The notes under the pieces: generated by a model | The model's database searches: none | The model's input: the letters and a program-made list of their open reading frames with translations, nothing else | Told to the model about the DNA's origin: nothing | Assembly: GCF_000383855.1 (NCBI RefSeq) | Contig: NZ_KB912877.1 | Location: 2,123,285-2,187,284 of the forward strand | Direction: 5' to 3' | Length of the DNA stretch: 64,000 nucleotides | Source: Methylobacter marinus A45 | Lineage (GTDB): Bacteria > Pseudomonadota > Gammaproteobacteria > Methylococcales > Methylomonadaceae | Part shown: piece after piece, positions 1-64,000 of the stretch | Numbering within the stretch: position 1 is the first letter of the stretch | Layout of the letters: each line of letters begins with the position of its first letter | Made by a program: the position numbers and the translations under genes

Positions 1-1
1 G

Positions 2-166
2 GCCGATGCCTTGGTTATTGTCACCGAATGGAAGCAATTCCGTAGCCCGGATTTTGAAGAATTGAGCCAGCAACTGCAGGATAAAGTTATTTTTGACGGA
101 CGTAATATGTATGAGCCGCAGCTGGTCAAGCGCAGCGGATTGCAATATTACGCAATCGGTCGATAA
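2..166 (+). CDS. ugd: UDP-glucose 6-dehydrogenase, C-terminal end (partial)
   Basis: Only the last 54 codons and the stop are inside the window, and the gene continues to the left. The readable peptide contains the TEWKQF and FDGRN motifs near the C-terminus of UDP-glucose/GDP-mannose dehydrogenases and ends in YYAIGR, a typical Ugd ending. The enzyme oxidises UDP-glucose to UDP-glucuronate with two NAD+ in the cytoplasm, giving an acidic sugar donor for polysaccharides. This fits the neighbouring polysaccharide locus. The family call is good. The split between UDP-glucose and UDP-ManNAc/GDP-mannose dehydrogenase rests on this short tail only. Confidence 0.8.
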
Positions 167-296
167 AGTCATGACTGTCCTTGAAGACTGGTATTTTTGA
201 AACTAACGTCTAAACTCATTCTAGAATAGTTGAGATTATTCTGGTTGGCGATAAGTTAGGACTATTCAAATTTCTTCAATTATTTAAGGACAGAAC

Positions 297-602
297 ATGA
301 AAAAATTATTGATAGCTTTATTTGCCACCCTTTGCGCAACCAATGTCAGTGCCGTTCCGGTCAATATCAACAGCGCCGATGCCACCACCATCTCGGAATC
401 CCTTTCAGGCATCGGCCAGAAAAAAGCCGAAGCGATCGTCAAATACAGGACTGAGACAGGTCCGTTCAAAACGGTGGAAGACTTGGCCAATGTTGCCGGT
501 ATCGGTGAGAAGACCGTTCAAAGAATCAAAAGCGACATTCTGTTAAGCGATTCTGAAGCGGCAGCGCCAAAGAAGACGGCAAAAGCTGATAAGAAGCAGT
601 AA
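297..602 (+). CDS. comEA: ComEA-type helix-hairpin-helix DNA-binding protein
   Basis: A 101-residue secreted protein. Residues 1-19 form a signal peptide (KK, hydrophobic core, cleavage after VSA). Residues 22-82 are a ComEA helix-hairpin-helix domain: it starts VNINSADA and has two GIG hairpins at residues 38-40 and 68-70, the usual backbone-binding turns for double-stranded DNA. A lysine-rich tail follows (residues 91-101). ComEA proteins bind incoming DNA in the periplasm during natural transformation. Short stand-alone versions such as this are common in gammaproteobacteria. AAGGA lies about 7 nt before the ATG. It stands alone between ugd and a repeat-rich spacer. Confidence 0.85.
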   Translation: MKKLLIALFATLCATNVSAVPVNINSADATTISESLSGIGQKKAEAIVKYRTETGPFKTVEDLANVAGIGEKTVQRIKSDILLSDSEAAAPKKTAKADKKQ

Positions 603-697
603 ATTTGAGGCTGTTAATAATATGTAAGGATTAAGACGGCATTGTCTTATGCATTATTGAATTAATGGCCACTTCCAGCAAACATTCTTAACCTTAG

Positions 698-735
698 GGA
701 AACTTTAGCTGCGGCAACCCGAAGTTAAAGTTTCC
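698..735 (+). terminator. Hairpin downstream of comEA, possible terminator
   Basis: GGAAACTTTA (698-707) and TAAAGTTTCC (726-735) form a perfect 10-bp stem with an 18-nt loop, about 95 nt after the comEA stop. Only a short, broken T-rich stretch follows, so intrinsic termination is uncertain. Confidence 0.3.
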
Positions 736-781
736 TTCCTCTAAAGCAACACTCATTCCTGCTGTTTTTTTTGCGCGCAAC

Positions 782-910
782 CTAAGGAATGGGCATAAAA
801 TAACTTCCTCAAGGAGTCGGAGGATTTTCCGGTGTAAGCGCGGATTTATCCGCGCAGTGCGAATAAATTCGCACCTACAATTTTCTGATTTATTCCATGC
901 TCATTACTAA
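782..910 (+). repeat. MITE-like element, family A, copy 1
   Basis: The left end CTAAGGAATGGGCATAAAAT matches the left ends of the copies at 3196-3346 (inverted) and 32321-32466. The right end (CGCACCTACAATT, then TGATTTATTCCATGCTCATT) is almost the same in all three. The two ends are imperfect inverted repeats of each other (CTAAG, GCAT and AATAA in register). The centre carries the GTGCGAAT/ATTCGCAC module. It encodes no protein and is likely a non-autonomous transposable element. The boundaries are drawn from the alignment by eye. Confidence 0.6.
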
Positions 911-1011
911 TCAATGTCTGATGTTTACGCAGAGACAGATGGTTATGCCGTCTGCTGTGCCGGGCATGGGCGTTGTTCACCCTGGCCGGGTTTTAAATGC
1001 GGAAAGCGGTG

Positions 1012-1078
1012 GTGGGAGCGATGCCTACATCGCGATTTAAAATCGCCCGGCAAGTCGCGATGAGGGCATCACTCCCAC
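1012..1078 (+). repeat. REP-like long inverted repeat
   Basis: GTGGGAG, GATGCC and CATCGCGA (1012-1035) face TCGCGATG, GGCATC and CTCCCAC (1055-1078). This makes a roughly 22-bp stem with only single-base bulges and a 19-nt loop. The GTGGGAGC...CGCGA composition resembles extragenic palindromes that are abundant in Pseudomonas and related genomes. It could form a stable hairpin in RNA. No gene is seen around it. Confidence 0.55.
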
Positions 1079-1274
1079 GGAAACGGCCTTACCGGTGCCT
1101 GAGTCAATCGTCTGCGAAACATCAGTATTGATGGCTCGATATGATAGATGCTTGACAAGCATAAAGCAGCGGTGCAGAGTTTCAAGCTTTTCAGGCATTA
1201 GAAGCCCAAATGCTTTTACCTCATGCCACGGGCGTTGCGATAATGAAGGCGAGCCGAAATTTCAAACCATTGGC

Positions 1275-1366
1275 TAGTAGTCAGTCAATTTAATCATGGC
1301 GGGTAAATTGTAGGTGCGAATTCATTCGCACTATTCGCTCGACAGAACAAAGCTGACTGAGTACTA
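1275..1366 (+). repeat. MITE-like element, family B, copy 1
   Basis: It begins TAGTAGTCAGTCAATTTAAT and ends CTGACTGAGTACTA, so the ends are inverted repeats of the form TAGTACTCAGTCA. The same ends and interior (TTTAATCATG, then CGGGTAAATTGTAGGTGCG, then CAGAACAA) recur at 5006-5129, and the left half recurs at 41982-42040. The element is 92 bp, has no coding capacity, and has the layout of a miniature inverted-repeat transposable element. The TA at the termini would fit a TA-target element, but no clear duplication is visible. Confidence 0.6.
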
Positions 1367-1445
1367 AGAGTACTCGGGCAGTTTTATTTTGACGAGAAAC
1401 TATAGTGTGGAGCGACTTTACGTATGTCCTCGAAGGATTCGAATA

Positions 1446-1498
1446 GTGCGAATGCCCTGAAGGGCACAAGTACCCATAGGGCATAAATGAATTCGCAC
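1446..1498 (+). repeat. Palindromic GTGCGAAT/ATTCGCAC module
   Basis: GTGCGAAT (1446-1453) and ATTCGCAC (1491-1498) flank GCCCTGAAGGGC and CCCATAGGGC, two smaller palindromes. The same module is the interior of the family A element at 32321-32466 and, in part, of the family B element at 5006-5129. Here it stands without recognisable terminal repeats, so it is a fragment or a third arrangement of the same repeat material. The rest of the 603-1590 spacer shows no gene I can support. Confidence 0.5.
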
Positions 1499-1590
1499 CT
1501 GCAGTATATCTGCCATAATCAGAATGACAGACTCAGCAGCGCCTTTATTAAAATTTCGGCAACATACGCACAGAAACCACCTTAATCAAT

Positions 1591-2187
1591 ATGAGCAATA
1601 TCGTCTGGCATCACCATAAAATCACCAAAAAAAATCGCATCGAACAACTTCAGCAATCGCCCTGTGTTTTATGGTTTACTGGCCTCAGCGGTTCAGGCAA
1701 ATCCACTTTGGCGGGCGCCTTGGAAGAAAAGCTGTTTTCGATGGGCTACCACGTTTATCTGCTCGATGGGGATAATGTCAGGCACGGTCTTTGTAAGGAT
1801 TTAGGCTTCAGCGATCAAGACCGGGTTGAAAACATCCGCCGCATCGGAGAGGTTTCAAAACTGATGGTCGATGCCGGCATGATTGTCTTGGCCGCCTTTA
1901 TTTCGCCTTTCAGGCAAGACCGGCAGATAGTGCGGCAATTGGTCGATGACCAGGAGTTTATTGAAATTCATGTCAATACGCCGCTGGCAGTCTGTGAGCA
2001 ACGCGATCCGAAAGGGCTGTATAAAAAAGCCCGGCGAGGCGAGATTAAAAACTTTACCGGCATTGATTCAGTCTATGAACAACCGGAGAATCCCGAATTA
2101 GTCATAGAAACACATCGGCAGCCGTTCGAAAAAAGTATGGCGCAAATAGTGACTTACCTGATGGAGCGAGGAGTGTTAAACAAATGA
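1591..2187 (+). CDS. cysC: Adenylylsulfate (APS) kinase
   Basis: 198 residues, a normal length for a single-domain CysC. It phosphorylates adenosine 5'-phosphosulfate at the 3' position with ATP, giving PAPS, the sulfate donor for sulfotransferases and for assimilatory reduction. Visible signatures are the P-loop GLSGSGKST (31-39), the DGDN motif (59-62), FISPFRQDR (103-111) and KGLYKKAR (141-148), all conserved in APS kinases. No cysD/cysN sulfurylase genes lie alongside. Its stop overlaps the start of the next gene by 4 bp (ATGA). Given that partner and the sulfotransferase gene at 25295, supply of PAPS for glycan sulfation is a reasonable inference. Confidence 0.93.
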
Positions 2188-3146
2188 ATTACGACGTGTT
2201 CAATGGCGATGCAGACGGCATATGCGCTTTGTTGCAACTCCGACTGGTCGAGCCTAAGTCTTCTGTATTGGTGACGGGCATCAAGCGCGATATCGAGTTG
2301 TTGGACCGGGTCAACGCGAAACCGGGCGATGACGTGACCGTGCTGGACATTTCCCTGCACAAGAACCGCCCTCATGTGCAGCGGCTACTGGAGCAGGGCG
2401 CCCGCGTTTTTTATGTCGATCACCATCTGGCCGGCGAGATACCCGAACATGCCGCGCTTACAACGCTCATTGATACCGATGCGAATATGTGCACCAGCCT
2501 CCTGGTTGACCGTTACCTGCAAGGGCAATACCGCGGTTGGGCGGTGGTTGCCGCCTTCGGCGACAACCTGAATCAAAGCGCGGAGCTGGCGGCCAGCGGG
2601 CTGAATCTATCGGCTGCTCAGCTGGATCAGCTAAAAGAACTGGGCGTTTGCATCAACTACAACAGTTATGGCAGCTGCGTGGAGGATCTGCATTATCCGC
2701 CGGATCAGCTGTACAAGTGTCTGTTGGCCTATAAATCGCCTTTTGATTTCATCAGCGACGAACATTCAGTCTACAAAAAGCTTCAGGCCGGTTATTATGA
2801 GGATCTAATGCGGGCAAACCAAACCAAGCCTGAATATGATAATGGTCATGTCGTGGTGATTGTATTGCCGGATACAATCTGGGCCAGGCGCATCAATGGC
2901 GTTTACGGCAATGAGTTGGCTAACAAGGCTCCGGCCAAGGCGCACGCCATCGTGACGCATAATAATCAGGGCGGTTACCAGGTCAGTGTTCGTGCGCCAC
3001 TGGTCAATAAAACCGGGGCGGATGAGCTGTGCAGCGAATTTCCCACTGGCGGCGGCCGCAAAGGCGCGGCCGGGATTAATCATTTGCCGGTAGAGCAATT
3101 GCCTGATTTCATAAAAAAACTGAGCCAGAAATATGGCCCGGTTTGA
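2184..3146 (+). CDS. DHH-family phosphoesterase coupled to cysC
   Basis: 320 residues. The DHH catalytic motifs are in order: FNGDADG (6-12), the aspartate of LDIS (D55), VDHH (78-81), and DTDAN/GDN (97-101, 126-128), which together build the two-metal site. A DHHA1-like substrate domain follows, ending in GGGRKGAAG (288-296); most relatives have histidine where R291 stands. DHH/DHHA1 proteins include RecJ, NrnA-type oligoribonuclease/pAp phosphatases and c-di-AMP phosphodiesterases. Translational overlap with cysC suggests, but does not prove, that it hydrolyses 3'-phosphoadenosine 5'-phosphate left by sulfotransferases. The family is certain and the substrate is inference. Confidence 0.8.
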
Positions 3147-3195
3147 GATACTTGCCGTTTGCTCAGGATTCGGTTAAAAATAGCGCTCCGATTCA

Positions 3196-3346
3196 CTAAG
3201 TAATGGGCATGGAATAAATCAGGGAATTGTAGGTGCGAATTCATTCGCACTGTGCGGATACCAACAGTAGGCACCCTAGGTGAATCCGCACCTACACCGG
3301 AAATTTATCCGCGTACTTGAGGAAGTTATTTGATGCGCGTTCCTAA
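3196..3346 (-). repeat. MITE-like element, family A, copy 2 (inverted)
   Basis: Reverse-oriented copy of the elements at 782-910 and 32321-32466. It starts CTAAGTAATGGGCATGGAAT and ends TTGATGCGCGTTCCTAA, with GTAGGTGCG and CGCACCTAC inside. It fills most of the gap between the DHH gene and rfbC. Confidence 0.6.
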
Positions 3347-3368
3347 ATGAGATCGTGCCGATGGAAGC

Positions 3369-3391
3369 GCTACGCCACCACAAGGCGTAGC
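3369..3391 (+). other. Perfect hairpin upstream of rfbC
   Basis: GCTACGCC (3369-3376) pairs with GGCGTAGC (3384-3391) around a 7-nt loop. It lies about 115 nt before the rfbC start, in a likely leader region. It has no T-tract, so it is not an obvious terminator. Role unknown. Confidence 0.3.
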
Positions 3392-3507
3392 CGGAAAAAT
3401 TTGTAAAGCTTGGAACGGTGCAATGCAGCGTTGATGAGGTTAAAATGAGCATTGAACGATCAACAGGCCGCCTGTCTGCAGCGAACTTCTACCTTAAAAA
3501 CTAAAAA

Positions 3508-4053
3508 ATGAAACTGATCCCGACAAAAATTCCTGATTTATTGATCCTTGAGCCCAAAGTATTCGGCGACCAACGCGGCTTTTTTCTCGAAAGCTACAAT
3601 CAGCGAACCTTTCAGGATGTTACCGGCATAAAAGCGACCTTTGTGCAGGATAACCATTCCCGCTCGGGTATAAATGTCTTAAGAGGGCTGCATTATCAGG
3701 TCAGGCAGCCGCAGGATAAACTGGTGCGGGTAGTGCGGGGCCGCGTATTCGACGTGGCGGTTGATCTGAGAAAATCATCGCCGACATTCGGCCAATGGGC
3801 AGGCGTCGAATTAAGCGAGGAAAATCATCGGCAATTCTGGGTGCCGGCGGGCTTTGCCCATGGCTTTCTGGTGCTTTCGGAGCAGGCGGATTTCCTGTAT
3901 AAAACCACCGATTACTATGCGCCGGAATACGAACGCTGCATACGCTGGGATGATCCCGACATCGGCATTATCTGGCCGGAAAACTGTACCCCATGCCTTT
4001 CCGCCAAGGATCAGCAAGGCGTCTCGTTCCATGAGGCCGAGGTGTTCGCATGA
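3508..4053 (+). CDS. rfbC: dTDP-4-dehydrorhamnose 3,5-epimerase
   Basis: 181 residues, the usual length of RmlC/RfbC. It epimerises C3 and C5 of dTDP-4-keto-6-deoxy-glucose, the third step to dTDP-L-rhamnose. The cupin fold signatures are GDQRGFF near residue 20, RGLHYQ with the catalytic base H62, KLVRVVRG, and WVPAGFAHGF followed by the KTTDYYAPEYE segment. It overlaps rfbD by 4 bp (ATGA), so the two are co-translated. It heads a complete rhamnose gene set in the order C-D-B-A, with a repeat element between D and B. Confidence 0.97.
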   Translation: MKLIPTKIPDLLILEPKVFGDQRGFFLESYNQRTFQDVTGIKATFVQDNHSRSGINVLRGLHYQVRQPQDKLVRVVRGRVFDVAVDLRKSSPTFGQWAGVELSEENHRQFWVPAGFAHGFLVLSEQADFLYKTTDYYAPEYERCIRWDDPDIGIIWPENCTPCLSAKDQQGVSFHEAEVFA

Positions 4054-4937
4054 AAATCCTGCTGACAGGCTGTAGCGGTCAGGTCGGCTGGGAACTGGCC
4101 AGAACCTTGTTGCCTCTAGGGGATGTCATTGCCGTTAACCGTTCCGAGGCTGATCTGTCCGATCCTGACGGTTTGCGCCGCACTGTTCAGAAGCTTAATC
4201 CGGACGTTATTGTCAATCCGGCCGCTTACACGGCGGTGGATAAATCGGAAACAGACCGGGATCTGGCTTTCCTGATCAATGCCGAAGCCCCACGCGTGCT
4301 AGCCGAAGAGGCCGCGAAAAAATCAGCGCTGCTGATTCACTATTCCACCGACTATGTTTTCGACGGCACAAAGAACACGCCTTATACGGAAGACCATGTC
4401 ACGCATCCCGTCAATATCTATGGCCAGAGTAAACTGGCCGGTGAACAGGCGATCCAGGCAACCGGCGCTGATCATCTGATACTCCGCACCTCCTGGGTCT
4501 ATGCGGCCAGAGGGCAAAATTTCCTTAAAACCATTTTGCGTCTTGCGGCGGAACGCGAAGAACTGAATATCGTTGCCGATCAGATCGGCTCGCCCACCTG
4601 GGCGCGCCTGATCGCCGAGACCACGGCGCATATTCTCAGACAGATACTGCTGGAAAGACAGCAAGACGTTTTTAATTCCGGCATTTACAATCTGACTTCG
4701 ACTGGCGAAACTTCATGGCACGGTTTTGCCCAGGCCATTGTTGAGATTGCCCACGAGCAGGGGATGCAGCCATTAAAAAACCGCGTCATCAATCCGATAC
4801 CGACGACAGCTTATCCAGTGCCCGCTAAACGCCCCCTCAACTCGCGCTTGTCAACCGAGCGCCTGGAACAGCACTTCGGCTTGAAAATGCCTTCCTGGGA
4901 TAGCGCACTGAGGCTTTGTATGGCAGAGATAGTTTGA
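4050..4937 (+). CDS. rfbD: dTDP-4-dehydrorhamnose reductase
   Basis: 295 residues. It is a short-chain dehydrogenase with the nucleotide-binding motif TGCSGQVGWE at the N-terminus, the STDYVFDG strand and the catalytic YGQSKLAGE (YxxxK). It reduces dTDP-4-keto-L-rhamnose with NAD(P)H to dTDP-L-rhamnose, the last step of the pathway. Length and motifs match RmlD/RfbD throughout. It is coupled to rfbC. A weak hairpin (TCGGG...CCCGA, 4955-4978) and a family B repeat follow before rfbB. Confidence 0.97.
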   Translation: MKILLTGCSGQVGWELARTLLPLGDVIAVNRSEADLSDPDGLRRTVQKLNPDVIVNPAAYTAVDKSETDRDLAFLINAEAPRVLAEEAAKKSALLIHYSTDYVFDGTKNTPYTEDHVTHPVNIYGQSKLAGEQAIQATGADHLILRTSWVYAARGQNFLKTILRLAAEREELNIVADQIGSPTWARLIAETTAHILRQILLERQQDVFNSGIYNLTSTGETSWHGFAQAIVEIAHEQGMQPLKNRVINPIPTTAYPVPAKRPLNSRLSTERLEQHFGLKMPSWDSALRLCMAEIV

Positions 4938-5005
4938 AAGCAGATTGTCAGTAGTCGGGTCGAATTCATTCGGCCCGAGACGAGGCTATTTTTACCGCGA
5001 TAGTT

Positions 5006-5129
5006 TAATACTCAGTCAATTTAATCATGACGGGTAAATTGTAGGTGCGAATTCACTTGTGCCCTTCAGGGTATTCGCACTATTCGCACTACAAATTTTA
5101 CTCGTCAGAACAAGACTGGCTGAGTACTA
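5006..5129 (+). repeat. MITE-like element, family B, copy 2
   Basis: It starts TAATACTCAGTCAATTTAAT and ends CTGGCTGAGTACTA, giving 11-13-bp terminal inverted repeats shared with the copy at 1275-1366. The interior carries GTAGGTGCGAATTC and an added GTGCCCTTCAGGGTATTCGC segment that copy 1 lacks. It occupies the centre of the rfbD-rfbB gap. No gene is visible in the rest of that gap. Confidence 0.6.
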
Positions 5130-5258
5130 GCGCGGCAAAACGAGAAAAACAGGCCCCGTGCGTAACATCAGTTAAGTAGAAAAATTAAGATCCCGGTAAG
5201 TTCAGCGTGAGAGATTTACCGAGAGTTGACCTTGAAACACAGCAATGAAACATAACAT

Positions 5259-6323
5259 ATGAAAATATTAATCACCGGGGGCGCCGGGTTTATAGGCTCG
5301 GCTCTGGTCCGTTACCTGATCAACGAGACCGAACACAGCGTTATCAATGTCGACAAGCTGACCTATGCCGGCAATCTCGAATCGCTCAAATCGATAGAAG
5401 CCAATCCGCGCTACCGCTTTGAGCAGGTCGATATTTGCGATGCCGCTAACATCGAGCAGCTATTCCAACACTATCAGCCCGATGCAATCATGCACCTGGC
5501 GGCCGAATCTCATGTGGACCGATCCATCGATGGCCCCGCCGCTTTCATACAGGCCAACATTATCGGCACTTATACGCTGCTGGAAGCCGCGCGCAAACAT
5601 TGGCAGGCGTTGACGGATACTAAAAAACAGGCTTTTCGCTTTCATCATATCTCGACCGATGAAGTCTACGGCGCCCTGGGCGAGGCGGGGCTTTTCACGG
5701 AACAGACGGCTTATGATCCAAGTTCGCCCTACTCAGCCAGCAAAGCGTCATCGGACCATTTAGTCAGAGCCTGGCACCGGACCTACGGCTTGCCGGTGAT
5801 CGTCACGAACTGCTCTAACAATTACGGGCCTTTCCATTTTCCCGAAAAATTAATACCGCTGGTGATTCTGAACGCGATTGAGGGTAAGCCGCTGCCCGTC
5901 TACGGCAAGGGCGATCAGATACGCGATTGGCTGTATGTCGAGGATCATGCGCGGGCGCTTTATAAAGTGGTGACCGAAGGAAGCGTAGGGCAGACCTACA
6001 ACATCGGCGGCCACAACGAAAAAACCAATCTTGAGGTGGTCAAGACCATTTGCCGCATTCTGGATGAGTTGAAGCCCAATCATCCTGGAAACATAACACG
6101 CTATGAGGAATTGATTACTCACGTAACGGATCGCCCGGGGCATGATAAGCGCTATGCCATCGATGCGGGTAAAATCAACAAAGCGCTTGATTGGACACCG
6201 CAAGAAACCTTTGAGACCGGGATCAGGAAAACCGTGCAATGGTATATCGATAATCAAGCCTGGTGGCAGAACGTGCTGGATGGCAGTTATCGGCGCGAAC
6301 GGTTAGGCTTGGGTACAAAATAA
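5259..6323 (+). CDS. rfbB: dTDP-glucose 4,6-dehydratase
   Basis: 354 residues, normal for RmlB/RfbB. It converts dTDP-glucose to dTDP-4-keto-6-deoxy-glucose using a bound NAD+. It shows the Rossmann motif TGGAGFIGS (7-15), [11 protein letters not shown], the STDEVYG strand with the catalytic TDE, the [11 protein letters not shown] helix (YxxxK), and NCSNNYGP(FH)FPEKLIP, typical of this subfamily. It is the second enzyme of dTDP-L-rhamnose synthesis and is followed closely by rfbA (51-bp gap). Confidence 0.97.
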
Positions 6324-6374
6324 TATCCCGCGCCTATATAAAACTCTGAATCATTATCGACAGGAATATAGAAA

Positions 6375-7241
6375 ATGAAAGGCATAATACTGGCCGGTGG
6401 CTCGGGAACACGCTTGCATCCCGTTACCTTGGGGATTTCAAAGCAGCTTTTACCTGTTTACGACAAGCCCATGATTTACTACCCGCTGAGTATTCTCATG
6501 CTGGCGGGCATAAAGGAAGTGCTGATCATTTCGACACCCCAGGATATCGGCCGGTTTGAACAGCTATTGGGCGACGGCAATCAATGGGGCATGCAGCTTG
6601 AATATGCCGTTCAGCCATCGCCGGACGGGTTGGCCCAGGCATTTATCATTGGTGAGGAGTTTATTGCGAATGATCCGTGCGCGTTAATACTCGGAGACAA
6701 CCTGTTCTACGGGCATGATCTGGAGAAACTGCTGAAGCGCTCGGTGCAAAAAACAGAAGGCGCCACCGTTTTTGCCTATCCCGTGCATGATCCCGAGCGT
6801 TATGGCGTGGTTGAATTTGATAGCGAAGGAACCGCCATCTCGCTGGAAGAAAAACCGAGCAAGCCCAAATCCCGCCATGCCGTTACGGGTCTGTATTTTT
6901 ATGACAACCAGGTCGTCGAGATTGCCAAATCGATAAAGCCTTCGGCACGCGGAGAGCTGGAAATCACCGATGTCAACAGATGCTATCTGGAGCAAAACAC
7001 GCTGTCGGTTGAGTTGATGGGGCGCGGCATGGCCTGGCTGGATACCGGAACGCATGAGTCCTTGCTGGATGCCTCGCAGTTTATACAGACCATCGAAAAA
7101 AGGCAGGGGCTGAAAATAGCGTGTCTTGAAGAAATTGCCTGGCGCAACGGCTGGATTACCGATGATAAGCTGAGTCAGTTAACGAAGCCTTTGCTGAAAA
7201 GCGAATACGGCAATTATCTCATGAGACTTCTGGAGACGTGA
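6375..7241 (+). CDS. rfbA: Glucose-1-phosphate thymidylyltransferase
   Basis: 288 residues. It makes dTDP-glucose from dTTP and glucose 1-phosphate, the first step of the rhamnose pathway. Visible motifs are the pyrophosphorylase signature [13 protein letters not shown] near residue 6, [25 protein letters not shown] with the metal-binding aspartate, EEKP, and the [16 protein letters not shown]-terminal motif. A GGAATATAGAAA stretch precedes the ATG. It closes the rhamnose gene set, and a long AT-rich spacer follows. Confidence 0.97.
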
Positions 7242-7768
7242 GTTTGTTGATTAGTGTTTAAAAGCGTGATTGGCATTGTGCTAAGAACCAATTCAATATT
7301 TTTCGCAGTAACAGCGCCAAAAAAGCCAAGCTATTGCGTTGATATTGATCAGTCAGATAGGTAGGAACAGAATGCATTTGGTTGTACAAATATTCTTCAA
7401 ATTACAACTAATGGTACAAATGTCCTTACAGAAAGACTCACAGACTTTAGTCTTTTAAATACAAAATATTATTTTCTATAGTGAGCTATATTTTTTAAAT
7501 ATTTTGAGAGCTCGTCCGCAACATCAAGAGTATTGCTCACTTTCTTCGGCTAAAGGTATAATACACGGTTTCATTTGCTGCGGCTTCCTAGTGCATTATT
7601 TTTAGTGGAGTTCTACTGTTCAATTTATTGTCTAGTGACAAATATCTGTTCTATTTACCGACTATAATCAGGCTGGAATGATCAGATTAAGTATTAAATA
7701 AAGTGCCATGTTCTAAGTGCCATAGGATACAAGACATTGCAGAGCCATCTAAAAAACTTTTGGAAGTT
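7242..7768 (+). other. AT-rich spacer between rfbA and manC
   Basis: About 500 bp with no reading frame I can support. It is clearly more AT-rich than its surroundings. An imperfect direct repeat, TTGTACAAATATTCTT (about 7382) and TGGTACAAATGTCCTT (about 7412), is spaced 30 bp apart. That is the spacing expected for a regulator binding on one face of the helix, but no regulator is known. This is the probable promoter region of the manC-manB-wzm-wzt unit. Confidence 0.35.
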
Positions 7769-9205
7769 ATGGGTTTAAAAATAATACCAACAATACTATG
7801 CGGCGGCGCAGGTTCGCGCCTTTGGCCGGTTTCCCGTGAATCACATCCCAAGCCCTTCATCCGTCTGGCCGATGGGCAAAGTCTGCTGCAAAAAGCCTGG
7901 CTGCGCGGCGCAGCGTTGCCGGGAGTGGCCGAAATGCTCACGGTCACCAATCGCGATCTTTTCTTCAAAACCGAGGACGAGTATCGTCAGGTGGCGGGCA
8001 GCGATTATAAAAACCTTGGCAATAGCTTCATTCTCGAGCCTTTTGGCCGCAATACGGCCCCTGCGATCGCCGCAGCCGCGCTACAAGTGGCGGCAACTCA
8101 TGGCCAGGATGCTCTTTTGCTGGTACTGGCTGCCGATCACCTCATTGTCGATCAGCCGGCCTTTGCTCAAGCCGTGGCGCAGGCCCAGCAACTTGCCCGG
8201 CAGGGCAAGCTTGTTACTTTCGGTATTCAGCCCGAAGCGCCGGAAACCGGTTACGGCTATATCGAAGCCGAAGGCAATGCCGTTCTGCGATTTGTGGAAA
8301 AACCCAGTCTAGAAAAGGCGAAAGAATATGTCGCATCTGGTCGTTATTTCTGGAACTCAGGCATGTTTTGCTTTGCTGCCGGTGCTCTGATACGCGAAAT
8401 GGAACAACATTGCCCGGCAATACTGTCTGCTGTTCGCGCTTGTATGGAGCAATCCCGTAGGGCCGAGGGTAAGGGCTTTATTCAGGTCGAACTTAATCCG
8501 GAAGCCTTTGACCCAGTGCCCGACGACTCCATTGATTATGCCGTGATGGAAAAATCCAGCAATGTCGCCGTTGTGCCTTGCAGCATCGGCTGGAGCGATA
8601 TCGGTTCCTGGAGCGCGCTGGGCGATCTGTCCGAACCCGATGCACAAGGCAATCGCATCGAAGGCGAAGCCCTGCTACATGATGTCAGCAACTGTTATAT
8701 TCAGAGCAATGAGCGCATTGTCGGTGCTGTTGGAGTCAACAATCTGATCGTTATCGATACGCCGGATGCGCTGTTGGTCGCGGACCGCGATCGTGCCCAG
8801 GATGTCAAATACCTATACGCCAGCCTCAAGGCTCAGGGGCACGAAGCCCACAAACTTCATCGTACAGTAAATCGTCCTTGGGGTACTTACACCGTCTTGG
8901 AAGAGGGGCCGCGCTTTAAAATCAAGCGCATTGAAGTCAAGCCGGGCGCCAGTCTCAGTCTGCAAATGCATCACCACCGCAGCGAACACTGGATTGTGGT
9001 CAGTGGCATGGCGAAAGTGGTGAATAGTGAGCATGAAATATTCGTCAATACCAACGAATCGACTTGCATTCCGGCCGGCCACAAACACCGGCTGGAAAAT
9101 CCGGGTGTGGTTGATTTGGTCATGATTGAAGTGCAGAGCGGCGAGTATCTGGGCGAGGACGATATCGTCCGCTTCGATGACAAATACGGTCGGGTTGCAT
9201 CATGA
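7769..9205 (+). CDS. manC: Mannose-1-phosphate guanylyltransferase / mannose-6-phosphate isomerase
   Basis: Type II bifunctional enzyme, 478 residues from the ATG at 7769. This start puts the nucleotidyltransferase motif [15 protein letters not shown] right at the N-terminus, as in the family. The frame stays open upstream to an ATG at 7703, which would add 22 unrelated residues. The N-terminal two thirds (with FVEKPS and NSGMFCF) makes GDP-mannose from GTP and mannose 1-phosphate. The C-terminal cupin ([23 protein letters not shown]) isomerises fructose 6-phosphate and mannose 6-phosphate. GDP-mannose feeds the mannosyl/rhamnosyl transferases and Gmd in this locus. It overlaps manB by 4 bp. 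Confidence 0.95.
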
Positions 9206-10569
9206 AACTATCCTGTTTCAAAGCCTATGATATTCGCGGGCGTTTGGGTGATGAGCTCAATGAAGAGATTGCCTACCGCATTGGCCGCGCCTATGCGCAG
9301 CATCTAAGCGCCAAGCGTGTCGTCGTCGGAGGCGATATCCGTCTCACCAGCGAGCCTCTCAAGCAGGCTCTGGCCAATGGCTTGATGGATGGCGGTGCCG
9401 ATGTGATCGATATTGGCATGACCGGCACTGAAGAAGTGTACTTTGCCGCATTCCATCTGGAAGTAGACGGCGGCATCGAAGTGACCGCCAGCCATAATCC
9501 CATGGACTATAACGGCATGAAGCTGGTGCGCCGCGATGCTCAGCCTATCAGCGGCGATACGGGGCTGAAGGCTATTCAGGCACTGGCCGTAGCTAATCAG
9601 TTCGAACCGGCAGCCGCACGAGGCACGCTGACCCGGCAATCCATTCTCGCCCCCTATGTGGAGCATCTGCTGACCTATATCGATGCCACCGAATTGAAAC
9701 CGCTTAAACTGGTCGTCAATGCCGGCAATGGCGCGGCCGGCCATGTCATTGATGCGATAGAGGTAGTATTTAAGCAGCAAGGCATCCCGGTCACTTTTAT
9801 CAAAGTCAACCATGAGCCCGACGGCACTTTCCCGAACGGCATTCCCAATCCCTTGTTGCCCGAAAACCGTGCCGCGACGGCGCAGGCCGTCAAAACACAT
9901 CAAGCCGACATGGGCATAGCCTGGGACGGCGACTTCGACCGCTGCTTTTTGTTTGATGAAAACGGCGATTTTATTGAAGGTTATTACATCGTCGGCCTAT
10001 TGGCAGCCGCTTTCCTGGCTAAACACCCCGGCGAAAAAATCATCCATGACCCGCGCCTGACCTGGAACACGATTGATGTTGTGACGCTTAAAGGAGGCAT
10101 TCCTGTCCAGTCCAAAACCGGTCACGCCTTTATTAAGGAACGCATGCGGGCTGAAAACGCCATTTACGGCGGTGAAATGAGTGCCCACCACTATTTTCGC
10201 GATTTTGCCTACTGCGATAGCGGCATGATTCCCTGGCTGCTGGTGGCCGAGTTGATTTGTCATAGCGGCAAACCGTTATCGCAATTGGTGAATGAACGCA
10301 TTCAGGCCTACCCATGCAGTGGCGAAATCAACTACACAGTCACTAATGCCAATGCGGCTTTGCAGACAGTGCGCGATCACTATGCGGATTCGCAAGCACT
10401 CGTGGACACGACTGACGGTCTCAGTCTGGAATTTGCGGATTGGCGACTCAACTTGCGCAGTTCAAATACCGAACCGCTGCTGCGCTTGAATATTGAAACC
10501 CGATCCAATCAGTCAATCGTACAAAAAAGACTGGCCGAAGTCGAATCACTTATACTGGAAAACGCTTGA
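9202..10569 (+). CDS. manB: Phosphomannomutase
   Basis: 455 residues of the alpha-D-phosphohexomutase family, CpsG/ManB branch. It interconverts mannose 6-phosphate and mannose 1-phosphate between the two ManC activities. Motifs are KAYDIRG at the N-terminus, [11 protein letters not shown] with the phosphoserine S97, the magnesium loop [17 protein letters not shown] for sugar recognition, and RSSNTEP in the phosphate-binding C-terminal domain. It overlaps manC by 4 bp and the following wzm by one base (TGATG), so the run manC-manB-wzm-wzt-methyltransferase is one tightly coupled operon. Confidence 0.95.
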
Positions 10570-11363
10570 TGTTCGGAATGTTGTTTGCCGCATGGCGCTA
10601 TCGCTTTTTCATATTTTCATCCATTAAAACCGAGCTACGAACTAAATTTGTGCGTAGTAAGTTAGGTGGTCTTTGGATGATTCTGCATCCGCTGTCACAA
10701 GTGCTGATTTTTGCCTTTGTGTTGTCAGCCGTATTATCAGCCAAACTGCCTGGCATCGATAATCAGTATGCCTATGCTATTTATCTAATGTCAGGTACTC
10801 TAGGCTGGTCTTTATTTGCCGAAATTGTTAACCGCTGCCTGACGCTGTTTGTCGACAATGGCAATATCCTCAAGAAATTGGTATTCCCAAGGATTGCCTT
10901 GCCACTCATTGTTACCGGCAGCGCTTTAATTAACAATAGCCTGCTTTTTGTTGCCATTCTTGCGATTTTTGGTGTGCTGGGGCATATACCCGGTGCTGAG
11001 GTTTTTTGGCTGCCCGTGCTCATGGCCGTCAATATTGCTTTGGCACTTGGGTTGGGCCTGGCTCTGGGCGTGCTCAACGTCTTTATGCGCGATATTGGGC
11101 AAATTATGCCTGTCATTATGCAATTTCTATTTTGGTTCACGCCTATTGTTTATATGGCTAACATTATCCCAGATCAATACCGGAGCTGGCTTGAACTTAA
11201 TCCACTGATTCCCATCGTCACGGGTTACCAAAACGTTTTGTTATACAACCATGCACCTGATTGGACCAGCTTGGGCACAATTGCTCTTGTTTCAATCGCT
11301 TTGCTTGCTTTTGCCTTGATGCTGTTTCGCAAAGCCAGTCCTGAAATGGTGGATCAATTATGA
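10569..11363 (+). CDS. wzm: ABC-2 type polysaccharide exporter, permease subunit
   Basis: 264 residues from the ATG at 10569, which overlaps the manB stop. An in-frame TTG one codon upstream is less likely. It is an integral membrane protein with about six hydrophobic segments. Its N-terminus has the amphipathic KTELRTKFVRSKLGGLWMIL stretch typical of Wzm/KpsM permeases, and it also carries the FVDNGNILKKLVFPR loop and the FTPIVYM segment. It forms the inner-membrane channel that moves undecaprenyl-diphosphate-linked glycan to the periplasm with Wzt. Its stop overlaps the wzt start by 4 bp. Confidence 0.93.
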   Translation: MFGMLFAAWRYRFFIFSSIKTELRTKFVRSKLGGLWMILHPLSQVLIFAFVLSAVLSAKLPGIDNQYAYAIYLMSGTLGWSLFAEIVNRCLTLFVDNGNILKKLVFPRIALPLIVTGSALINNSLLFVAILAIFGVLGHIPGAEVFWLPVLMAVNIALALGLGLALGVLNVFMRDIGQIMPVIMQFLFWFTPIVYMANIIPDQYRSWLELNPLIPIVTGYQNVLLYNHAPDWTSLGTIALVSIALLAFALMLFRKASPEMVDQL

Positions 11364-12595
11364 GTGGCGAATTGCACGTACATAACCTGGGGAAATCTTA
11401 CCGTCAATGGGGCAGCGAATGGCGGCGGGTGGTTTCGTGGTTTTTGCCATCCCTTTTGCCACATGAGGAGCACTGGGTGCTCCAAGATGTGAGTTTTTCC
11501 ATAGGCCCTGGCGAAGCGGTCGGTATCATTGGTCAAAACGGTGCCGGCAAAAGCACTTTGCTCAAGCTCATTACTGGCACTACCAGTCCCACGCAAGGCC
11601 AAGTGCAGTTACGCGGTCGCGTGGCGGCAATTCTGGAATTGGGCATGGGCTTCAGCCCTGACTTGACAGGCCGGCAAAATGCTTATCATTCCGCCGGGCT
11701 TATGGGTTACAGCCAAGCTGATATCGAAAAAATGATGCCCGAAATTGAGGATTTTGCTGAAGTAGGGGAGTACTTTGATCAACCAGTGAGAACCTACTCC
11801 AGCGGTATGCAAATGCGTGTGGCATTTAGCGTAGCAACAGCTTTTAAACCCGACTTGCTCATTGTAGATGAAGCTCTCTCAGTGGGAGATAGCTATTTTC
11901 AGCATAAAAGTTTTAATCGTATACGTCAATTCAGGGATGAAGGGGTTTCTATCATGCTCGTCACTCATGGCATGGGGGATGTCCGCACATTGTGTGACCG
12001 TGTCATTTTGTTGGACAAAGGGCGAGTCCTCAAAGATGGATTGCCTGATGAAGTTGTCGATTATTACAATGCCCTTATCGCAGAAAAAGAAAACACTAAA
12101 CTTTCTGTTGAGCAGCGGCGGCAGGATGGTTGGTTATTTACCAAATCCGGTACGGGTGATTGCAGCATTGTCCGGCAAGAGTTGCAGGATGCAGAAGCTC
12201 TTAGTCCAATACAAGTCTGTCGTGTAGGCCAAAAACTGAAACTGGTGATTGATGTAGAAATTCGTAGCCCTATTCCATCCTTGGTGCTTGGATACATGCT
12301 GCGAGATCGGCAAGGGCATGTGGTGTGGGGCACGAATACTTGGCACACTAAACAATGCTTGCAAGATATACGCGAAGGTCAACGAGTACGGTATGAGTTG
12401 AACTTCATATGCTCATTAGGCATTGGGACTTATGCCTTTACCTTTTCGTTATCCAGTACAGATACACATTTAGTAAACAATTACGAATGGTCCGACAACG
12501 CATTGGTCTTTGATGTGATTAACGCTGATAGACCCACGTTTATTGGTTGTAATTTTATTGAAGCAGAAATTCGGACAGAGGTTCATCCGCAATGA
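11360..12595 (+). CDS. wzt: ABC exporter ATPase with C-terminal glycan-binding domain
   Basis: 411 residues, much longer than the roughly 250-residue ATPases of exporters that lack substrate selection. The ATPase domain (about 1-250) has Walker A GQNGAGKST, the signature YSSGMQMRVAFS and Walker B LLIVDEALS. The C-terminal part (about 285-411) is a beta-rich domain like the Wzt carbohydrate-binding domain of E. coli O8/O9a, which recognises the modified non-reducing end of the finished chain. A segment with the same GTN/YxF layout occurs in the sulfotransferase at 25295. It is followed with 4-bp overlap by the methyltransferase expected to make such an end. Confidence 0.95.
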   Translation: MSGELHVHNLGKSYRQWGSEWRRVVSWFLPSLLPHEEHWVLQDVSFSIGPGEAVGIIGQNGAGKSTLLKLITGTTSPTQGQVQLRGRVAAILELGMGFSPDLTGRQNAYHSAGLMGYSQADIEKMMPEIEDFAEVGEYFDQPVRTYSSGMQMRVAFSVATAFKPDLLIVDEALSVGDSYFQHKSFNRIRQFRDEGVSIMLVTHGMGDVRTLCDRVILLDKGRVLKDGLPDEVVDYYNALIAEKENTKLSVEQRRQDGWLFTKSGTGDCSIVRQELQDAEALSPIQVCRVGQKLKLVIDVEIRSPIPSLVLGYMLRDRQGHVVWGTNTWHTKQCLQDIREGQRVRYELNFICSLGIGTYAFTFSLSSTDTHLVNNYEWSDNALVFDVINADRPTFIGCNFIEAEIRTEVHPQ

Positions 12596-14370
12596 TTGAA
12601 AACACAAATCCAGAAATCGATGTCGAAGTTCTTATGCAGCGCATCCGTGCCGAGGTGGCCCTGCGCAAAGCGCGGAGCCAGTCTGTTACCTTAGATACGC
12701 CGAAGATTACAAAAACAGCGATACCGACCGACATAAATGTGAATAATATCATTGAACGTATCACGTTATCAAAGCTGCCAGAAACTGCCGTCAGACTGAA
12801 GCAAAAAGAACGATATACGGTTACCGATTTTCTAAACTTTCACGACGAAGATTTCGTCCGCAACGCCTTTCACGGCATTCTTAGGCGTGACGCGGATGCA
12901 GGCGGCTTAATGCATTACCTGACTTCACTGCGTAATGGTTCGTTATCCAAACTGGAAATACTTGGCCGTTTGCGATATTCACGCGAAGGTAGGATATATA
13001 ATGTCCATATTAGCGGGTTGCTTTCTAGGTTTGCTATAAAAACCGCATATCGAATTCCAGTTTTGGGCTATATCTTGTCATTGGCCAATTTTTTTATTCG
13101 TTTGCCAGTGTTTATAAACAACTGGCAGCGCTTTGAAGCGTTCGTTAATCAGCAGGAACGAGATCAACGAGCACAAATGAATCGGGTAATTACACAGATC
13201 GAGGATTCGTTTCAAATTGTGCAACAACGTAGCGCTGAGAGGTTCAGGGCAATAGATGATAATTTAGTAAAGGCAAATGCCGGCGTAGATGATATTCGTC
13301 GACTCGTTTCGAAAAAAACGGATGTTGTCGAGTTCAGAGCGTTATCAGCCCAACTCGCTGAAAGTTTGGCGCAGAAGGCAGACGGTACGCAGCTCACAGA
13401 GTTGGCGGCCCAACTCGCTGAAGGTTTGGCGCAGAAGGCAGACGGTACGCAGCTCACAGAGTTGGCGGCCCAACTCGCTGAGGATTTGGCGCAGAAGACA
13501 GACGGTACACAAATACTCGGTGAGCTTTCTGAGATCAGGCAAGAAATTCTTGGCAACAAACTCAATATTTTAGACCAGCAGCGCCGCTTAGCATTGCTTT
13601 TGGAAGAAGCACGCAAACGTCTACCAGCACCGATCACCCAAAATCAGATTGAAGCTATAGTGGCTGAGGAAGATCATCTGCTTGATGCCTTGTACGTCTC
13701 ATTCGAGGATAATTTCCGTGGTACGAGAGAGGATATCAAAAAACGCTCTGAAATCTATGTGCCTATAGTGCGTGAAGCTCAGGCTGGAACAAAGGTTGCA
13801 TCAATTCTTGATATCGGTTGCGGACGTGGTGAATGGTTGGAAGTGCTTGGCGAAAATGGCCTAGTGGCTAAAGGCATTGATCTCAACCGCATCATGGTTG
13901 CCCAGTGCCAGGAACTAAATCTTGACGTATCAGAAGCTGAAGCAATCACTTATCTCCGTAGTCTTAAATCCAATTCACTTGGAGCTGTAACTGGAATTCA
14001 CATTATCGAGCACATCCCTTTTAGGCGATTAGTTGTACTGTTCGATGAAGTGTTACGAGTTCTCAAGCCAGGCGGTGTAGTCATTTTTGAAACCCCAAAC
14101 CCTGAAAACATAATCGTAGGTGCCTGTAATTTTTATTTCGATCCAACACATTTAAATCCATTGCCACCGCTAATGGTCCAGTTTTTAGCCGAGGCAAGAG
14201 GATTTGTTAGAGTCGGGATCAAGCGCCTAAGTACTAACCGCAATCATAGATCGCTTGTTACTTTGAATGCGGATGAAAGCTGTGCAGAGAAGATCAACCC
14301 CATTATTCAAATAGCTCAAGATAGTTTCTTTTGTGCACCTGATTACGCTATTGTGGCTTATAAGTCTTAA
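12592..14370 (+). CDS. Coiled-coil SAM methyltransferase, candidate glycan chain terminator
   Basis: 592 residues, three regions. Residues about 70-145 resemble DUF4214 (FVRNAFHGILRRDADAGGL). A hydrophobic stretch follows (about 145-175). Residues about 180-345 are helical and charged, with a 20-residue unit (AQLAESLAQKADGTQLTELA) repeated nearly three times at 253-306. Residues about 375-592 are a class I methyltransferase with ILDIGCGRGEW (405-415), VTGIHIIEHI and LKPGGVVIFETPNP. In E. coli O8/O9a, WbdD joins a methyltransferase to a coiled-coil ruler, caps the chain and fixes its length for Wzt. This gene is coupled to a Wzt with a glycan-binding domain. The domain order differs from WbdD and no kinase domain is seen, so the role is inferred. 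Confidence 0.75.
   Translation: MIENTNPEIDVEVLMQRIRAEVALRKARSQSVTLDTPKITKTAIPTDINVNNIIERITLSKLPETAVRLKQKERYTVTDFLNFHDEDFVRNAFHGILRRDADAGGLMHYLTSLRNGSLSKLEILGRLRYSREGRIYNVHISGLLSRFAIKTAYRIPVLGYILSLANFFIRLPVFINNWQRFEAFVNQQERDQRAQMNRVITQIEDSFQIVQQRSAERFRAIDDNLVKANAGVDDIRRLVSKKTDVVEFRALSAQLAESLAQKADGTQLTELAAQLAEGLAQKADGTQLTELAAQLAEDLAQKTDGTQILGELSEIRQEILGNKLNILDQQRRLALLLEEARKRLPAPITQNQIEAIVAEEDHLLDALYVSFEDNFRGTREDIKKRSEIYVPIVREAQAGTKVASILDIGCGRGEWLEVLGENGLVAKGIDLNRIMVAQCQELNLDVSEAEAITYLRSLKSNSLGAVTGIHIIEHIPFRRLVVLFDEVLRVLKPGGVVIFETPNPENIIVGACNFYFDPTHLNPLPPLMVQFLAEARGFVRVGIKRLSTNRNHRSLVTLNADESCAEKINPIIQIAQDSFFCAPDYAIVAYKS
13348..13508 (+). repeat. In-frame 60-bp tandem repeat inside the chain-terminator gene
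   Basis: Exact 60-bp period, about 2.7 copies: units begin at 13348, 13408 and 13468. Units 1 and 2 differ at one visible base, and unit 3 diverges towards its end. The unit encodes 20 residues, so copy-number change keeps the frame and lengthens or shortens the helical segment by 20 residues per unit. Near-identity at DNA level indicates recent duplication. Confidence 0.9.
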
Positions 14371-14542
14371 TTTTATTTATAAAAACAAAGTTATAAAGTT
14401 ATATTAAGAATATTCGGATGGGCATAAATTTTTGTTACCACAATTGCAGTAACACTCACTAGTACTACAGTTGTAATTTCAGGGATATTGATGTTGCCCG
14501 CACAGTCTAATGTGTTTTTGATCGTAAGCATTGGCGAGGTGA

Positions 14543-15703
14543 ATGATGAATGCGATGGCAAAGCAGTTCGTGACCCAGGCGGCGAACTGGCAATCGGAGC
14601 TGCAGACCTGGTTTGTCAGAATAGGCCGGCACTTTGGCCGGCAGGCCATGCGGCAACGGGCACTGGATTACGTGACGGGCTTGCTCAGCCCGGTTGAGCG
14701 CAAAACCAGCTGGCAATTGTCGGAAGCGGTCAAACGACAGACGCCCTATAGCCTGCAGCATTTGCTGGACCGGGCACGCTGGGATGTCGATGCGGTGCGT
14801 GATGACGTGCGGACGTATATGATTGAGCATCTGGGCGAGCCCGATGCCGTGCTGGCGGTCGACGAAACCGGCTTTATCAAGAAAGGCCGACATTCGGTCG
14901 GCGTGCAGCGCCAGTACAGTGGCACGGCCGGGCGCATTGAGAACTGCCAGATTGGCGTGTTTCTGGCCTATGCCAGTACGCGGGGGCGTGCGTTGATGGA
15001 CCGCGAACTGTATTTGCCCAAGGAGTGGGCTGACGACATGGTCCGACGGGCTGCCGCGAAAGTGCCTGAAGCAGTCGACTTTGCCACCAAGCCGCAGTTG
15101 GCGCAGCGCATGATCGAGCGAGCCGTTGCCGCGCAGGTACCGTTTGCCTGGGTCACTGGCGATGCCGTGTATGGTGACAACCGCAGCCTGCGCGCATGGC
15201 TGGAACAGCAGGACCTGCACTTCGTGCTGGCGGTGGCGAGCAACCAATACGTGTGGCCGGACTCGACCGGCCAAAAGACCGTGGCCCAGCTGGCGGCCAC
15301 GGTCCAGCCGCAAGACTGGACCAGGCTGTCGGCGGGCGATGGCGCCAAGGGGCCGCGTTGGTATGACTGGCTGAGGCTACCTTTGCTGTCCTGGCAGATG
15401 CCGGGGGAACGCTGGCTGCTGCTACGGCGCCGGTTGACTGATGGGGAGCTGGCTTATTACGTATGCTATGTACCGCCTGGCACGGACCTGCAGACAATGG
15501 TGCGGGTAGCAGGCACGCGCTGGACGGTGGAAGAGTGCTTTGCGGCGGCCAAGGGCGAAATCGGGCTGGATCACTATGAAGTGCGCAGTTGGCACGGCTG
15601 GTACCGACACATGACCCTGGCAATGGCCGCGTTGGCGTATTTGGCGGTGTTGTGCCGCCATGAAAAAGACGCGTCATCGGCAAAAAAAACCGGAAACTGC
15701 TGA
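14543..15703 (+). CDS. IS701-family transposase (main frame)
   Basis: 386 residues in this frame. It is a DDE transposase with AVDETGFIKKGRHSVGVQRQ, containing the first catalytic aspartate, the WVTGDAVYGDN segment with the second, and the RWTVEECFAAAKGEIGLDHY motif with the glutamate. All match the IS701 group. GAGGTG precedes the start, and ATG codons at 14546 and 14552 are alternatives. The frame ends early at KKTGNC*. The normal IS701 C-terminus continues in another frame at 15660-15905 after a run of eight A (15682-15689). Expression may need frame restoration, or the copy may be disabled. Confidence 0.9.
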   Translation: MMNAMAKQFVTQAANWQSELQTWFVRIGRHFGRQAMRQRALDYVTGLLSPVERKTSWQLSEAVKRQTPYSLQHLLDRARWDVDAVRDDVRTYMIEHLGEPDAVLAVDETGFIKKGRHSVGVQRQYSGTAGRIENCQIGVFLAYASTRGRALMDRELYLPKEWADDMVRRAAAKVPEAVDFATKPQLAQRMIERAVAAQVPFAWVTGDAVYGDNRSLRAWLEQQDLHFVLAVASNQYVWPDSTGQKTVAQLAATVQPQDWTRLSAGDGAKGPRWYDWLRLPLLSWQMPGERWLLLRRRLTDGELAYYVCYVPPGTDLQTMVRVAGTRWTVEECFAAAKGEIGLDHYEVRSWHGWYRHMTLAMAALAYLAVLCRHEKDASSAKKTGNC

Positions 15704-15905
15704 GCAAGCAAGCCTGGAAGCAGCGGCAGCTCTGATCCCGTTGACGGTACCGGAAGTGCGCAAGCTGTTGTGGCAATGGCTGTGGCGGCATCCGCCGAGA
15801 ATCATGCATATCGTCAACTGGTCGCTATGGCGAAGACGCCATCAAGCCGTTGCCCGTGCCTGCCATTACCGACGACGCAGGGAGAAAAATAATCTACAAC
15901 TGTAG
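15660..15905 (+). pseudogene. Transposase C-terminal segment in shifted frame
   Basis: This frame encodes LTVPEVRKLLWQWLW and WSLWRRRHQAVARACHYRRR, the expected C-terminal end of IS701 transposases, and runs to the right inverted repeat. Relative to the main frame it needs skipping one base at or near the A8 tract. Reading seven rather than eight A would fuse the two into one protein of about 450 residues, the normal family size. Explanations are transcriptional slippage on the A tract, an inactivating insertion of one A, or a homopolymer sequencing error. Confidence 0.7.
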
Positions 15906-15911
15906 TACTAG

Positions 15912-16333
15912 TCGGCTATGACAGGCATAGATTTCAAAATGCTTGGATCTAATTTGTGGCTGATATTAATGGCATCGGTGTAAGCATACCGTAGGGAAAG
16001 TGAACTGAAAGCAAATTGGTTACCATCAAATGCAAACGGTCATTGCCTGCTGAATTTTAGTGAGTATTAATTAGAGGGCGTGTGGTTCGAATATTGATCA
16101 ACTAGTTATAAGGCCAAAGCTGGTAGTGGAAAAGAGTCATATTCACCGCCGAAGGCTTTATTAAAGAATCGACAAGCATCGTATCAATTTCAAGTTGGAC
16201 GCGCCGATTGACACAATAGAATTTATTATCCCGAGAACAACTATTCCTCAAATGCCGACAGCCGGAAGCAGGGGCTAAGCTTAATAGCATTTAAAATTGT
16301 AGATTAATCTCTCCATAACCAATGATCTGATAT
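15912..16333 (+). other. Spacer right of the insertion sequence
   Basis: About 420 bp. I see no convincing gene, repeat or terminator here. Short open frames on both strands lack ribosome-binding sites and family resemblance. It contains the upstream region of the glycosyltransferase gene at 16334. Confidence 0.4.
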
Positions 16334-19300
16334 ATGAATATTCTCCTTTGTAACGAAAGATTTCTGTTTCGCTTCGGTGTTGACCGATTGCTGATATTGC
16401 TTGGACAAGGTTTGAGAGATAGTGGTCATCGCATTTCGGTCATGGCTAATAAATTTGATCAGCCAATTGTCGAGGAATTTAGTGAAGAAATAATCTCTGT
16501 TCCTGAAGGAGGAGATAGTTATCTCAATCTCAACGAATTTACAGCTCAGTGGTTGGATGCTAACTGGGCTATGCTCTTTGATGAAGATAGGCATCCGGAT
16601 GTTGCAGTGATTGGGGGCTGGCCTTTTTTTGCTGCTATTCCAGTGTTTGAACGTCACGGTTGCCGCACCGTTTTTATAGATTGTGGCGCTGTTCCAATAG
16701 AAGGTTTTGATGAGGGCGGAAAAATTACGCAGGAAAAATTGAGAAATTTGCGTAAAGAATATATGCCACAACTATCGTTAATTGCACCGATTAGCCACTT
16801 TATTGCTAATTCACAAAGCAGTGCCGATGCAGGGTCGGTTTCAATTGAGCCGATTCTTTTGGGTGCGGATCACATGTCGAAGGCTCTTTGGCGTTTAGAT
16901 AGTATTAAGCTAGCGAATCAACTTGGGATGAGTATCGCAAATCAAATTATTGAAAAAAACCGAAAGAAAGGTGGAAAAACGATACTGAATCTTGGTCGCT
17001 GGGAACCCGGTTGTTATAAAAACTCTGAGGCTATTTTCAAATTTGTGGATGAAATTGTGCCACATCATTCACAAATTTCTATCCTGATTCTCGCTGACCA
17101 GAAACTGACAAAAATACCAGAGTACTATCGTGACAAAGTTATCCCTATTGGTTTTCCAGACGATGCCGAATTGCAAGCTATTATGGCACAGGTCGACCTT
17201 GGTGTATCAGTATCGTTATGGGAGGGGTTCAATCTGCCGCTGGCGGAAATGCAGTGGCTTGATAAACCTGTGTTGGCCTTTAACATTGGAGCGCATGCCG
17301 AAGTTGTTATTCATCCGTGGTTCCTGTGCCAGGAAATGGCAGAAATGGGAATTAAAGCCATAGAGTTGCTGGAGGAGGGGGGCGGGCCTGACCGCGAAAC
17401 GCTCGATTATGTAAGAGAGCGCTTTCATGCAGATTTTCGGTGGCAGGCAGTCGTGAAACGATACAATGCCATGCTCAAACGAGTTGTTATGGGTGAGCGC
17501 TTTCAGGCAATTACTGTTCTCGTCGATGTAACTAATGCCAGTCGTGACCCGGCAAACTCAGGTGTAATCCGAGTGACACGGCGGCTCTGTCGGGAATTGC
17601 AACAGTTCTGTCAGCCTCTGTTTGTTGCCTGGGGAGGAGAGGATCAAGGCTACGTTTTTCTAACGCGCGCCGAGTATCGCCAACTTTCGCAGTTCAATGG
17701 ACCGAATATCGGCACACAAGCACCTTGTTCGCCAGATGGTGCGCGACTATCGCTGACTGATGCGGGAGTACTCAATTCGGGCGCATCCACTTGGTTGCTA
17801 CTAACTGAGACGATTCAGGAAGTCAATGGCCAACATATTCGAAACTATGCCAAGCGGTCAGGGATCTGGATCGGTGCTATTTTCTATGACGCCATCCCAA
17901 TTATCCGCCCCGAACTTGTGATGGACGCAATCACTCGTAACAACCACGCCCATTATATGAAAGGCTTGGCGCATTGCGACTTGGTTATTCCCATCTCGCA
18001 ATTCTCTGCACAGTCTCTTCGTACATTTTGGGCAGCAGAGGGATTAACGGGATGTGAGATCAAACCAAATTTGCTACCCGGTGAATTTGGCGGGGCGGCG
18101 AGAGTGACAGACGCTGAGAATAGAGCTTTTCCAAAAAAAATCGACTTACTGTGCGTATCCACTTTGGAGCCACGAAAAAATCACCGCAAACTGATCGAGG
18201 CCATTAAATTATTTGCTCATCAACATCCTGAAGTTGACTGGAGTTTGACGTTGATCGGCAATCGCTACGCCGGCGGCAACGATATTGCTGAATTCGTTGA
18301 GGAGGCATGCCGCGATAATTCCCGCATCAGATGGCTGGGCATCGTTGATGATATACGCCTGCACCAGGCTTACACAGAATGCACCTTCACAATTTATGCC
18401 TCGGAAATTGAGGGCTTTGGTATGCCGATACTCGAAAGCATCTGGCATGGTAAGCCTTGTATTTGTCATGAGATGGGTGTTATGTCTGAATTAGCGGCTG
18501 GTGGTGGCTGCTTAATGGTCGACGTAATGAATATTGAAAAAATGGCTGCTGCCATTGGTGAGTTAGCGACAAAACAATCACTTTACGAACAGCTGACTCA
18601 GGAAGCAATAACGCGTCCCATTAAAACGTGGGAGGAATATGCGCACCAATTTTGGAACGAATTGATTAACCATTCTATCCTGCAAGATGACACTGTAAGC
18701 ATATGCAATATTGAAGGACAATTTATAGAAAAGAACCAAACAGTATCAGCACCGACATGGCTGGATGTTCTTTATCAAAGCTGCTTAACTCAAGAGTGGC
18801 AGATGAACGATTCTGAACGCCTTGGATTGGCGGCGGTGTTACAGCGCCTAAATCCTAATTGTGCAATAGAAATTGGCACTTATCGGGGCGGTAGCCTCTC
18901 TCTCATCTCTCAATACGTAGATAACGTCTTTTCGATTGACATCGATCCAAGCATCCCAGAAAAATTCAACCAGTTTGACAATGTTAGCTTTTTTACTGGG
19001 TCCAGCCATGTGATTATGCCGATGCTGCTGCAGGAACTGGACAATGCTCAAATGCCAGTTGAGTTTGTTTTGATTGATGGTGATCACTCTGCGGCGGGCG
19101 TCAAACAAGATATTAATATAATGTTGAATTATATTCCAAAGAAACCACTAATCGTCATGATATACAATGGATTTAATCCTGAATGCCGCCGGGGAATGTT
19201 GGAGGCCGACTGGCAGAAATCACTTTATGTTCAATACATCGATCTTGACTTTATACCTGGCCGCGTGATTGAGCATGGTAACAATGATGCAATGCAGGGA

Positions 19301-19408
19301 GGGTTGGCCATGGCGTACTTCTCACCAAACAAGAGGAGAGGAAAAATCGACATAGGCGCGACGGCGCTCAGAATGTATGCTGAAATGAAAGAACGTCACT
19401 ACGACTGA
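16334..19408 (+). CDS. Three-domain protein: two glycosyltransferases plus methyltransferase
   Basis: 1024 residues. Residues about 1-385 form a GT4-like domain (INLGRW-type nucleotide-binding start at LNLGRWEPGCYKNSEA, then SLWEGFNLPLAEM). Residues about 390-790 form a second GT4 domain (VDVTNASRDPANSGVIRVTR, CVSTLEPRKNHRKLIEA, EIEGFGMPILES), closest in style to mannosyltransferases. Residues about 815-1024 are a small SAM-dependent methyltransferase of the cephalosporin-hydroxylase/MTase_24 kind (AIEIGTYRGGS, VLIDGDHS). Two tandem GT domains recall WbdA, the polymerase of polymannose O-antigens. It probably builds and decorates the polymer on the cytoplasmic face. No good ribosome-binding site is seen before the ATG. 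Confidence 0.8.
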   Translation: MNILLCNERFLFRFGVDRLLILLGQGLRDSGHRISVMANKFDQPIVEEFSEEIISVPEGGDSYLNLNEFTAQWLDANWAMLFDEDRHPDVAVIGGWPFFAAIPVFERHGCRTVFIDCGAVPIEGFDEGGKITQEKLRNLRKEYMPQLSLIAPISHFIANSQSSADAGSVSIEPILLGADHMSKALWRLDSIKLANQLGMSIANQIIEKNRKKGGKTILNLGRWEPGCYKNSEAIFKFVDEIVPHHSQISILILADQKLTKIPEYYRDKVIPIGFPDDAELQAIMAQVDLGVSVSLWEGFNLPLAEMQWLDKPVLAFNIGAHAEVVIHPWFLCQEMAEMGIKAIELLEEGGGPDRETLDYVRERFHADFRWQAVVKRYNAMLKRVVMGERFQAITVLVDVTNASRDPANSGVIRVTRRLCRELQQFCQPLFVAWGGEDQGYVFLTRAEYRQLSQFNGPNIGTQAPCSPDGARLSLTDAGVLNSGASTWLLLTETIQEVNGQHIRNYAKRSGIWIGAIFYDAIPIIRPELVMDAITRNNHAHYMKGLAHCDLVIPISQFSAQSLRTFWAAEGLTGCEIKPNLLPGEFGGAARVTDAENRAFPKKIDLLCVSTLEPRKNHRKLIEAIKLFAHQHPEVDWSLTLIGNRYAGGNDIAEFVEEACRDNSRIRWLGIVDDIRLHQAYTECTFTIYASEIEGFGMPILESIWHGKPCICHEMGVMSELAAGGGCLMVDVMNIEKMAAAIGELATKQSLYEQLTQEAITRPIKTWEEYAHQFWNELINHSILQDDTVSICNIEGQFIEKNQTVSAPTWLDVLYQSCLTQEWQMNDSERLGLAAVLQRLNPNCAIEIGTYRGGSLSLISQYVDNVFSIDIDPSIPEKFNQFDNVSFFTGSSHVIMPMLLQELDNAQMPVEFVLIDGDHSAAGVKQDINIMLNYIPKKPLIVMIYNGFNPECRRGMLEADWQKSLYVQYIDLDFIPGRVIEHGNNDAMQGGLAMAYFSPNKRRGKIDIGATALRMYAEMKERHYD

Positions 19409-19413
19409 TCATC

Positions 19414-19608
19414 ATGCTCTTCAATTCTTTGCAATTCCTGCTGTTTTTTCCGACTGTGACGATAGTGTATTTCCTGCTGCCTCATCGTTTCCGTTGGCAA
19501 TGGTAGGGGGGCAGTTGCCTTTTCTATATGACCTTTATGCCAATCTACATCATAATTTTGGATGTCATGATCGATCGCAAATGCCGTGCTGATGTCGTGG
19601 TAACTTAA
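19414..19608 (+). pseudogene. Remnant of an MBOAT O-acyltransferase gene
   Basis: An ATG at 19414 opens MLFNSLQFLLFFPTVTIVYF, the canonical N-terminus of AlgI-like MBOAT proteins. It hits an in-frame TAG after 30 codons. The same frame then resumes with CLFYMTFMPIYIIILDVMID, the next conserved segment of the family, and stops at TAA 19606. About 65 codons of a normally 470-codon gene remain. It lies just before an intact MBOAT gene (19785), so one acetyltransferase gene has decayed beside another. The remaining bases up to 19784 show nothing else. Confidence 0.75.
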
Positions 19609-19784
19609 GAGCGTTTTTTAGTCATTCTCATAGGTCCATTTGCTTCGAGCCATTATTTAAGTGGAAAGATACAGTGGGGATGAATGAACGCTTGTTGCGC
19701 AACTAAAGGAAATTAATTTTAAGTATTTAAAAAACTGCAGACTTTAGGCCGCAGTATGCCACTTAGAAACCATAAAGTATCCAT

Positions 19785-21203
19785 ATGTTATTTGTATCTC
19801 AGACATTCCTTTTTGCTTTTTTACCAATAGTCCTAGCTTTGTATTATCTTACGCCTTCAAAGTATCGAAACTGGGTGTTACTTTGTTTTAGCTGGATATT
19901 TTATACTTGGGACAGCGGCAAATTTATTCTAATACTGATATTAACCACCATTGTAAATTATGCGTTCGGCCTTTTAATAGACCGGAGCTTGAGCAAAAAA
20001 AAATGGTGGGTTTTTTTTGCTATCGCATTCAACCTGAGTATCTTGGCATATTTCAAATACGCCAATTTCTTCGTGTCAAACGTGAACAATGTTATAACAA
20101 ATTTTGGGCTCTCTCCCATCAAATGGACAGATGTTTTGCTTCCCATCGGTATTTCATTTTTTGTATTCCATAACATCACTTATGTTGTTGATGTTTACCG
20201 TGGCACCAAGCGCGCATTCAGAAATTTCATAGATATTGCTTTGTATATCGCTTTTTTTCCTCAGCTTATAGCCGGGCCGATAGTTAGATTCCACGAAATA
20301 TCCGACCAGTTAAGAAGCAGGAAGGAGACTTTAGAAAGCTTTTATTATGGGGTCATTCGATTTTGCTGGGGTTTGATGAAAAAAATGGTCCTAGCGAATA
20401 GTTGTGCAGAGATAGCTGACACGATTTTTGCCCTACCTTCAGGGACATTGGATACAAAATTCGCATGGATGGGCGCGTTTGCGTATGCTTTACAAATATA
20501 TTTCGACTTCTCTGGCTACACAGACATGGCGGTCGGGCTTGGACATATGTTTGGATTCAAGTTGCCGGAAAACTTCAATCGTCCATATTCCGCAACCAGC
20601 ATAACTGATTTTTGGCGGCGCTGGCATATAAGCCTTTCGAATTTCTTTCGTGATTATCTTTATATACCTCTTGGGGGTAATCGTAAAGGCACTGTGCGGA
20701 CTCTTTTTAATCTTATAACAGTATTCATTCTTTGCGGATTATGGCACGGAGCAAATTGGACATTTCTCATGTGGGGGGTCTACCATGGCAGCCTTCTTAT
20801 GGTCGAACGGCTTGCGCTGCTCAGTAAGCCGGAAGGAACGCTTAAAGTAGTATTGCGTAGAGTGGTTACTTTTATCTTGATCATTATCGGTTGGGTGCTA
20901 TTTCGCTCCACAAACCTCGAGCAGGCCATGAGCTTCCTCCAAGTCATGTTTGTGCCAATTAATATTAATTATATTCCATTGCAAATTGCTACGACCATCA
21001 ATAGTCATAACATCTTTTTCTTATTTCTTGCTTCCTTAGTTGTTTTTATGCCGCAAGGTTTGCGCGGTTACAGGATACTGCTTGAGGAAAGAGGTGCCGC
21101 CATTGCATTGATTCAGGGCTTTGTGCTTGTAATTGGAGTTCTTTATTCAATATCCCTTGGCTTAAGCGGTTCCTATAACCCATTTATTTATTTTCAGTTC
21201 TGA
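19785..21203 (+). CDS. MBOAT family polysaccharide O-acyltransferase (AlgI-like)
   Basis: 472 residues with about ten hydrophobic segments. It is a membrane-bound O-acyltransferase that passes acetyl groups across the inner membrane for glycan acetylation. Motifs are LLPIGISFFVFHNITYVVDV, QIYFDFSGYTDMAVG, FWRRWHISLSNFFRDYLYIP and CGLWHGANWTFLMWG, which contains the catalytic histidine. The N-terminus MLFVSQTFLFAFLPIVLALY is standard. The next gene starts 13 bp later and encodes an AlgJ/AlgX-like protein, the usual periplasmic partner. The pair likely O-acetylates the exported polymer. Confidence 0.93.
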   Translation: MLFVSQTFLFAFLPIVLALYYLTPSKYRNWVLLCFSWIFYTWDSGKFILILILTTIVNYAFGLLIDRSLSKKKWWVFFAIAFNLSILAYFKYANFFVSNVNNVITNFGLSPIKWTDVLLPIGISFFVFHNITYVVDVYRGTKRAFRNFIDIALYIAFFPQLIAGPIVRFHEISDQLRSRKETLESFYYGVIRFCWGLMKKMVLANSCAEIADTIFALPSGTLDTKFAWMGAFAYALQIYFDFSGYTDMAVGLGHMFGFKLPENFNRPYSATSITDFWRRWHISLSNFFRDYLYIPLGGNRKGTVRTLFNLITVFILCGLWHGANWTFLMWGVYHGSLLMVERLALLSKPEGTLKVVLRRVVTFILIIIGWVLFRSTNLEQAMSFLQVMFVPININYIPLQIATTINSHNIFFLFLASLVVFMPQGLRGYRILLEERGAAIALIQGFVLVIGVLYSISLGLSGSYNPFIYFQF

Positions 21204-21216
21204 GGATTTGAATTGC

Positions 21217-22866
21217 ATGCGACATAAATTGATTACGGGCTTTTTTATTCTTTTAATTTTTGTGCCGCTAATCTTTCAATTGATCGGATTTAAAAGCGAC
21301 GTCGCGGAAAAACGAGCACTGGCGCAAATGCCGGAGTTCTCATTGAACAATCTTTATCAAAAGAATTTTTATTCACAGGTGGATAATTTTCTTAATGATC
21401 ATTCTGCTTCAAGAGGTTATGCAATAAAGTTTAAAAATTGGATAGATTATCGTATTTTTAATATTTCCCCAGCTCCTGCGGTCTTTATAGGAAAAGAAGG
21501 GTGGATGTATTACAAAACGACTCTCGGCGATTATCTTGATGATAGCTGCACGGCCAGGGAAAAAATGCGTTTAATTGCGCAACGTCTTGGTGAACTCAAA
21601 ACGGTGATAGAAGCTTCTGGGCGCAGATTTATTTTCACGATAATACCGAACAAAGCGACAGTTTATCCGGAATATGTCGGGCTTGACATAAATCCATCTA
21701 GATGCGGCAAAAGCCACTACGATCTGCTTGTTGAGGCTTTGGAAGGGTATAATATCGATAATTTTGTTAAAATTGATCACTTACTAAATGAAGCAAAGGA
21801 AGATGTTTTAGTTTATTACAAAACCGATTCGCATTGGACTGACGAAGGGGCGCTGATAGCTATCAATGCATTGTTTAAAAAACTCGATCCAGTTTCATGG
21901 GATCAATACCTCCCAAAATTTGACTTGGTTGAGGCTAAGTACAAAGGAGACCTCCTGGGGATGTTCGGATGGAATATTCAAGGGGAAGAGGAAGTTACTA
22001 GGAAAATTAAGGTTAAAGATGATCTCTATATAAAAGAAGAAAAAACCAATTATCTCAATAACGGTTATCCGTATGTAAGATATACCGAAAATAACAGAAA
22101 AGAAGGAAAAATATTCCCCAGAACCTTTATATATAGGGACTCTTACATGGTAGAGCCATTTAAGATTCTAAAAAGTTCCTTTAAAGAACTTGATGCAGCA
22201 TGGCCGATAGAAGACAACAAATTTAATGTACCTACTAATTCTTTTAATGAGAAAAAAGACCTGCTTGCGGCTGATATTATTATTCTTGAAGTTGTGGAAA
22301 GAAGCTCTGCTTATTTAAATATAGATATAGACAAAATGTTGGATGCGCTGAAGACCAAGCCCATGACAGTTGGTGATCAGGCTGAGGATGTCTCTCGCAA
22401 GATGAAAAGAAATCTTAATGATTACCTAGAGAAAGTTGAATTTAGTAACCTTTCCTTCGTGGGAAAAATTAGGGTAGATTTGCCAGTAGAAAAAAAACAA
22501 TTAACAAAATATATAGTTTTCTCAAAAGGTTGGAGCATGCAGGAGAATTGGGGAATTTGGTCTCTTGGAAAAAGATCAGTTTTCATTTTTTCAAAACCGG
22601 ATAAGTCATTTATCGGCATCAGATTGAAAGGACAATATTATAACGGAGACGAAAAAACAAGAGTAAGAGTTAATGGCAAATTCGTCGGGAATTTTGTTCT
22701 TACTGATCAAATTATTCGTATAAATAGCAGCGATTTATACGATGAGTATATACGCATTGAGCTTGAACACTTGAATCCAGTTTTTCCCCATGCGCTAGGC
22801 CAGAGCAATGACGCCCGAGAAATCAAATATGGGTTAACCGGTATTGAATTGATAAGCGGCTTTTAA
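21217..22866 (+). CDS. AlgJ/AlgX-like SGNH-type acetyltransferase
   Basis: 549 residues from ATG 21217. GAGGA at 21203-21207 sits 9 nt upstream and overlaps the previous stop; an in-frame TTG at 21208 has no room for a ribosome-binding site. Residues about 5-25 are one membrane anchor, and the rest is periplasmic. The AlgX/AlgJ signatures are GKEGWMYYK, the KTDSHWTDEGA block with the catalytic D-x-H, and IYRDSYM for the nucleophilic serine. The C-terminal 150 residues are beta-rich and not recognised. It transfers acetyl groups from the MBOAT partner to the glycan. It is more AT-rich than flanking genes. Confidence 0.85.
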   Translation: MRHKLITGFFILLIFVPLIFQLIGFKSDVAEKRALAQMPEFSLNNLYQKNFYSQVDNFLNDHSASRGYAIKFKNWIDYRIFNISPAPAVFIGKEGWMYYKTTLGDYLDDSCTAREKMRLIAQRLGELKTVIEASGRRFIFTIIPNKATVYPEYVGLDINPSRCGKSHYDLLVEALEGYNIDNFVKIDHLLNEAKEDVLVYYKTDSHWTDEGALIAINALFKKLDPVSWDQYLPKFDLVEAKYKGDLLGMFGWNIQGEEEVTRKIKVKDDLYIKEEKTNYLNNGYPYVRYTENNRKEGKIFPRTFIYRDSYMVEPFKILKSSFKELDAAWPIEDNKFNVPTNSFNEKKDLLAADIIILEVVERSSAYLNIDIDKMLDALKTKPMTVGDQAEDVSRKMKRNLNDYLEKVEFSNLSFVGKIRVDLPVEKKQLTKYIVFSKGWSMQENWGIWSLGKRSVFIFSKPDKSFIGIRLKGQYYNGDEKTRVRVNGKFVGNFVLTDQIIRINSSDLYDEYIRIELEHLNPVFPHALGQSNDAREIKYGLTGIELISGF

Positions 22867-22880
22867 ACTATTCTCTATCA

Positions 22881-23086
22881 CATGCCAGTGGAATATATGG
22901 CAAAAACCCCGGAACTGCTCAATATGGAACTTGTTAAAACCGCTAACAAATATTAACTGTTACGGTTGGTTCTTTAATTCGCCTTTTTCGCCTGTCGACC
23001 TTGGCATTAGTGACGATGGTCGTATTTTTGGCTGGACGTCTAAGACATTATATTTTAAAGGAAAAAAAGTTAGATGCGTATTCTAA
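22881..23086 (+). pseudogene. Possible decayed ORF before the GT4 gene
   Basis: One frame reads from ATG 22881 (MPVEYMAKTPELLNMELVKT) to a stop near 22957. A second frame then reads NINCYGWFFNSPFSPVDLGI and SDDGRIFGWTSKTLYFKGKK to a stop at 23084-23086, overlapping the next gene's start. Both stretches look protein-like, and the switch suggests a frameshifted fragment. I do not recognise the family, and chance cannot be excluded. Confidence 0.3.
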
Positions 23087-24732
23087 TTTGCACCAATGTT
23101 TATCCTCCTAATTTCATTGGAGGAGCCGAGCTTATTGCCCATTACCAGGGTAAGCATTTGATTGGTGCTGGGCACGAGGTGCAAGTGTTCACAGGAAATC
23201 ACCAGCCCCAAAAGGGGCGACGGTACGATTTGCGATCTGAGAACTATGATGGCCTTACTGTTCACCGTATTAATCTTAGTTTTGAAGATTACCAGCCTAC
23301 TTTTGTGAATTTCTCCCATCCGCGCGTTGAGCAGCATTTCTCACGCTTGTTGGCTGCTTTTCGACCAGATGTTGTACATTGCCACAATATCATCGGTCTT
23401 TCTGTTTCAATTTTACATATTGCCAAAGAATTTGGCGCTAAAGTGATTCTTACGTTACATGATCACTGGGGATTCTGTTTCAAGAATACCATCATGAAAG
23501 AAAATGGGGTTATATGTACGGATTATTCGCGTTGTTACGAGTGCCAACCATTCATCGAGGATGGTGAAAATCGTCATATACCGATAAAGATGCGTCAAGA
23601 TTATATGACGCTAGCAATGGGGGCAGTGGATGCATTTGTGTCACCTAGTCAATACTTGGCTGACACCTATATCAAGGCTGGTTTCCCGCCGGATAAAATG
23701 CATATTGTTTGGAATGGAATAGATGTCGACAAGTTTGCCTCCATAAACCGCAAGCCGTCGCGTGGCTCACTGAGGTTTTCCTTTTTTGGCTATTTTGGGC
23801 GGCATAAAGGAATACATACACTTCTGGAAGCATTACCATTGTTGAACTCCCCCGCAGGTGTACAGATCAATTTGATAGGCGATGGTGATCAGCGGGCCGC
23901 GTATGAACAGCAGTTGCGCGATAATGGGTGCACTGATCTTGTTAAATTTTGGGGAAAGATTGAAAACAGCCAAGTAGGTTACGCTTATGCCGAAACCGAT
24001 GTACTTGTGCTGCCATCTATCTGGCATGAAAACCAGCCAGTTTCAATCACTGAGGCAATGGCTTGTGGAATACCTGTTATCGCTTCCAACATGGGAGGCA
24101 TGCCTGAGTTGGTTGAGGATGGCCTTAATGGGTATATTTTTGAAGCGGGTAACTCGGCTGATCTGGCAGAAAAAATGAATCGCTTGATTGCAGACGCTTC
24201 ATTGACTACATCTCTCGGGAAAAATGGCCAGGCACGGATACGTGAGAATTCCTTTGTTAAGCAGGTCGACAAACTTTTGACGATTTATCGAGATGCAGGA
24301 TGTCACAGCACTGCTACTCTTCGTGAAGAGCCTCCTTTAATTATCTGTGTTGGCAAGCATGTTGATACTGTATGTAATGATGCGATGCAACTTGTCAAAA
24401 GTTATGTTGATTTAAAACAACCACGTTTTGTGATCGCTGAATGGCTTACAGAAACTCAGTTGCGACAAGCCAGTATTGCGTGGGTAATTGATAATACTCT
24501 TACATCATCTGATATGGTCAAGCTTTTCAATCGTGAGTTGGCTCTTTTAGTGCATCAGGAGAACACTAAACTCATGGTAAAATGCGTAAAAAATAATTGC
24601 GGACTTTATTATTGCGACGCTGATGAGGCTGCTGCATGTATTGCTTATTTGCTTACTCATGCAGGTGATCGTGCTGCATTAGCAAAAAATGCTCGATCAT
24701 CAATTTTAAATTTATGGCAATTTACTGCTTAG
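23074..24732 (+). CDS. GT4 glycosyltransferase with C-terminal extension
   Basis: 552 residues. Residues about 1-405 are a complete GT4 (GT-B) enzyme: RILICTNVYPPNFIGGAE at the acceptor side, FGYFGRHKGIHTLLEA, and HENQPVSITEAMACGIPVIA carrying the E-x7-E donor motif. Residues about 410-552 form an added domain (LIICVGKHVDTVCNDAMQL to the end) that I cannot assign. It ends AARSSILNLW-like, reminiscent of a second GT-B tail. It is likely a cytoplasmic enzyme adding one sugar to the lipid-linked glycan. Donor and linkage cannot be read from sequence. Confidence 0.85.
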   Translation: MRILICTNVYPPNFIGGAELIAHYQGKHLIGAGHEVQVFTGNHQPQKGRRYDLRSENYDGLTVHRINLSFEDYQPTFVNFSHPRVEQHFSRLLAAFRPDVVHCHNIIGLSVSILHIAKEFGAKVILTLHDHWGFCFKNTIMKENGVICTDYSRCYECQPFIEDGENRHIPIKMRQDYMTLAMGAVDAFVSPSQYLADTYIKAGFPPDKMHIVWNGIDVDKFASINRKPSRGSLRFSFFGYFGRHKGIHTLLEALPLLNSPAGVQINLIGDGDQRAAYEQQLRDNGCTDLVKFWGKIENSQVGYAYAETDVLVLPSIWHENQPVSITEAMACGIPVIASNMGGMPELVEDGLNGYIFEAGNSADLAEKMNRLIADASLTTSLGKNGQARIRENSFVKQVDKLLTIYRDAGCHSTATLREEPPLIICVGKHVDTVCNDAMQLVKSYVDLKQPRFVIAEWLTETQLRQASIAWVIDNTLTSSDMVKLFNRELALLVHQENTKLMVKCVKNNCGLYYCDADEAAACIAYLLTHAGDRAALAKNARSSILNLWQFTA

Positions 24733-24909
24733 GCTCCGTTATTAAGTATTTAATCAACAAAAAACAGTTTGTTATAAATTTAAATGGGTTGCGATTCCAC
24801 AATATTTTAATAATTTTTATATCAATTTTCGAAAAACCAGATAGTAAACATATTATTGTGTATTGCGCTTGTTATAAATGAAAATACTGTATATATGTGG
24901 TGAGTAGCT

Positions 24910-25276
24910 ATGATGGAAAATAATATTTTAGTAGTTGCTGCTGGTGAGCTGGTTGTGGTTAGACAACCTTTTAAGCGATCATCTTGACGTAGTGCTGGAG
25001 GCGAATCTATGGCGCAATCGGGCGTGTTATGAGACTCTTTCTAATATTAAATTGAATATCTTTGACGTGCTGGTGGAACCCCAACGTTTTAATTTAGGCA
25101 ATAGTACCGATTATTCTATTCGTAAAGTCATTGAATGGGCGAAGAAAGTAACAAGTAGGGTAATTTTCTTACACATGGCTGCTAGGCGAGAGGACGATCC
25201 AGCATGTTTGCGGCAGGCTCGTATTGTACAAAGTAAAAGCCACTTTAGGGTGGAAGGCAAAATGTGCACAACGTGA
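24910..25276 (+). pseudogene. Frameshifted ORF of unknown family
   Basis: From ATG 24910 one frame reads MMENNILVVAAGELVV and stops at about 24986. The next frame carries on from the same point with WLDNLLSDHLDVVLEANLW and stays open to 25276. Joining them by one indel near 24950 gives a continuous protein-like product of about 120 residues. I do not recognise its family. It ends 18 bp before the sulfotransferase gene. The AT-rich bases 24733-24909 hold nothing visible. Confidence 0.4.
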
Positions 25277-25294
25277 AGATATTGTTCAGCACTC

Positions 25295-27028
25295 ATGAAA
25301 CTAAGAAATGAAAAGCAAATGAAGAAAAAATTTTTTTTTGATCATATATACAAGGCAGGGGGATCCAGCATAGAACGTGCGTTCCTTGAATGGCTGGGTG
25401 AGGCGCAAATGTCTCCCGGACTGGTGGAACCAGCTACCGATGCTCTAATGCGGTATGCCGATAAAATTCTTGTTACCGGCCATTTTAGTTTTTCACCCAA
25501 CCAGTGGTTCGATCCCGAGCGGTACGCACTAACGATGTTACGCCATCCTGTCGACCGTATTGTCTCGCACTATTATTTCGCGAAAAGGGATGTAGGGCTG
25601 CGCGGCGGTGATGTTTCAGTAGAACTTGCCAAATCACTTTCTTTTGAAGAATATGTTCACAATGATGTTCCTGAAATTAGAAACCACCTAGAGAATTTCC
25701 AAGTCAGGCATTATTTTCCTTTAGTTTGGGATGGCTCGAAAGATCTCTCGCAGGACGAGCAATTTGAGTTGGCAAAACAGGCGTTACATCGCTACGACCT
25801 GGTCGGAGTTTTTGAGGAATTTGAGGATTTTCTTATTGTTCTGGCGATTGAAGCGGGTTGGCTGCCGCTTGAACAAATTCCTCGTGTTAACGTTACTAGT
25901 AAGCGTCCTCGCTTAGTTGATGTGGATAGTAACATTTTGAGGCACTTGGAGGAGTTGAACCAGTTAGATATTGCCCTTTATGAGCATGCGTTAGGGTTGT
26001 TTCAAAGCAAACGCAGTGAAGTTCTGATGCGATGTGGAGTGACTTTGTCTGACCGGACGTTTAATGAAATTGCGCACACGAGAAACGAACTTCCACATTA
26101 TTCGCCGAGCCCTTGCGTTACCAAACCCAAACCGGCAGATTATGGCAATCGTCAGGTTGAGTTGCTCCAAGCAAACTTGAGGGGCGAAATTTCACTCGGG
26201 GCTGAGGTGCTCTCTGGAGAAATGGTTTGTTTGCGCGTGGATTTTCGGGTGCACCAACCTGCAGAAAATGTGGCTCTCGGCATCGTAATCAGTGATCATG
26301 ACGGACGCAAAATTTTTGGCACAAATTCCAAGGCGCTTGGGAAAATTATCCAAATTAGCGAGATTGGGGATTATTATGGTGAGTTTCGCTTCCGTTGTGA
26401 TGTGGGATATGGCCGATACCGGGTTGCCGCGGCACTGCATCCTGCTGATGATCTTACTGGAAAGATGTACCACTGGCGTGATGAGATTACTTATTTCAGC
26501 GTAGAAGGCAATATGGGTTATTTCTGGGAGGGAGTGGCTAATCTCTACCCTACATTGCAGTGTGGCTCCCTTGTTGCCTTGTCCAGGCAAAGTTTGTCCC
26601 TACTCGATGCGAGCGAAAACTGGCCGCGTACACAAAGTCTTGCCATACATACGCAGCCCTTGACTGATTTCAGTGCTACTATCCACTTACTCGGCAAGAT
26701 TGAACAAATGGAGCCAAACGAGATCCTCGCACTAGAGGTGGAAGTTTGCAATAACAGCACCCAAACTTGGGGAGCAACTGGCTTGCGTGCAGTTCGTGTT
26801 TCATATCACTGGCTTGACAATTTTGGTCAGATATTAGTTTTCGATGGTGAACGTACCCAGTTGTCGCATAGTGTTCAATCCAACGAAAGGATGCGGTTAT
26901 GGGCAACCGTAAAGGCACCATCCATTCCGGGTAATTACGTCTTGGCTTTAACCCTTGTTCAAGAGAATGTAGCTTGGTTTGACCAGATGGGGTGTGCGGC
27001 TCAAACAGTTCATATTTGTGTGAGGTGA
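25295..27028 (+). CDS. Sulfotransferase fused to Wzt-like glycan-binding domain
   Basis: 577 residues. Residues about 9-260 are a PAPS-dependent carbohydrate sulfotransferase: FFFDHIYKAGGSSIER is the 5'-phosphosulfate loop (HIxKxxGSS) and TMLRHPVDRIVSHYY is the 3'-phosphate motif (RxPxxRxxSxY). Residues about 290-405 match the layout of the Wzt C-terminal domain (RVDFRVHQPAENVALGIVIS, then IFGTNSKALG). Residues about 455-577 form another beta domain with NNSTQTWGATGLRAVRVSYH. The fusion suggests it binds the glycan and sulfates it, using PAPS from cysC at 1591. An internal ATG at 25319 is an alternative start. Confidence 0.8.
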   Translation: MKLRNEKQMKKKFFFDHIYKAGGSSIERAFLEWLGEAQMSPGLVEPATDALMRYADKILVTGHFSFSPNQWFDPERYALTMLRHPVDRIVSHYYFAKRDVGLRGGDVSVELAKSLSFEEYVHNDVPEIRNHLENFQVRHYFPLVWDGSKDLSQDEQFELAKQALHRYDLVGVFEEFEDFLIVLAIEAGWLPLEQIPRVNVTSKRPRLVDVDSNILRHLEELNQLDIALYEHALGLFQSKRSEVLMRCGVTLSDRTFNEIAHTRNELPHYSPSPCVTKPKPADYGNRQVELLQANLRGEISLGAEVLSGEMVCLRVDFRVHQPAENVALGIVISDHDGRKIFGTNSKALGKIIQISEIGDYYGEFRFRCDVGYGRYRVAAALHPADDLTGKMYHWRDEITYFSVEGNMGYFWEGVANLYPTLQCGSLVALSRQSLSLLDASENWPRTQSLAIHTQPLTDFSATIHLLGKIEQMEPNEILALEVEVCNNSTQTWGATGLRAVRVSYHWLDNFGQILVFDGERTQLSHSVQSNERMRLWATVKAPSIPGNYVLALTLVQENVAWFDQMGCAAQTVHICVR

Positions 27029-27102
27029 CCTTTAAATCCAACTATGATGAAATATCAGCAGTGTCTGGGTAAGAACGAATCCCTGAGTGAACATAACAAT
27101 GC

Positions 27103-27403
27103 AAATTAATTTCAATCATCATACTTTATTTATAATGAGAGCGAAGAGTTGGTTACTTTTATAACGAGCTTTGTTCTATATTCAGCCTGATTTCAGAGCT
27201 AGATTTCGAGCTGGTTTACATCAAGATATATTGAATAAATTGGTTTTAGTTGCGGAGAAAGACTCTCTTTTCACGTCATTGAACTATCCAGAAATTTCGG
27301 AAAAGAAGGAGCATTGACAACTGGCATTGATGCGTCAACTGGTGATGTTGTTATGCTTATCCTCCTGGATATTGTATCTCTGGAGTTGAAGCTGGCAGAT
27401 TAA
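27103..27403 (+). pseudogene. Remnant of a GtrB/DPM1-like GT2 gene
   Basis: Conserved pieces of a dolichyl/undecaprenyl-phosphate sugar synthase appear in order but in different frames: KLISIII (about 27105), YNESEELVTF (27131), LDFELVYI (27199), ILNKLVLVAEKDSLF (about 27230), then VIELSRNFGKEGALTTGIDA and STGDVVMLI ending at a stop (27401). This is the first 100 or so residues of such an enzyme, broken by several indels. The rest of the gene is gone. The region 27404-27542 before gmd shows only a leader with a good ribosome-binding site. Confidence 0.75.
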
Positions 27404-27521
27404 TTAGAAGCTTGAAAACAAAATTCAATTTAGTTGCATTGATGGTATTTCACCTTGCAATTGAATTTCATTATTATTGTCCTCGTAAATAATTTTTGCT
27501 AAGCAATTACAGGACATTTGA

Positions 27522-29466
<1,945 letters not shown>

Positions 29467-29467
<1 letters not shown>

Positions 29468-30630
29468 TGAAAGCGATTGTATCGATTGATCCGGTACACT
29501 TCCCGCTGACAGGTATTGGACGTTATACTTTTGAATTAGCGCGTCACCTTAATAAGCTGGACGATATCTGTGATCTGAAGTTATTGTCAGGGTCACATTT
29601 TGTGTCATCCCTGCCAGAGGCGAAGGAGTGCGTTGATGACAGGAGGGCATCGCTAACCAGGCAATTAAAAAAACATTTGCTGAAAAGTCACACGGTGGTG
29701 GATTTGGCGAATGGATTTAAGAACTGGAAGAAGCAGCGTACTTTGCTTGGGCTTGAGGATTTTGTTTTTCATGGTCCTAATTACTATCTGCCCGAGTTTG
29801 CCGGCGTTAGTATCAGCACTTTTCACGATTTGTCGGTATATAGTTGGGCTCACTGTCATCCGCCGGAGCGTGTACGATTCATGCAAAAGCAAATTGTGCT
29901 TTCGTTGCGACGGGCTGACATGTTGATTACGGATTCCGAGTTTACCCGGCAGGAAGTCGCACAGCATTTCTCTTGGCCGCTCGACAGAATTCGTAGCGTA
30001 TCGTTGGCAAGTAGTGCCGAGTTCTATCCCCGTAATCAGGCCGAGTGGTCGTCAGCCGGTATCCGCTATAGTTTAACTATGGGCGGGTATGCACTTTTTG
30101 CCGGCACAATAGAACCCCGTAAGAACTTGGATGTGCTGCTCGATGCATACATGTTATTACCGCTGAGTTTGCGGCAGCGATGGCCATTGGTCATGACCGG
30201 TTATCAAGGCTGGCGAAGTGAAAAGCTGCATGAACGTATCAAGGCGGCCAATCGTGAAGGCTGGGTGCGTTATTTAGGCTACGTTCCTGCCGAGGATTTG
30301 CCTCTGCTTTATGCGGGTGCCCGTCTGTTTGTATTTCCTTCGTTGTATGAGGGGTTTGGCTTGCCGGTGCTGGAGGCGATGGCTTCCGGCGTGCCGGTGG
30401 TTTGTTCAAATTCTTCTTCTTTACCTGAGGTCGCGGGTGATGCTGCGGGTGTGTGCGAGGCAACGGATGTGGATAGTCTGTCTGAATTGATCGCAAGAGG
30501 GTTAGAAGACGAAACCTGGCGCAACCGTGCGATTGAAAAAGGGCTGGCCAGAGCCGCTCAGTTCAGTTGGGATCGATGCGCAAAAGAAACCGTTGCGGTT
30601 TACCGTGAAGCAATCAGCGGCAGATCTTGA
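29467..30630 (+). CDS. GT4 glycosyltransferase (mannosyl/rhamnosyl type)
   Basis: 387 residues in the GT-B fold. The N-terminal motif [18 protein letters not shown] and STFHDLSVY are typical of the WbaZ/WbpY/MtfB mannosyl- and rhamnosyltransferases. The donor site follows: [18 protein letters not shown], then [19 protein letters not shown] with E-x7-E. It is coupled to gmd-rmd, so GDP-D-rhamnose or GDP-mannose is the likely donor. A T-rich run follows the stop. In P. aeruginosa three such transferases build the D-rhamnan backbone; the parallel is an inference from context. Confidence 0.88.
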
Positions 30631-30693
30631 TCAGTTTTTTTTCTTTTATGAGATATCGTTTCCTGAGATATAGCAATACAATATATAAACCCA

Positions 30694-30750
30694 ACACAAG
30701 CATGTGATAGGCTATACCGCTAATGGTATTGCACCATTACATGCTTGTGT
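30694..30750 (+). repeat. Nested inverted repeats
   Basis: ACACAAGCATGT (30694-30705) and ACATGCTTGTGT (30739-30750) form a perfect 12-bp inverted repeat. Inside, TAATGGT (30721-30727) and ACCATTA (30733-30739) form a 7-bp hairpin that abuts the outer right arm. It is probably a cruciform or structured RNA element, or the end of a lost mobile element. Confidence 0.55.
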
Positions 30751-30926
30751 CATGGTATATGGCAATAAGCGGTTGTAAAAAGTCTGGTGTTCAATACAGT
30801 TATATCCATCATGAGAAAATTGGCGATGTTATAGAGCGGCTTTCTGCGTTGTAGGGAATGTTCAGAAATTTTCATTGTGTGTTTGTATGGATTTTAAACA
30901 AGAATAACTGGTAAGAAATCAATATA

Positions 30927-30953
30927 GATCGGATTAGACAATGTAATCCGATC
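30927..30953 (+). repeat. Perfect 10-bp inverted repeat
   Basis: GATCGGATTA (30927-30936) and TAATCCGATC (30944-30953) with a 7-nt spacer. It could be an operator for a dimeric regulator or a hairpin. No T-tract follows. It lies 23 bp before the three-way-junction element. Confidence 0.5.
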
Positions 30954-30975
30954 ATGCTTTAAATAACTGGGTTAC

Positions 30976-31066
30976 ACGATCACCTGCAGATAAACCTAAT
31001 CTACTAACGGTAGGCGGGTTTATCAACCTGGAGCCTTCAAACAGAAAATGTGAGGTTCGTGATCGT
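30976..31066 (+). ncRNA. Candidate structured RNA with three-way junction
   Basis: Three perfect helices close a junction. P1 is ACGATCAC (30976-30983) with GTGATCGT (31059-31066). P2 is GATAAACC (30989-30996) with GGTTTATC (31017-31024), extended by CTAC/GTAG and a 5-nt loop. P3 is AACCT (31025-31029) with AGGTT (31053-31057). The joining strands are 5, 0 and 1 nt. It ends 106 nt before the ATG of the GT4 gene at 31173, the usual place for a leader or riboswitch. It does not match a riboswitch class I know. The fold is drawn by hand, and the spacer could also hold it by chance. Confidence 0.45.
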
Positions 31067-31172
31067 CTTTTCAAAGTTGTAATGATGCATCCTGTGGAAT
31101 ATAAGTAGCTGTAATCAATTTAGAAAGAGGTTTATATTTTTTGCTATTTAATCGATTGCAACAGGCATTTAA

Positions 31173-32324
31173 ATGAAAGTTCTTCATGTTTATAGGACTT
31201 ACTTTCCGGATACACAGGGTGGTCTGGAAGAGACTATTCGACAAATTTGCCGAAATACGAAGTGCTACAATGTTGAAAGCAGGGTCTTTACGTTAAGTCC
31301 TCATCCAGGTCAATCGGTAGTATCGAGAAAAGAGGCCGATGTTTACCGTTTTAACCGGACTTTTGAAATTGCCTCATGTAGTATTTCTATCAATGCGTTG
31401 GCAGGCTTCAAGCAATTAGTGGAATGGGCTGATATTGTGCATTACCATTTCCCTTGGCCCTTTGCCGACTTGCTGCATTTATTGGGCCGAGTCCAAAAAC
31501 CATCGATCGTGACCTATCACTCCGATATTGTCAGGCAGAAGGGATTGTTAGCAATATATCGCCCTTTAAAACAATATTTTCTTACCCATGTCGATTGCAT
31601 TGTTTCTACGTCGCCTAATTATTTTGCCACAAGTGATGTATTAGGCGAGTTTTCGGAAAAAGTTGAAATTATTCCTATCGGATTGGATGACTCAAGCTAT
31701 CCGGCTGTGGGCATTCAACAGCTGGAGTCTGTCCGGGCGCAATGTGGAGAAGGCTTCTTTTTATTCATAGGCGTGCTTCGCTACTATAAAGGGTTACGTA
31801 TTCTACTGGAGGCGATTAAAAATACTGAATTACGTGTTGTTATTGTCGGTTCGGGGCCAATAGAGAATGAATTACAAAAGCAAGCTTATGAGCTGGGTTT
31901 AAAAAATGTTCAGTTTCTGGGTTATGTTAGCGATGAGGAAAAAGTGGCGTTGATCCAATTATCAAGAGCGATTGTTTTTCCTTCTTATCTGCGTTCGGAA
32001 GCTTTTGGGGTGACCTTGCTGGAGGGGGCCATGTTCGGCAAGCCTTTGATTTCCGCGGAAATCGGCACAGGAACCAGTTATGTCAATAGTAATAAGGAAA
32101 CGGGATTTGTAGTGCCGCCATCCGATTCAAGACGCTTACGCGAGGCGATGGAAAAACTGGATAAGGATGAGCAATTGGCTAAACGCATGGGGCAAGCGGC
32201 GAGGGAAAGATATGAGAAATTGTTTACCGGAAAAAGAATGGGGGAACAATATGCGCAACTCTATAAAAAATTGCTCGCTGAGGCGGTTTACGCTAAACCG
32301 GATGCGCAATCTAAAATAATCTAA
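31173..32324 (+). CDS. GT4 glycosyltransferase
   Basis: 383 residues. The GT4 features are YRTYFPDTQGGLEETIRQI at the N-terminus, HYHFPWPFADLL, FIGVLRYYKGLRILLEAI, and SEAFGVTLLEGAMFGKPLIS with the E-x7-E donor glutamates. The style is that of WbdC/WbpY-like mannosyl- or rhamnosyltransferases. A long leader with strong inverted repeats precedes it. The stop codon TAA (32322-32324) lies inside the left end of a family A repeat, so the last codons were set by insertion of that element and the original C-terminus may have been slightly different. Confidence 0.88.
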   Translation: MKVLHVYRTYFPDTQGGLEETIRQICRNTKCYNVESRVFTLSPHPGQSVVSRKEADVYRFNRTFEIASCSISINALAGFKQLVEWADIVHYHFPWPFADLLHLLGRVQKPSIVTYHSDIVRQKGLLAIYRPLKQYFLTHVDCIVSTSPNYFATSDVLGEFSEKVEIIPIGLDDSSYPAVGIQQLESVRAQCGEGFFLFIGVLRYYKGLRILLEAIKNTELRVVIVGSGPIENELQKQAYELGLKNVQFLGYVSDEEKVALIQLSRAIVFPSYLRSEAFGVTLLEGAMFGKPLISAEIGTGTSYVNSNKETGFVVPPSDSRRLREAMEKLDKDEQLAKRMGQAARERYEKLFTGKRMGEQYAQLYKKLLAEAVYAKPDAQSKII

Positions 32325-32466
32325 GGAACGCGCATAAAATGACTTCTTCAAGTGCGCGGATGAATTTCCGGTGTAGGTGCGAATACCCTGATGGGCACAA
32401 GTACCCATAGGGCATAAATGAATTCGCACCTACAATTCCCTGATTTATTCCATGCTCATTACTTAG
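32321..32466 (+). repeat. MITE-like element, family A, copy 3
   Basis: It starts CTAAGGAACGCGCATAAAAT and ends with TGATTTATTCCATGCTCATT then ACTTAG, the clearest termini of the three copies. The ends are imperfect inverted repeats over about 22 bp. Inside, GTAGGTGCGAAT and ATTCGCACCTAC flank GGGCACAAGTACCCATAGGGC. Its left end supplies the stop codon of the upstream glycosyltransferase gene. Confidence 0.65.
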
Positions 32467-32541
32467 CTATATAGGGTATGCATTTGTGTCCTTCTCAACC
32501 CGGTCCGAACTATTTCGGCTTGGCATAAAGCTGTAAGTAGC

Positions 32542-33807
32542 ATGAAATTTATTTTTTCACTGGGTGGGTTGGCCGCTCTGAATCTGGTTATTGCCATGGC
32601 CATCCAGTGGCTGGTATTGGTTTATATAGGCCCTGGCGCCGATACCGATGCCTATTTTTCGGCGCAGGTGCTGACCTTGATTCCGCTGACGATCTTGAGC
32701 GATATCCTGATCAGGGTGTTGGTGCCTTTATTCACGGATTTAGCCAGCGAGTATATGTCCGGGACCGTAAAAGCCTTGCTGTTGCAGTCCTTTGCGGTCT
32801 TTACTGTTATAGCCGCCATGCTGGGGTATTCGGCTCATCTGTGGGTTCCGCTGTTATCGCCGGGACTATCCGGTCAGGCGCTCGGGTTGACCATTGACAT
32901 GGCTGAGGTAATGTCGGCTGCGCTGGTTTTCGGCGGGCTGACGACGGTGCTGAAATCGGCTTATCATGCCGAGCAGCGTTTCATTTATCCGGAACTGTCG
33001 CAATTGATCGCCAGCATGGTCGTGCTGATCGGTGTGATCTATGCCATGCCTGTCTATGGCATCGAATCGGTTGCCTGGGGCGCTGTCATCCGCTGGGCAT
33101 TGTGGACCGTGATGCTGTGTAAATGGATCGATTGGCGCGCACCTTCCTTGTATGATCGGCCGATGGCCAAAGCCGTTCGGCAACGCACGCGCGTTCTGTT
33201 ATTTGGCGCCTCTGTCTACAAAACCGGTCCGGTGATCGACCGTTATCTGGCCTCGCTCGGCCCCGTAGGCAGCATCAGTTTGCTGACTTTCGGCAATCAG
33301 CTGTACGGGGTGTTCCTGGCGCTTACGGATAAGGTTTTCGCCGTGCCTTTATTGTCGTTCGCGGCAAAGAATATGAAGTCAGGCGATATGTCCCTGCTTT
33401 GGCGGAATTACCGGCGGAAACTGCTGCTGACCGGCTCGATGGCGCTGGCCGTATGGGCTGTGTTCGCCCTATGCGGGAAATGGGGACTGGATTTGCTGGT
33501 CGGTTACGGCAAATTCGGTGCCGGGCAAATCGATATGCTGTGGACGCTTATGACGGTGATGGGCGGCATGCTGGTCGCCGGCGTGGCGGGTCAGATGGCG
33601 AGCAGTTGTCTTTACGCGCTGGGCAGGACGAAGGTGGTGGTCAGGCTGGCCATGGTCAATTTCTTCATTTGTGTGGTTATCAAAGTACTGGCGTTCAATG
33701 CTATGGGCATTGTCGGCATTGCGCTCGGAATAGTGGCTTACCAGGTATTGAATGCGGTTTGTTTGCATGTCGTGCTGATGCGGGAATTAAAGCAACCGGT
33801 CAATTAA
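32542..33807 (+). CDS. MurJ/MviN-like lipid-linked oligosaccharide flippase
   Basis: 421 residues, highly hydrophobic, about 12 membrane segments. It has the features of the MOP superfamily MurJ/MviN branch: GPGADTDAYFSAQ in the first loop, the YHAEQRFIYPELSQL segment and the VYKTGPVIDRYLAS region. Such proteins move undecaprenyl-diphosphate-linked saccharides to the periplasm. It is shorter than housekeeping MurJ (about 510) and sits among glycosyltransferases, so a dedicated repeat-unit flippase (Wzx role) is more likely than cell-wall lipid II export. No wzy polymerase is recognised nearby. Confidence 0.8.
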   Translation: MKFIFSLGGLAALNLVIAMAIQWLVLVYIGPGADTDAYFSAQVLTLIPLTILSDILIRVLVPLFTDLASEYMSGTVKALLLQSFAVFTVIAAMLGYSAHLWVPLLSPGLSGQALGLTIDMAEVMSAALVFGGLTTVLKSAYHAEQRFIYPELSQLIASMVVLIGVIYAMPVYGIESVAWGAVIRWALWTVMLCKWIDWRAPSLYDRPMAKAVRQRTRVLLFGASVYKTGPVIDRYLASLGPVGSISLLTFGNQLYGVFLALTDKVFAVPLLSFAAKNMKSGDMSLLWRNYRRKLLLTGSMALAVWAVFALCGKWGLDLLVGYGKFGAGQIDMLWTLMTVMGGMLVAGVAGQMASSCLYALGRTKVVVRLAMVNFFICVVIKVLAFNAMGIVGIALGIVAYQVLNAVCLHVVLMRELKQPVN

Positions 33808-33925
33808 CAGGTGCTTGACGGGCATTCTGACAGCTTGTCTGAGTTTATGATAATGGAATATTTTTTCAGAACTTGGCGGGGAAGCGGTAAAATTAGTTTT
33901 TTTGCATGTCACAAGGTGTCGGGGG

Positions 33926-35467
33926 ATGAGATCTTTTTTTGAGTGGGCGACTGAAAACCAGGTTATGGATCAGCCCTGGCTGGTCCTGGGAAAAGGCCCG
34001 AGTTTTAGTAAAAAAGATCAGTTCGTCCATGATTACAAGCTGCTGGGACTCAATCATGTGGCGCGGGACCAGTTTGTGGATGTGGCTCATATTATTGACC
34101 TGGATGTCGTCGATCAACTGGGCGAGGTGTTGATGGAGCAGTGCGGGATTGTGGTGATGCCCTGGATTCCGCATATAAAAAATCGCGCCGGGCGGCAAAG
34201 TCTTCAGCAGATTACCGCTGTCAATCCAATCCTCCAGGCGCTTGATCGCCAGCAGCGCTTGTTTTATTACAATCTGCATTCGGGGCGTGAACGGCAGGGC
34301 GACTCGCCGGTTGTTTTTGCGCGTTTTTTCAGCGCTGAAGCGGCGATTCGGCTATTGGCCATGGCCGGCGTCGGGACAATCAGGACATTGGGAATTGATG
34401 GCGGCAATACTTACAGCGCTGATTTCAAGGACCTGGAAAACAAGACCTTGTTGGCTAACGGGCTCAGTTCATTTAATAAACAATTTAAAGAATTCGCGAA
34501 AATCATTATGGAAAACGATCTGGATCTGGCTCCTGCCGATATGCCGTCGCCGATTAAGGTTTATGTGGCGACCCAGGAAGAGCAAATGCTTGCCGTTAAA
34601 GTGCTGGAATATTCTATACGCAAGCATGCCAGCATGTCCGTCGAGGTGATTCCGATACACCGTACCGAAATAGCAACGCCTTTGCCCAAGGATGAAAAGA
34701 ATCACCCGCGTACGCCTTTTTCGTTCCAGCGCTTTTTGATTCCCGAAATGGCCGGCTATCAGGGGCGGGCCATTTACCTGGATTCGGATATGCAGGTGTT
34801 CAAGGACATCAAGGACTTGTGGACCTTGCCGTTCAACGGCGCCCAGCTGCTGGCGGTCAAAGAGCCCGGAAGTTCAGGCAGACGGCCTCAGTTCAGTGTC
34901 ATGTTGCTGGACTGCGAGGCACTTAAGTGGCGCATCGGCGATATCGTCTCCGCGCTGGATAAGGGAGAACTGGATTATGAGGCGCTGATGTATGATATGT
35001 CCGTTGCCGAGACGATATCGGCGGACATCGATCCGATCTGGAATTCCCTGGAGCGTTACCAGGACGGAGAAACGGCGCTGGTGCATTATACCGACATGAC
35101 GACACAGCCTTGGGTTTGTTCAACCAATCCGCTGGGCTATCTGTGGGTCAGGGATCTGATGGAAGCCGTGGCAAACGGTTTTATCAGCTATGACTATATA
35201 AAAGAGCATAGTGACAAGGGTTATATCAGGCCGTCTTTGTTATATCAGCTGGATCATGGCCTTGAAGATGGCTTGTTGCTGCCGAAAGCCGCCCGTCAAA
35301 TGGACCGCAATTACCGTGCCCCTTTCACCGCCATACATCGTCATGGGGCCGCGCCCTGGCAAAATAAAAAGGCCTGGCTTAAGGCGCTGGTCCGGCATTT
35401 TCTGCTCAAAACACGTATTGCGGCGCTATGGCGTAAAATTGATAATGTGCTGCATCTTTATGGTTGA
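33926..35467 (+). CDS. Two-domain glycosyltransferase (DUF115-like plus GT8-like)
   Basis: 513 residues from ATG 33926; AAGGTG lies 7-8 nt upstream, while an in-frame TTG at 33902 has no such site. Residues about 1-200 resemble DUF115/MptE-like domains (WLVLGKGPSFSKKDQ, LGIDGGNTYSADF), seen in enzymes that handle nonulosonic acids or motility glycans. Residues about 205-480 are GT-A, GT8-like, with FSFQRFLIPEMAGYQGRAIY followed by YLDSDMQV, whose D-S-D is the metal-binding DxD. The product ends with a basic tail. The donor is not predictable. The combination is unusual. Confidence 0.7.
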   Translation: MRSFFEWATENQVMDQPWLVLGKGPSFSKKDQFVHDYKLLGLNHVARDQFVDVAHIIDLDVVDQLGEVLMEQCGIVVMPWIPHIKNRAGRQSLQQITAVNPILQALDRQQRLFYYNLHSGRERQGDSPVVFARFFSAEAAIRLLAMAGVGTIRTLGIDGGNTYSADFKDLENKTLLANGLSSFNKQFKEFAKIIMENDLDLAPADMPSPIKVYVATQEEQMLAVKVLEYSIRKHASMSVEVIPIHRTEIATPLPKDEKNHPRTPFSFQRFLIPEMAGYQGRAIYLDSDMQVFKDIKDLWTLPFNGAQLLAVKEPGSSGRRPQFSVMLLDCEALKWRIGDIVSALDKGELDYEALMYDMSVAETISADIDPIWNSLERYQDGETALVHYTDMTTQPWVCSTNPLGYLWVRDLMEAVANGFISYDYIKEHSDKGYIRPSLLYQLDHGLEDGLLLPKAARQMDRNYRAPFTAIHRHGAAPWQNKKAWLKALVRHFLLKTRIAALWRKIDNVLHLYG

Positions 35468-35500
35468 TTATCACAAACGGCCTGTCGTCATGGGTGCCAT

Positions 35501-36415
35501 ATGACCGCAGTGGTTGAAATTCTTCTGTCCACCTATAACGGCGGCGCCTACCTGGAAGAACTGCTCATCAGTCTAGCGCGGCAGGATTATCCGAATCTTA
35601 AGGTGACGATCCGGGACGATGGCTCGACGGATAATACGCTGGAGATTATTTCAGCATTTAATGACAGGTTGACGCTGCGAGTCATACAGGGTGCCAATCT
35701 GGGGCCTTGCGGGAGCTTTTTCGAGTTGGTAAGGAATGCTGATCCCGACGCCGATTTTTATGCTTTTTGCGATCAGGATGATGTCTGGCTGCCCGGTAAA
35801 ATCAGCCGCGCTGTTGCTCTTTTGGCTAATGAAACGGCCGGCCAGCCGTTGATGTATTGCGGGCGTCAGCTGATTACCGATAAGGCGCTGAATGTCCGGT
35901 GCCGGTCTGATATGCCGACCCGTCCCGCCCAACTCGGCAATGCGCTGGTTGAGAATATCGCCACGGGATGTACTGTCGTCATTAATCGATACGCACGCAA
36001 TTTATTACTCGACCGGCTGCCCGCGCCGGAAAATATCGTGATGCATGACTGGTGGCTGTATCTTGTTGTCAGTGCCTTGGGTAAAGTCGTTTTCGATAGT
36101 GAGGCATTGATTTTGTATCGACAACATGGCAGTAACAGTATCGGATTTCAGAATGGCCTGGCGCGCTGGAAAGCCCGGTTGCAGCGCCTGTTGTTCGGGA
36201 ATAGTCGGCGGAAACTAAAAAATCAGGCATTATGCTTTCTCAAGACCTATGACGATTTATTGAATGATACGACCAAAAAGCTGATAACCCATGTTTTCGA
36301 TAACGGCAGTTCCTTAATGTCGAAGATTAAAATCCTGTTCCTGGACGGCTCGATTTACAGGCAGTGTTCAAGGGATTCTTTTTATATCCGTCTGTTGCTG
36401 ATGACAGGAAAATGA
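35501..36415 (+). CDS. GT2 glycosyltransferase (rhamnosyltransferase-like)
   Basis: 304 residues. It is GT-A with the N-terminal EILLSTYNGGAYLEELLISL and IRDDGSTDNTLEII, then AFCDQDDVWLPGKI, where D-Q-D-D is the metal site. HDWWLYLVVSALG and LYRQHGSN are characteristic of rhamnosyltransferases acting with dTDP-L-rhamnose. It is the most likely user of the RfbABCD product in this window. It starts 33 bp after the preceding gene. Confidence 0.9.
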   Translation: MTAVVEILLSTYNGGAYLEELLISLARQDYPNLKVTIRDDGSTDNTLEIISAFNDRLTLRVIQGANLGPCGSFFELVRNADPDADFYAFCDQDDVWLPGKISRAVALLANETAGQPLMYCGRQLITDKALNVRCRSDMPTRPAQLGNALVENIATGCTVVINRYARNLLLDRLPAPENIVMHDWWLYLVVSALGKVVFDSEALILYRQHGSNSIGFQNGLARWKARLQRLLFGNSRRKLKNQALCFLKTYDDLLNDTTKKLITHVFDNGSSLMSKIKILFLDGSIYRQCSRDSFYIRLLLMTGK

Positions 36416-36494
36416 TCATGTTATTGATTTTATCCGCGGCCGCCAAGATGTATGACTCTCCAAACCTGCTGTTTCAACGGGCAGATGCCGATAA

Positions 36495-37658
36495 ATGAGA
36501 GCTGTTTTGCATAATCTTAAGAGGCCTCCCGTCTTCGTCTACGTCATCAATGTAGACTGGTATTTTGAGCTGCACTGGCTGCAGCGGGCGCTTGCGACCT
36601 TGAATGCCGGTGCCGAGGTGCATTTGGTAATGGGTATGACTGACCCGCGGCTGATTGACAGTTTCAGCCGATACGGATTTATTTGCCATCAATGGAATAT
36701 TGATCGCAAGTCATTGAATCCTATATTTAATCTGCATGGGTTGATGGAGCTTTATCAGCTGCTTAAATCCATTTCTCCGGATGTGATTCACGCCATCACC
36801 ATCAAGCCTAATATTTATGTCGGACTGATTTTCTATTTGTTAAGAGTGCCTTACCTGTTAAGTATTACCGGTACCGGCATTATTTTTTCGGGCAAATCGC
36901 TGTCGACTAAACTGATAAGGCCGGTTATCAGGCTGCTTTATAAAGCGTCAAAAAGAAAGGATGTCAATCGCAGGATCGTGTTTGAAAACAGGGAAGACAG
37001 GGCTTATTTCATTAACACCGGCCTCTGCGACAGTCACGAGGCGGTGACGATTCTTGGGGCCGGCGTGAACCCTGACCTTTATGAGCCGGTCGCCGAACAG
37101 GAAACCGATGCCCCCATTATCTTGTTTGCCGCCCGGTTATTATGGGATAAAGGTCTGGGTGATTTGGTTGAAGCCGCCAGATATTTGCGCAGTCAGGGTT
37201 TGAAGTTTTCGATACAAGTGGCGGGCATTATTGATCATTCAAGCATCAATGCCATCGATGAACGGGTGCTGGAAGACTGGAGCCGGGAAGGTGCGATACA
37301 GTGGCTGGGCACTGAAAAAAATATGCCCAGCTTGATTGCGCAAGCCAATATCGTGGCGCTGCCGACTTTTTACGGCGAAGGCGTGCCGCGCATTCTGATC
37401 GAAGCCGCTTCCTGCGAAAGAGCGATAGTTGCGACTGATATGCCCGGATGCCGTGAAATAGTCAGGCACGGTATTAACGGATTATTGGTGCCGGCCCGTA
37501 ATATAGACGCGTTGGCGGAGGCGCTCGCGCAGTTGATACAAAATCCGGGGCTCAGGAAAAAAATGGGCAAACAGGGCAGGAGGATTGTCGAGCGTGATTT
37601 TTCCGAGCAGCAAGTGATTTCTGAAACACTGTCTTTATATAAAGAACTATTGTCATGA
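36495..37658 (+). CDS. GT4 glycosyltransferase (PglA/WbpH-like)
   Basis: 387 residues. It is a GT-B enzyme whose N-terminal half contains VHLVMGMTDPRLID and AITIKPNIYVGLIFYLLRVP, followed by SITGTGIIFSG, typical of transferases adding the second sugar to an undecaprenyl-PP-linked amino sugar. The donor half has FAARLLWDKGLGDLVEAARY and FYGEGVPRILIEAASCERAI. It overlaps the next gene by 4 bp (ATGA), tying it to the wbpV-wbpL module, so action right after the initiating transferase is a fair inference. Confidence 0.88.
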   Translation: MRAVLHNLKRPPVFVYVINVDWYFELHWLQRALATLNAGAEVHLVMGMTDPRLIDSFSRYGFICHQWNIDRKSLNPIFNLHGLMELYQLLKSISPDVIHAITIKPNIYVGLIFYLLRVPYLLSITGTGIIFSGKSLSTKLIRPVIRLLYKASKRKDVNRRIVFENREDRAYFINTGLCDSHEAVTILGAGVNPDLYEPVAEQETDAPIILFAARLLWDKGLGDLVEAARYLRSQGLKFSIQVAGIIDHSSINAIDERVLEDWSREGAIQWLGTEKNMPSLIAQANIVALPTFYGEGVPRILIEAASCERAIVATDMPGCREIVRHGINGLLVPARNIDALAEALAQLIQNPGLRKKMGKQGRRIVERDFSEQQVISETLSLYKELLS

Positions 37659-38605
37659 ACAAAGTGTTAGTTACGGGAGCTAATGGCTTCATAGGCAAAG
37701 CCTTGTCTGCCGAGCTTATCGCCGCGGGCTTTGATGTGAAAGGCGCGGTCCGATCGGCTGCATCCCGCGCCGAGCAGTCAGCCGACATTATCGTAGGCGA
37801 TATCAATGCCAGGACACTCTGGCAGGACGCGCTTCAGGATGTCGATGTCGTGGCGCATCTGGCCGCGCGCGTGCATGTCATGAAAGAAACCGTGGCCGAT
37901 TCATTGAGCGCTTTTCGCGAAGTCAACGTAGTGGGGACTGAGAATCTTGCCCGACAGGCCGCGGCGCATGGTGTCAGGCGGTTTATTTTTCTGAGTTCGA
38001 TCAAGGTGAACGGCGAGCAGACTGAAAGGGCGTTTTCCGCCGACGATGATGTGATTCCCCAGGATGCTTATGCCCTGTCCAAATGGGAAGCCGAGCAGGC
38101 ATTAAGAAAAATCAGTGCCGAGACCGGAATGGAGATCGTTATTATTCGTTCGCCTTTGGCTTATGGACCTGGCGTTAAAGGCAATTTTTTGCGTTTGTTG
38201 AAGTTGGTCAATTCAGGCTGGCCCCTGCCTCTGGGCAAAGTCAATAACAAACGCAGCATGGTCAGCGTCGATAATCTGTGTGACTTGATAAAAACCTGTA
38301 TTGACCATCCCCGTGCAAATGGCCGGGTTTTTCTGGTATCCGACGGCCATGATCTGTCCACGCGGGATTTGGTCGAGATGATAGCCGATCATATGCAGCG
38401 GTCGATACGATTACTCTCGCTGCCGCTAGGCTGGTTGTACGGATTGGCTGGAATGACGGGTAAAAAGCCTGAAGTAGAGAGACTGTGCAGTTCATTGCAA
38501 GTAGATATTCGGCCAACCTGCGATACCCTGGAGTGGCTGCCGCCGTATTCAGTGGATGAAGCAGTGAGCAAAACGGTGGCCTGGTTTATAGCGCAAAAGC
38601 GGTAA
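37655..38605 (+). CDS. NAD-dependent epimerase/dehydratase (WbpV/WbpK-like)
   Basis: 316 residues. It is an extended short-chain dehydrogenase with TGANGFIGKALSAEL, HLAARVHVMKE, FLSSIKVNGE, AYALSKWEAEQAL (YxxxK) and RSPLAYGPGVKGNF. This branch includes WbpV and WbpK, which reduce the 4-keto intermediate made by WbpM to UDP-QuiNAc or UDP-FucNAc. A wbpL-like gene (10 bp downstream) and a wbpM-like gene follow, as in Pseudomonas O-antigen loci. Together they provide and load the first sugar on undecaprenyl phosphate. Which epimer is made cannot be told. Confidence 0.85.
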   Translation: MNKVLVTGANGFIGKALSAELIAAGFDVKGAVRSAASRAEQSADIIVGDINARTLWQDALQDVDVVAHLAARVHVMKETVADSLSAFREVNVVGTENLARQAAAHGVRRFIFLSSIKVNGEQTERAFSADDDVIPQDAYALSKWEAEQALRKISAETGMEIVIIRSPLAYGPGVKGNFLRLLKLVNSGWPLPLGKVNNKRSMVSVDNLCDLIKTCIDHPRANGRVFLVSDGHDLSTRDLVEMIADHMQRSIRLLSLPLGWLYGLAGMTGKKPEVERLCSSLQVDIRPTCDTLEWLPPYSVDEAVSKTVAWFIAQKR

Positions 38606-38614
38606 CAGAAATAC

Positions 38615-39613
38615 ATGCTTATTATATTACTGGCAATTGGCGCCTTATTGCTGTCGTGGTTGAGCGTTTATTTCATCAAGGCTTACGCGCTGAAAAATCT
38701 TTTGGATATTCCTAACCAGCGCAGTTCTCATCGGATGCCGACGCCTAGAGGCGGCGGTCTGGGCATCGTGCTGGGCTTTACGGGAACGGCCTCGGTGCTG
38801 GTGCTTGGCGGCTGGCTCGGGCTGAGCGGATTTCTAGTTTTAACGGCGAGCCTGTTGGTGGCCGGCATCGGCTTCTGGGATGATCACCGGCACATACCGG
38901 CCCGCTGGCGCTTTTTGGTGCATATGGCCGCGGCGTTAATCGCTCTGTGGTTGATGCAAGGATTTCCCGTATTGATCATGGGCGATTGGCGCATTGATTT
39001 GGGTCTTTTGGGCTATGCGCTGGGTGCGGCTTATCTGGTCTGGCTGCTTAACCTGTTTAATTTTATGGATGGCATTGACGGGATCGCCGCTTCCGAGGCC
39101 GTCTTCATATCCGCGGCGCTGGCCGGTTTTTTGGCTTACAGCGATTATGAACTGGCGTATGTCGCGGTTGCACTATGCTTTGCATCATTGGGCTTTTTGG
39201 TATGGAACTGGCCGCGGGCCAAAATCTTCATGGGCGATGTCGGCAGCGGATTTTTGGGTTTTGTATTGGGGCTGCTGATTTTAATGGCTGGCCATCATGA
39301 TCCCGTTTATGTTTATATCGGTTTGATTCTGTTCGCGGTTTTCATAACGGATGCCACTGTCACTTTGGTGCGCCGCTATATGAGCGGGCAGAAATGGTAC
39401 GAAGCGCACTGTTCTCATGCTTATCAGCATGCGGCAAAACGCCATGGCCATTTAGCAGTGGTTCTGGCCGTGGGGGCCGTCAATCTGTGCTGGCTATTGC
39501 CGCTTGCGGCGATGGTATTCAAATATCCGGCTTATGCGTTGCCGGGGTTAATCACAGCTTATTTGCCACTGATTTATATTGCTGTTAGGCTTGAAGCAGG
39601 TAGCTGCCCGTAA
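38615..39613 (+). CDS. wbpL: Undecaprenyl-phosphate N-acetylaminosugar-1-phosphate transferase (WbpL/WecA family)
   Basis: 332 residues with about 10-11 membrane helices. It belongs to the polyprenyl-phosphate HexNAc-1-P transferase family, with NQRSSHRMPTPRGGGLGI, the DDHRHIP aspartates, the NFMDGIDGIAASE catalytic loop, and FMGDVGSGFLG followed by the HCSHAYQHAAKRHGH cytoplasmic loop. It starts glycan assembly by transferring a sugar 1-phosphate to undecaprenyl phosphate at the inner membrane. The position between wbpV-like and wbpM-like genes matches WbpL (QuiNAc/FucNAc-1-P). In P. aeruginosa WbpL also starts the ABC-exported A-band polymer. Confidence 0.9.
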   Translation: MLIILLAIGALLLSWLSVYFIKAYALKNLLDIPNQRSSHRMPTPRGGGLGIVLGFTGTASVLVLGGWLGLSGFLVLTASLLVAGIGFWDDHRHIPARWRFLVHMAAALIALWLMQGFPVLIMGDWRIDLGLLGYALGAAYLVWLLNLFNFMDGIDGIAASEAVFISAALAGFLAYSDYELAYVAVALCFASLGFLVWNWPRAKIFMGDVGSGFLGFVLGLLILMAGHHDPVYVYIGLILFAVFITDATVTLVRRYMSGQKWYEAHCSHAYQHAAKRHGHLAVVLAVGAVNLCWLLPLAAMVFKYPAYALPGLITAYLPLIYIAVRLEAGSCP

Positions 39614-39681
39614 ACCGATGGTATTTTGGTATACTGCAACGCTTACATGACGTTCTCCTTTCGTGACAGGCATTCCCATTC

Positions 39682-41574
39682 GTGAGATTTAAATTCCGCT
39701 CCCGCACGACTATTTTCATCCATGATCTGGCCATGGTGGCCGTGGCCTGGTTCGGCGCATATTGGCTGCGTTTTAACCTGGATGTGATTCCCGATAGGTT
39801 CCAGCAGGATATAGAGAAGGATATTCTTTATGTAGTTGCTATCCAGGGCATCGTCTTTTGGTTGTTAGGCTTGTATCGCGGGGTTTGGCGTTTTTCTTCA
39901 ATGCCGGATTTAATCCGTATCACTAAGGCTGTCTTACTGGGCATAGGCTTGATTGCACTGAGTTTCTTTTTGTACAACCGTCTGGATGGCGTGCCGCGCG
40001 CTGTATTACCGCTCTATGGGTTCTTATTGTTGCTGCTGTTGAGCGTGCCTCGGTTTTTCTATCGATACTGGAAAGAAAATATCCTGATGGAACGAGCGGG
40101 TAAAAGAGCCTTGATTATCGGGGCCGGCTCGGCAGGGGAAATGCTGGCCAGGGATTTATTGGGCGAAGTCAATTCCGGTTATGTGCCTGTCGCCTTTGTC
40201 GATGATGATCGTCATAAGCGGAAAAGGGAAGTTAGAGGCATTCGGGTCGTCGGCGAAATCGAGCGGTTGCCGGCATTCGTAAAGAAGCTGGATATCGAGG
40301 TGGTGTTGATCGCCATCCCTTCGGCGACAGATAGCCAAATGCGGCGCATCATCGAGATTTGCGAGCTGTGCGAGGTGCCTTTCCAAACTTTGCCATCGGT
40401 TAAGGACGTGTTGTCAGGCCGTATTTCGCGCGGAAATCTGCGCGATGTTTCCATCGAGGACATTCTGGGGCGTGAGCCTATCCATCTGGACTGGCGTCTG
40501 ATTGCTGAAAACCTGAATGGCAAAAGCATCATGGTGACCGGCGGCGGGTCTATCGGTTCGGAGCTTTGCAAGCAGTTGACCCGCGTCAATCCGGCCAGGC
40601 TGGTTATTTTCGATCAGTCGGAGTTTAATTTATACAAAATAGACGCTGAATTAAAAGCGCTGCATCCTGAAGTAAAGCTCAAGGCTGTCTTAGGGGATGT
40701 CGCCGACAGATTATCGGTGCGCCGCGCGATTCAGGAATTAAAACCCGATGTAATTTTTCATGCGGCGGCTTATAAGCATGTGCCGTTGCTGGAGAATCAG
40801 ATTCGCGAAGCCGTGCATAATAATGTCATAGGTACAAAAACGGTTGCCGAAGAGGCGATGATGGCGGGTATTGAGCGGTTTGTGCTGATTTCCACCGACA
40901 AGGCCGTCAATCCGACCAATGTCATGGGGGCGACCAAAAGAGCGGCCGAAATACTTTGTCAGAATTTGAACAGCCGCGATGGTACCCGTTTTATGACCGT
41001 GCGCTTTGGTAACGTGCTGGATTCCGCTGGCAGTGTCGTGCCTTTGTTCCGGGCCCAGATTAAGGCCGGCGGGCCGGTCACGGTAACCCATCCCGATATA
41101 ACGCGCTATTTTATGACGATTCCGGAAGCCTGCCAGTTGATCATGCAGGCCGAAGTGGCCGGCAAAGGCGGTGAAGTCTTTGTCCTGGATATGGGGGAGC
41201 CTATCAAAATCGCCTATCTGGCCGAACAGATGATTCGCTTGAGCGGCAAGCGGGTCGGTGATGATATCGAGATTAAATATGTAGGGTTAAGACCCGGTGA
41301 AAAGCTGCATGAAGAACTGTTTCATGAGCACGAGCAGCTTAGGTCTACAGGCTATGAAAAATTGTTGTTGGCGAATGCGCGATTGTATGACGAAATACAA
41401 TGGAAAACGCAGATTGAGAAGCTGGTTCAAGCCTGTCGCCAGGATAATGACACTGAGATTTTGAGAATTTTACAGAATCTCGTCCCTGAATATCGGGCTG
41501 ATGTCCCTGAGTATCAAACTAAGGAAGAAGTATTGGCGCCTGATTTAATGCCGGCTAATCTGGCTAACCTATAG
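39682..41574 (+). CDS. wbpM: UDP-GlcNAc 4,6-dehydratase, membrane-bound (WbpM-like)
   Basis: 630 residues from a GTG start at 39682. Residues about 10-125 are four membrane helices. Then comes a CoA-binding-like Rossmann domain (LIIGAGSAGEMLARDLL). The catalytic dehydratase spans about 275-560, with MVTGGGSIGSELCKQL, HAAAYKHVPLLE, STDKAVNPTNVMGATKRAAE (methionine replaces the usual YxxxK tyrosine, as in WbpM) and RFGNVLDSAGSVVPLF. It makes UDP-4-keto-6-deoxy-GlcNAc for the upstream reductase. It is the last gene of the polysaccharide locus. No strong ribosome-binding site is seen before the GTG. Confidence 0.92.
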   Translation: MRFKFRSRTTIFIHDLAMVAVAWFGAYWLRFNLDVIPDRFQQDIEKDILYVVAIQGIVFWLLGLYRGVWRFSSMPDLIRITKAVLLGIGLIALSFFLYNRLDGVPRAVLPLYGFLLLLLLSVPRFFYRYWKENILMERAGKRALIIGAGSAGEMLARDLLGEVNSGYVPVAFVDDDRHKRKREVRGIRVVGEIERLPAFVKKLDIEVVLIAIPSATDSQMRRIIEICELCEVPFQTLPSVKDVLSGRISRGNLRDVSIEDILGREPIHLDWRLIAENLNGKSIMVTGGGSIGSELCKQLTRVNPARLVIFDQSEFNLYKIDAELKALHPEVKLKAVLGDVADRLSVRRAIQELKPDVIFHAAAYKHVPLLENQIREAVHNNVIGTKTVAEEAMMAGIERFVLISTDKAVNPTNVMGATKRAAEILCQNLNSRDGTRFMTVRFGNVLDSAGSVVPLFRAQIKAGGPVTVTHPDITRYFMTIPEACQLIMQAEVAGKGGEVFVLDMGEPIKIAYLAEQMIRLSGKRVGDDIEIKYVGLRPGEKLHEELFHEHEQLRSTGYEKLLLANARLYDEIQWKTQIEKLVQACRQDNDTEILRILQNLVPEYRADVPEYQTKEEVLAPDLMPANLANL

Positions 41575-41576
41575 AT

Positions 41577-41698
41577 AAAAAAGACCTCCCTCTGTTAAGC
41601 AGAGGGAGGCAAAAAATCAAGCAGAGTGTTATGAGGAGGATCTGCTTGTAGGTACGACAACTGGGAGTGCAGTCAATTCCGCCGGGCTTGGCGGATTA
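41577..41698 (-). ncRNA. Candidate small RNA on the minus strand with C-rich loops
   Basis: About 122 nt, between a promoter-like sequence (41705-41733) and a strong minus-strand terminator: a perfect 10-bp stem (41585-41594 with 41600-41609) followed by TCTTTTTT. A first hairpin, TCCGCC/GGCGGA, lies near the 5' end. A second, AAGCAGA/TCTGCTT (41619-41647), holds CCUCCUC in its 15-nt loop and is itself followed by six T, so an earlier end near 41611 is possible. Exposed CCUCC is complementary to Shine-Dalgarno sequences. On the plus strand neither hairpin has a T-tract, so they are not wbpM terminators. Confidence 0.55.
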
Positions 41699-41704
41699 GT
41701 TTGA

Positions 41705-41733
41705 CTTATATTGCAATGTTTTACGTGTTGCAA
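41705..41733 (-). promoter_or_regulatory. Sigma70-like promoter for the minus-strand small RNA
   Basis: On the minus strand TTGCAA (41728-41733) and TATAAG (41705-41710) are separated by exactly 17 bp. They match the -35 and -10 consensus at 4 of 6 and 5 of 6 positions. Transcription would start near 41698. Confidence 0.55.
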
Positions 41734-41981
41734 TGGTCACGAAAAAGTGATTGGAAAACAACCTGACCGGAAATTAAGGTTATAGCGCAAGTGTTCTTGT
41801 CAAAAACTATAATTCTTTCAAGCTATTGCTTGGTCTACTTGTCTGCCAGTTGATGGTTACTATACAGAGATATTTATTGGATACAATATGATAAATATTA
41901 AATTGATTGTTTCTTTTTTGTAAACAGTTGCGATATCGTATTTTTGTTAATCTATTTGTATTTTTGAAGTCGTGGTACTGG

Positions 41982-42040
41982 TAGTCAGTCGATTTAATTG
42001 TGACGGGTAAATTGTAGGTGCGAATTCATGCGCACTATGG
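41982..42040 (+). repeat. Family B element, left half only (copy 3)
   Basis: It reads TAGTCAGTCGATTTAATTGT, then GACGGGTAAATTGTAGGTGC and GAATTCATGCGCAC, matching the left parts of the elements at 1275 and 5006. The right terminal repeat is missing, so the copy is truncated. Confidence 0.55.
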
Positions 42041-42131
42041 GTGCTCACTGCCATTAAGTTAAGCATTTTGTTCTGGTTCCCGCGGTCCTCCGTGGGAACC
42101 CATACCGGTGTTTAATCAGGCCCGGTCTGCA

Positions 42132-42319
42132 TTCCCACGCAGGACAGACTGTGAAAGAATTAGTGAAAAGCGTCATAAAAAGCCTTATTCACCACGAAGA
42201 TCACGAAGGACACGAAGAAAAAATAAAATTAATCAATAACTTAAAACTTCGTGTGCTTCGTGTCCTTCGTGGTTAAATCTTTTAAATTGAATACTTTCAC
42301 AGTCTCAGGAGCGTGGGAA
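42132..42319 (+). repeat. Large nested inverted repeat with CACGAAG motifs
   Basis: The outer arms TTCCCACGC plus AGACTGTGAAAG (42132-42158) face CTTTCACAGTCT plus GCGTGGGAA (42294-42319). The inner 26-bp arms CCACGAAG...ACACGAAG (42192-42217) and CTTCGTGT...CTTCGTGG (42247-42272) match at about 22 positions. It resembles dispersed CACGAAGGACACGAAG repeats of many environmental proteobacteria. Noncoding. Confidence 0.6.
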
Positions 42320-42470
42320 CGAGATAAAGTCGTGGTACTGGTTGCATTCTATTTTTGTAATGGGAATGTATGACACAGAGTTTATTCCGCTCAAGATTCC
42401 CCAAAATGACCTGTCAGATGTTTAAATCGGAACTCAATAATTATTATTTTCAAGATTAAGAGAGGATGCA

Positions 42471-43379
42471 GTGGATAAATTAACCAGCATGAATGTTTTT
42501 GTTCGTGTGGCAAAGGCCGGGAGTTTTGCTGGTGGCGCGCGCGATCTGGGGATTTCGCGGGCAATGGCGACCAAGCATATCATGCAGCTCGAGAGTAATC
42601 TGGGAACGCGGTTATTCAATCGGACCACGCGCAGTTTGAGCCTGACAGAGGTGGGATCGCAATATCTGGAACGTTGCCAGCAGGTGCTCGGCGATGTTGA
42701 AGAGATGGAAGCGGCCGTGACGCATTTGCAGACTGAGCCGCGAGGCGTTTTAAAGATCAGCGCGCCGCCGGTAATCGGTGCCACCCATATTTCCCGCGCG
42801 TTGGCTGAATTTCTTAAAATACATCCGGATTTAACCGTCGATATGATTCTGCAAGGGAGTCCCGGCGATTTGATCGACGAGGGCATCGACCTCGCCATTC
42901 ATTTAGGGGCTTTGGAAGATACCAGTATGGTGGCTCGTAAACTGGCCAGTTCCTCGCTGGTCGTCTGCGGATCGCCCGAGTATCTGGAACAGTACGGCAT
43001 CCCGCAAACGCCGGAAGATCTGGTTAGGCATAGTTGTCTGGTCAATTGGGCCATTCCCCCCCGGGATAAATGGCAATTTAAAGGCGAAACCGGCTATACG
43101 GTGATGAATGTATCCGGCCGGATGCAGGCCAATGCGGCGCATCCCATCCGGATCGCCGCAATCAATGGCCTGGGATTGGTTATGCTGCCGACCTATATCG
43201 TGGGCAGCGATATAGAAAAAGGCAAGCTGAAATTGGTATTGGAAAATTACACCTTGCCGCCCCTGGATATCCATGCAGTCTATCCGCATAGAAAATATCT
43301 GTCCGCTAAGGTCAGAAGCTTTATGGATTTTTTGCAGGAGTGGCTGGAACATCGGGTCAGTATGCCGGGAACCGAATAA
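42471..43379 (+). CDS. LysR-family transcriptional regulator
   Basis: 302 residues from a GTG start with AGAGGA just upstream. The N-terminal winged helix-turn-helix (SMNVFVRVAKAGSFAGGARD, then LESNLGTRLFNRTTRSLSLT) is typical of LysR regulators of the AaeR/CrgA-like branch. Residues about 90-295 are the periplasmic-binding-protein-like effector domain (LKISAPPVIGATHISRALAE, HLGALEDTSMVARKL). It is not divergently transcribed from a neighbour; its stop overlaps the next gene, so it may regulate its own operon. Effector and targets are unknown. Confidence 0.9.
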   Translation: MDKLTSMNVFVRVAKAGSFAGGARDLGISRAMATKHIMQLESNLGTRLFNRTTRSLSLTEVGSQYLERCQQVLGDVEEMEAAVTHLQTEPRGVLKISAPPVIGATHISRALAEFLKIHPDLTVDMILQGSPGDLIDEGIDLAIHLGALEDTSMVARKLASSSLVVCGSPEYLEQYGIPQTPEDLVRHSCLVNWAIPPRDKWQFKGETGYTVMNVSGRMQANAAHPIRIAAINGLGLVMLPTYIVGSDIEKGKLKLVLENYTLPPLDIHAVYPHRKYLSAKVRSFMDFLQEWLEHRVSMPGTE

Positions 43380-43957
43380 TGGATCCGTTAGTCAACAAAT
43401 GGGATGCTATTTATAGTCAAGCCGGGAATGAAGCGTGTCCCCCGGCTCAGGTGCTGGCCGAGAATGCATTTTTATTGCCTGAAAATGGAACGGCCTTGGA
43501 TTTGGCCTGCGGACTGGGCGGCAATGCGATTTTTTTGGCGCGCCAGGGCCTGGCTGTGACCGCGATTGATATTTCTTCGGTCGCGATTGAAAAATTAACG
43601 GCTCATGCGGCTTTACAGGGGCTTGATATCAACGCCAGCCAGCAAAAAATCGATCGTCACAGTTTGATGGAATTGAGATTTGATGTTATTGTCGTGAGCC
43701 GATTTCTTGACCGTAACCTAAGTGATGCGATAATAGGCGCACTTAATCCCGCTGGATTGCTTTTTTATCAGACGTATACGCGAGAAAAAGCAGGCCGGCA
43801 TGGTCCCAATAATCCCGATTATCTGCTGGCTGAAAGCGAATTGTTGGCGTTATTCTCGCCATTGCGCCCGGTGTTTTACAGGGACAATGGCCTGATCGGC
43901 AACAAGATGATGGGTTTAAGGGGCGAGGCGCAGTTTATCGGCCAGAAATACGCATAG
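43379..43957 (+). CDS. Class I SAM-dependent methyltransferase (TehB/UbiG-like)
   Basis: 192 residues from ATG 43379, which overlaps the LysR stop (TAATG). The frame is open 39 bp further upstream but only inside lysR. Motif I is ALDLACGLGGNAIFLARQG, motif II AIDISSVAIEKL, and the FDVIVVSRFLDRNL segment matches the post-II region. The C-terminal half is short and contains FYQTYTREKAGRHGP and NNPDYLLAESELLALF, seen in small methyltransferases often found beside rhodanese genes. Substrate unknown; thiopurine or tellurite detoxification relatives exist. A rhodanese gene follows after 15 bp. Confidence 0.82.
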   Translation: MDPLVNKWDAIYSQAGNEACPPAQVLAENAFLLPENGTALDLACGLGGNAIFLARQGLAVTAIDISSVAIEKLTAHAALQGLDINASQQKIDRHSLMELRFDVIVVSRFLDRNLSDAIIGALNPAGLLFYQTYTREKAGRHGPNNPDYLLAESELLALFSPLRPVFYRDNGLIGNKMMGLRGEAQFIGQKYA

Positions 43958-43972
43958 ATTTGGTTAATTACG

Positions 43973-44365
43973 ATGATAGAAAATTTGGATCCTAGACAGT
44001 GTTGGGATTTGCTGCAGCAAAATACCCGCTCGGTATTAGTGGATGTAAGAACAAAAATCGAGCACGGCTTTGTCGGCCATCCGCCGGGCGCGGTTCATAT
44101 CCCTTGGAAAGAAGCGCCGGACTGGCAAGTCAACCCGCAATTCGTTGCCGAGGTTGAACAGGCCGTGCCTGACAAGCAGGCGCCGGTTTTATTGCTTTGC
44201 CGCAGCGGGCAACGGTCGCTGGACGCGGCGAAAGCATTGGAAGAGGCGGGCTATCAGCATTTAGTCAATATTGTTGACGGTTTCGAAGGCGCTTTGGATG
44301 AAAACAAGCATCGCGGTAACCTGGGCGGTTGGCGCTTTCATGGCTTGCCCTGGGAGCAAAGTTAA
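43973..44365 (+). CDS. Single-domain rhodanese
   Basis: 130 residues. The active-site loop is CRSGQRS with the persulfide-forming cysteine, preceded by VLVDVRTKIEHGFVGHPPGA, the CH2A motif. A slightly longer C-terminus (HRGNLGGWRFHGLPWEQ) is typical of a proteobacterial rhodanese subfamily. It probably handles sulfane sulfur in the cytoplasm. No signal peptide. It forms a small unit with the lysR and methyltransferase genes. Confidence 0.9.
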   Translation: MIENLDPRQCWDLLQQNTRSVLVDVRTKIEHGFVGHPPGAVHIPWKEAPDWQVNPQFVAEVEQAVPDKQAPVLLLCRSGQRSLDAAKALEEAGYQHLVNIVDGFEGALDENKHRGNLGGWRFHGLPWEQS

Positions 44366-44528
44366 TCTCCATTTCCTTATTTAGGTTGGACCAAGACGGG
44401 CGTGTCCAACATCCCCATAAACTTTTCGTTATGATGGTGACAGCCATCTTTTTCCTTGCCCGATTTTTTAACCGGAGCACGCTCGATTCCGCGCGTCCGT
44501 TCATTTAAACATTAGAGTATATTTAAAA

Positions 44529-46340
44529 GTGATCCAGAAATTAAGAAACATTGCCATCATTGCTCACGTAGACCACGGTAAAACGACCCTGGTTGACAAG
44601 CTGCTACAACAATCAGGCACCTTTGCCGCGCATGCCAAGGTTTCAGAGCGGATTATGGACTCTAATGATCTTGAAAAAGAGCGGGGTATCACGATTCTGG
44701 CCAAGAATACCGCGCTGGACTGGAACGGCTATCACATCAATATCGTCGATACGCCGGGCCATGCCGATTTTGGCGGTGAAGTCGAGCGAGTTCTGTCGAT
44801 GGTCGATTCGGTCTTGTTATTGGTTGATGCCGTAGACGGGCCGATGCCGCAGACACGGTTCGTTACGCAAAAAGCTTTCGCCTTGGGCCTGAAGCCGATT
44901 GTGGTCATCAACAAGATCGACCGGCCGGGTGCGCGCCCTGATTGGGTGGTTGACCAGACGTTCGATCTGTTCGATCGCCTTGGCGCGACCGATGAGCAGC
45001 TGGATTTTCCTATCGTTTACGCATCGGCATTAAACGGTTATGCCGGTCTTGATACATCGGTTACAGGCGGCGATATGACGCCGTTGTTCGAGACAATTGT
45101 TGAACAAGTCAGTCCGCCGGCCGTTGATCTGGACGGGCCGTTCCAGATGCAGGTGACTACGCTCGATTACAACACCTATGTCGGCGTGATCGGTATCGGC
45201 CGTATTCAACGCGGCACAATTAAGCCGAATACGCCGCTGGTGATCATTAACCGGGAAGGCGTTGAGCGCAGGGGGCGAATGCTGCAGGTTTTCGGTTTTC
45301 ACGGCCTGGACCGTGTTGAAGTGCCTGAAGCGCGTGCCGGCGACATTATCGCCTTTACCGGTATTGAAAAACTGGAGATATCCGACACGATCTGTCATCC
45401 GGACGCGGTGGAAATATTGCCGCCGTTAACGGTCGATGAACCGACAGTGACCATGACTTTTCAGGTCAATAATTCACCTTTCGCCGGCAAGGAAGGCAAG
45501 TTCGTGACCTCGCGGCAGATTCGCGACCGCCTGGAAAAGGAACTGCAGCACAATGTGGCGCTGAGGGTCGAAGATACGCCCGATCCTGATAAATTCAAGG
45601 TATCCGGTCGCGGCGAGTTGCATTTATCGGTTCTGATTGAAAATATGCGTCGCGAAGGCTTTGAATTGGGTGTTTCCCGGCCGGAAGTGATCATTAAGGA
45701 AATCGATGGCGAAAAATGCGAGCCTTTCGAGATGGTCACGATCGAGGTGGAGGAAACCCATCAAGGCGCGATCATGGAAAAAATGGGCGAGCGCAAAGGC
45801 GACTTGCTGAATATGGTGCCTGACGGCAAAGGTCGGATTCGCCTGGAGTATATGATCCCATCGCGCGGACTGATCGGTTTTCAAACCGAATTTATGACCG
45901 CCACATCAGGTTCCGGCCTGTTGTATCATGTGTTCGATCATTACGGCCCGGTGAAAAAAGGCGAGTTGGGTACACGCAAACGGGGCGTGATGGTTTCCAT
46001 GGTGCAGGGCAAGGCATTGGCCTATGCTTTATTTGCCTTGCAGGAGCGTGGTGAATTGTTTTTAGTTCATGCCGATGAAGTCTATGAAGGCATGTTGGTG
46101 GGCATACACTCGCGCGCCAATGATCTGGTTGTCAACCCGACCAAGGCCAAGCAATTGACGAATATTCGCGCTGCCGGTACGGACGAAAACCTGGTATTAA
46201 CAGCCATTCAGAAGATGACGCTAGAGCAGGCGCTGGAGTTTATTGGCGAGGATGAACTGGTAGAGGTTACGCCGAAATCGATCCGCTTGCGCAAAAAGCT
46301 CTTGACTGAAAATGAGCGTAAACGCGCTTCAAAAGGCTAA
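44529..46340 (+). CDS. typA: Ribosome-associated GTPase TypA/BipA
   Basis: 603 residues from a GTG start, normal for TypA. It is a translational GTPase of the EF-G family that binds ribosomes and supports 50S assembly at low temperature or under stress. G motifs are [40 protein letters not shown] and [10 protein letters not shown]. Domains III, V and the TypA-specific C-terminus follow ([58 protein letters not shown]). It stands alone, with the rhodanese gene upstream. Confidence 0.98.
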
Positions 46341-46351
46341 GTAATAATGGA

Positions 46352-46381
46352 AATACAAGCGGCTGCCCGGCCGCTTGTATT
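46352..46381 (+). terminator. Strong hairpin after typA
   Basis: AATACAAGCGGC (46352-46363) and GCCGCTTGTATT (46370-46381) make a perfect 12-bp stem with a 6-nt loop, 12 nt after the typA stop. It is not followed by a T-tract but may still end or stabilise the typA transcript. Confidence 0.5.
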
Positions 46382-46432
46382 GGCTGGCCGCTATTTAAAA
46401 ATTGCGGATCCGCATGGCTTTGAATTTTGCAT

Positions 46433-46548
46433 AAAAAACCCCAGGGCACAAAGTGCGCTGGGGCTAAAATCGCCAGCTTGGTTGGCTTGATCCGTCCATG
46501 GCAACGTCCTGTTGAATAATCCTTGAAATCCGTTTCCTGTTTGGCGAT
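46433..46548 (-). ncRNA. Candidate RsmY/RsmZ/CsrB-type small RNA
   Basis: A minus-strand unit of about 116 nt between typA and hisB. Six GGA triplets fall within 70 nt, in contexts ACAGGA, ACGGA, AAGGA, ACAGGA, ATGGA and ACGGA, matching the ANGGA sites bound by CsrA/RsmA. One is in the loop of CAAC-AGGAC-GUUG. The 5' end AUCGCCA (46548-46542) pairs with UGGCGAU (46475-46469), closing the GGA region. A terminator follows: CCCCAGCGCAC (46462-46452 on the minus strand) with GTGCCCTGGGG, then six T (46438-46433). A GacA-box-like palindrome is upstream. Length, motifs, terminator and upstream site all fit RNAs that sequester CsrA/RsmA. Confidence 0.6.
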
Positions 46549-46603
46549 GTGTCTATTCTCTCAAAAAGTTCCAAGAAAAAAAGCCGGCTGAAGCGGAAAT
46601 TGA

Positions 46604-46621
46604 TGTAGGTAAAGGATTACA
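46604..46621 (-). promoter_or_regulatory. GacA-box-like palindrome upstream of the small RNA
   Basis: On the minus strand TGTAAT-N6-CCTACA matches the GacA upstream activating sequence TGTAAG-N6-CTTACA at 10 of 12 defined positions with the correct 18-bp length. Its centre is about 64 bp before the inferred start at 46548. The only -10 candidate there is GAGAAT (46560-46555), with no good -35, as expected for an activator-dependent promoter. A 14-bp palindrome AGGCAATATTGCCT (46622-46635) lies next to it. Confidence 0.5.
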
Positions 46622-46769
46622 AGGCAATATTGCCTGATAAAAGGCGGCTTCAGTCTTGTATCTTAAAAAAAAACAGGAAATTTGATCTGTACGGACATGA
46701 GTTAACAATCACTGCGAAATCCGTTAATTCATAGTAAAATGCCAAGACATCAATTCAGACCTTGAAAAC

Positions 46770-47363
46770 ATGAATCAACGCATTGCCGAAGTAGAGCGGA
46801 ATACGCTTGAAACTCAAATTAATATTGCAATTAACCTGGATGGTTCGGGGAAAGCCTCGTTTGTAACGGGCGTTCCCTTTCTTGAGCATATGCTGGATCA
46901 AATCGCCAGGCATGGTTTGATTGATATGGAGATCGATGCCAAGGGTGACTTGGAAATTGATGATCACCATACGGTGGAGGATATCGGGATTACCTTAGGG
47001 CAGGCCTTTGCCGAAGCAATGGGGGACAAGACAGGGATTTACCGTTATGGGCATGCCTATGTGCCTCTGGATGAGGCATTATCCAGGGTAGTGATTGATT
47101 TTTCCGGGCGTCCCGGTTTATTTTATGAAGTAAAATTTCCGAAGGCGATGATCGGCAGTTTTGATGTGGATTTGTTCCGCGAGTTTTTTCAGGGATTTGT
47201 CAACCATGCGGGCGTCACGCTCCACATTGATAATTTGAAAGGCGCTAATTCCCATCATATTGCGGAGACGATCTTCAAAGCCATGGGGCGGGCGATACGC
47301 ATGGCTATTACCGCCGATCCGAGAATGGCCGGTATGATGCCTTCAACCAAAGGCAGTCTTTAG
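46770..47363 (+). CDS. hisB: Imidazoleglycerol-phosphate dehydratase
   Basis: 197 residues, the monofunctional form without the N-terminal phosphatase of enteric HisB. It dehydrates imidazole glycerol phosphate to imidazole acetol phosphate (histidine step 6). Manganese-binding motifs are [11 protein letters not shown] and [14 protein letters not shown], with the first histidine in [13 protein letters not shown]. It heads the run hisB-hisH-hisA-hisF-hisI-hisE, all on this strand with short gaps or overlaps. hisG, hisD and hisC are not in the window. Confidence 0.98.
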
Positions 47364-47399
47364 TTTCGAACCCGCTCTTAACCTTTACTCTTGTGTTTT

Positions 47400-48041
47400 A
47401 TGTCTTCTGTTGCCGTTATTGATTATGGAATGGGCAATCTGCATTCGATTGCAAAAGCCCTGCAGCATGCTGCACCGCAAGTGGATGTGCGGATAGTGTC
47501 CGATGCCGATGCGATCTTGCGCGCTGATCGGGTGGTTTTTCCCGGTGTCGGCGCCATACGCGATTGCATGCAGGCGCTGAACCGATCAGGTTTGTCCTCT
47601 GTTATAAAAAGCGTTGCCGAAACCAGGCCTTTATTGGGCATTTGCCTGGGCATGCAGGCTTTATTGACTGACAGCGAGGAAAACGGCAATACCCAATGCC
47701 TGAATGTATTTCCGGGCCATGTCGTGCACTTTCCCGAATCGTTAAAAGATAAAGCGGGCAATAGCCTGAAAATTCCTCACATGGGCTGGAACCGGGTTCA
47801 TTTCACGCCTCATCCGTTATGGCAGGGTATTGTCCAGGACAGCCGGTTTTATTTTGTGCACAGTTATTACGCGCGCCCCGATGATGCATCCGTCATTGCG
47901 GCGACTGCGGAATATCCCGATCCGTTTGCTTGCGCCTTGGCGCGGGATAATGTCTTTGCCGTACAATTTCACCCTGAAAAAAGTCAAATGGCTGGTTTGC
48001 AACTGCTGAGAAACTTTTTGCAGTGGAATGGACAGGTTTAA
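47400..48041 (+). CDS. hisH: Imidazole glycerol phosphate synthase, glutaminase subunit
   Basis: 213 residues from ATG 47400 (an in-frame TTG three codons earlier is less likely). It is a class I glutamine amidotransferase with the nucleophile cysteine in LLGICLGMQAL and the His-Glu pair in QFHPEKSQ. Ammonia is channelled to HisF, encoded two genes downstream. The N-terminus VAVIDYGMGNLHSIAKAL is standard. Confidence 0.98.
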   Translation: MSSVAVIDYGMGNLHSIAKALQHAAPQVDVRIVSDADAILRADRVVFPGVGAIRDCMQALNRSGLSSVIKSVAETRPLLGICLGMQALLTDSEENGNTQCLNVFPGHVVHFPESLKDKAGNSLKIPHMGWNRVHFTPHPLWQGIVQDSRFYFVHSYYARPDDASVIAATAEYPDPFACALARDNVFAVQFHPEKSQMAGLQLLRNFLQWNGQV

Positions 48042-48065
48042 ATTTATCATTGAGGTTTTACGTGT

Positions 48066-48797
48066 ATGTTGCTAATACCAGCTATTGATTTAAAAGAAGG
48101 GAAATGTGTTCGGTTGCGACAGGGACGCATGGAAGACGACACGGTATTTTCGGATGATCCGGTAGCCGTTGCCGGCAAGTGGGTAGCCGCCGGCGCCAAA
48201 AGAATTCATTTGGTCGATCTGGACGGCGCCTTTGCGGGTAAGCCCAAAAATGCCGACGTCATCCACGCCATTGCCGCCGCTTATCCGGATGTACCCGTGC
48301 AGATTGGCGGCGGTATCCGTGATGAAGAGACGATACAGGGTTATCTCGATGCCGGGGTTCAATACGTTATTATCGGCACCAAGGCTGTCAGTGAACCGCA
48401 CTTCGTCAGGGATGTGGCGATTGAATTTCCCGGCCATATCATTGTCGGACTGGATGCCAAGGACGGCAAGGTTGCCGTGGATGGCTGGTCCAAACTGTCG
48501 CGGCATGATGTGATCGATCTGGCGCAGCATTTCGAGGAAGACGGGGTCGAAGCGATCATTTATACCGATATTTCCAGGGATGGCATGATGTCCGGCGTCA
48601 ATGTCGAGGCCACGGCGAGACTGGCGCGCGCGGTTCGTATTCCGGTCATCGCTTCCGGAGGCATCACCAATATGGATGATATCCGGGCCCTGGGTGCTGT
48701 GGCCAGCGATGGCATTATGGGCGCCATTACCGGGCGGGCCATTTACGAAGGGACATTGGATTTTGCCGAAGCGGAAAAGCTGGCCGAGTCATTTTAA
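48066..48797 (+). CDS. hisA: ProFAR isomerase
   Basis: 243 residues forming a (beta/alpha)8 barrel. The catalytic aspartates are in [15 protein letters not shown] and [12 protein letters not shown]. It opens the ring of ProFAR to PRFAR by an Amadori rearrangement. Phosphate-binding loops [10 protein letters not shown] and [10 protein letters not shown] are visible in both halves. It lies between hisH and hisF, as usual. Confidence 0.98.
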
Positions 48798-48805
48798 AGA
48801 AAATC

Positions 48806-49582
48806 ATGAGTTTAGCTAAACGTATTATTCCCTGTCTCGATGTCGACAATGGCCGCGTCGTTAAAGGTGTAAAATTTGTCGATATCCGCGATGCCGGCGA
48901 TCCGGTTGAAATCGCAAGGCGCTATGACCGTGAAGGTGCTGACGAAATCACCTTTCTGGATATTACCGCGACTCATCATGATCGCGACACCATTGTGCAC
49001 GTGGTTGAGCAGGTCGCCAGCGAAGTCTTCATTCCGTTGACCGTGGGCGGCGGCATCAGAACCCTGGACGATATCCGGCGCATGCTCAATGCCGGCGCCG
49101 ATAAAGTGGGTATTAACAGTGCGGCGGTTTTTAACCCCGAGTTTGTGCGCGAAGCCGCGGAACGCTTCGGATCCCAATGCATCGTGGTCGCCATTGACGC
49201 GAAGAAAGTCAGTCAAGCCGGCGAAGACAATCGCTGGGAAATCTTTACCCATGGCGGGCGTAAGGCGACCGGCATTGATGCCGTTGAATGGGCGAAAAAA
49301 ATGGTGGCCTACGGCGCGGGCGAGATTCTGCTAACCAGCATGGATCGTGACGGCACAAGGGAAGGTTTTGATTTATTGTTAACCCGCGCAATCAGTGAGG
49401 CGGTGCCCGTGCCGGTTATCGCTTCGGGCGGCGTAGGCAATCTCGACCATCTGGCCGACGGCGTTATTGAAGGCAAAGCCGATGCGGTTTTAGCGGCCAG
49501 CATCTTTCATTTCGCCGAATACAGTATCCAGCAGGCGAAAGAGCATATGGCGGCACGCGGCATAGAGGTGCGTTTAACATGA
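48806..49582 (+). CDS. hisF: Imidazole glycerol phosphate synthase, cyclase subunit
   Basis: 258 residues, a (beta/alpha)8 barrel related to HisA. The catalytic aspartates are in [15 protein letters not shown] and [10 protein letters not shown]. It uses ammonia from HisH to convert PRFAR into imidazole glycerol phosphate and AICAR. It overlaps hisI by 4 bp (ATGA). Confidence 0.98.
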
Positions 49583-49971
49583 GTGCTTCCTGGCTTGACG
49601 AGATACGCTGGACCGAAGAGGGTTTAGTGCCGGTGATTGCGCAGCAGGCGGATACGGGAAAAATCTTGATGTTCGCCTGGATGAACCGCGAATCGCTGGC
49701 TTTGACGGTCCGGGAAGGCTATGCCGTTTACTGGTCGAGATCGCGCAATAAGCTGTGGCGCAAGGGTGAAGAATCCGGGCACAGACAGAGAGTGACCGGC
49801 CTGTTTCTTGATTGTGATGAGGATGTTATCCTGATCAAAATTGAACAGGAAGGCGGTATTGCTTGTCATACCGGCCGCGAAAGCTGTTTTTACCGGAGTC
49901 TGGTTAATGGGCAATGGCAGCCTGTTGAGCCGGTGTTAAAAGATCCTGAAGCTATTTATGGGAAGCAATGA
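49579..49971 (+). CDS. hisI: Phosphoribosyl-AMP cyclohydrolase
   Basis: 130 residues, single-domain HisI rather than the HisIE fusion of enterics. The zinc/magnesium motifs are [30 protein letters not shown] and [11 protein letters not shown]. It opens the adenine ring of PR-AMP. It overlaps hisF and hisE by 4 bp each, so the three are translationally coupled. Confidence 0.97.
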
Positions 49972-50285
49972 GCGACGTATTACAACAATTGGCGCAAATT
50001 CTGGAGCAGCGCAAGCTGGAGTCGGCTGACAAATCTTATGTGGCCAGTCTTTACGCGAAAGGGCTGGACACGATATTGAAGAAAATCGGCGAAGAAGCCA
50101 CGGAAACAGTTATTGCGGCCAAAGACGGCGATAAGAAGCAGATTGTTTATGAAACGGCCGATCTTTGGTTTCATTGCATGGTCTTATTGGCTGATCAAGG
50201 ACTGGGACCGGATGATGTGTTGCAGGAGCTGCAGCGGCGCTTTGGCTTGTCCGGCCTTGAAGAAAAAGCCCGGCGCAATAAATAA
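49968..50285 (+). CDS. hisE: Phosphoribosyl-ATP pyrophosphatase
   Basis: 105 residues of the all-alpha NTP pyrophosphohydrolase fold. The motif [19 protein letters not shown] and the [15 protein letters not shown] helix carry the metal-binding acidic residues. It hydrolyses PR-ATP to PR-AMP, the step before HisI. It is the last his gene, and tatA starts 46 bp later. Confidence 0.97.
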
Positions 50286-50331
50286 GCAAATCATATAGAG
50301 CCGACCTTGATTCGGCCATTTGGAGTTAGAA

Positions 50332-50547
50332 ATGGGCATAAGCGTCACGCAACTGTTAATCGTATTGGTCATCGTCATTATTGTTTTTGGCACCAAGCGT
50401 CTGCGCAATCTGGGATCTGATCTGGGCGGCGCCATCAAGAGCTTTCGTTCCGCGGTAAAAGAAGGCGAGGACGAAAAAAATACCGCCGACGAGGATGGCA
50501 AAACCATTGACGGTGAAGTCATTAACAAGAAAAACGAAAAAGTCTGA
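50332..50547 (+). CDS. tatA: Twin-arginine translocase subunit TatA
   Basis: 71 residues from ATG 50332, with GGAG 7 nt upstream; an earlier TTG at 50320 overlaps that site. One N-terminal membrane helix ([17 protein letters not shown]) is followed by the hinge FGTKRLRN and an amphipathic helix, then a charged tail. TatA oligomers form the pore for folded Tat substrates. The his-tatABC order is common in gamma- and betaproteobacteria. Confidence 0.95.
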
Positions 50548-50554
50548 TTAGACC

Positions 50555-50881
50555 ATGTTTGATATCGGGTTTTCGGAGCTTTGCATGGTGGGGCTGGTCG
50601 CCTTGCTGGTGATTGGGCCGGAACGCTTGCCAAAGGCCGCGCGGATTGCGGGCTTTTGGATCGGTAAGACACGGCATATGATTGCTTCCGTTAAGGCAGA
50701 GATCAAAGAAGAACTGCAAGCCGAGGAAATACGCCAAGTATTTAAAGAGCAGGCAGAGCTCAAAGAAATTCAGCGGATGCTTGACGATGCGTCCGATGCG
50801 GCCAATTCGGTAAAGTCCTCGCTTGAACAAGCGCAACAAGTAAACGCAAAACAGGTTAAACGGCCGCATGAGTCAGAATGA
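50555..50881 (+). CDS. tatB: Twin-arginine translocase subunit TatB
   Basis: 108 residues. The N-terminus [20 protein letters not shown] and the [11 protein letters not shown] hinge identify TatB rather than TatA. A long amphipathic and charged helix follows. With TatC it forms the receptor for twin-arginine signal peptides. It overlaps tatC by 14 bp. Confidence 0.96.
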
Positions 50882-51686
50882 TTTCAAAGAAGATGCGGTA
50901 GAGCAGCCTTTTATCAGTCATTTGATTGAATTGCGCAGTCGCCTGTTGCGTGTGGTTTTGTTTGTGCTGGTCGTTTTCGGGGGCTTGGCTTTCTATGCCA
51001 ATGAGCTTTATACTCTTCTGGCCGGTCCTTTGATGCGGTATATGCCGGCCAATAGCTCGATGGTTGCTATTGATGTCGCCTCGCCCTTCTTTACGCCGTT
51101 CAAGCTGGCGCTCATCCTGGCGGTGTTTATTTCCGTCCCTTTTATACTTTATCAGTTCTGGGCCTTTGTTGCGCCAGGGTTATATAAGCGCGAACGGCGC
51201 ATGATTTTGCCGTTGCTGATTGCCAGCACGTTTCTGTTTTACCTGGGCGTAGCCTTTGCTTATTTCGTCGTTTTCCCTTTAATGTTTCAATTCCTGACTG
51301 CGGCAGCGCCAGCCGGCGTCGCGGTTATGACTGACATTACCAAGTATCTGGATTTCGTTTTAACCATTTTCTTTGCGTTCGGTGTTTGTTTTGAAGTGCC
51401 GATATTTACTATCGTCATGGTCTGGACCGGACTGACCACACCGAAAAGTCTGGCTGAAAAACGACCTTATGTCGTTGTTGGTGCATTTATCATCGGCATG
51501 CTGTTAACGCCCCCTGATGCGATTTCGCAAACCTTGCTGGCCGTGCCGATGTGGATGTTGTTTGAGCTGGGTCTGCTGTTTTCACGCTTATTCGTGCCCA
51601 AACTGGATGAGGCGGCTTACGAGTACCTGGATGATGCGGAAATCGAAGCCAGGCTGGATGCGATCGAAAAGCAGGAAGACGAGTAA
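50868..51686 (+). CDS. tatC: Twin-arginine translocase subunit TatC
   Basis: 272 residues with six membrane helices. It shows the N-terminal [15 protein letters not shown] motif, the [15 protein letters not shown] first periplasmic/cytoplasmic segment, the [16 protein letters not shown] helix and [16 protein letters not shown]. It is the core receptor of the Tat pathway. It ends the tatABC run and faces a convergent esterase gene 18 bp away. Confidence 0.98.
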
Positions 51687-51704
51687 GAACCCGCTTGGAC
51701 GATT

Positions 51705-52310
51705 TTATAGCGCTCCGGTTTCCTGCAATAATTTAAAGATATTGCCGGCCATAAGCTGATAGCCTGCGTCATTGGGATGAACCATATCGGATTTCAGGCT
51801 ATTGTCGCCCAGAATATCGGGCAGGGTATTGAGGTCGACAGGGATATTCCGGTCTTCTGCAATACGCTGGTATAAGTCCGCACTGGTCAATGTTAGAAGG
51901 TTAGGCTGCGGGACGCCCAGCATAACGACTTCTATATGGCGGCTGGCAGCCTCTTCAATCATTTTATTCAGATTGGCGGCGATTTGTTCGGACGGAATTT
52001 TTCGTAACAAGTCATTGCCGCCATGTATCAGGATCAGCAGCTTCGGCTGGTATTCATCAAGCAGGGCGGGCAGTCTCTCCAGTCCCTCTTCGCTAATTTC
52101 CCCCGGTATGCCTTCATTGATCACTTCAAGCGAGGTCAGTTCGGCAAGAATATTGGGATAGTCGCTGAGCCTGGATGCGCCTGTGCCGTAGGTCAGGCTA
52201 TCCCCAAAAGCCAGGATGACGGCGTCATCGGGCAACTTGGTCAGGGTTCTGGATGGCTCGCTGCAGGCTGTAAGCGCGAGGAAGATTAAAGATAATAACT
52301 GTTTTCTCAT
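51705..52310 (-). CDS. SGNH/GDSL lipoprotein esterase (TesA-like)
   Basis: 201 residues from the start at 52310. This start gives a lipoprotein signal MRKQLLSLIFLALTAC with the lipobox cysteine at 16; the frame is open upstream, but that would bury the signal. SGNH blocks are FGDSLTYGTGA (nucleophile serine), the NEGIPGE glycine, GGNDLL (asparagine) and DMVHPNDAGY (catalytic Asp/His). It is a lysophospholipase/arylesterase-like enzyme on the periplasmic side of a membrane. Its start is 15 bp from the divergent folM-like gene, so the promoters must overlap. Confidence 0.9.
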   Translation of the reverse strand: MRKQLLSLIFLALTACSEPSRTLTKLPDDAVILAFGDSLTYGTGASRLSDYPNILAELTSLEVINEGIPGEISEEGLERLPALLDEYQPKLLILIHGGNDLLRKIPSEQIAANLNKMIEEAASRHIEVVMLGVPQPNLLTLTSADLYQRIAEDRNIPVDLNTLPDILGDNSLKSDMVHPNDAGYQLMAGNIFKLLQETGAL

Positions 52311-52325
52311 AAAGCAGGATGGATA

Positions 52326-53063
52326 GTGAAGATGCAAAAAAATATTTTGATTACCGGCGCGGCTAAACGCATAGGTGCCACCTGTGCCAGATTGCTGCAC
52401 AGCAAAGGCAATAATATTGTTTTACATTATAGATCATCGCAAGAAGCTGCGCTGCAGCTTTGCAATGAGCTAAACCAAAAACGCCCTGGTTCGGTAACAA
52501 TGATTCAGGCCGACTTATTGAACATGCAGGCATTGGAAATGGTTGCCAGAGAGGCGGCTCAGGCCTGGGGGGGCATCGATGTGTTGGTCAATAATGCGTC
52601 AGCATTTTATCCTGCCGCAGTCGGTGAAGTCACCGAGCAACAGTGGGATGAGTTGTTGGGCAGTAATTTAAAAGCGCCTTTTTTTCTGGCAAAACTATTG
52701 TCCGACACGTTAGCCGATCATAACGGCTGCATTGTCAATATTGTCGACATTCACGCAGAACGCGGCCTGAAAGGCTATCCCGTCTATAGCATTGCCAAGG
52801 CCGGGCTGGCCGCCATGACCCGTGTTTTGGCCAAGGAATTGGGTCCGGACGTCAGAGTGAACGCGGTGTCTCCAGGTGCCATATTATGGCCCGAGCACGG
52901 GTTGTCCGAACAGGCCAAAGCCGAGATTGTGCAGCGCGTGGCTTTAAAGCGTCATGGCGAAGCGCTCGATATTGCCAAGGCAGTGCTGTTTTTGATTAAG
53001 GATGCCGATTATATGACCGGACAAATCCTTACCGTGGACGGGGGGCGAACCTTATTTTGCTAG
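52326..53063 (+). CDS. Pteridine reductase (FolM/PTR1-like SDR)
   Basis: 245 residues from GTG 52326, or 243 from ATG 52332. It is a short-chain dehydrogenase with the altered cofactor motif TGAAKRIG (TGxxxRxG), characteristic of pteridine reductases, then NNASAFYP, DIHAERGLKGYPVYS and YSIAKAGLAAM (YxxxK). It reduces dihydrobiopterin or dihydrofolate-like pterins. The next genes on the opposite strand are folK and folB, supporting a folate/pterin role. Its 3' end overlaps folK tail to tail by 12 bp. Confidence 0.85.
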   Translation: MKMQKNILITGAAKRIGATCARLLHSKGNNIVLHYRSSQEAALQLCNELNQKRPGSVTMIQADLLNMQALEMVAREAAQAWGGIDVLVNNASAFYPAAVGEVTEQQWDELLGSNLKAPFFLAKLLSDTLADHNGCIVNIVDIHAERGLKGYPVYSIAKAGLAAMTRVLAKELGPDVRVNAVSPGAILWPEHGLSEQAKAEIVQRVALKRHGEALDIAKAVLFLIKDADYMTGQILTVDGGRTLFC

Positions 53064-53552
53064 CGTCCAGGACGGCGTGACGCGTTTTTGCTTGAGGTTT
53101 GTTTTGTCAAATTTATCCCATAGTTCGGCATAGCTTATATGGCTGACGGGGTGCTTCAGGGTCGGTGCAATTTCCGCTAGGGGCTCAAGGACAAAGGCAT
53201 AGCGCTCAATTTCATCGCGCGGTATCTGTAGCTGTTCATCGCAGCAAACGAGATCGCCGTAGAGGATCAGGTCCAGGTCCAGGGTCCGGGCGGTAAATTT
53301 TTGGCAGTTTCGGGCGCGTCCATGGTCGAGTTCGATTTGTCTGAGCTGCCGGGCAACCTCTTTCGCATCCAGGTCAGAATCAAAACCCACGACCAGATTG
53401 TAGAAAGGGTCGCCTGAAAATCCGACTGGCTCGGTTTCATAAATGCTCGAGACGGTCAGTTCGCCAAAGCATTGTTCAAGCACCCGTAGGCTGGCAGGAA
53501 TGTTTTTATCCCTGTCTATGTTACTGCCGATACTGATATAGCCGCGCGGCAT
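53052..53552 (-). CDS. folK: 6-hydroxymethyl-7,8-dihydropterin pyrophosphokinase
   Basis: 166 residues. Signatures are YISIGSNIDRD at the start, SSIYETEPVGF, NLVVGF, and the HPPK motif RTLDLDLILYGD with the two magnesium-binding aspartates, followed by IPRDEIERYAFVLEPLAEIA. It transfers pyrophosphate from ATP to the pterin before FolP. The folB stop lies 4 bp upstream of its start region, so folB and folK are transcribed together. Confidence 0.96.
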   Translation of the reverse strand: MPRGYISIGSNIDRDKNIPASLRVLEQCFGELTVSSIYETEPVGFSGDPFYNLVVGFDSDLDAKEVARQLRQIELDHGRARNCQKFTARTLDLDLILYGDLVCCDEQLQIPRDEIERYAFVLEPLAEIAPTLKHPVSHISYAELWDKFDKTNLKQKRVTPSWTLAK

Positions 53553-53555
53553 GGT

Positions 53556-53909
53556 TTATTTCTCTCCTCGTTCGATTATGATGCCTACATCACTGGCACC
53601 GCTGATGGCGCCTTTCTTGTTCAGCGTGATTTTCACCCAGGGCACATTGAATTCGTTGCGAATGATGGCGGCAATTTCTTCAATCAGTTTTTCGACCAAA
53701 AAAAACCGGCTTTCTTCAACGAAAGAAATAATGCGTTTGGAAACTGTTTTGTAATCAAGCGTGTATTGGATGTCATCGGTTTCGGCGGCTTTTTTAATGT
53801 CATAAGCCATTTCAATGTTAAGAACCACGGTTTGTTTGATTTCTCTTTCCCAATCATAAATGCCAATGATAGTCTGAATTTCGAGGCCGCCTAAAAATAT
53901 GATGTCCAT
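53556..53909 (-). CDS. folB: Dihydroneopterin aldolase
   Basis: 117 residues. Typical FolB: IIFLGGLEIQTIIGIYDWE with the pterin-binding glutamate, the YTLDYKTVSKRI segment, and KITLNKKGAISGASDVGI with the catalytic lysine. It cleaves dihydroneopterin to 6-hydroxymethyl-dihydropterin, the FolK substrate. It is divergent from plsY, as in many gammaproteobacteria. Confidence 0.96.
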   Translation of the reverse strand: MDIIFLGGLEIQTIIGIYDWEREIKQTVVLNIEMAYDIKKAAETDDIQYTLDYKTVSKRIISFVEESRFFLVEKLIEEIAAIIRNEFNVPWVKITLNKKGAISGASDVGIIIERGEK

Positions 53910-54001
53910 GATGATTTCCGGTTATGATGTGCGCTTTAAAATTGGCTAAGTATCGGGGAATTAGCCCTGGCTTACAAGTTCTGAATGATGAAAGGTATAG
54001 A

Positions 54002-54586
54002 ATGTTTGAATGGTTGTTTATTCCGGCTGCCTATTTGATAGGTTCGATTTCCAGTGCAATTATTATTTGTCGCTTGATGGGGTTACCGGACCCCCGTGAA
54101 CAAGGTTCGGGCAATCCGGGCGCCACTAACGTCATGCGCATCGGTGGAAAAAAAGCGGCGGGTATTACATTGCTAGGTGATTTACTAAAGGGCTTGATCC
54201 CGGTGTATATAGCGAAATCATTTGAATTGCCCTCGGAATTGCTGGCAGTTGTCGGGCTGGCCGCGTTTTTGGGACACCTTTATCCGGCTTTTTTCGGGTT
54301 TAAAGGCGGTAAGGGGGTTGCCACATCCGTCGGTGTATTGCTGGGATTTTCCTGGGCGCTGGGTTTCTCATTCATGGGTACATGGATTCTGATTTACAAG
54401 TTGGGCAAAATATCTTCTTTATCGGCCTTGATAGCCTCGATTTTGTCCCCGGTTTTTGCCTGGTTTATTGTCGGGGATGTAAAGATAGTCATCGCTTCGG
54501 CGGTCATGACGGTGTTTTTGTTATGGCGGCATGAAAGCAATATTCAACGCTTGTTATCTGGTGAAGAAGGCAAATTAAAGACCTGA
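54002..54586 (+). CDS. plsY: Acyl-phosphate glycerol-3-phosphate acyltransferase
   Basis: 194 residues from ATG 54002, with AAAGG 6 nt upstream. The longer frame from 53924 adds 26 polar residues foreign to the family. It is a multi-helix membrane protein with the three PlsY loops: [12 protein letters not shown], the [12 protein letters not shown] phosphate-binding loop, and the C-terminal [17 protein letters not shown]. It makes lysophosphatidic acid from acyl phosphate. It overlaps tsaD tail to tail by 12 bp. Confidence 0.96.
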
Positions 54587-55585
54587 TAACTCGCTGATTG
54601 GCCAGCGAGGGCGGGCAAAAATTTCAAGCGCCTGCTGCTGGCCGGCCATTAGGCGCTGACAGCCGGCGTAAGCGATCATGGCGCCATTGTCGGTGCAGAA
54701 TGCCGGCCTGGGGAAATAGATCTCCGCATTTTCGCGGGCGGTCATTTCGGTCAGGCTGGCTCGGATGTGCTTGTTGGCGCTGACGCCGCCAGCGACGACC
54801 AGTCTTTTCAGTCCGGTTTGCTGCAATGCGCGCTTGCATTTGATGCTGAGTGTGTCGGCAACGGCAGATTGAAAGGCCATGGCGATATCGGCTTTGGCCT
54901 GGTCGGTTTGTGACGAAGCATTGAATGCATTCATGGTGTAGGTCTTCAGGCCGCTGAAACTGAAGTCCAATCCCGGTCTGTCGGTCATCGGGCGCGGGAA
55001 ATGAAGGACGGGGCGGCCGCGTTCGGCAAGTTTGGACAGTTTGGGGCCGCCCGGGTAGCCGAGGCCCAGCATCTTTGCTGTTTTATCAAACGCCTCGCCG
55101 GCCGCGTCGTCGAGTGATTCGCCCAGTAATCGGTAATGGCCGATGCCCTCGACTTGCACCAGTAGTGTGTGCCCGCCGGAAATCAATAAGGCTACAAAAG
55201 GAAATGCCGGCGGCTTTTCTTCCAGCATCGGGGCGAGCAGGTGTCCTTCCATGTGATGAACGGCAATGGCGGGAATCCGCCACGACCAGGCCAGGCTGCG
55301 GGCTGTCGCGGCACCGACCAGCAGGGCGCCCATAAGTCCCGGGCCCGCGGTGTAGGCGATGCCATTGATATCCTTGCGGGTTAATCCGCTTTCTTGCAGG
55401 GCTTGCTTGATGAGCGGGACTAATTTGCGTATGTGATCGCGCGAAGCCAGTTCCGGGACGACGCCGCCATACTCGCTGTGCATCTCGATCTGGCTGTACA
55501 ATAAATCAGTGCACAGCCCGTGTTCGGCGTGATAAATGGCGACGCCGGTCTCGTCGCATGATGTTTCTATGCCTAAAACGTACAT
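54575..55585 (-). CDS. tsaD: tRNA N6-threonylcarbamoyladenosine transferase subunit
   Basis: 336 residues. It is an ASKHA-fold protein with [12 protein letters not shown] at the N-terminus, the metal-binding [12 protein letters not shown] histidines, [28 protein letters not shown] and [11 protein letters not shown]. With TsaB and TsaE it transfers threonylcarbamoyl to A37 of ANN-decoding tRNAs. It is divergent from rpsU, a standard arrangement with the rpsU-dnaG-rpoD operon. Confidence 0.98.
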
Positions 55586-55691
55586 TGAGTTTTTGAAAAT
55601 AATTTAAAGTAAAGGTATAATTTAGGGTTCTGTTTATTTGGTGGGTCGTAAGGCCTTCAATTTTTAGATACTATCATATTTGGATCATTAT

Positions 55692-55925
55692 ATGCCGTCA
55701 GTTAAAGTTAAAGAAAACGAACCTTTCGATATCGCGATTCGTCGCTTCAAGCGTGCTTGTGAAAAAGCGGGCGTCTTGTCAGAAGTGCGTCGTCGCGAGT
55801 TTTATGAAAAACCAACCGCGGAGCGTAAACGTAAAGGCGCTGCTGCCGTTAAGCGTCACCTGAAAAAACTGGCGCGTGAACGGTATGCGTTGAAAAACCT
55901 GCGTCGCGGACGTCCTCAGTTGTAA
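55692..55925 (+). CDS. rpsU: Ribosomal protein bS21
   Basis: 77 residues from ATG 55692; an upstream TTG at 55680 gives an extension not seen in the family. It is a basic protein with [38 protein letters not shown] and [12 protein letters not shown]. It is about six residues longer than the E. coli protein, with a distinct C-terminal RGRPQL. It takes part in 30S initiation-site binding. It is the first gene of the macromolecular-synthesis operon. Confidence 0.97.
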
Positions 55926-55940
55926 AGCAGGGTTGATGAG

Positions 55941-56390
55941 ATGGATTTGATATTAGATCGTATCAAGGATGATATGAAAGCCTCCATGAAAGGCGGCAAC
56001 AAAGCTAGATTGGCAGTGATTCGTTTGATACTGGCCGCAATCAAGCAGGTTGAGGTCGATGAGCGGATTGAGCTGGATAATGATCGTGTTATCCAGGTTC
56101 TCGATAAGATGTTGAAGCAGCGCCGTGAATCTATCCGGCAGTATGCTGATGCGGGTCGAAATGATCTGGTCGAGATTGAAGAGGCTGAAATTTTGGTGAT
56201 TCAGGATTTTCTGCCTCAGCCCCTTAGCGAGGCCGAAATTGACGCCATGATTAAAGATGCGGTGGCTGAATCTGGCGCGGCATCAATTAAAGACATGGGC
56301 AAGGTCATGGGTTTACTTAAGGCAAAAATGCAAGGTCGTGCTGATATGGCGATCGTCGGCGCAAAAATCAAAGCTGTCTTGGCAGGATAG
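55941..56390 (+). CDS. GatB/YqeY domain protein
   Basis: 149 residues, helical, matching the stand-alone YqeY family related to the tRNA-binding tail of GatB. Features are DDMKASMKGGNKARLAVIRL, QVLDKMLKQRRESIRQY, IQDFLPQPLSEAEID and the C-terminal LKAKMQGRADMAIVGAKIKA. Its place between rpsU and dnaG is conserved in many gammaproteobacteria. Molecular function unproven; tRNA binding or amidotransferase-like help is suggested. Confidence 0.92.
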   Translation: MDLILDRIKDDMKASMKGGNKARLAVIRLILAAIKQVEVDERIELDNDRVIQVLDKMLKQRRESIRQYADAGRNDLVEIEEAEILVIQDFLPQPLSEAEIDAMIKDAVAESGAASIKDMGKVMGLLKAKMQGRADMAIVGAKIKAVLAG

Positions 56391-56421
56391 TTTTCTTGTG
56401 GCAATTTTGTCCGGGTAAATT

Positions 56422-58149
56422 ATGTCCGGTAGAATTCCTCGCGAGTTTATTGATGAACTTCTAGTGCGGGTTGATATTGTCGATTTAATCGATTCGCACG
56501 TTCCTCTAAAAAAAACGGGTAGCAATTATGTCGCCCGCTGTCCCTTTCACACTGAAAAAACCCCCAGTTTTTCCGTAAACCAAAATAAGCAATTCTTTTA
56601 TTGCTTCGGTTGCGGAGCCAGCGGAAATGCCATCAGTTTTTTGATGGATTTTAATCATCTTAATTTTGTCGAAGCAGTTGAGGACTTGGCAACCTTTGCC
56701 GGTGTCGATGTGCCTCGGGAGTCTGTCGTTTATCCGTCCGGGCAAAAGAAAGATGATTTGAGCGGGCTGTATCAGCTTATGGAGCAGGTGGCTGCTTTTT
56801 ATGTCGATCAGTTGCGGGTTAATGCCGACGGAAAAAAGGCGGTTGATTATTTGAGGGCAAGAGGGGTTAGCGGTCAGGTCGCCCATGATTTTATGCTCGG
56901 TTATGCGCCTGATGAATGGCAGGCCCTGGGTGGTCGATTTAGTCAGAAGCTGCTGTTGGAAGCGGGGCTGTCGGTCAGTAATGAAGCCGGGAAGGTTTAT
57001 GATCGATTTCGCGGTCGGGTTATGTTTCCCATTCGGGACAGGCGTGCCCGTATTATCGGATTTGGTGGGCGGGTGCTTGACGATTCTTTGCCCAAGTACT
57101 TGAATTCTCCTGAAACATCCCTATTTCATAAAGGCAGGGAGGTTTACGGTCTGTATGAACTTCTGCAAAAGAATCCGAAACCACAGAAGATTTTGATTGT
57201 CGAGGGTTATATGGATGTAATCGCCTTGGCTCAGTTCGGGATTAATTATGCCGTGGCTACACTGGGGACGGCGACATCGCAAGCGCATCTTGATTTGCTG
57301 TTTCGATTCTCTTCGGAGCTGATATTTTGTTTCGATGGCGATAAGGCGGGGCGGCAGGCGGCCTGGCGGGCTATGGAGCCGGCTTTTGCCTGTTTAAGGG
57401 ATGGGCGGTTGATACGCATTATGTTGTTGCCGCAGAACCAGGATCCGGATTCGCTGGTCCGTATGGAAGGGGTTGATAAGTTTTCAGAGCGTGTACAGTC
57501 GTCCGCGACTTTATCGGATTATTTTTTCGGGCATTTAACCGAAGAGTCGAATTTATCCGAAATGGAGGGGCGGGCACAATTGGTCGGCAAGGCTAAACCG
57601 TATCTGGAGAAGCTGCCGGAGGGGGTGTTTCGGGAAATGATGTTCGCGCGGCTTAAGCAGTTGTCGGGCTTGGCGACGCTGGATGTTTTGACGAATGCGA
57701 CTACACTTAGACCGAAGCGGGAGGGTAATAAGCGTCAGGATCGCGGTCGGCTGTCGTCGGCTCGTATGGCAATCGCTTTACTGATTCAGAATCCGGGATT
57801 GGCTGAAGTAATTGAGCAGAGGGAGATCGATTGGCGCGGACTGGAGTTCCCCGGGATTGATTTATTTAAGAATGTACTGAGCGTGATTCTTGATAAAAAA
57901 CCGGCGAATACCGCTGTTTTGGTGGAGTCTTATCGAGGCGCTGCCGAAGAAAAGCCGGTCAAGGCATTGGCCTTTTTGGATCTGCTGGTTCCTGATGAAG
58001 GGGTGGAGGCGGAGTTTTGTGATGCGTTGGATCGATTGCTTGATCAGGCCCGGTCGGCAGGCCTGGAAAGGTTGCTGGCTAAAGAGAAAACTAAGGGATT
58101 GGATTCGCAGGAAAAAGAGATGTTGCGGAAAATGTTGGCAAATAAATAA
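56422..58149 (+). CDS. dnaG: DNA primase
   Basis: 575 residues, normal length. The N-terminal zinc domain has CPFHTEKTPSFSVN and FYCFGCGASGNAISF (CHC2 ligands). The catalytic core includes YLNSPETSLFHKGREVYGLY, and the Toprim motif KILIVEGYMDVIALAQFG is followed by FDGDKAGRQAAW. The C-terminal about 140 residues are the helicase-binding domain. It makes RNA primers for replication. It is the middle gene of rpsU-yqeY-dnaG-rpoD. Confidence 0.98.
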   Translation: MSGRIPREFIDELLVRVDIVDLIDSHVPLKKTGSNYVARCPFHTEKTPSFSVNQNKQFFYCFGCGASGNAISFLMDFNHLNFVEAVEDLATFAGVDVPRESVVYPSGQKKDDLSGLYQLMEQVAAFYVDQLRVNADGKKAVDYLRARGVSGQVAHDFMLGYAPDEWQALGGRFSQKLLLEAGLSVSNEAGKVYDRFRGRVMFPIRDRRARIIGFGGRVLDDSLPKYLNSPETSLFHKGREVYGLYELLQKNPKPQKILIVEGYMDVIALAQFGINYAVATLGTATSQAHLDLLFRFSSELIFCFDGDKAGRQAAWRAMEPAFACLRDGRLIRIMLLPQNQDPDSLVRMEGVDKFSERVQSSATLSDYFFGHLTEESNLSEMEGRAQLVGKAKPYLEKLPEGVFREMMFARLKQLSGLATLDVLTNATTLRPKREGNKRQDRGRLSSARMAIALLIQNPGLAEVIEQREIDWRGLEFPGIDLFKNVLSVILDKKPANTAVLVESYRGAAEEKPVKALAFLDLLVPDEGVEAEFCDALDRLLDQARSAGLERLLAKEKTKGLDSQEKEMLRKMLANK

Positions 58150-58194
58150 TTTGATGAATTTGCTGCAAAACAGCAAAGTTTATAGTACAATTTC

Positions 58195-58220
58195 CGGTTC
58201 AGCGAAGTCGTGCTGAACCG
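58195..58220 (+). promoter_or_regulatory. Hairpin in the rpoD leader
   Basis: CGGTTCAGC (58195-58203) and GCTGAACCG (58212-58220) form a perfect 9-bp stem with an 8-nt loop, ending 18 nt before the rpoD ATG. A TATAGTACAAT stretch just upstream could serve as a -10 element for an internal promoter. Processing or translational control of rpoD is possible. Confidence 0.4.
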
Positions 58221-58238
58221 AGCATTCAGTGAGTAAAT

Positions 58239-60044
58239 ATGAATCAAGAACAGCAGCAATCCCAACTTAAACAATTGATAGCCAAAGGCAAAACGCAGGG
58301 ATATCTGACGTATGCCGAGGTTAATGATCACCTGCCTAGCGATATTGTTGATCCGGAACAGATTGAAGATATCATCGGCATGATCAATGATATGGGGATT
58401 CAGGTTTACGAAGTTGCGCCGGATGAAGATTCCCTGATTACCGATTCCGCGGCGGTTACTACCGACGATGAGGATGCGGAGGAAGTCGCGGCTTTAGCGT
58501 CTGTCGACAGTGAGTTTGGCAGAACAACGGATCCTGTGCGCATGTATATGCGCGAGATGGGTTCGGTTGAACTATTGACGCGTGACGATGAATTGAAAAT
58601 CGCCAAGCGGATTGAGGATGGGCAGCAGCAGGTCGTCAAGGCTATTGCCAGGTCCTGCGTCGTTGTTGAGCATTTTTTGCAGTCATTCGATGCCATTTCC
58701 GGTGAAGAAGGCGGGGTCAGGTTGGCTGATTTGATCTCGGGTTTTGTTGACTTAAGCGAACCTGAACCTTTAGTCAGTACGGCATCCGCAAATGATGATG
58801 ATGAAACGGCGGTTGAAGACGAAGCGAAAGGGCTTGATTATGAAGAAGTCAGGGAAAAAGTAGAAGAGCTTCGGAAACAACTGAAAACAGCTTCGGCGGC
58901 AATCAAAAAATATGGCTATTCAAGCGATAAAACAGAAAAGGCCTTTGAGGCTTTGGCTGATTTATTCATGGAATTCAAGTGGACGCCGCAATATTTGAAA
59001 AAATTGACGGCGATTATTCCTGGCGGCGTTGCAACTGTCCGCGAACAGGAAAAGGTGATTATGGAGATTTGTGTCAGGCATGCAAAGATGCCGCGCAAGG
59101 AATTCATCTCCTTATTTACCGAGAGTGAAGTGAATCCGGAGTGGTTTGACCGGTTATTGAGCGACGATAACAAGTATGCGGCGGCTCTGAAAGAACATGA
59201 AAAGGATTTAAGGAAGGCACAAAAGGTATTATCGGATATTGAGTCCGAATACGGGCTGACCATTAATGGACTGAAGGATATTAACCGACGCATGTCTATC
59301 GGCGAGGCCAAAGCCAGACGCGCGAAAAAAGAAATGATCGAAGCGAATTTAAGGCTGGTTATTTCGATTGCTAAAAAATATACTAATCGCGGTTTGCAGT
59401 TCCTGGATCTGATTCAGGAAGGGAATATCGGCTTAATGAAAGCGGTTGATAAATTTGAATACCGTCGCGGTTACAAGTTTTCAACGTATGCAACCTGGTG
59501 GATCAGGCAGGCAATTACCCGTTCCATTGCGGACCAGGCCAGAACGATCCGTATTCCGGTGCACATGATCGAAACGATCAACAAATTAAATCGTATTTCC
59601 AGACAGATTCTGCAGGAAATGGGGCGCGAAGCGACGCCGGAAGAGTTGGCCGAACGCATGGAAATGCCCGAAGACAAAGTTCGTAAGGTATTGAAAATAG
59701 CGAAAGAGCCTATTTCCATGGAAACGCCGATAGGGGATGATGAAGATTCTCATTTGGGGGATTTCATAGAAGATGCTAAAGTATTGTCCCCGGTTGAGTC
59801 AGCTACGATTGCGGGCTTGCGTGAATCGACACAAAATGTGCTGGCGGGATTGACCGCAAGAGAAGCCAAGGTTCTGCGCATGCGGTTTGGTATTAATATG
59901 AATACCGATCATACGCTGGAAGAAGTCGGTAAGCAGTTTGATGTGACGCGTGAAAGAATTCGTCAAATTGAAGCCAAAGCATTGAGAAAGCTCAGGCATC
60001 CGTCAAGATCAGAGCAATTAAGATGTTTTCTGGATGGCGAATAG
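58239..60044 (+). CDS. rpoD: RNA polymerase sigma-70 factor
   Basis: 601 residues with all sigma-70 regions. Region 1.1 is at the N-terminus ([20 protein letters not shown]), region 1.2 [16 protein letters not shown], and a variable nonconserved region follows. Region 2 has [20 protein letters not shown] and [20 protein letters not shown], region 3 [15 protein letters not shown], and region 4 [20 protein letters not shown]. It is the primary sigma factor. It sits at the end of the macromolecular-synthesis operon and is followed at once by tRNA-Ile2. Confidence 0.99.
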
Positions 60045-60056
60045 GTAACAGTTAGA

Positions 60057-60133
60057 GGGCCCTTAGCTCAGTTGGTTAGAGCGTCCGACTCATAATCGGC
60101 AGGTCGTAGGTTCAAGTCCTACAGGGCCCACCA
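60057..60133 (+). tRNA. tRNA-Ile2 (CAU anticodon, lysidine type), CCA encoded
   Basis: Acceptor GGGCCCT/AGGGCCC, D stem GCTC/GAGC, anticodon loop CTCATAA with CAT at 60091-60093, T arm with GTTCAAGTC, discriminator A and CCA encoded at 60131-60133. C4-G69 and C5-G68 and overall similarity to E. coli tRNA-Ile2 favour the isoleucine AUA reader, modified by TilS, over elongator methionine tRNA, which has U4 and A5. The first anticodon-stem pair is a T/C mismatch. Confidence 0.88.
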
Positions 60134-60140
60134 CAAATAA

Positions 60141-60164
60141 AAAAGGCTGCTTCGGCAGCCTTTT
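60141..60164 (+). terminator. Intrinsic terminator after rpoD-tRNA
   Basis: AAAAGGCTGC-TTCG-GCAGCCTTTT is a perfect 10-bp palindromic stem with a UUCG tetraloop and T4/A4 ends, so it can work in both directions. It ends the rpoD-tRNA transcript 8 nt after the CCA end. Confidence 0.93.
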
Positions 60165-60201
60165 GTATATCTGGGTATTATATTTTTAGAAGGCAGCAAT
60201 C

Positions 60202-61362
60202 GTGAGCAATAACTTCATTTTTACATCAGAATCAGTTTCAGAAGGTCATCCGGATAAGGTTGCGGATCAAATTTCGGATGCGGTATTGGATGCATTATTA
60301 GCACAGGATCCTAAATCGCGGGTCGCTTGTGAAACATTGGTAAAAACCGGCATGGTCATTCTGGCCGGTGAAATTACCACGAATGCCTGGGTCGATACTG
60401 AAGAGTTGGTGCGTAAAGTGGTTTGTGAAATCGGCTATGATCACGGCGATATCGGCTTTGACGGTCAAAGTTGCGCGGTACTGAATGCGATCGGCAAACA
60501 ATCACCCGATATCGCGATGGGCGTTGATGAGGCCGAAGATCATGAGCAGGGTGCGGGCGATCAGGGCTTGATGTTCGGTTATGCCAGCAATGAAACCGAT
60601 GTGCTGATGCCGGCGCCGATCACCTATGCGCATCTGCTGGTCAAGCGTCAGGCCGAAATCCGTAAAAATAAAACCTTGCCTTGGCTGCGTCCTGATGCAA
60701 AAAGCCAGGTTACATTTCGTTATGAAAATAATAAGCCGGTTGCGATAGAGGCGGTTGTACTGTCGACTCAGCATTCGCCGGAAATCGGCGCCAAGCAGCT
60801 GCATGAGGCCGTGATGGATGAAATCATCCTGCCTACCTTGCCCAACGAATGGCTGCATAAAGGCACAAAATATTTTATCAATCCAACCGGGCAGTTCATC
60901 ATCGGCGGCCCCGTCGGTGATTGCGGACTGACAGGACGCAAAATTATCGTCGATACCTATGGCGGCATGGCAAGACACGGCGGAGGTGCGTTCTCGGGCA
61001 AGGATCCTTCGAAAGTTGACCGTTCCGCGGCTTATATGTGCCGGTATGTGGCAAAAAACATCGTCGCGGCTGAATTGGCCGAGCGTTGTGAAATTCAGGT
61101 GTCTTATGCGATTGGCGTTGCCGAGCCGACCTCTATCAGTGTTGAAACATTCGGTACCGGTAAAATCAGCGAAGACAGGCTGGTGCAGATTATCCGCGAT
61201 AATTTCGATCTGAGACCTAAAGGTTTGATTGCACAACTTGATTTGATGCGGCCTATTTATCAACAGACCGCAACTTATGGGCATTTCGGGCGCAAGGAAG
61301 ATAATTTTACCTGGGAAAAAACCGATAAAGTGGACGCATTGAAAGCAGCGTCCGGCCTTTAA
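60202..61362 (+). CDS. metK: S-adenosylmethionine synthetase
   Basis: 386 residues from a GTG start with AAGGCAG upstream. Signatures are [15 protein letters not shown], the ATP motif [12 protein letters not shown], and [19 protein letters not shown]. It makes SAM from methionine and ATP. It is followed by ahcY and metF, so three enzymes of the activated-methyl cycle are adjacent. No SAM riboswitch is seen in the short 5' region. Confidence 0.99.
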
Positions 61363-61386
61363 CTCTTTAAATATAGGTAGAAAACA

Positions 61387-62679
61387 ATGAGTTCACCGGA
61401 TTATAAGGTTGCCGATATCGCTTTGGCAGAATGGGGGCGTAAAGAGATTAGCATCGCTGAAACGGAAATGCCGGGATTGATGGCATTACGGGAGGAATAT
61501 GGTCTGGAGCAACCGCTAAAAGGCGCGCGTATTGCCGGTTGTCTGCATATGACCATTCAAACGGCGGTATTGATCGAAACCTTGACGACATTAGGCGCGG
61601 AGGTGCGCTGGTCTTCATGCAATATTTTTTCCACCCAGGATCACGCGGCAGCGGCAATGGCTGTGTCGGGCATCCCTGTTTTCGCCTGGAAAGGGGAAAC
61701 GGAAGCCGAGGCTGAATGGTGTATTGCCCAGACTATCGAAGGCCCTGACGGCTGGCGTCCGAATATGATTTTGGATGATGGCGGCGATTTGACCCTCATG
61801 ATGCATGAGAAATATCCGGAATTAATGTCGGGTGTTAAAGGCATTTCGGAAGAGACGACAACCGGTGTATTGCGGCTTTATGAAATGGTGGCCAAGGGTA
61901 CGTTAAGAGTGCCGGCGTTCAATGTCAATGACTCAGTGACTAAATCAAAATTCGACAACCTGTACGGTTGCCGTGAATCATTGGTCGATGGCATTAAGCG
62001 CGCTACCGATGTCATGGTGGCTGGCAAGATTGCCGTAGTTTGCGGTTACGGTGATGTCGGCAAAGGTTGCGCGCAATCGCTGCGCGGCTTGGGCGCGACG
62101 GTCTGGGTGACTGAAATTGATCCGATTTGTGCCTTGCAGGCCGCAATGGAAGGCTACCGCGTCGTCACTATGGAAGAGGCGGCGCCTGTTGCCAGCATTT
62201 TTGTGACCGCAACCGGTAACGTCAATGTGATTACCCATAGTCACATGGCTGCGATGAAGAATCAGGCTATCGTATGCAATATCGGCCATTTCGACTCCGA
62301 GATTGACATTGCATCGTTACGCCAGTATACGTGGGAAAACATTAAACCACAGGTTGATCATGTCATTTTCCCTGACGGAAAACGCCTGATTGTGCTGGCG
62401 GAAGGGCGACTGGTAAACCTGGGCTGTGGAACGGGCCATCCGAGCTTTGTTATGTCCAATTCTTTCTGTAATCAGGTGCTGGCACAAATCGAACTGTGGA
62501 AAAATTCAGACCAGTATGAGAATAAGGTCTATATTTTGCCCAAGAAGCTCGATGAGAAAGTGGCGGCAGCGCACCTGAAACAACTGGGTGTTAAACTGAC
62601 CCGTTTGACCGATGAGCAGGCTCGATATATCAGCGTTCCGGTTGATGGCCCTTATAAAGCCGATCATTACCGTTACTGA
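61387..62679 (+). CDS. ahcY: S-adenosylhomocysteine hydrolase
   Basis: 430 residues, the shorter form without the roughly 40-residue insertion found in many bacterial enzymes. Motifs are [41 protein letters not shown], the NAD-binding [15 protein letters not shown] and [15 protein letters not shown] in the form [11 protein letters not shown]. It splits SAH into adenosine and homocysteine with bound NAD+. It follows metK by 24 bp. Confidence 0.99.
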
Positions 62680-62685
62680 TTGAAT

Positions 62686-62717
62686 GAACGGGTTTGTCAG
62701 CCTTGATAAACCCGTTC
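62686..62717 (+). terminator. Hairpin between ahcY and metF
   Basis: GAACGGGTTT (62686-62695) and AAACCCGTTC (62708-62717) form a perfect 10-bp stem with a 12-nt loop, 6 nt after the ahcY stop. There is no clear T-tract, so it may be a weak terminator or processing site rather than a full stop. Confidence 0.45.
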
Positions 62718-62766
62718 GGCTATCGCGAGTGCCGAAACATCCGAAGCAGGTTTTTACATTTCCCTC

Positions 62767-63639
62767 ATGCCAATAAAAATGCAATCACAGAAAAAATATC
62801 CGCAACTGTTCAGTTTCGAGTTCTACCCGCCAAAATCGGAAGAAGGCGCCGCCAATCTACAAGTGGTGCATAGCAAACTGGCCAAACTCAATCCAGACTT
62901 CTTTTCGGTCACCTTCGGCGCCGGTGGCTCGACGCGCGAAAAAACCTTCGAATCAGTCATAGAAATTCAGGCCAAAGGGATTGCCGCGGCGCCGCACTTA
63001 TCCTGTGTGGCATCGACTAAAGACAATATCCGCGAGATTCTGAGAAAATATCAGGCTCATGGCGTATCGAAAATCGTAGCTTTAAGAGGCGATCTGCCTT
63101 CCGGCATGATGTCGGTCGGTGAATTCCGGTATGCCAATGAATTAGTGGAATTTATCCGCCAGGAAACCGGCGATCACTTTCAGATTCATGTCGCCGCCTA
63201 TCCGGAAGTGCATCCGCAGGCTGTGAACAGCGATCAGGATTTCAACAATTTCAAGCGTAAGGTCGAGGCCGGCGCGAACGCGGCTATTACGCAGTATTTT
63301 TATAATGCCGAAGCGTATTTTTATTTCATTGACCGGTGCGAGAAAAACGGTATCGATATTCCTATCGTACCCGGCATCATGCCGATTACCAATTATTCGC
63401 AACTGTTCAGGTTTTCAGAAATGTGCGGCGCCGACATTCCTCGCTGGATGAGAAAGCGGCTGGAATGTTTTGGCGATGATCGCAAGGCCATACAGGCTTT
63501 CGGCATTGACGTGGTGACAGGGCTTTGCCAGCGCTTGCTTGATAGCGGCGCGCCGGGATTGCATTTTTATACCATGAACCAGTCGACGCCGACATTGGCC
63601 ATTTGCGACAATTTGCATATCGGACCTCAGGCCAAATAA
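62767..63639 (+). CDS. metF: Methylenetetrahydrofolate reductase
   Basis: 290 residues, usual bacterial length, a FAD-dependent (beta/alpha)8 barrel. It shows FSFEFYPPKSEEG with the catalytic glutamate, VTFGAGGSTREKT, LSCVASTKDNIREIL, ALRGDLPSG, IHVAAYPEVHPQA and QYFYNAEAYFYFIDRC. It makes 5-methyl-tetrahydrofolate for homocysteine remethylation, closing the cycle with metK and ahcY. Confidence 0.98.
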   Translation: MPIKMQSQKKYPQLFSFEFYPPKSEEGAANLQVVHSKLAKLNPDFFSVTFGAGGSTREKTFESVIEIQAKGIAAAPHLSCVASTKDNIREILRKYQAHGVSKIVALRGDLPSGMMSVGEFRYANELVEFIRQETGDHFQIHVAAYPEVHPQAVNSDQDFNNFKRKVEAGANAAITQYFYNAEAYFYFIDRCEKNGIDIPIVPGIMPITNYSQLFRFSEMCGADIPRWMRKRLECFGDDRKAIQAFGIDVVTGLCQRLLDSGAPGLHFYTMNQSTPTLAICDNLHIGPQAK

Positions 63640-63660
63640 AGCCTTTACTTGTGCAGCTCT

Positions 63661-64000
63661 ATGACTAACCGGGCATTTTCCGATCGTGATTTATCGGTTT
63701 TGTGGCATCCGTGCACACAAATGAAGGATCATGAAGCGTTTCCGGTTGTCCCGATAAAGAAAGGCAGCGGCGTCTGGCTGGAGGATTTTGACGGCAACCG
63801 GTATCTGGATGCGATCAGTTCCTGGTGGGTCAATTTATTCGGGCATGCCAACCCTGTCATCAATGCCGCGATAAAAGAGCAGCTTGATACGCTGGAACAT
63901 GTGATCCTTGCTGGCTTCACGCATGAAGCCGCCGTCAGCCTGGCGGAGAAACTGGTCGAAATCACGCCACAGGGGCTCAGCCGCTGTTTCTATGCCGACA
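63661..64000 (+). CDS. bioA: Adenosylmethionine-8-amino-7-oxononanoate aminotransferase, N-terminal part (partial)
   Basis: The first 113 codons; the gene runs off the right edge. [40 protein letters not shown] and [19 protein letters not shown] are characteristic of BioA among class III aminotransferases. BioA uses SAM as amino donor for the DAPA step of biotin synthesis, which fits its place after the SAM-cycle genes. It starts 21 bp after metF. Confidence 0.93.

Follow-up and report, generated by a model that had tools for sequence, protein, structure and literature searches.

A predicted RsmY/RsmZ-like CsrA-sponge small RNA gene between typA and hisB in Methylobacter marinus and its relatives

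Results

A probable small RNA gene in the typA–hisB intergenic region

The window, a stretch of 64,000 nucleotides of the Methylobacter marinus A45 genome (contig NZ_KB912877.1, positions 2,123,285 to 2,187,284), carries an intergenic small RNA (sRNA) gene on its minus strand, between typA (ending at 46340) and hisB (starting at 46770), which both lie on the plus strand. The RNA is estimated at about 119 nt (46431–46549, minus strand), close to the roughly 116 nt of the initial annotation, and the match to covariance model R1 (see below) covers window positions 46429–46552 (G000:C1:2169713-2169836, 124 bits). A transcription start near 46549 is suggested by A/T-rich hexamers seen by eye at the same place in relatives, the possible −10 hexamer here being AGAATA (46554–46559, minus strand).

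All elements of the RNA are on the minus strand. The 5′ strand of a 7-bp closing stem (ATCGCCA, 46542–46548) pairs with the 3′ strand TGGCGAT (46469–46475) both in the predicted fold and in an alignment of 53 homologs (helix 1). Six GGA triplets, proposed as CsrA-binding sites, fall within a 47-nt span (46491–46537) at 46535–46537, 46529–46531, 46520–46522, 46507–46509, 46495–46497 and 46491–46493; one lies in the loop of a CAAC-AGGAC-GTTG hairpin (CAACAGGACGTTG, 46502–46514, helix 2 of the alignment). A motif without GGA, GCCAACCAAGC (46476–46486), sits immediately 5′ of the 3′ strand of the closing stem. The intrinsic terminator (46433–46464) consists of a stem at 46439–46464 (helix 5) followed by six T at 46433–46438. 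The initial annotation had described the six triplets, the GGA-loop hairpin, the 7-bp closing stem and the terminator with its T run, and each of these is present.

Where dinucleotide shuffles have 2.6 GGA, the sRNA has six in 79 nt (P = 0.0019 for six or more); a seventh GGA (46570–46572) precedes the RNA. No other minus-strand stretch of the window reaches six GGA per 78 nt; the plus strand has one such cluster, at 21915–22036. The fold energy is −36.7 kcal/mol (z = −2.75), equalled by 3 of 200 shuffles. Consensus scans of the window listed neither a sigma-70 promoter at the sRNA nor the sRNA terminator; the terminator is called because of reading, folding and conservation, not because of a consensus scan. 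RsmX, RsmY and RsmZ of Pseudomonas are likewise RNAs of roughly 100–120 nt with several GGA, some of them in loops, and a terminator.

Homologs lie beside typA or hisB in genomes of the order

Searching at the DNA level gave relatives in 12 of 61 genomes, one of which is the window's own, and the same RNA is present on contigs of Methylobacter luteus and Methylobacter sp. BlB1. Covariance model R1, built from 12 sequences, had matches with E up to 0.01 in 80 of 311 genomes of the order, as a rule one per genome; this is a lower bound, because the filters were strict and few candidates were scored in each genome, and 231 of the 311 gave nothing. A second model, R2, matched 77 of the 311 (E up to 0.001) and did not raise the total. 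The window's genome has one clear copy; the next best R1 match has an E value of 0.69, and matches at this level or worse were not accepted.

We read 70 loci from 70 of the 80 R1-positive genomes, leaving out weaker matches. Two of these (L101 and L105) contained a terminator only, with 0 GGA, and were dropped. typA or hisB adjoins 66 of the remaining 68 loci, which makes this a single orthologous gene rather than a set of scattered look-alikes.

The structure and the GGA triplets are conserved

Among 12 homologs aligned with MAFFT, with no model used, two-sided changes occur in 11 of 24 predicted pairs. A larger alignment, A3, comprises 53 of the 70 loci; it omits 11 long forms from genus f7/g35, four single loci (L091, L094, L102 and L103) and the two false loci. 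In A3, which was fitted to the model and so favours the structure, 94.3% of the cells at predicted pairs are paired, compared with 81.6% after shuffling, two-sided changes occur at 19 of 24 pairs, and the covariation score is 0.446 against 0.204, a level reached by 0 of 500 shuffles. The signal is destroyed when pairing partners are slid by 1–3 columns.

Individual helices follow the same pattern. Helix 1 (six closing-stem pairs) is paired in 97.5% of cells, with two-sided changes at 4 of 6 pairs; helix 2, the GGA-loop hairpin, is paired in 89.9% of cells, with two-sided changes at all four pairs, so that the hairpin singled out in the initial annotation also covaries; and the terminator, helix 5, has two-sided changes at 9 of 10 pairs. 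A covarying terminator helix on the strand opposite both neighbours points to an independent gene with its own terminator.

Within the first 85 nt, the 53 homologs carry a mean of 4.6 GGA, compared with 2.2 after shuffling; 11 of the 53 have only 2–3. Like CsrA-sponge RNAs as a class, the sRNA has several GGA sites with at least one in a hairpin loop. The initial annotation had looked to relatives that keep the flanking genes and lose the motifs as a sign against this assignment; most of the 68 loci keep the motifs, the clear exception being L094 (0 GGA, outside the 53), with several other loci at only 2–3 GGA.

A GacA-type box lies at a fixed distance upstream

A palindrome of the GacA/UvrY type, TGTAATCCTTTACCTACA (46604–46621, minus strand), has its centre 60 nt upstream of position 46552, the model start. 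It agrees with the consensus at 10 of 12 positions, as the initial annotation had stated. For the consensus we used TGTAAGNNNNNNCTTACA, the UvrY site given in the accessible part of PMC4682653. When the 120 nt upstream of each of the 53 homologs are searched for the best GacA-type box, it falls at −59 to −64 in 45; boxes that agree at 9 or more of 12 positions occur at −58 to −65 in 43 of the 53, compared with 0.5% of shuffled upstream sequences. The significance of the box comes from this fixed distance in relatives, since a lone 10/12 box is at chance level: genome-wide, sites with at most two mismatches number 73 per strand, against 115 for a reversed control pattern. Box sites were therefore rejected as a guide to further sponge genes, and a scan of the loci at 15 of the 73 sites gave no stretch with more than 4 GGA in 80 nt. 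Elsewhere in the window's genome, two GacA-like palindromes lie 223 bp apart (G000:C1:841184-841424).

The window's genome has one csrA match, over curated cut-offs. Its GacA-like regulator scores best with the NCBIfam family UvrY/SirA/GacA (256 bits; next family 157), below the 280-bit cut-off, which a single genome among the 72 searched passes. A search for PF09984, the BarA N-terminal domain and the sole sensor domain sought, gave no match in the window's genome.

We compared 31 RNA-bearing genomes picked from the order with 38 that had no RNA match (plus three from outside the order); related genomes among them are not independent. A GacA-like gene with E up to 1e-65, a threshold chosen after the table was seen, is present in 28 of the 31 RNA-bearing genomes and in 16 of the 38 genomes without an RNA match (Fisher P = 3.7e-5). 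With E up to 1e-50, the limit of the search, the counts are 29/31 and 23/38 (P = 0.0017). Two RNA-bearing genomes lack a GacA match: G180, which has an 8/12 box, and G057, in which the box is also missing. Near the box position G057 (L053 = L011) has a different short palindrome, GTGAACTATTTCAC, perhaps a site for another regulator.

The RNA falls outside Rfam models and extends beyond the order

No Rfam family reached its cut-off on the window RNA, on 15 further loci of the order or on 18 loci outside it, and the gathering cut-offs of RsmX, RsmY, RsmZ, CsrB and CsrC in particular were not reached at the loci scanned. The check with Rfam models (CsrB, RsmX, RsmY and RsmZ) that the initial annotation had proposed thus came out negative for the window RNA. 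Among 121 genomes of the order, none had an RsmY match above the cut-off of that model, and 35 had subthreshold RsmY matches (E up to 0.01). Of four subthreshold RsmY loci read, three looked like terminators at gene ends; the fourth (L135 1501–1565, genome G075) has 3 GGA, a box at −61 that agrees at 9/12 positions, and a stretch of ACAACCAAGG. A match to Bp1_162, below cut-off and on the wrong strand, was set aside.

Across the class, R2 matched 10 of 369 genomes: two of the order, three accepted after reading (G450, G657 and G325) and five with a terminator only; loci L127–L131 of this search, with a terminator only and 0–1 GGA, were dropped. In the family of G657, R2 matched 72 of 146 genomes, some of them two to five times. 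Outside the order, where this family has 72 genomes with a match, our reading covered 39 matches at 32 loci. In 38 of the 39 matches a box that agrees at 8 or more of 12 positions lies at −57 to −65 or −81 to −84, and typA or hisB adjoins 23 of the 32 loci. Where scanned, Rfam 15 has no match to the predicted sponge family, whose range takes in a second family of the class, one rich in genera.

A conserved motif without GGA matches the csrA leader

The initial annotation made no mention of the conserved CCAACC or of its match to the csrA leader. In the 53 homologs, conservation of the GCCAACCAAGC columns is 79–98%, with one G, at 57%, as the exception; the best GGA site reaches 98–100% and the others 62–98%. 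CCAACC is present at 50 of 68 loci of the order and in 35 of 39 matches outside it, counts that lean upwards among matches as models R1 and R2 contain the motif.

The csrA leader of the window's genome contains CTTGGTTGG, complementary to the motif over 9 nt, 55 to 47 nt before the ATG; it lies in a predicted hairpin that closely follows a TATAAT, covering the loop and some of the stem. In G053, from another family, the csrA leader contains TTGGTTGGC, again complementary over 9 nt, 42 to 34 nt before the ATG. These are the only two csrA leaders read; the first match is post hoc, and that in G053 was found after the prediction had been set from the leader of the window's genome. By eye, the two leaders have no other evident similarity. 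csrA was not found in 60 stretches of G782 (outside the order; 1.2 of 2.6 Mb), nor by synteny guess in 20 stretches of G003 and G002.

Among other leaders of mechanically called ORFs, 2 of 692 and 1 of 519 have runs of at least 9 nt, and none of 75 in the window does; runs of at least 8 nt are not rare (12/692 and 3/519). When flanking bases are included, the predicted duplex energies do not stand out, since 59 of 692 and 13 of 75 other leaders do equally well, and an energy-based ranking of targets, which did not single out csrA, was discarded. The csrA leader of E. coli K-12 has a complement of only 5 nt, and E. coli CsrB is without CCAACC. In the window's genome the gacA leader (L115, minus strand) contains GCTTGGTT, complementary to the motif over 8 nt, 36 to 29 nt before the ATG, which makes it a second candidate target.

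Discussion

A probable CsrA sponge under GacA control

The locus between typA and hisB very probably holds the gene of a GacA-driven, RsmY/RsmZ-like CsrA-sponge sRNA. This reading draws on the conserved, covarying structure, the box at a fixed distance, the synteny, the presence of csrA and a GacA-like gene in the genome, and the co-occurrence of the RNA with GacA. A response regulator of the GacA/UvrY type would bind the upstream box and switch on transcription of the sRNA. The RNA of about 119 nt, held by its closing stem and ended by its terminator, would display several GGA sites, one of them in a loop, and CsrA dimers bound at these sites would be kept off their mRNA targets. The RsmY/RsmZ-type sponge proposed in the initial annotation is borne out in the sense that the RNA is predicted to work like RsmY and RsmZ, as structure, GGA sites, box and synteny suggest; as an identification with RsmY or RsmZ it does not hold, the RNA scoring below their Rfam cut-offs.

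It is extremely improbable that the locus holds no RNA gene, and that a chance cluster of GGA happens to lie beside a neighbour's terminator. A 10/12 box is common in this genome and the consensus scans list neither promoter nor terminator, as that reading would have it, but it leaves the covariation, the synteny and the fixed distance of the box unaccounted for, and a terminator on the minus strand serves neither neighbour because both are on the plus strand. A base-pairing sRNA of another kind with no role in CsrA control, such as Rfam sX11, is also very unlikely. Matches to sX11 (19.9 bits) and anti-hemB (17.6 bits) do occur; both are weak and below cut-off, the gathering scores being 70 (sX11, RF02230) and 49.5 (anti-hemB), and it is mainly stem ends and the terminator that align. 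Such an RNA would also be at odds with the GGA enrichment and the GacA-type box.

The role of GCCAACCAAGC is a more evenly balanced matter, on which two readings bear. A sponge that titrates CsrA may in addition pair through this motif with the 5′ leader of csrA mRNA, an addition compatible with the preferred reading of the locus and one to which we give a chance slightly short of even. The motif is conserved in the range of the better GGA sites, CCAACC is widespread, both csrA leaders read contain a 9-nt complement of a kind rare in other leaders, and the gacA leader contains one of 8 nt; set against this are the small number of leaders, the first of them matched post hoc, their different distances from the ATG, the ordinary duplex energies, the frequency of 8-nt runs and the bias of the models in the motif counts. 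Alternatively, the RNA may act on CsrA by titration only, its CC-AA-CC pairing with the neighbouring GG-NN-GG or binding another protein, and the csrA match may be due to chance; we regard this as quite possible, while leaning somewhat against it. In the window RNA, folding predicts that the motif's Cs are engaged by the GG of the final two GGA sites, the four Cs being unpaired with a probability of 0.01–0.04, and the corresponding helices 3 and 4 are 97% and 85% paired across the 53 homologs. These helices covary little, however, with one two-sided change at each pair of helix 3 and none in helix 4; some RNAs outside the order keep the motif with no GG-NN-GG partner evident by eye, and chance would have to explain a match over 9 nt in two csrA leaders. 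One could speculate that CsrA, once bound at the last two GGA sites, frees GCCAACCAAGC.

Taken together with the spread of the family, the preferred reading can be extended to an ancient typA-hisB sponge, present in two or more distant groups within the class, with two functions: its GGA sites would titrate CsrA, its GCCAACCAAGC would pair with the csrA leader and perhaps that of gacA, and CsrA itself would free the antisense element. We offer this as a tentative proposal, rather less likely to be right in full than wrong. If it were true, the action of the RNA on csrA mRNA would set in chiefly at high CsrA levels, forming a feedback loop within one molecule.

Relation to known sponge RNAs

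The comparisons with cited papers that follow are with the accessible portions of their texts. A palindromic sequence upstream of RsmX, RsmY and RsmZ has been described as a potential GacA site (PMC2375449); the RNA described here differs from these three (RsmY = RF00195) in its typA-hisB locus, its CCAACC motif and its scores below Rfam cut-offs. CsrB and CsrC of E. coli are CsrA sponges with many GGA, driven by UvrY through TGTAAGNNNNNNCTTACA (PMC4682653). CsrB is 369 nt long, with 22 GGA and no CCAACC, whereas the sRNA here is about 119 nt with six GGA, and the CsrB box is centred near −183 (PMC4682653), compared with about −60 here. The SELEX-derived CsrA site is RUACARGGAUGU, with the GGA mostly in a short hairpin loop (PMC7652899), and the loop site CAAC-AGGAC-GTTG resembles it.

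Other sponges recall the present RNA in some respects. Aln1a–c of Alteromonas macleodii are A(N)GGA-rich analogs of CsrB-C/RsmX-Z, three in one intergenic region of 404 nt (PMC5864184); the likeness is one of description, the available text giving no sequence. CsrR2 of Alcanivorax dieselolei, a putative CsrA sponge conserved in its genus, has its own promoter and six unpaired GGA (PMC9788540); it too is likened here by description, and is linked with a ferredoxin gene and compared in that paper with fdxA-rsmZ. The Csr sponges Pf1–Pf3 of Pseudoalteromonas fuliginea have 25, 21 and 9 GGA motifs, and imperfect pairing of these sponges with a few mRNAs has been predicted; the RNA predicted to act on csrA mRNA is a different one, the antisense sRNA0654 (PMC11882849). 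In that species, then, the csrA-directed RNA is not one of the sponges. A limited literature search, of papers seen in part, gave no report of a sponge pairing with csrA mRNA.

Searches of the open-access literature turned up no described RNA antagonist of CsrA in methanotrophs. PMC5568370 predicts CsrA-binding RNAs in other species, and the accessible main text has no word beginning with 'Methylo'; csrA of Methylomicrobium album is down-regulated under limitation, in a paper whose accessible text does not mention 'sRNA' (PMC9241951); and the accessible parts of PMC9029176 and PMC4066749 held nothing relevant. The kind of RNA, a CsrA sponge, is known. Judged from its sequence, the present one would function like RsmY and RsmZ while standing outside their Rfam models, and it carries in addition a conserved element that these comparisons leave unexplained.

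CsrA governs carbon flow and lifestyle choices in many bacteria. The analysis provides a locus, a structure model and, for organisms that serve in methane conversion, a knock-out target that is single-copy in the window's genome, and it raises the question of whether a CsrA sponge can also act on csrA mRNA by base-pairing.

Variant forms in relatives

Two loci beside typA/hisB depart from the common form, L094 (1001–1110) and L103 (1001–1100), with boxes of 8/12 and 9/12 and with 0 and 3 GGA, respectively. They may be in decay, or may be remnants that serve another function. The RNAs of genus f7/g35 (L087, L089, L092, L093, L095–L100 and L104) are longer and, by eye, have more GGA hairpins; their GacA boxes agree at 11–12 of 12 positions, and the motif GCCAACCAAGC is kept, as GCCAGCCAAGC in L095. 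Outside the order, the typA locus of L138 and L140 (about 1501–2666) holds four tandem copies of the RNA, each with a box about 82 nt upstream; in the last copy CCAACC is lost and there are 3 GGA, compared with 5–6.
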